Shown here: piece after piece, positions 1-9,368 of the stretch | Position numbering within the stretch: the first letter of the stretch is position 1 | Layout of the letters: each line of letters opens with the position of its first letter | NCBI GenBank assembly: GCA_022560555.1 | Contig: JADFSZ010000056.1 | Coordinates: 1 to 9,368, forward strand | Reading direction: 5' to 3' | Source: JADFSZ01 sp022560555 [NCBI: PVC group bacterium] | GTDB lineage: Bacteria; GCA-001730085; JADFSZ01 | Length of the DNA stretch: 9,368 nucleotides | Notes under the pieces: generated by a model | What the model was told of the DNA's origin: nothing | Database searches by the model: none | What the model saw: the letters and a program-made list of their open reading frames with translations, nothing else | Position numbers and translations under genes: made by a program

Positions 1-246
1 GTTTTTCCGCTCATCAAGAATGTGACGATATCGCCTTTTGATTTTATTCCTACTGACTGATGTTCTGGTTTTTTTTGAGACAATAATGCCGATGTGTACA
101 TGGGGGTCGTTTTCTTCGTCATTCATGGGTAAAATCGTGTAAACAACAGTATATTTTCCGACATATTTTCGGGCGTGTTGAAAAACAAAATCAAACTCCT
201 TTTTTTTTTTAATAAAACTTATAGTTCTTTGTGTTCTCACGTCCAT
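1..246 (-). CDS. rnpA: Ribonuclease P protein component, 3' end cut by window edge
   Basis: RnpA is the protein subunit of RNase P; it helps the catalytic RNA bind precursor tRNAs and remove their 5' leaders. The visible 82 codons start at ATG 246-244 and run out of the left edge, so about 30-40 C-terminal residues of a normal ~110-120 aa protein are missing. Seen: a lysine-rich N-terminus then EFDFVFQHARKYVGKY (residues 17-32), matching the family's first strand and helix; GIIVSKK at 53-59; and the hallmark RNR box SRNKIKRRYR at 65-74. It follows rpmH on the same strand, the near-universal order. An in-frame TAA lies 3 nt upstream of the ATG, so the start must be here or at GTG 240; neither has a clear Shine-Dalgarno. 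Oddity: an 11-A run inside codons 12-16. Family assignment is confident; the exact start is not. Confidence 0.92.
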   Translation of the reverse strand, partial: MDVRTQRTISFIKKKKEFDFVFQHARKYVGKYTVVYTILPMNDEENDPHVHIGIIVSKKTRTSVSRNKIKRRYRHILDERKN

Positions 247-325
247 GCTTTATGCGAGGCCCAATTTCGATGTTTCCTTTTTGCGCATTTTATTTCGGCC
301 TTGTTTTTGAAATGGACGACGACAA

Positions 326-463
326 TCAGGCGGGAGTCAACCGCTTTCGCCCTGCGGCTCGACGACGGGACAGGATCTTTCGTCCGGATTTTGTTTTGGA
401 TCGGGCACGAAAGCCATGCTTGTTGGCGCGTTTGCGTTTTGATGGTTGATATGTGCGCTTCAT
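326..463 (-). CDS. rpmH: 50S ribosomal protein L34
   Basis: L34 is a small, very basic protein of the large ribosomal subunit. The 45-residue product begins [12 protein letters not shown], continues with [17 protein letters not shown] (about residues 15-31) and ends [13 protein letters not shown]. These are the family signature and the usual 44-47 aa length. The start is fixed by the conserved MKRTYQP opening and by an AAGGAGAGG Shine-Dalgarno at 480-472, about 8 nt upstream. A strong leftward promoter lies at 502-530. rnpA follows 79 nt downstream on the same strand, so the two are probably cotranscribed, as in many bacteria. Its place here matters because rpmH-rnpA commonly flanks the chromosomal origin. 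Confidence 0.98.
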
Positions 464-501
464 AGTAAAATCCTCTCCTTCGGCCAAAATGAAAGTCCAT
501 T

Positions 502-530
502 ATCGTATAGAATTTCATGGAACTTGTCAA
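502..530 (-). promoter_or_regulatory. Predicted sigma70-type promoter of rpmH-rnpA
   Basis: Read on the minus strand, TTGACA (530-525) and TACGAT (507-502) are separated by 17 bp. The -35 is a perfect consensus and the spacing is optimal. Transcription would start near 495, giving a leader of about 30 nt before the rpmH ATG at 463. The -35 lies inside a perfect inverted repeat, CTTGTC-AA-GACAAG (523-536), which could be an operator or coincidence. Confidence 0.75.
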
Positions 531-648
531 GACAAGCCCTGTAAGACAAGGCCCTCACCCCCAGAATCATCAACGAGACACTACGAATTATGTAACTTAT
601 TTAATAAAAGAGAGTTGTCCGTATATTGCTGACATTAAAAGCATTATA

Positions 649-664
649 TTGTCCATGTGGATAA
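649..664 (-). promoter_or_regulatory. DnaA box beside rpmH
   Basis: TGTGGATAA at 656-664 is the perfect 9-mer DnaA box TTATCCACA on the minus strand. It overlaps an imperfect mirror copy, TTGTCCATG (649-657), so the 16 bp form a near-palindrome. A perfect 9-mer is expected about 0.07 times by chance on both strands of a window this size. Confidence 0.5.
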
Positions 665-785
665 TTCCAAAAAATCGCTCTTTCTTCCGTCGAGAAGGAA
701 AACGTTATATCATATATCTAGCTCATAAATAATGAGTTATGGTTTATTTAAACTTTTAGTTTGCGCTTTTTTGATCGCTTTTGCC

Positions 786-805
786 TGTTGATAAAGTGTT
801 GATAA
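786..805 (-). promoter_or_regulatory. Tandem near-consensus DnaA boxes
   Basis: TGTTGATAA occurs at 786-794 and again at 797-805. Each differs from the perfect reverse DnaA box by one base (TTATCAACA against TTATCCACA). The two copies are 11 bp apart, about one helical turn, and face the same way, as expected for cooperative protein binding. They lie about 120 bp from the perfect box at 656-664. Confidence 0.4.
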
Positions 806-873
806 GTGTGACTTTCCGAAAATTTGTCCTTCGAAAACACTCTAAGCTCATAACATCCGAAGGGCGTTCTGCC

Positions 874-902
874 TTGTCAAACGAAGGGCTTAGGTCTATA
901 AT
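874..902 (+). promoter_or_regulatory. Predicted promoter of the MBL-fold gene
   Basis: TTGTCA (874-879) and a perfect TATAAT (897-902) are separated by 17 bp. The predicted start near 908 gives a leader of about 75 nt. Two direct copies of CGAAGGGC lie just upstream of the -35 (858-865) and inside the spacer (882-889), 24 bp apart, suggesting a regulator site. Confidence 0.7.
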
Positions 903-981
903 GCCACCTTTATCACACGCGGCTTAAATTCTTGATTCTTTTCGTCGGCTTACTTCGTCGCATTATATATGGGAGTTTTAT

Positions 982-1821
982 ATGATTATTCGTTGTTGGG
1001 GGTCACGCGGATCCATAGCCGTGTCCGGAAAAGACACCCTTCGATACGGCGGAGACACAACATGCCTCGAGGTGGAATCTATTGAGGGGGACATCCTCGT
1101 TTTGGATGCCGGGACAGGGATTCGTCGTCTGGGAAATAGACTAAAAAAGGACGGCGTTAAAACAGTCCACATTTTGTTTACTCATGCGCACTGGGATCAC
1201 ATTATCGGGTTTCCCTTCTTTAAACCGCTTTTTGATCCTCAGATGAAGATTTTTTTATACGGAGGAAGGGTTTCTCACGCGCCTGTTACGGATTTTGTCA
1301 AAAAAACGATGTGTTCTCCCACCTTTCCGATTCCCATGGACGAGGTTCATGCAACGGTTGAGAGTAAGGAAATCGCCGAAGAATCGTTTCAAATTCAGAA
1401 TCTAACCATAACCCCCATCTGCTTGAATCACCCCAACGGCGGATTTGGGTATAAAATCACCGAGGATCAGACAAGCTTTGTTTTCCTCACAGACAATGAA
1501 TTGAATTTTTCTCATCCGGGCGGGTATCCCCGGGATACATATGTTTCGTTTGCCGAAAATTCTGACCTTTTGATCCATGATGCTGAGTTTTGTCCCGATG
1601 AATACAAGGCCACGCGAGGATGGGGGCACTCTTGCTATACCGATGTCACCCAGTTAGCTATCGATGCTCAGGTGAAAACTTTAGGTCTTTTTCACCACAA
1701 CCAAGATCGCACCGATGAGGACCTCGACCATATTCTGCAAGAATGCCGGAATGAGATTCAAGCAAAAAAATCTTCTGTCGTATGTACAGGGGTTAAACAA
1801 GGAGATGTCTTTCAATTATAA
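982..1821 (+). CDS. MBL-fold metallo-hydrolase, phosphodiesterase-like
   Basis: The 279-residue protein has a complete metallo-beta-lactamase fold metal site: THAHWDH at 67-73 (H68, H70, D72, H73), H150 in LNHPNGGFGY, D200 in LIHDAEF and H238/H239 in LFHHNQD. The opening CWGSRGS and the GWGHS segment (213-217, H216) are typical of the cytosolic Lactamase_B_2-type subgroup related to cyclic-nucleotide phosphodiesterases and tRNase Z-like proteins. There is no signal peptide, so a cytoplasmic hydrolase, probably binuclear Zn, is inferred; the substrate cannot be told from sequence. The start has a GGGAG Shine-Dalgarno (971-975) 6 nt upstream. It is first in the rightward gene series, with its own promoter at 874-902. 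pckG follows after 83 bp; nothing obvious links the two functions. Confidence 0.9.
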   Translation: MIIRCWGSRGSIAVSGKDTLRYGGDTTCLEVESIEGDILVLDAGTGIRRLGNRLKKDGVKTVHILFTHAHWDHIIGFPFFKPLFDPQMKIFLYGGRVSHAPVTDFVKKTMCSPTFPIPMDEVHATVESKEIAEESFQIQNLTITPICLNHPNGGFGYKITEDQTSFVFLTDNELNFSHPGGYPRDTYVSFAENSDLLIHDAEFCPDEYKATRGWGHSCYTDVTQLAIDAQVKTLGLFHHNQDRTDEDLDHILQECRNEIQAKKSSVVCTGVKQGDVFQL

Positions 1822-1834
1822 ACTTTTAATCGTA

Positions 1835-1856
1835 GAAGCTCGCGCGCGATAGCTTC
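1835..1856 (+). terminator. Weak hairpin between MBL gene and pckG
   Basis: GAAGCT (1835-1840) and AGCTTC (1851-1856) form a 6-bp stem around a CG-rich 10-nt loop. No U-tract follows, so an intrinsic terminator is doubtful. It may be a weak attenuator, an mRNA-processing structure or chance. Confidence 0.25.
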
Positions 1857-1904
1857 AAGAGAAGTTCAAGACAAACCAAAGGTAAAAAACCAAAGAGGAG
1901 AATG

Positions 1905-3713
1905 ATGACAAACAATAAGGAACTGAAGCAGTGGGTTGATGAAGTGGGACGTCTTTGTGAAGCAGATCATATTGTTTGGTGTGACGGGTCCGATAAACAA
2001 TACGCTGAAATGATCGAACGTCTTGTCAAAAGCGGAAGCGCCAAAAAACTCAATCCCAAGAAAAGACCCAACAGCATCCTCGTTCTCTCAGATCCGGCCG
2101 ATGTTGCGCGCGTGGAAGATCAAACATTCATCTGCTCCAAAACAAAAGAAGAAGCGGGCCCAACGAACAACTGGGCGGATCCGGCCGAAATGAAAACGAA
2201 ATTATCCGATCTGTTTAAAGGCTCCATGAAGGGCCGTACCCTGTTTGTCATTCCGTTTTCCATGGGCCCTATCGGATCTCCCATTGCCCACATTGGGGTT
2301 CAGCTTTCCGACTCTCCCTACGTTGTGGTGAATATGATGATTATGACACGTGTCGGAGCCGCGGTGCTCGATGTTTTGGGAGAGGAAGGAGAATTCGTGC
2401 GTTGTCTGCATTCTGTGGGGTACCCCTTGGTCACAAAAGATGGCTCCCAGAGACCGGATATTCCTTGGCCATGTGACGCTGAAAATAAATTTATCACGCA
2501 CTTTCCCGAATCAAAAGAAATTTGGTCGTATGGGTCTGGTTACGGCGGAAACGCCCTTTTAGGCAAAAAATGCTTTGCTTTGCGTATCGCTTCAACTATG
2601 GCACGCGATGAGGGCTGGCTTGCCGAGCATATGCTGATCTTAAAAATCACAAATCCTGAAAAAGAAGTTCGTTATATCGCCGCCGCGTTCCCCTCGGCAT
2701 GCGGAAAAACCAATTTAGCCATGATGAATCCAACGATTCCTGGGTGGAAGATCGAGTGTGTTGGAGATGATATCGCCTGGATGAAATTCGGCCCGGATCA
2801 ACGTCTCTACGCGATTAATCCGGAAGCAGGTTTTTTTGGCGTCGCGCCGGGAACAAGCATGGAAACAAATCCAAACGCGATGAATTCGTTCAAAGAGAAT
2901 GCAATTTTCACAAATTGTGCGCTTACGGATGACGGCGATGTTTGGTGGGAGGAAAAAGATTCGACACCGCCCGACCATCTCATCGATTGGAAAGGCCAAG
3001 ACTGGACCCCGGACTGCGGCCGTAAAGCCGCGCATCCTAACGCGCGTTTCACAGCCCCGGCCAAGCAATGCCCGGTCATCGCTCAAGAATGGGAAGACCC
3101 TAAAGGAGTGCCCATCAGTGCCATCTTGTTTGGGGGACGAAGAGCCTCAACCGTTCCTTTGATATACGAAGCCTTTAACTGGCAGCATGGAACCTTTTTG
3201 GGTGCCACCATGTCGAGTGAAAAAACGGCCGCCGCCGCCGGGAAAGTCGGGGAACTTCGCAGAGATCCTATGGCCATGCTTCCGTTTTGCGGCTACGACA
3301 TGGGAGACTATTGGAAGCATTGGCTCAAGATGGGAGAGATCGGCAAAGAAAATATGCCTAAAATCTTTTACGTGAACTGGTTTCGTAAAACAGATGACGG
3401 TAAATGGCTCTGGCCCGGCTTTGGAGAAAACAGCCGTGTTCTCAAATGGGTTTTCGAAAGATGTGCCGGCCAAACCGGCGCGGAAGAAACTTCTATCGGG
3501 TTTTTGCCGACAAAAGACAGCTTAGATCTCTCCGGCTTAGATATTTCCGACCAGGATCTTGATGTTCTCTTAAGCGTTAACCCTGCCGAATGGAAGGACG
3601 AGATTCCAAAAATACAAGAGCATTTTGAAAAATTCGGATCACGTCTTCCCAAAGAGTTAGCCGAAGAGCTGGATCGGCTCACGGATCGGCTCAGCTCCGT
3701 GGCAAAGACATAG
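1905..3713 (+). CDS. pckG: Phosphoenolpyruvate carboxykinase (GTP)
   Basis: This cytosolic enzyme interconverts oxaloacetate + GTP with PEP + GDP + CO2, linking the TCA cycle to gluconeogenesis. The 602 aa match the usual GTP-class length. Numbered from 1905, visible motifs are the substrate-binding YGGN (213-216), the kinase-1a P-loop FPSACGKTN (262-270), the metal-binding kinase-2 segment GDD (287-289), [13 protein letters not shown] (310-322), GGRRAS (410-415), the flexible lid AAAAGK (442-447) and NWFRK (491-495). No catalytic segment is missing. The P-loop with cysteine (SACGKTN) separates it from ATP-type pckA. Two ATGs overlap at 1902 and 1905. The GAGGAG Shine-Dalgarno (1895-1900) is 1 nt from the first and 4 nt from the second, so 1905 is preferred; 1902 adds one Met. 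A FecR-domain gene follows 30 bp downstream without a terminator. Confidence 0.98.
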
Positions 3714-3743
3714 ATAAAAAACCACAGGGAAGCAAACAAAACG

Positions 3744-4415
3744 ATGAAAAGGATCCGAAGAATTGCTGTTTGTGTTTTGCTTGTTATGATCAGCTTCCCC
3801 CATCTTTCTTGGGCGCTTGATCCTATACGAAGCGAAAGAATAAGGGGAACGGTCCAAATTGTTAAAAACAACGGGGAGACCTCTTGGCTCAAACACGGAG
3901 AATCCCGTGCTTTTGAAGTCGGCGACCATATTATCACGGGCAAAACAAACAATATTGAACTGAACCTACACAACGAAAACTATATTCGCGTATCCCCTGA
4001 AAGTAAAATCGAAATTATAAGACACGCTCAAGACGCTATTAAAATTTATATACACTATGGAGACGTCTTGGTGCGAATGAAGGCGACAAAAAAAAATCCT
4101 CCTTTCTCATTTGAAACCCGGGACGGGACAATTCATATCACAGGAGAGAAAGGTACCCATGCTTTGATTTGGTCTCATGAGGATGGATCGTTAGCCGGCG
4201 TAGCCTATGGCACGCTGATGGTTGAGGCAAGTGAAGGTTTTGTTGATATTCCTTCCCGTCACTCTCTTCGCTTTTCAAAAACCACGCCCTTAAGCGCTCC
4301 GAGCCCAAATAATGACAACATCCGCAGTCGTATTAACCAGGTGAGCTTGATTGGAGATTCTAAATCCGCCACATCTATCTTGGAAGGATCCCATCGAAGA
4401 AGTCGTAGCCGATAA
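3744..4415 (+). CDS. Secreted FecR-domain protein
   Basis: The 223-residue product opens with a Sec signal: a basic MKRIRR, a hydrophobic core (about 8-19) and a likely cut after SWA (residue 24). The mature part fits the FecR-domain pattern: RGTVQIVKNNGE, a GD-I-TG turn (EVGDHIITG, 58-66), the IELNL strand, IRVSPESKIEI (81-91), HYGDVLV (104-110) and a GTHALIW strand (137-143) before YGTLMVEASEG. Stand-alone periplasmic FecR-domain proteins of this type, without the N-terminal anti-sigma helix or a TM anchor, are common in Omnitrophota-like genomes; their role is mostly unknown, so iron-citrate signalling should not be assumed. No sigma factor or TonB receptor gene is adjacent. The tail is basic (SHRRSRSR). 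It lies 30 bp after pckG with only a weak AGGGA (3726-3730) 13 nt upstream, so cotranscription or coupling is plausible. Confidence 0.83.
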   Translation: MKRIRRIAVCVLLVMISFPHLSWALDPIRSERIRGTVQIVKNNGETSWLKHGESRAFEVGDHIITGKTNNIELNLHNENYIRVSPESKIEIIRHAQDAIKIYIHYGDVLVRMKATKKNPPFSFETRDGTIHITGEKGTHALIWSHEDGSLAGVAYGTLMVEASEGFVDIPSRHSLRFSKTTPLSAPSPNNDNIRSRINQVSLIGDSKSATSILEGSHRRSRSR

Positions 4416-4427
4416 AGTTTTTTCGTT

Positions 4428-4479
4428 AAAAAAGGGTTTTCTCTGAAAAAGGGGCTTTCCCTGAAAAAGGGTTTTCCCT
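4428..4479. repeat. Three-copy 17-18 bp tandem repeat
   Basis: Three adjacent degenerate units lie just after the FecR-domain gene: 4428-4444, 4445-4462 and 4463-4479. Each has the pattern A5-6, G3-4, (C)T3-4, then CCCT or CTCT. Each contains a small mirror, AGGG-TTTT-CCCT, so either strand can form serial short hairpins. On the minus strand each AGGGAAAACCCT ends in a T-run like a miniature terminator. It may help end the pckG-FecR transcript or insulate the tig promoter that follows. No CRISPR character: the units are too short and there are no spacers. Confidence 0.7.
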
Positions 4480-4488
4480 GATCCCCTA

Positions 4489-4516
4489 TTGACCAATACT
4501 AAAACCTATATATAAT
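4489..4516 (+). promoter_or_regulatory. Predicted promoter of tig(-clpP-clpX)
   Basis: TTGACC (4489-4494) and a perfect TATAAT (4511-4516) are separated by 16 bp. The start near 4523 gives a leader of about 70 nt to the tig ATG. The leader is A-rich and lacks a clear Shine-Dalgarno. Confidence 0.7.
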
Positions 4517-4593
4517 AATACTTCGCTTTGGGTTCGTAATTATCATATGTGATCGACTCATATTCATCATAAACACTTAAAAACAAAAAGATT

Positions 4594-5886
4594 ATGGATA
4601 TCAAACTTACTGAGGTAGAACCGTGCCGCAAGCAGATGCTTATCCAAGTGTCGTCTGAGCGCGTCAAAAATCAAACGGACGAAGTTTGTCGAGAACTCAT
4701 GAAAAGCGTCAAAATCCCCGGATTTCGTAAAGGGAAGGTCCCGCGGCATATTGTAGAGCAGCGTTTCCGTAATGATGTTCAAAAAGAAGTGATTCAAAAA
4801 CTGCTTTCAAAAACATTTTCGGAAGGGATTAAAGAACACGACCTTCACCCCATTGAGCATCCAAATATTACAGATGTCCAACTGGATGAGAAAAAGGGCC
4901 TGTCCTATAAAGCCGTCTTTGACATCTCTCCCGTTTTTGATCTTGGCTCGTACAAGGGGCTGGCCGCAAACAAGCCGATTGTCCTCGTGTCCGATGAAGA
5001 GATTCAAAACACGCTAAAAACGCTTCAAGAGCAAAACGCGCAGTATGTTGCCGTGTCCGAAGACCGGGGGGCGGAGGCGGAGGACTTTGTGATGTGTGAC
5101 TATGTTTTGTCTGTCAACGACACGATTGTTGAACAACGAGAAAATATTTGGCTTGAATCCCTCTCTCATCGCCTGGAGGGCTCTATCAACAAAGAAGCTC
5201 TGGGCTTGAAAAAGACCCAGTCCAAAAAAATTCCTTGCTCGATTCCGGCGAATTATCCAAAAAAGGAATTTGCCGGCCAAAAAGCCTCTTTAGAAATCAC
5301 CGTTAAGGAGCTCAAAAAAAAGGAGTTGGCCCCCCAAGACGATGAGTTTGCCAAAGACATTGGGTTTCCCAGCTTGAAAGATCTCAAAAAAGCGATCGAA
5401 GAAAACATCCACTCCCGTTATGAACAAGACGCGATGGCACGTGTCAGAGCCGAAATTCTCGAAAAACTGATCAAAGCTCATCCTTTTGATGTTCCCTCGG
5501 CTATGGTTCAGCGTCAAATGAAAGGGACCATGAACCGCGCGATGAAACAAATGATGTCAAACGGAATTCCCGAAGAAGAAGCCGCAAAAAACATCAAGTC
5601 GCAGCACGAGGAATACCATAAACACGCGTTACTGACTGTCAAAGAACACTTTCTGCTTCATGCGATTGCGAAAAAAGAGAACATAAGCGTTGCCTCATCA
5701 GAAGTTCAGGAGCGCCTGAGCCTCATGGCAAAACAAACCCATCAAAAAATCACCGAACTGGAAAAAAATCAAAACCTTGTGTATAACGTAGAAGATGATA
5801 TTCTTATGGAGAAAGCGTATGCCGTGCTTGTTCGTCATGCCAAAATCACGGACATCAAGGAAAAAGCTGTAAAGGGTAAAGTGTAA
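4594..5886 (+). CDS. tig: Trigger factor, ribosome-associated chaperone
   Basis: Trigger factor docks at the ribosomal exit tunnel and shields nascent chains. The 430 residues match the family length and three-domain order. The N-terminal ribosome-binding domain (about 1-115) has the L23-docking signature GFRKGKVP at 43-50. The middle FKBP-like region (about 157-243) keeps the end segment NYPKKEFAGQKASLEITV but lacks the active-site MIPGFE-type stretch and the FEGG-like segment, so prolyl isomerase activity is probably lost while the fold remains. The C-terminal chaperone arms begin at the DDEFAKD motif (249-255) and run to 430. There is no clear Shine-Dalgarno; the leader before ATG 4594 is A-rich, but the conserved N-terminus supports this start. 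Its last codons and stop lie inside a heptamer repeat array. clpP and clpX follow, the conserved order in many bacteria. Confidence 0.96.
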   Translation: MDIKLTEVEPCRKQMLIQVSSERVKNQTDEVCRELMKSVKIPGFRKGKVPRHIVEQRFRNDVQKEVIQKLLSKTFSEGIKEHDLHPIEHPNITDVQLDEKKGLSYKAVFDISPVFDLGSYKGLAANKPIVLVSDEEIQNTLKTLQEQNAQYVAVSEDRGAEAEDFVMCDYVLSVNDTIVEQRENIWLESLSHRLEGSINKEALGLKKTQSKKIPCSIPANYPKKEFAGQKASLEITVKELKKKELAPQDDEFAKDIGFPSLKDLKKAIEENIHSRYEQDAMARVRAEILEKLIKAHPFDVPSAMVQRQMKGTMNRAMKQMMSNGIPEEEAAKNIKSQHEEYHKHALLTVKEHFLLHAIAKKENISVASSEVQERLSLMAKQTHQKITELEKNQNLVYNVEDDILMEKAYAVLVRHAKITDIKEKAVKGKV

Positions 5887-5999
5887 TCAGTAAATGGTAA
5901 TTCGTAAATTGTAATTGGTCTACATGCTTTGTTTTTCTGCTATTTACAAGTTGCCCTTTACAGCTTTTAGCGATTTACCATTTACCAATAACCAATTAC
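5862..5999. repeat. Phased GTAAnnn heptamer array with inverted arms
   Basis: From 5869 to 5917, seven consecutive 7-bp units all begin GTAA: GTAAAGG, GTAAAGT, GTAATCA, GTAAATG, GTAATTC, GTAAATT, GTAATTG. The first two and a half units are tig coding sequence, and the tig stop is inside unit 3. On the minus strand, 5999-5972 holds four more units in phase: GTAATTG, GTTATTG, GTAAATG, GTAAATC. A perfect 15-bp inverted repeat, AAAAGCTGTAAAGGG, is at 5862-5876 and (complement) 5954-5968, so the tig-clpP mRNA could fold with a loop of about 77 nt. GTAAATA (5947-5941, minus) extends the pattern. A stabilising stem, a weak terminator or a dispersed repeat family are all possible. Confidence 0.75.
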
Positions 6000-6034
6000 C
6001 GAATTAAACTTTTTCATTAAAAAGAGGAGGCCTC

Positions 6035-6628
6035 ATGTTAGTTCCTATGGTCATCGAACAATCCGGACGTACCGAACGCGCCTATGATATTTATTCCCGT
6101 TTACTGAAGGACCGTATTGTATTTATCGGCGATGTGGTCAGCGATGTTTTAGCTAATTTGGTTATTGCGCAACTGCTGTTTCTGCAAATGGATGACGCCA
6201 AAAAGGATATCAGCGTGTACATCAACAGCCCGGGAGGATCGGTTACAGCCGGCCTTGCCATGTATGACACGATGCAATACATGCAGTGTGATGTGGCAAC
6301 CTATTGCATCGGACAAGCCGCGAGCATGGGGGCGGTTCTGCTTTCAGCCGGGACAAAAGGGAAACGGTTTGCTTTGCCCAATGCCCGCGTGATGATTCAT
6401 CAGCCCTGGGGAGGGTTTGAGGGCTCCGCGTCCGACATAAACATTCATGCGGCAGAAATCATGAAAATCAAGGAAAAGCTCAACAACATTCTGGCCCTGC
6501 ATACCGGCCAACCCGTCAAAAAAGTCGAAAAAGATACGGACCGTGATTTTTTCATGTCCGCCGAAGACGCTAAAGACTACGGTCTCGTTGATATGGTTAT
6601 TCGTAAGGCAAAAATCCCGGAGAAATAA
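6035..6628 (+). CDS. clpP: ATP-dependent Clp protease proteolytic subunit
   Basis: ClpP forms the tetradecameric serine-protease barrel that degrades proteins fed by ClpX or ClpA. The 197-residue product shows the whole family: the N-terminus [32 protein letters not shown] (64-73), the nucleophile S97 in GQAASMGA, catalytic H122 in MIHQP and catalytic D171 in TDRDFF. These positions fall where the E. coli mature numbering puts them. The GAGGAGG Shine-Dalgarno (6024-6030) is 4 nt upstream of the ATG. clpX begins 3 bp after the stop, so the two are translated together from one message. tig lies 148 bp upstream across a structured repeat region, with no clear promoter for clpP alone in that gap. 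Confidence 0.99.
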
Positions 6629-6631
6629 TTT

Positions 6632-7867
6632 ATGAAATGTTCCTTTTGCGGTAAAAGCGAAAAACAGACCCAACGCTTTGTAACGGGCCCTAAAGTCACC
6701 ATTTGCAACGAATGTATTGGTTTGTGCAATATGATTTTGGAAAAGGATGTCAAGAAACAGGCCTTGATGAACAAAGATAGTTTAAAAAAACTGCCCCGGC
6801 CCAAAGAAATTAAGCGCCGCCTTGATGAATACGTAATCGGTCAAGAACAGGCAAAAAAAATACTTTCGGTTGCCGTATACAATCACTATAAAAGGATTTT
6901 TAACGATACCTTCTCGTCCGATGTTGAGATGGAAAAAAGCAATGTCCTGCTTATCGGACCCACGGGATCAGGCAAAACATTGCTCGCAAGGACACTGGCT
7001 AAAATTCTGGATGTCCCCTTTGCTATCTCGGATGCGACAACATTGACCCAAGCGGGATATGTCGGAGAGGACGTTGAAAATATTATTTTGCGTCTTCTTC
7101 AGAACTGCGAGTTTGACGCTCAAAAAGCCTCGAGGGGCATTATTTACATCGATGAGATCGATAAAATCGGACGGACAACGGACAATGTGTCCATCACGCG
7201 CGATGTGTCCGGCGAAGGCGTCCAGCAGGCCCTTTTAAAAATCATCGAAGGAACACTGGCCAATGTGCCTCCTCAGGGCGGTCGTAAGCATCCCCAACAG
7301 CAGTATATTCAGGTGGACACCACGAACATTTTATTTATCTGCGGCGGAACATTCAGCTCTCTTCCTGCTATTATTGAAAGACGCATCGGGAAAAAGCGCT
7401 TAGGATTTGGGGCTCACCAGGACGTGAACGAAAAAAGAAAATTGGGGGAAATATTAAGCCTGGCCGAGCCGGGAGATTTGGTAAAATTCGGGTTGATTCC
7501 GGAATTTGTGGGTCGTCTTCCCGTGCAGGCTCCGTTATGGGGGCTGGAAGACAAGGACCTCGTACGAATTCTGACAGAGCCTAAGAACGCCCTAACCAAA
7601 CAATATCAAAAAAGTTTTGATATCGACGGGATCCAGTTAGAATTCACAAAGGAAGCTCTTCATGTTATAGCTCATGAAGCGAATCTGAAAGAAACGGGAG
7701 CGCGAGGCTTGCGTTCCATCCTTGAAGCTTTGCTGCTTGAGCTCATGTACACAACCCCGTCCCAGGAAACTCTTATTAAAAAAATCATCGTTGATGAGGA
7801 AGCGGCCAAACGAAAAAGTCCTCCTCGTATTGTTAAAGACGCAAAAAAAACCCGGAAAATCGCTTAA
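6632..7867 (+). CDS. clpX: ATP-dependent Clp protease ATPase subunit ClpX
   Basis: ClpX is a hexameric AAA+ unfoldase that recognises tagged substrates and threads them into ClpP. The 411 residues show an N-terminal zinc-binding domain with CX2C...CX2C (C3, C6, C25, C28); Walker A GPTGSGKT (109-116); pore loop GYVG (142-145); Walker B IIYIDEID (170-177); RKH loop (218-220); ClpP-docking tripeptide LGF (257-259), which fits the [LIV]GF pattern though IGF is commoner; arginine finger R295 in EFVGRLP; and sensor-2 GARGLR (356-361). All key residues are present. The GGAGA Shine-Dalgarno (6619-6623) lies inside the end of clpP. The stop overlaps the stop of a convergent gene on the minus strand, with no terminator between them. 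Confidence 0.99.
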
Positions 7868-8376
7868 GAGTTTTGTGAACGGAATATCCTGCTCCACACA
7901 TATCCAAAAATACACCCCAGGGCGTTTAGAGAAATATCCCGAAAGTCAAAAACCCGTTCCCGCAAAAACAATTGAATCCCTTCGTCAGCCGCTCCGATTC
8001 CAATGCTGATCATCAGCGCCATACCCATATGCCTGTTTGATGCATGGGGAAATACGCGTAAGCATAGGATATAGACCGTGATGTATTGAATATAGTGAAG
8101 CTGTTCTACAAAAAGGTCTTCGTGCCAAACCAAGCCCGCGAGGACCCCGGAAAAAATCAAGGGTTTCAGCCAAGTGCGAAGATTTTTTTTCCTTGACCTA
8201 AGCAGGTACCATCGATAAAACGTATACAGGATAAACAAGCCGTAAACTGCGGGAACAAAATAAGAGAGGGCTTTTTGCCCTTCAGGACTTCGTAACAGGG
8301 GTGTAAAGGGAAGTGCGAGTCCCATTAAGACCAGAAATAAGAAAAATTGTATCAAATGTTGATTTCGCGCGATCAT
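7864..8376 (-). CDS. VanZ-like integral membrane protein
   Basis: From ATG 8376-8374 the product is 170 residues with four to six membrane segments (about 8-28, 37-59, 70-84, 95-108, 116-129 and 149-163). The C-terminal part carries the VanZ-family pattern: acidic D131/E132, IQLF, then RxxDxxD (R141, D144, D147) and the helix [10 protein letters not shown] (149-158). VanZ-domain proteins are named after a teicoplanin-resistance accessory protein, but most homologues have no known role, and resistance should not be assumed. The open frame extends upstream to 8673 but would overlap the prepilin gene. A GGAG Shine-Dalgarno 5 nt before ATG 8376 and the drop in membrane character beyond it favour the short start. 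It is divergent from the prepilin gene and convergent with clpX, overlapping it by 4 nt. Confidence 0.8.
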
Positions 8377-8410
8377 ATGAGCTCCAATCCCATTATCAGT
8401 TAAAGCTATT

Positions 8411-9001
8411 ATGCCTATTACCAAAAGAAAATTCAATAGCTTGAAAGCTTTTACGCTCATTGAGCTTCTTGTTGTCATAGCTATCATCGCTATTCTTGCA
8501 GCCCTGTTATTGCCAGCCCTGCAATCGTCCCGGGAACAGGGCCGGAGGGCAAGTTGTATGAATAATCTCAAACAAATCGGATATGCTTTACTCCTATATG
8601 GAAATGATTGGGAAGGATATTTCCCTCCGGGAGATAATAATGCCAGCCCATGGATCATGAAGTCGTACCACAACCTTGAACCCCTCTTTCTTGAAGGCTA
8701 TATCAGCACCTACGACATCTTGAACTGCCCCAACCAGACGGATACGGGTCATATTGTCGGTCCTCAGTTTAATTACATGGGTTACTCGTACGCGAACGGC
8801 ATTGATACGAATTACAACTATGCTTCTTTGCGGTCTTCCTCTTTTCCAACGCGTGCAATCCTTTGTGACCTTTGCGGTTGGGGTGATGACCCTATAAGCC
8901 ATACGTCTCACGTAAATGTCCTCTATTTGGATGGGTCCGTGCAGAGTCAGCCTATTGGCAAAGTTGGTGGGGACTATGATATACTCGTGTTTGACCGATA
9001 A
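8411..9001 (+). CDS. Type IV prepilin/pseudopilin with H...DG C-terminus
   Basis: The 196-residue protein opens with a short basic leader and a class-III signal: K12, A13, then [18 protein letters not shown] (14-31), with the conserved Glu at mature position 5 (E18). A prepilin peptidase would cut after A13; Ala is an accepted though less common -1 residue. The mature protein continues [22 protein letters not shown], then a soluble head ending in [15 protein letters not shown] (164-178), the H...DG motif of the DUF1559-like prepilins abundant in Planctomycetes, Lentisphaerae and Omnitrophota. Four cysteines (49, 106, 152, 155) could form disulfides. Only ATG 8411 fits: an in-frame TGA lies just upstream at 8378-8380. 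No Shine-Dalgarno is evident. No pilus-assembly gene is adjacent, so it must share a secretion machine encoded elsewhere. Function as structural or minor pseudopilin is inferred. Confidence 0.9.
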
Positions 9002-9016
9002 TATCCGTCCGTAATT

Positions 9017-9048
9017 TTATCCACAATGTATGGACAACCTGTGGATAA
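9017..9048. promoter_or_regulatory. Inverted DnaA box pair 1
   Basis: TTATCCACA (9017-9025, plus) and TGTGGATAA (9040-9048, minus) face each other across 14 bp. Between them, TATGGACAA (9029-9037) reads TTGTCCATA on the minus strand, a degenerate third box. The same TTGTCCAT core is seen beside the rpmH-side box at 649. The pair is directly followed by the GC-rich and AT-rich stretches. Confidence 0.7.
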
Positions 9049-9060
9049 CCAGACCGCGGA

Positions 9061-9130
9061 TTAATTTTTAATTTTTTTCTCTAACTTAAACTGTTTATTG
9101 AAAAGTGTTTACATATAACATAAATAATAC
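9061..9130. other. AT-rich stretch, candidate unwinding element
   Basis: Only 11 of these 70 bases are G or C. The first 18 bases are almost pure T and A. Its position directly after the inverted DnaA boxes and a GC-rich patch is what a DNA unwinding element would show. No clear run of DnaA-trio triplets was seen. A weaker promoter-like pair, TTGAAA (9098-9103) and TAAATA (9121-9126) at 17 bp, overlaps it. Confidence 0.4.
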
Positions 9131-9177
9131 TAATGGGCTATGCAAATTCAGTTGATCGTTAAGGGCTTGAAAATAGG

Positions 9178-9205
9178 TTGAAAAGGTCTTTTTATGTACT
9201 ATAAT
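9178..9205 (+). promoter_or_regulatory. Strong promoter reading out of the window
   Basis: TTGAAA (9178-9183) and a perfect TATAAT (9200-9205) are separated by 16 bp. Transcription starting near 9212 would run rightward through the second DnaA box pair into a gene at or beyond the window edge. Boxes downstream of the start are compatible with repression by DnaA. Confidence 0.65.
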
Positions 9206-9257
9206 GGCCCCTGATATCCTCAATGAGGGTGTTGTAAAAACAAATTTGTTGAAAACC

Positions 9258-9310
9258 TGTGGATAACTGCCCCTGATATACAGGAAATTCTGTGAATCGG
9301 GTTATCCACA
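9258..9310. promoter_or_regulatory. Inverted DnaA box pair 2
   Basis: TGTGGATAA (9258-9266, minus) and TTATCCACA (9302-9310, plus) are arms of a perfect 10-bp inverted repeat (TGTGGATAAC / GTTATCCACA) with a 33-bp loop, pointing away from each other. The left copy shares the longer 14-mer AACCTGTGGATAAC (9254-9267) with pair 1 (9036-9049), so the two sites match well beyond the 9-bp box. Confidence 0.7.
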
Positions 9311-9335
9311 TAAACTCAGATAGGGCACAACACGG

Positions 9336-9368
9336 ATGACTTTTAAAAAAAGATTCATGCACCTACTT
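9336..9368 (+). CDS. Possible start of the next gene, cut by window edge
   Basis: ATG at 9336 opens an 11-codon frame, MTFKKRFMHLL, that runs out of the window. It lies about 125 nt after the predicted transcription start and 25 bp after the last DnaA box. There is no clear Shine-Dalgarno, and the residues do not identify a family. Position makes dnaA the leading guess, but the true start may be further right; no symbol is given. Confidence 0.22.
   Translation, partial: MTFKKRFMHLL

Follow-up and report, generated by a model that had tools for sequence, protein, structure and literature searches.

A DnaA-box cluster at a contig end, probably upstream of dnaA, in a PVC group bacterium

The right end of the window, which is the whole 9,368-bp stretch of DNA that was analysed, carries a cluster of four perfect DnaA boxes. 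The region containing them, 9002–9335, is probably a DnaA-controlled region upstream of dnaA that forms the left edge of oriC, with dnaA itself falling in a gap of the assembly. The observations that led to this assignment were the boxes, their uniqueness in the assembly, the end of the contig, the genes that were not found, the side and direction of the dnaA block in one relative, and a negative skew at 4-fold sites. The cluster is a well-known kind of element, seen here in an under-sampled lineage.

The box cluster and its contig

Pattern matching recovered the four perfect TTATCCACA boxes in 294 bp that a preliminary description of this DNA had reported, arranged as it had stated in two inverted pairs of opposite polarity, the first inward and the second outward (Table 1). 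The GC patch and the 84% AT stretch that it had described were also present. A further box, with two mismatches, was located at 9247 near the perfect box at 9258. The boxes at 9040 and 9258 are both taken in by a 25-base direct repeat whose copies are 84% alike, and a pair of inverted arms at 9040–9053 and 9297–9310 is 93% complementary. The promoter-like site has TTGAAA at 9178, a 16-base spacer and a TATAAT ending at 9205, giving 11 of 12 consensus matches; it reads rightward and is flanked on both sides by perfect boxes. The promoter sequence is there as described, but promoter-like sites at the looser threshold of the scan are expected by chance, one being found in 8900–9368 compared with 1.9 ± 1.4 in 50 shuffles.

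Table 1. Positions of the DnaA boxes and other features in the window.
Feature	Position	Strand	Basis or remark
rnpA (RNase P protein), cut by contig start	1..246	-	
rpmH (ribosomal protein L34), 45 aa	325..463	-	PF00468, E 3.1e-21
Weaker group of boxes next to rpmH: one perfect at 656(-) and two with one mismatch, TTATCAACA, at 786(-) and 797(-), 11 bp apart	656..805	-	pattern match
Perfect DnaA box TTATCCACA (box 1)	9017..9025	+	pattern match
Perfect DnaA box (box 2)	9040..9048	-	pairs with box 1 (inverted, inward; spacing 14 bp)
Short GC-rich patch, ccagaccgcgg	about 9049..9059		read directly
84% AT stretch	9061..9130		composition
Sigma70-like promoter, TTGAAA-16-TATAAT, toward right end	9178..9205	+	consensus match only
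Perfect DnaA box (box 3), downstream of promoter	9258..9266	-	pattern match
Perfect DnaA box (box 4)	9302..9310	+	pairs with box 3 (inverted, outward; spacing 35 bp)
ORF start MTFKKRFMHLL..., cut after 11 residues by contig end	9336..9368	+	putative dnaA

Clustering of DnaA boxes above chance is a feature of DnaA-dependent oriC and was observed at 9017–9310, where four boxes lie in 294 bp. Perfect boxes were counted in 400 order-2 Markov simulations of the window (9368 bp), which gave a mean of 0.0875 boxes per 9368 bp, so that the earlier estimate of about 0.07 was about right, and a maximum of 2; four boxes in 294 bp were obtained in 0 of the 400 simulations. Thirty perfect boxes were listed for the 1.66 Mb assembly, five of them in the window contig, and outside the cluster no two of the 30 were less than 300 bp apart. 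The preliminary description had proposed looking for similar clusters elsewhere in the genome, and none was seen among these 30 boxes. Judged by perfect boxes, the readable assembly contains no second cluster.

The window is one entire contig of a 222-contig assembly that is 91.5% complete. At its left end rnpA and rpmH read leftward, followed by rightward genes for a metallo-beta-lactamase-fold protein, PEP carboxykinase (pckA), a FecR-domain protein, tig, clpP and clpX. After clpX there is a leftward VanZ-like gene, a rightward DUF1559 pilin-like gene, the box cluster and the ORF start at 9336. The contig ends 33 bases from the ATG of this ORF. A weaker box group, absent from the preliminary description, sits in the 0.5-kb spacer between rpmH and the metallo-beta-lactamase-fold gene. 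Scans of the window for Rfam families (at the gathering threshold) and for tRNAs were both empty. Three similar 26-nt units with 17–18 nt spacing, 73–85% identical to the reference unit, were observed at 4421–4481 between the FecR-domain gene and tig, and the tig-clpP spacer contains at 5890–5985 an imperfect inverted repeat with 15-nt arms that are 93% complementary and 66 nt apart, perhaps a small mobile or REP-like element.

The first 350 bp of the window overlap a second contig, C180, at 92% identity. C180 carries yidC and rnpA in the leftward direction and, because of this gene content and the overlap, is the likely left neighbour of the window, perhaps from a second strain; the differences within the 350 bp indicate that the bin contains more than one strain or that the assembly is in error here. 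The rnpA frame of C180 is broken near a poly-T tract. At the right end of the window no second contig overlapped, and apart from the window itself only two short matches of 32 and 16 bp were obtained.

The dnaA block of a relative and the strand skew

Family searches of the assembly gave no match for the DnaA AAA domain (PF00308), dnaN (PF00712), gyrB (PF00204) or gyrA (PF00521), as would be expected of one lost piece. Parts of the assembly read N (3 of the 19 other contigs taken) and genes of the block could lie there, so these genes are missing in the sense that they were not found in readable sequence. The DnaA_C family (PF08299) gave two matches only, below the family cut-off and both in transposase-like genes. 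These were rejected as DnaA, as they are the helix-turn-helix tails of genes resembling REP-associated transposases (named by eye), one on a full gene (L041, contig C102) and the other as a tail only at a contig start (L040, contig C154).

The comparison set contained two genomes of the phylum in all, the second of which (G001) has dnaA, dnaN, gyrB and gyrA contiguous on the rightward strand at 84.7–93.2 kb of contig C107; a leftward rnpA at 69.6 kb lies about 15 kb to their left. Relative to rnpA, the open end of the window matches this block in both side and direction. ORFs of the window of at least 60 aa gave no BLASTP match (E 1e-3) to ORFs in 40 kb of G001 around the block, so the shared synteny is one of side and direction only and the genes between rnpA and the boxes differ. 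In both loci a stretch of negative 4-fold skew ends in intergenic DNA that carries boxes; the window has four perfect boxes upstream, whereas in G001 one precedes dnaA and two occupy the spacer between dnaA and dnaN. On this comparison the next gene, at or just after 9336, is probably dnaA, although the 11 residues of the ORF start have little beyond MTF in common with G001 DnaA. A second, divergent DnaA-domain protein is also encoded by G001 (L133, G001:C90, E 2.7e-34). Closer relatives were sought with the trigger factor protein, which returned 52 loci at 23–29% identity, mostly from Oscillospiraceae or other Clostridia, and these were of no use for synteny.

The skew at 4-fold sites was negative in all seven rightward genes of the window (-0.028 to -0.25), with a pooled value of -0.123 ± 0.042, and was -0.189 for the rightward genes of C180. 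Across the 18 contigs measured, C21 and C55 on their first 20 kb only, the rightward-gene value was positive in six (+0.046 to +0.112) and negative in eight, consisting of the window, C180 and six others; the seven besides the window ranged from -0.054 to -0.292. The remaining four contigs have leftward genes only and were near zero (-0.024 to +0.017), so the split into leading and lagging values is not clean, and the value of the window could be biased by the codon usage of highly expressed genes. Taking into account the sampling error, the near-zero group and this possible bias, the 4-fold evidence is not decisive. Since the window and C180 are both negative by this measure, the replication fork most likely moves leftward through them from an origin at or beyond 9002, and the 4-fold skew thus hints at an origin located at the right end of the window or past it.

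Over the final 8.6 kb of C180 the plain cumulative GC skew declines to about -132; in the window it climbs from a minimum at position 53 to a maximum of +93 at 7707, the overall GC skew of the window being +0.016. At face value this places the minimum at the rnpA/rpmH end. The direction of the genes switches near the same point, and because plain skew follows gene direction more weight was given to the 4-fold sites. A skew minimum far from the cluster had been named beforehand as an observation that would speak against an origin there; the 4-fold sites point to the right end, where the cluster lies, whereas the plain cumulative skew turns near the left. In the 102-kb contig of G001 the cumulative GC-skew minimum is at 87,062, within the dnaA block at dnaA-dnaN. 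The 4-fold skew in this genome is -0.37 over 72–82 kb and -0.39 in dnaA, and from dnaN onward is +0.15 for rightward and +0.41 for leftward genes.

Box pairs, DnaA-trios and alternative readings

The pattern TTATCCACA-N0..30-TGTGGATAA was searched in 192 genomes and the inverted pair was present in 24, the source genome included. The pair was calibrated on one locus in each of the 23 other genomes, four of which have a second pair elsewhere, by searching about 1.5 kb around the pair (3 kb in all; one locus was shorter) with DnaA from five loci, two of which were the same G001 protein, and one DnaN. In 10 of the 23 genomes dnaA was no more than about 1.5 kb from the pair, which was upstream in eight of these and at the downstream end of dnaA in two; the pair was near dnaN alone in two further genomes and near neither gene in 11. 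At least four boxes in 300 bp were found at four loci among the 23 genomes, three of them beside dnaA or dnaN and the fourth (L142) preceding an rRNA methyltransferase-like gene (named by eye). Among the 30 best-scoring dnaA loci of other genomes, two had at least four perfect boxes in 300 bp. The inverted pair is therefore a useful but not decisive marker of dnaA or the origin. The 11 genomes with a pair near neither gene, together with L142, would fit a cluster that controls another DnaA-regulated gene or titrates DnaA, with dnaA and oriC elsewhere. This is distinctly unlikely for the window, as the unfound dnaA-dnaN-gyrB-gyrA genes, the side of the block relative to rnpA in G001 and the 4-fold skew all point to the cluster.

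DnaA-trios sit 3' of their box. Within 8990–9368, seven boxes having no more than two mismatches were scanned using the loosest trio rule, the first scoring step of the published method, in which at least three trio units lie within 16 bp of the box (excerpted text of PMC8287927). No run of three trios within 16 bp was present at five of the seven; the other two, the perfect box at 9258 and the one with two mismatches at 9247, share a minimal run, TTG-TTT-TTA. In random DNA of the same composition 36% of trials per box produced a run like this, and the run in the window is at chance level. The box at 9040(-), beside the GC patch, has the 3' side of its TTATCCACA facing left, away from the AT-rich DNA. 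The earlier suggestion that the order of boxes, GC patch and AT-rich DNA matches a bacterial unwinding region is poorly supported by a box that faces away and a single trio run of this quality. The best-scoring trio run in G001, obtained from 10 kb using boxes with at most one mismatch, consists of nine NTN units with a spacer of 14 after the box at 86,232, in the dnaA-dnaN spacer. The missing dnaA-dnaN spacer is therefore a more promising place to look for the unwinding element of the source genome. Consensus boxes near AT-rich DNA and a minimal, chance-level trio-like run beside the box at 9258 give the region a likeness to B. subtilis incC and the basal unwinding system (BUS), which differ from it in that the window is without convincing DnaA-trios and its box next to the GC patch has the opposite orientation. 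The B. subtilis incC was inactive once box 6 or boxes 6/7 had been reversed (excerpted text of PMC6669920).

On another reading the cluster is a complete oriC, in which DnaA on the two pairs would melt AT-rich DNA inside the region, at 9061–9130 or to the left of 9258. The box pairs do surround the 84% AT stretch, the minimal trio run adjoins the boxes at 9247 and 9258, and the 4-fold skew places the origin at or to the right of the cluster. A clear trio element is also not universal, with 15% of origins lacking one and E. coli scoring weakly (excerpted text of PMC8287927). A complete oriC is nevertheless unlikely, given the frequency of such a trio run in random DNA, the box beside the GC patch that points away from the AT-rich stretch, and the G001 skew, which flips between dnaA and dnaN and not upstream of dnaA.

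The origin could instead be the box group in 464–981 beside rpmH, with the right-hand cluster being secondary. The position of rpmH-rnpA adjacent to oriC is a classical arrangement, the gene direction switches there, one perfect and two near-perfect boxes lie at 656–805, and the plain cumulative skew over C180 and the window turns nearby. The rpmH region was held to be very unlikely as the main origin on the basis of the 4-fold skew, although plain skew favours it. The rightward-gene 4-fold values are negative on both sides of rpmH, in C180 and in the window, so the turn in plain skew may only follow gene direction, and in G001 gene direction also switches, at about 71 kb, yet the skew minimum is at 87 kb. 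A widely split origin, in which the 656–805 group and the 9017–9310 cluster act jointly on an unwinding site near dnaA although separated by more than 8 kb that contains pckA, tig and clpPX, is extremely improbable.

Proposed control of dnaA and significance

In the preferred reading of the cluster as the region upstream of dnaA, the identity of the next gene, DnaA binding, repression and origin function are inferred. The dnaA gene would start at or just after 9336, being absent from the readable assembly along with dnaN, gyrB and gyrA. Most likely, DnaA would occupy both the inward (9017/9040) and the outward (9258/9302) pair and repress the rightward promoter. The transcript from this promoter would pass the boxes at 9258 and 9302 ahead of the ATG, and with the outward pair placed between promoter and gene start, such binding could let DnaA repress transcription of its own gene. 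The 25-base direct repeat and the inverted arms would suit bridging or looping by DnaA between the pairs. The cluster may also feed DnaA into the origin, with unwinding taking place nearby rather than in the cluster, as is suggested by the flip of the G001 skew between dnaA and dnaN.

Both origin function and DnaA autoregulation had been put forward in the preliminary description. The unique cluster and the 4-fold skew are consistent with an origin on this side of the contig, the proposed unwinding order is poorly supported, and autoregulation is plausible because the next gene is probably dnaA. The location of dnaA/dnaN next to oriC is common but not universal, and known box clusters upstream of dnaA serve in dnaA promoter autoregulation or form the upstream half of a bipartite oriC, for example in B. 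subtilis. Similar to these known clusters, the window has several consensus boxes around a promoter-like site that reads toward the putative dnaA; it differs from them in that dnaA itself is not in the assembly and in that the four perfect boxes form two inverted pairs of opposite polarity. DnaA is reported to regulate its own gene directly in E. coli, B. subtilis and others, but such autoregulation was not observed in P. putida despite 12 boxes (excerpted text of PMC8203912).

The order of boxes, GC patch and AT-rich DNA should not on its own be read as an unwinding module. An assembly gap, rather than gene loss, is a simple reason for the unfound dnaA, dnaN, gyrB and gyrA, and the cluster indicates on which side of the chromosome the origin probably lies, for a phylum with two genomes in the set.
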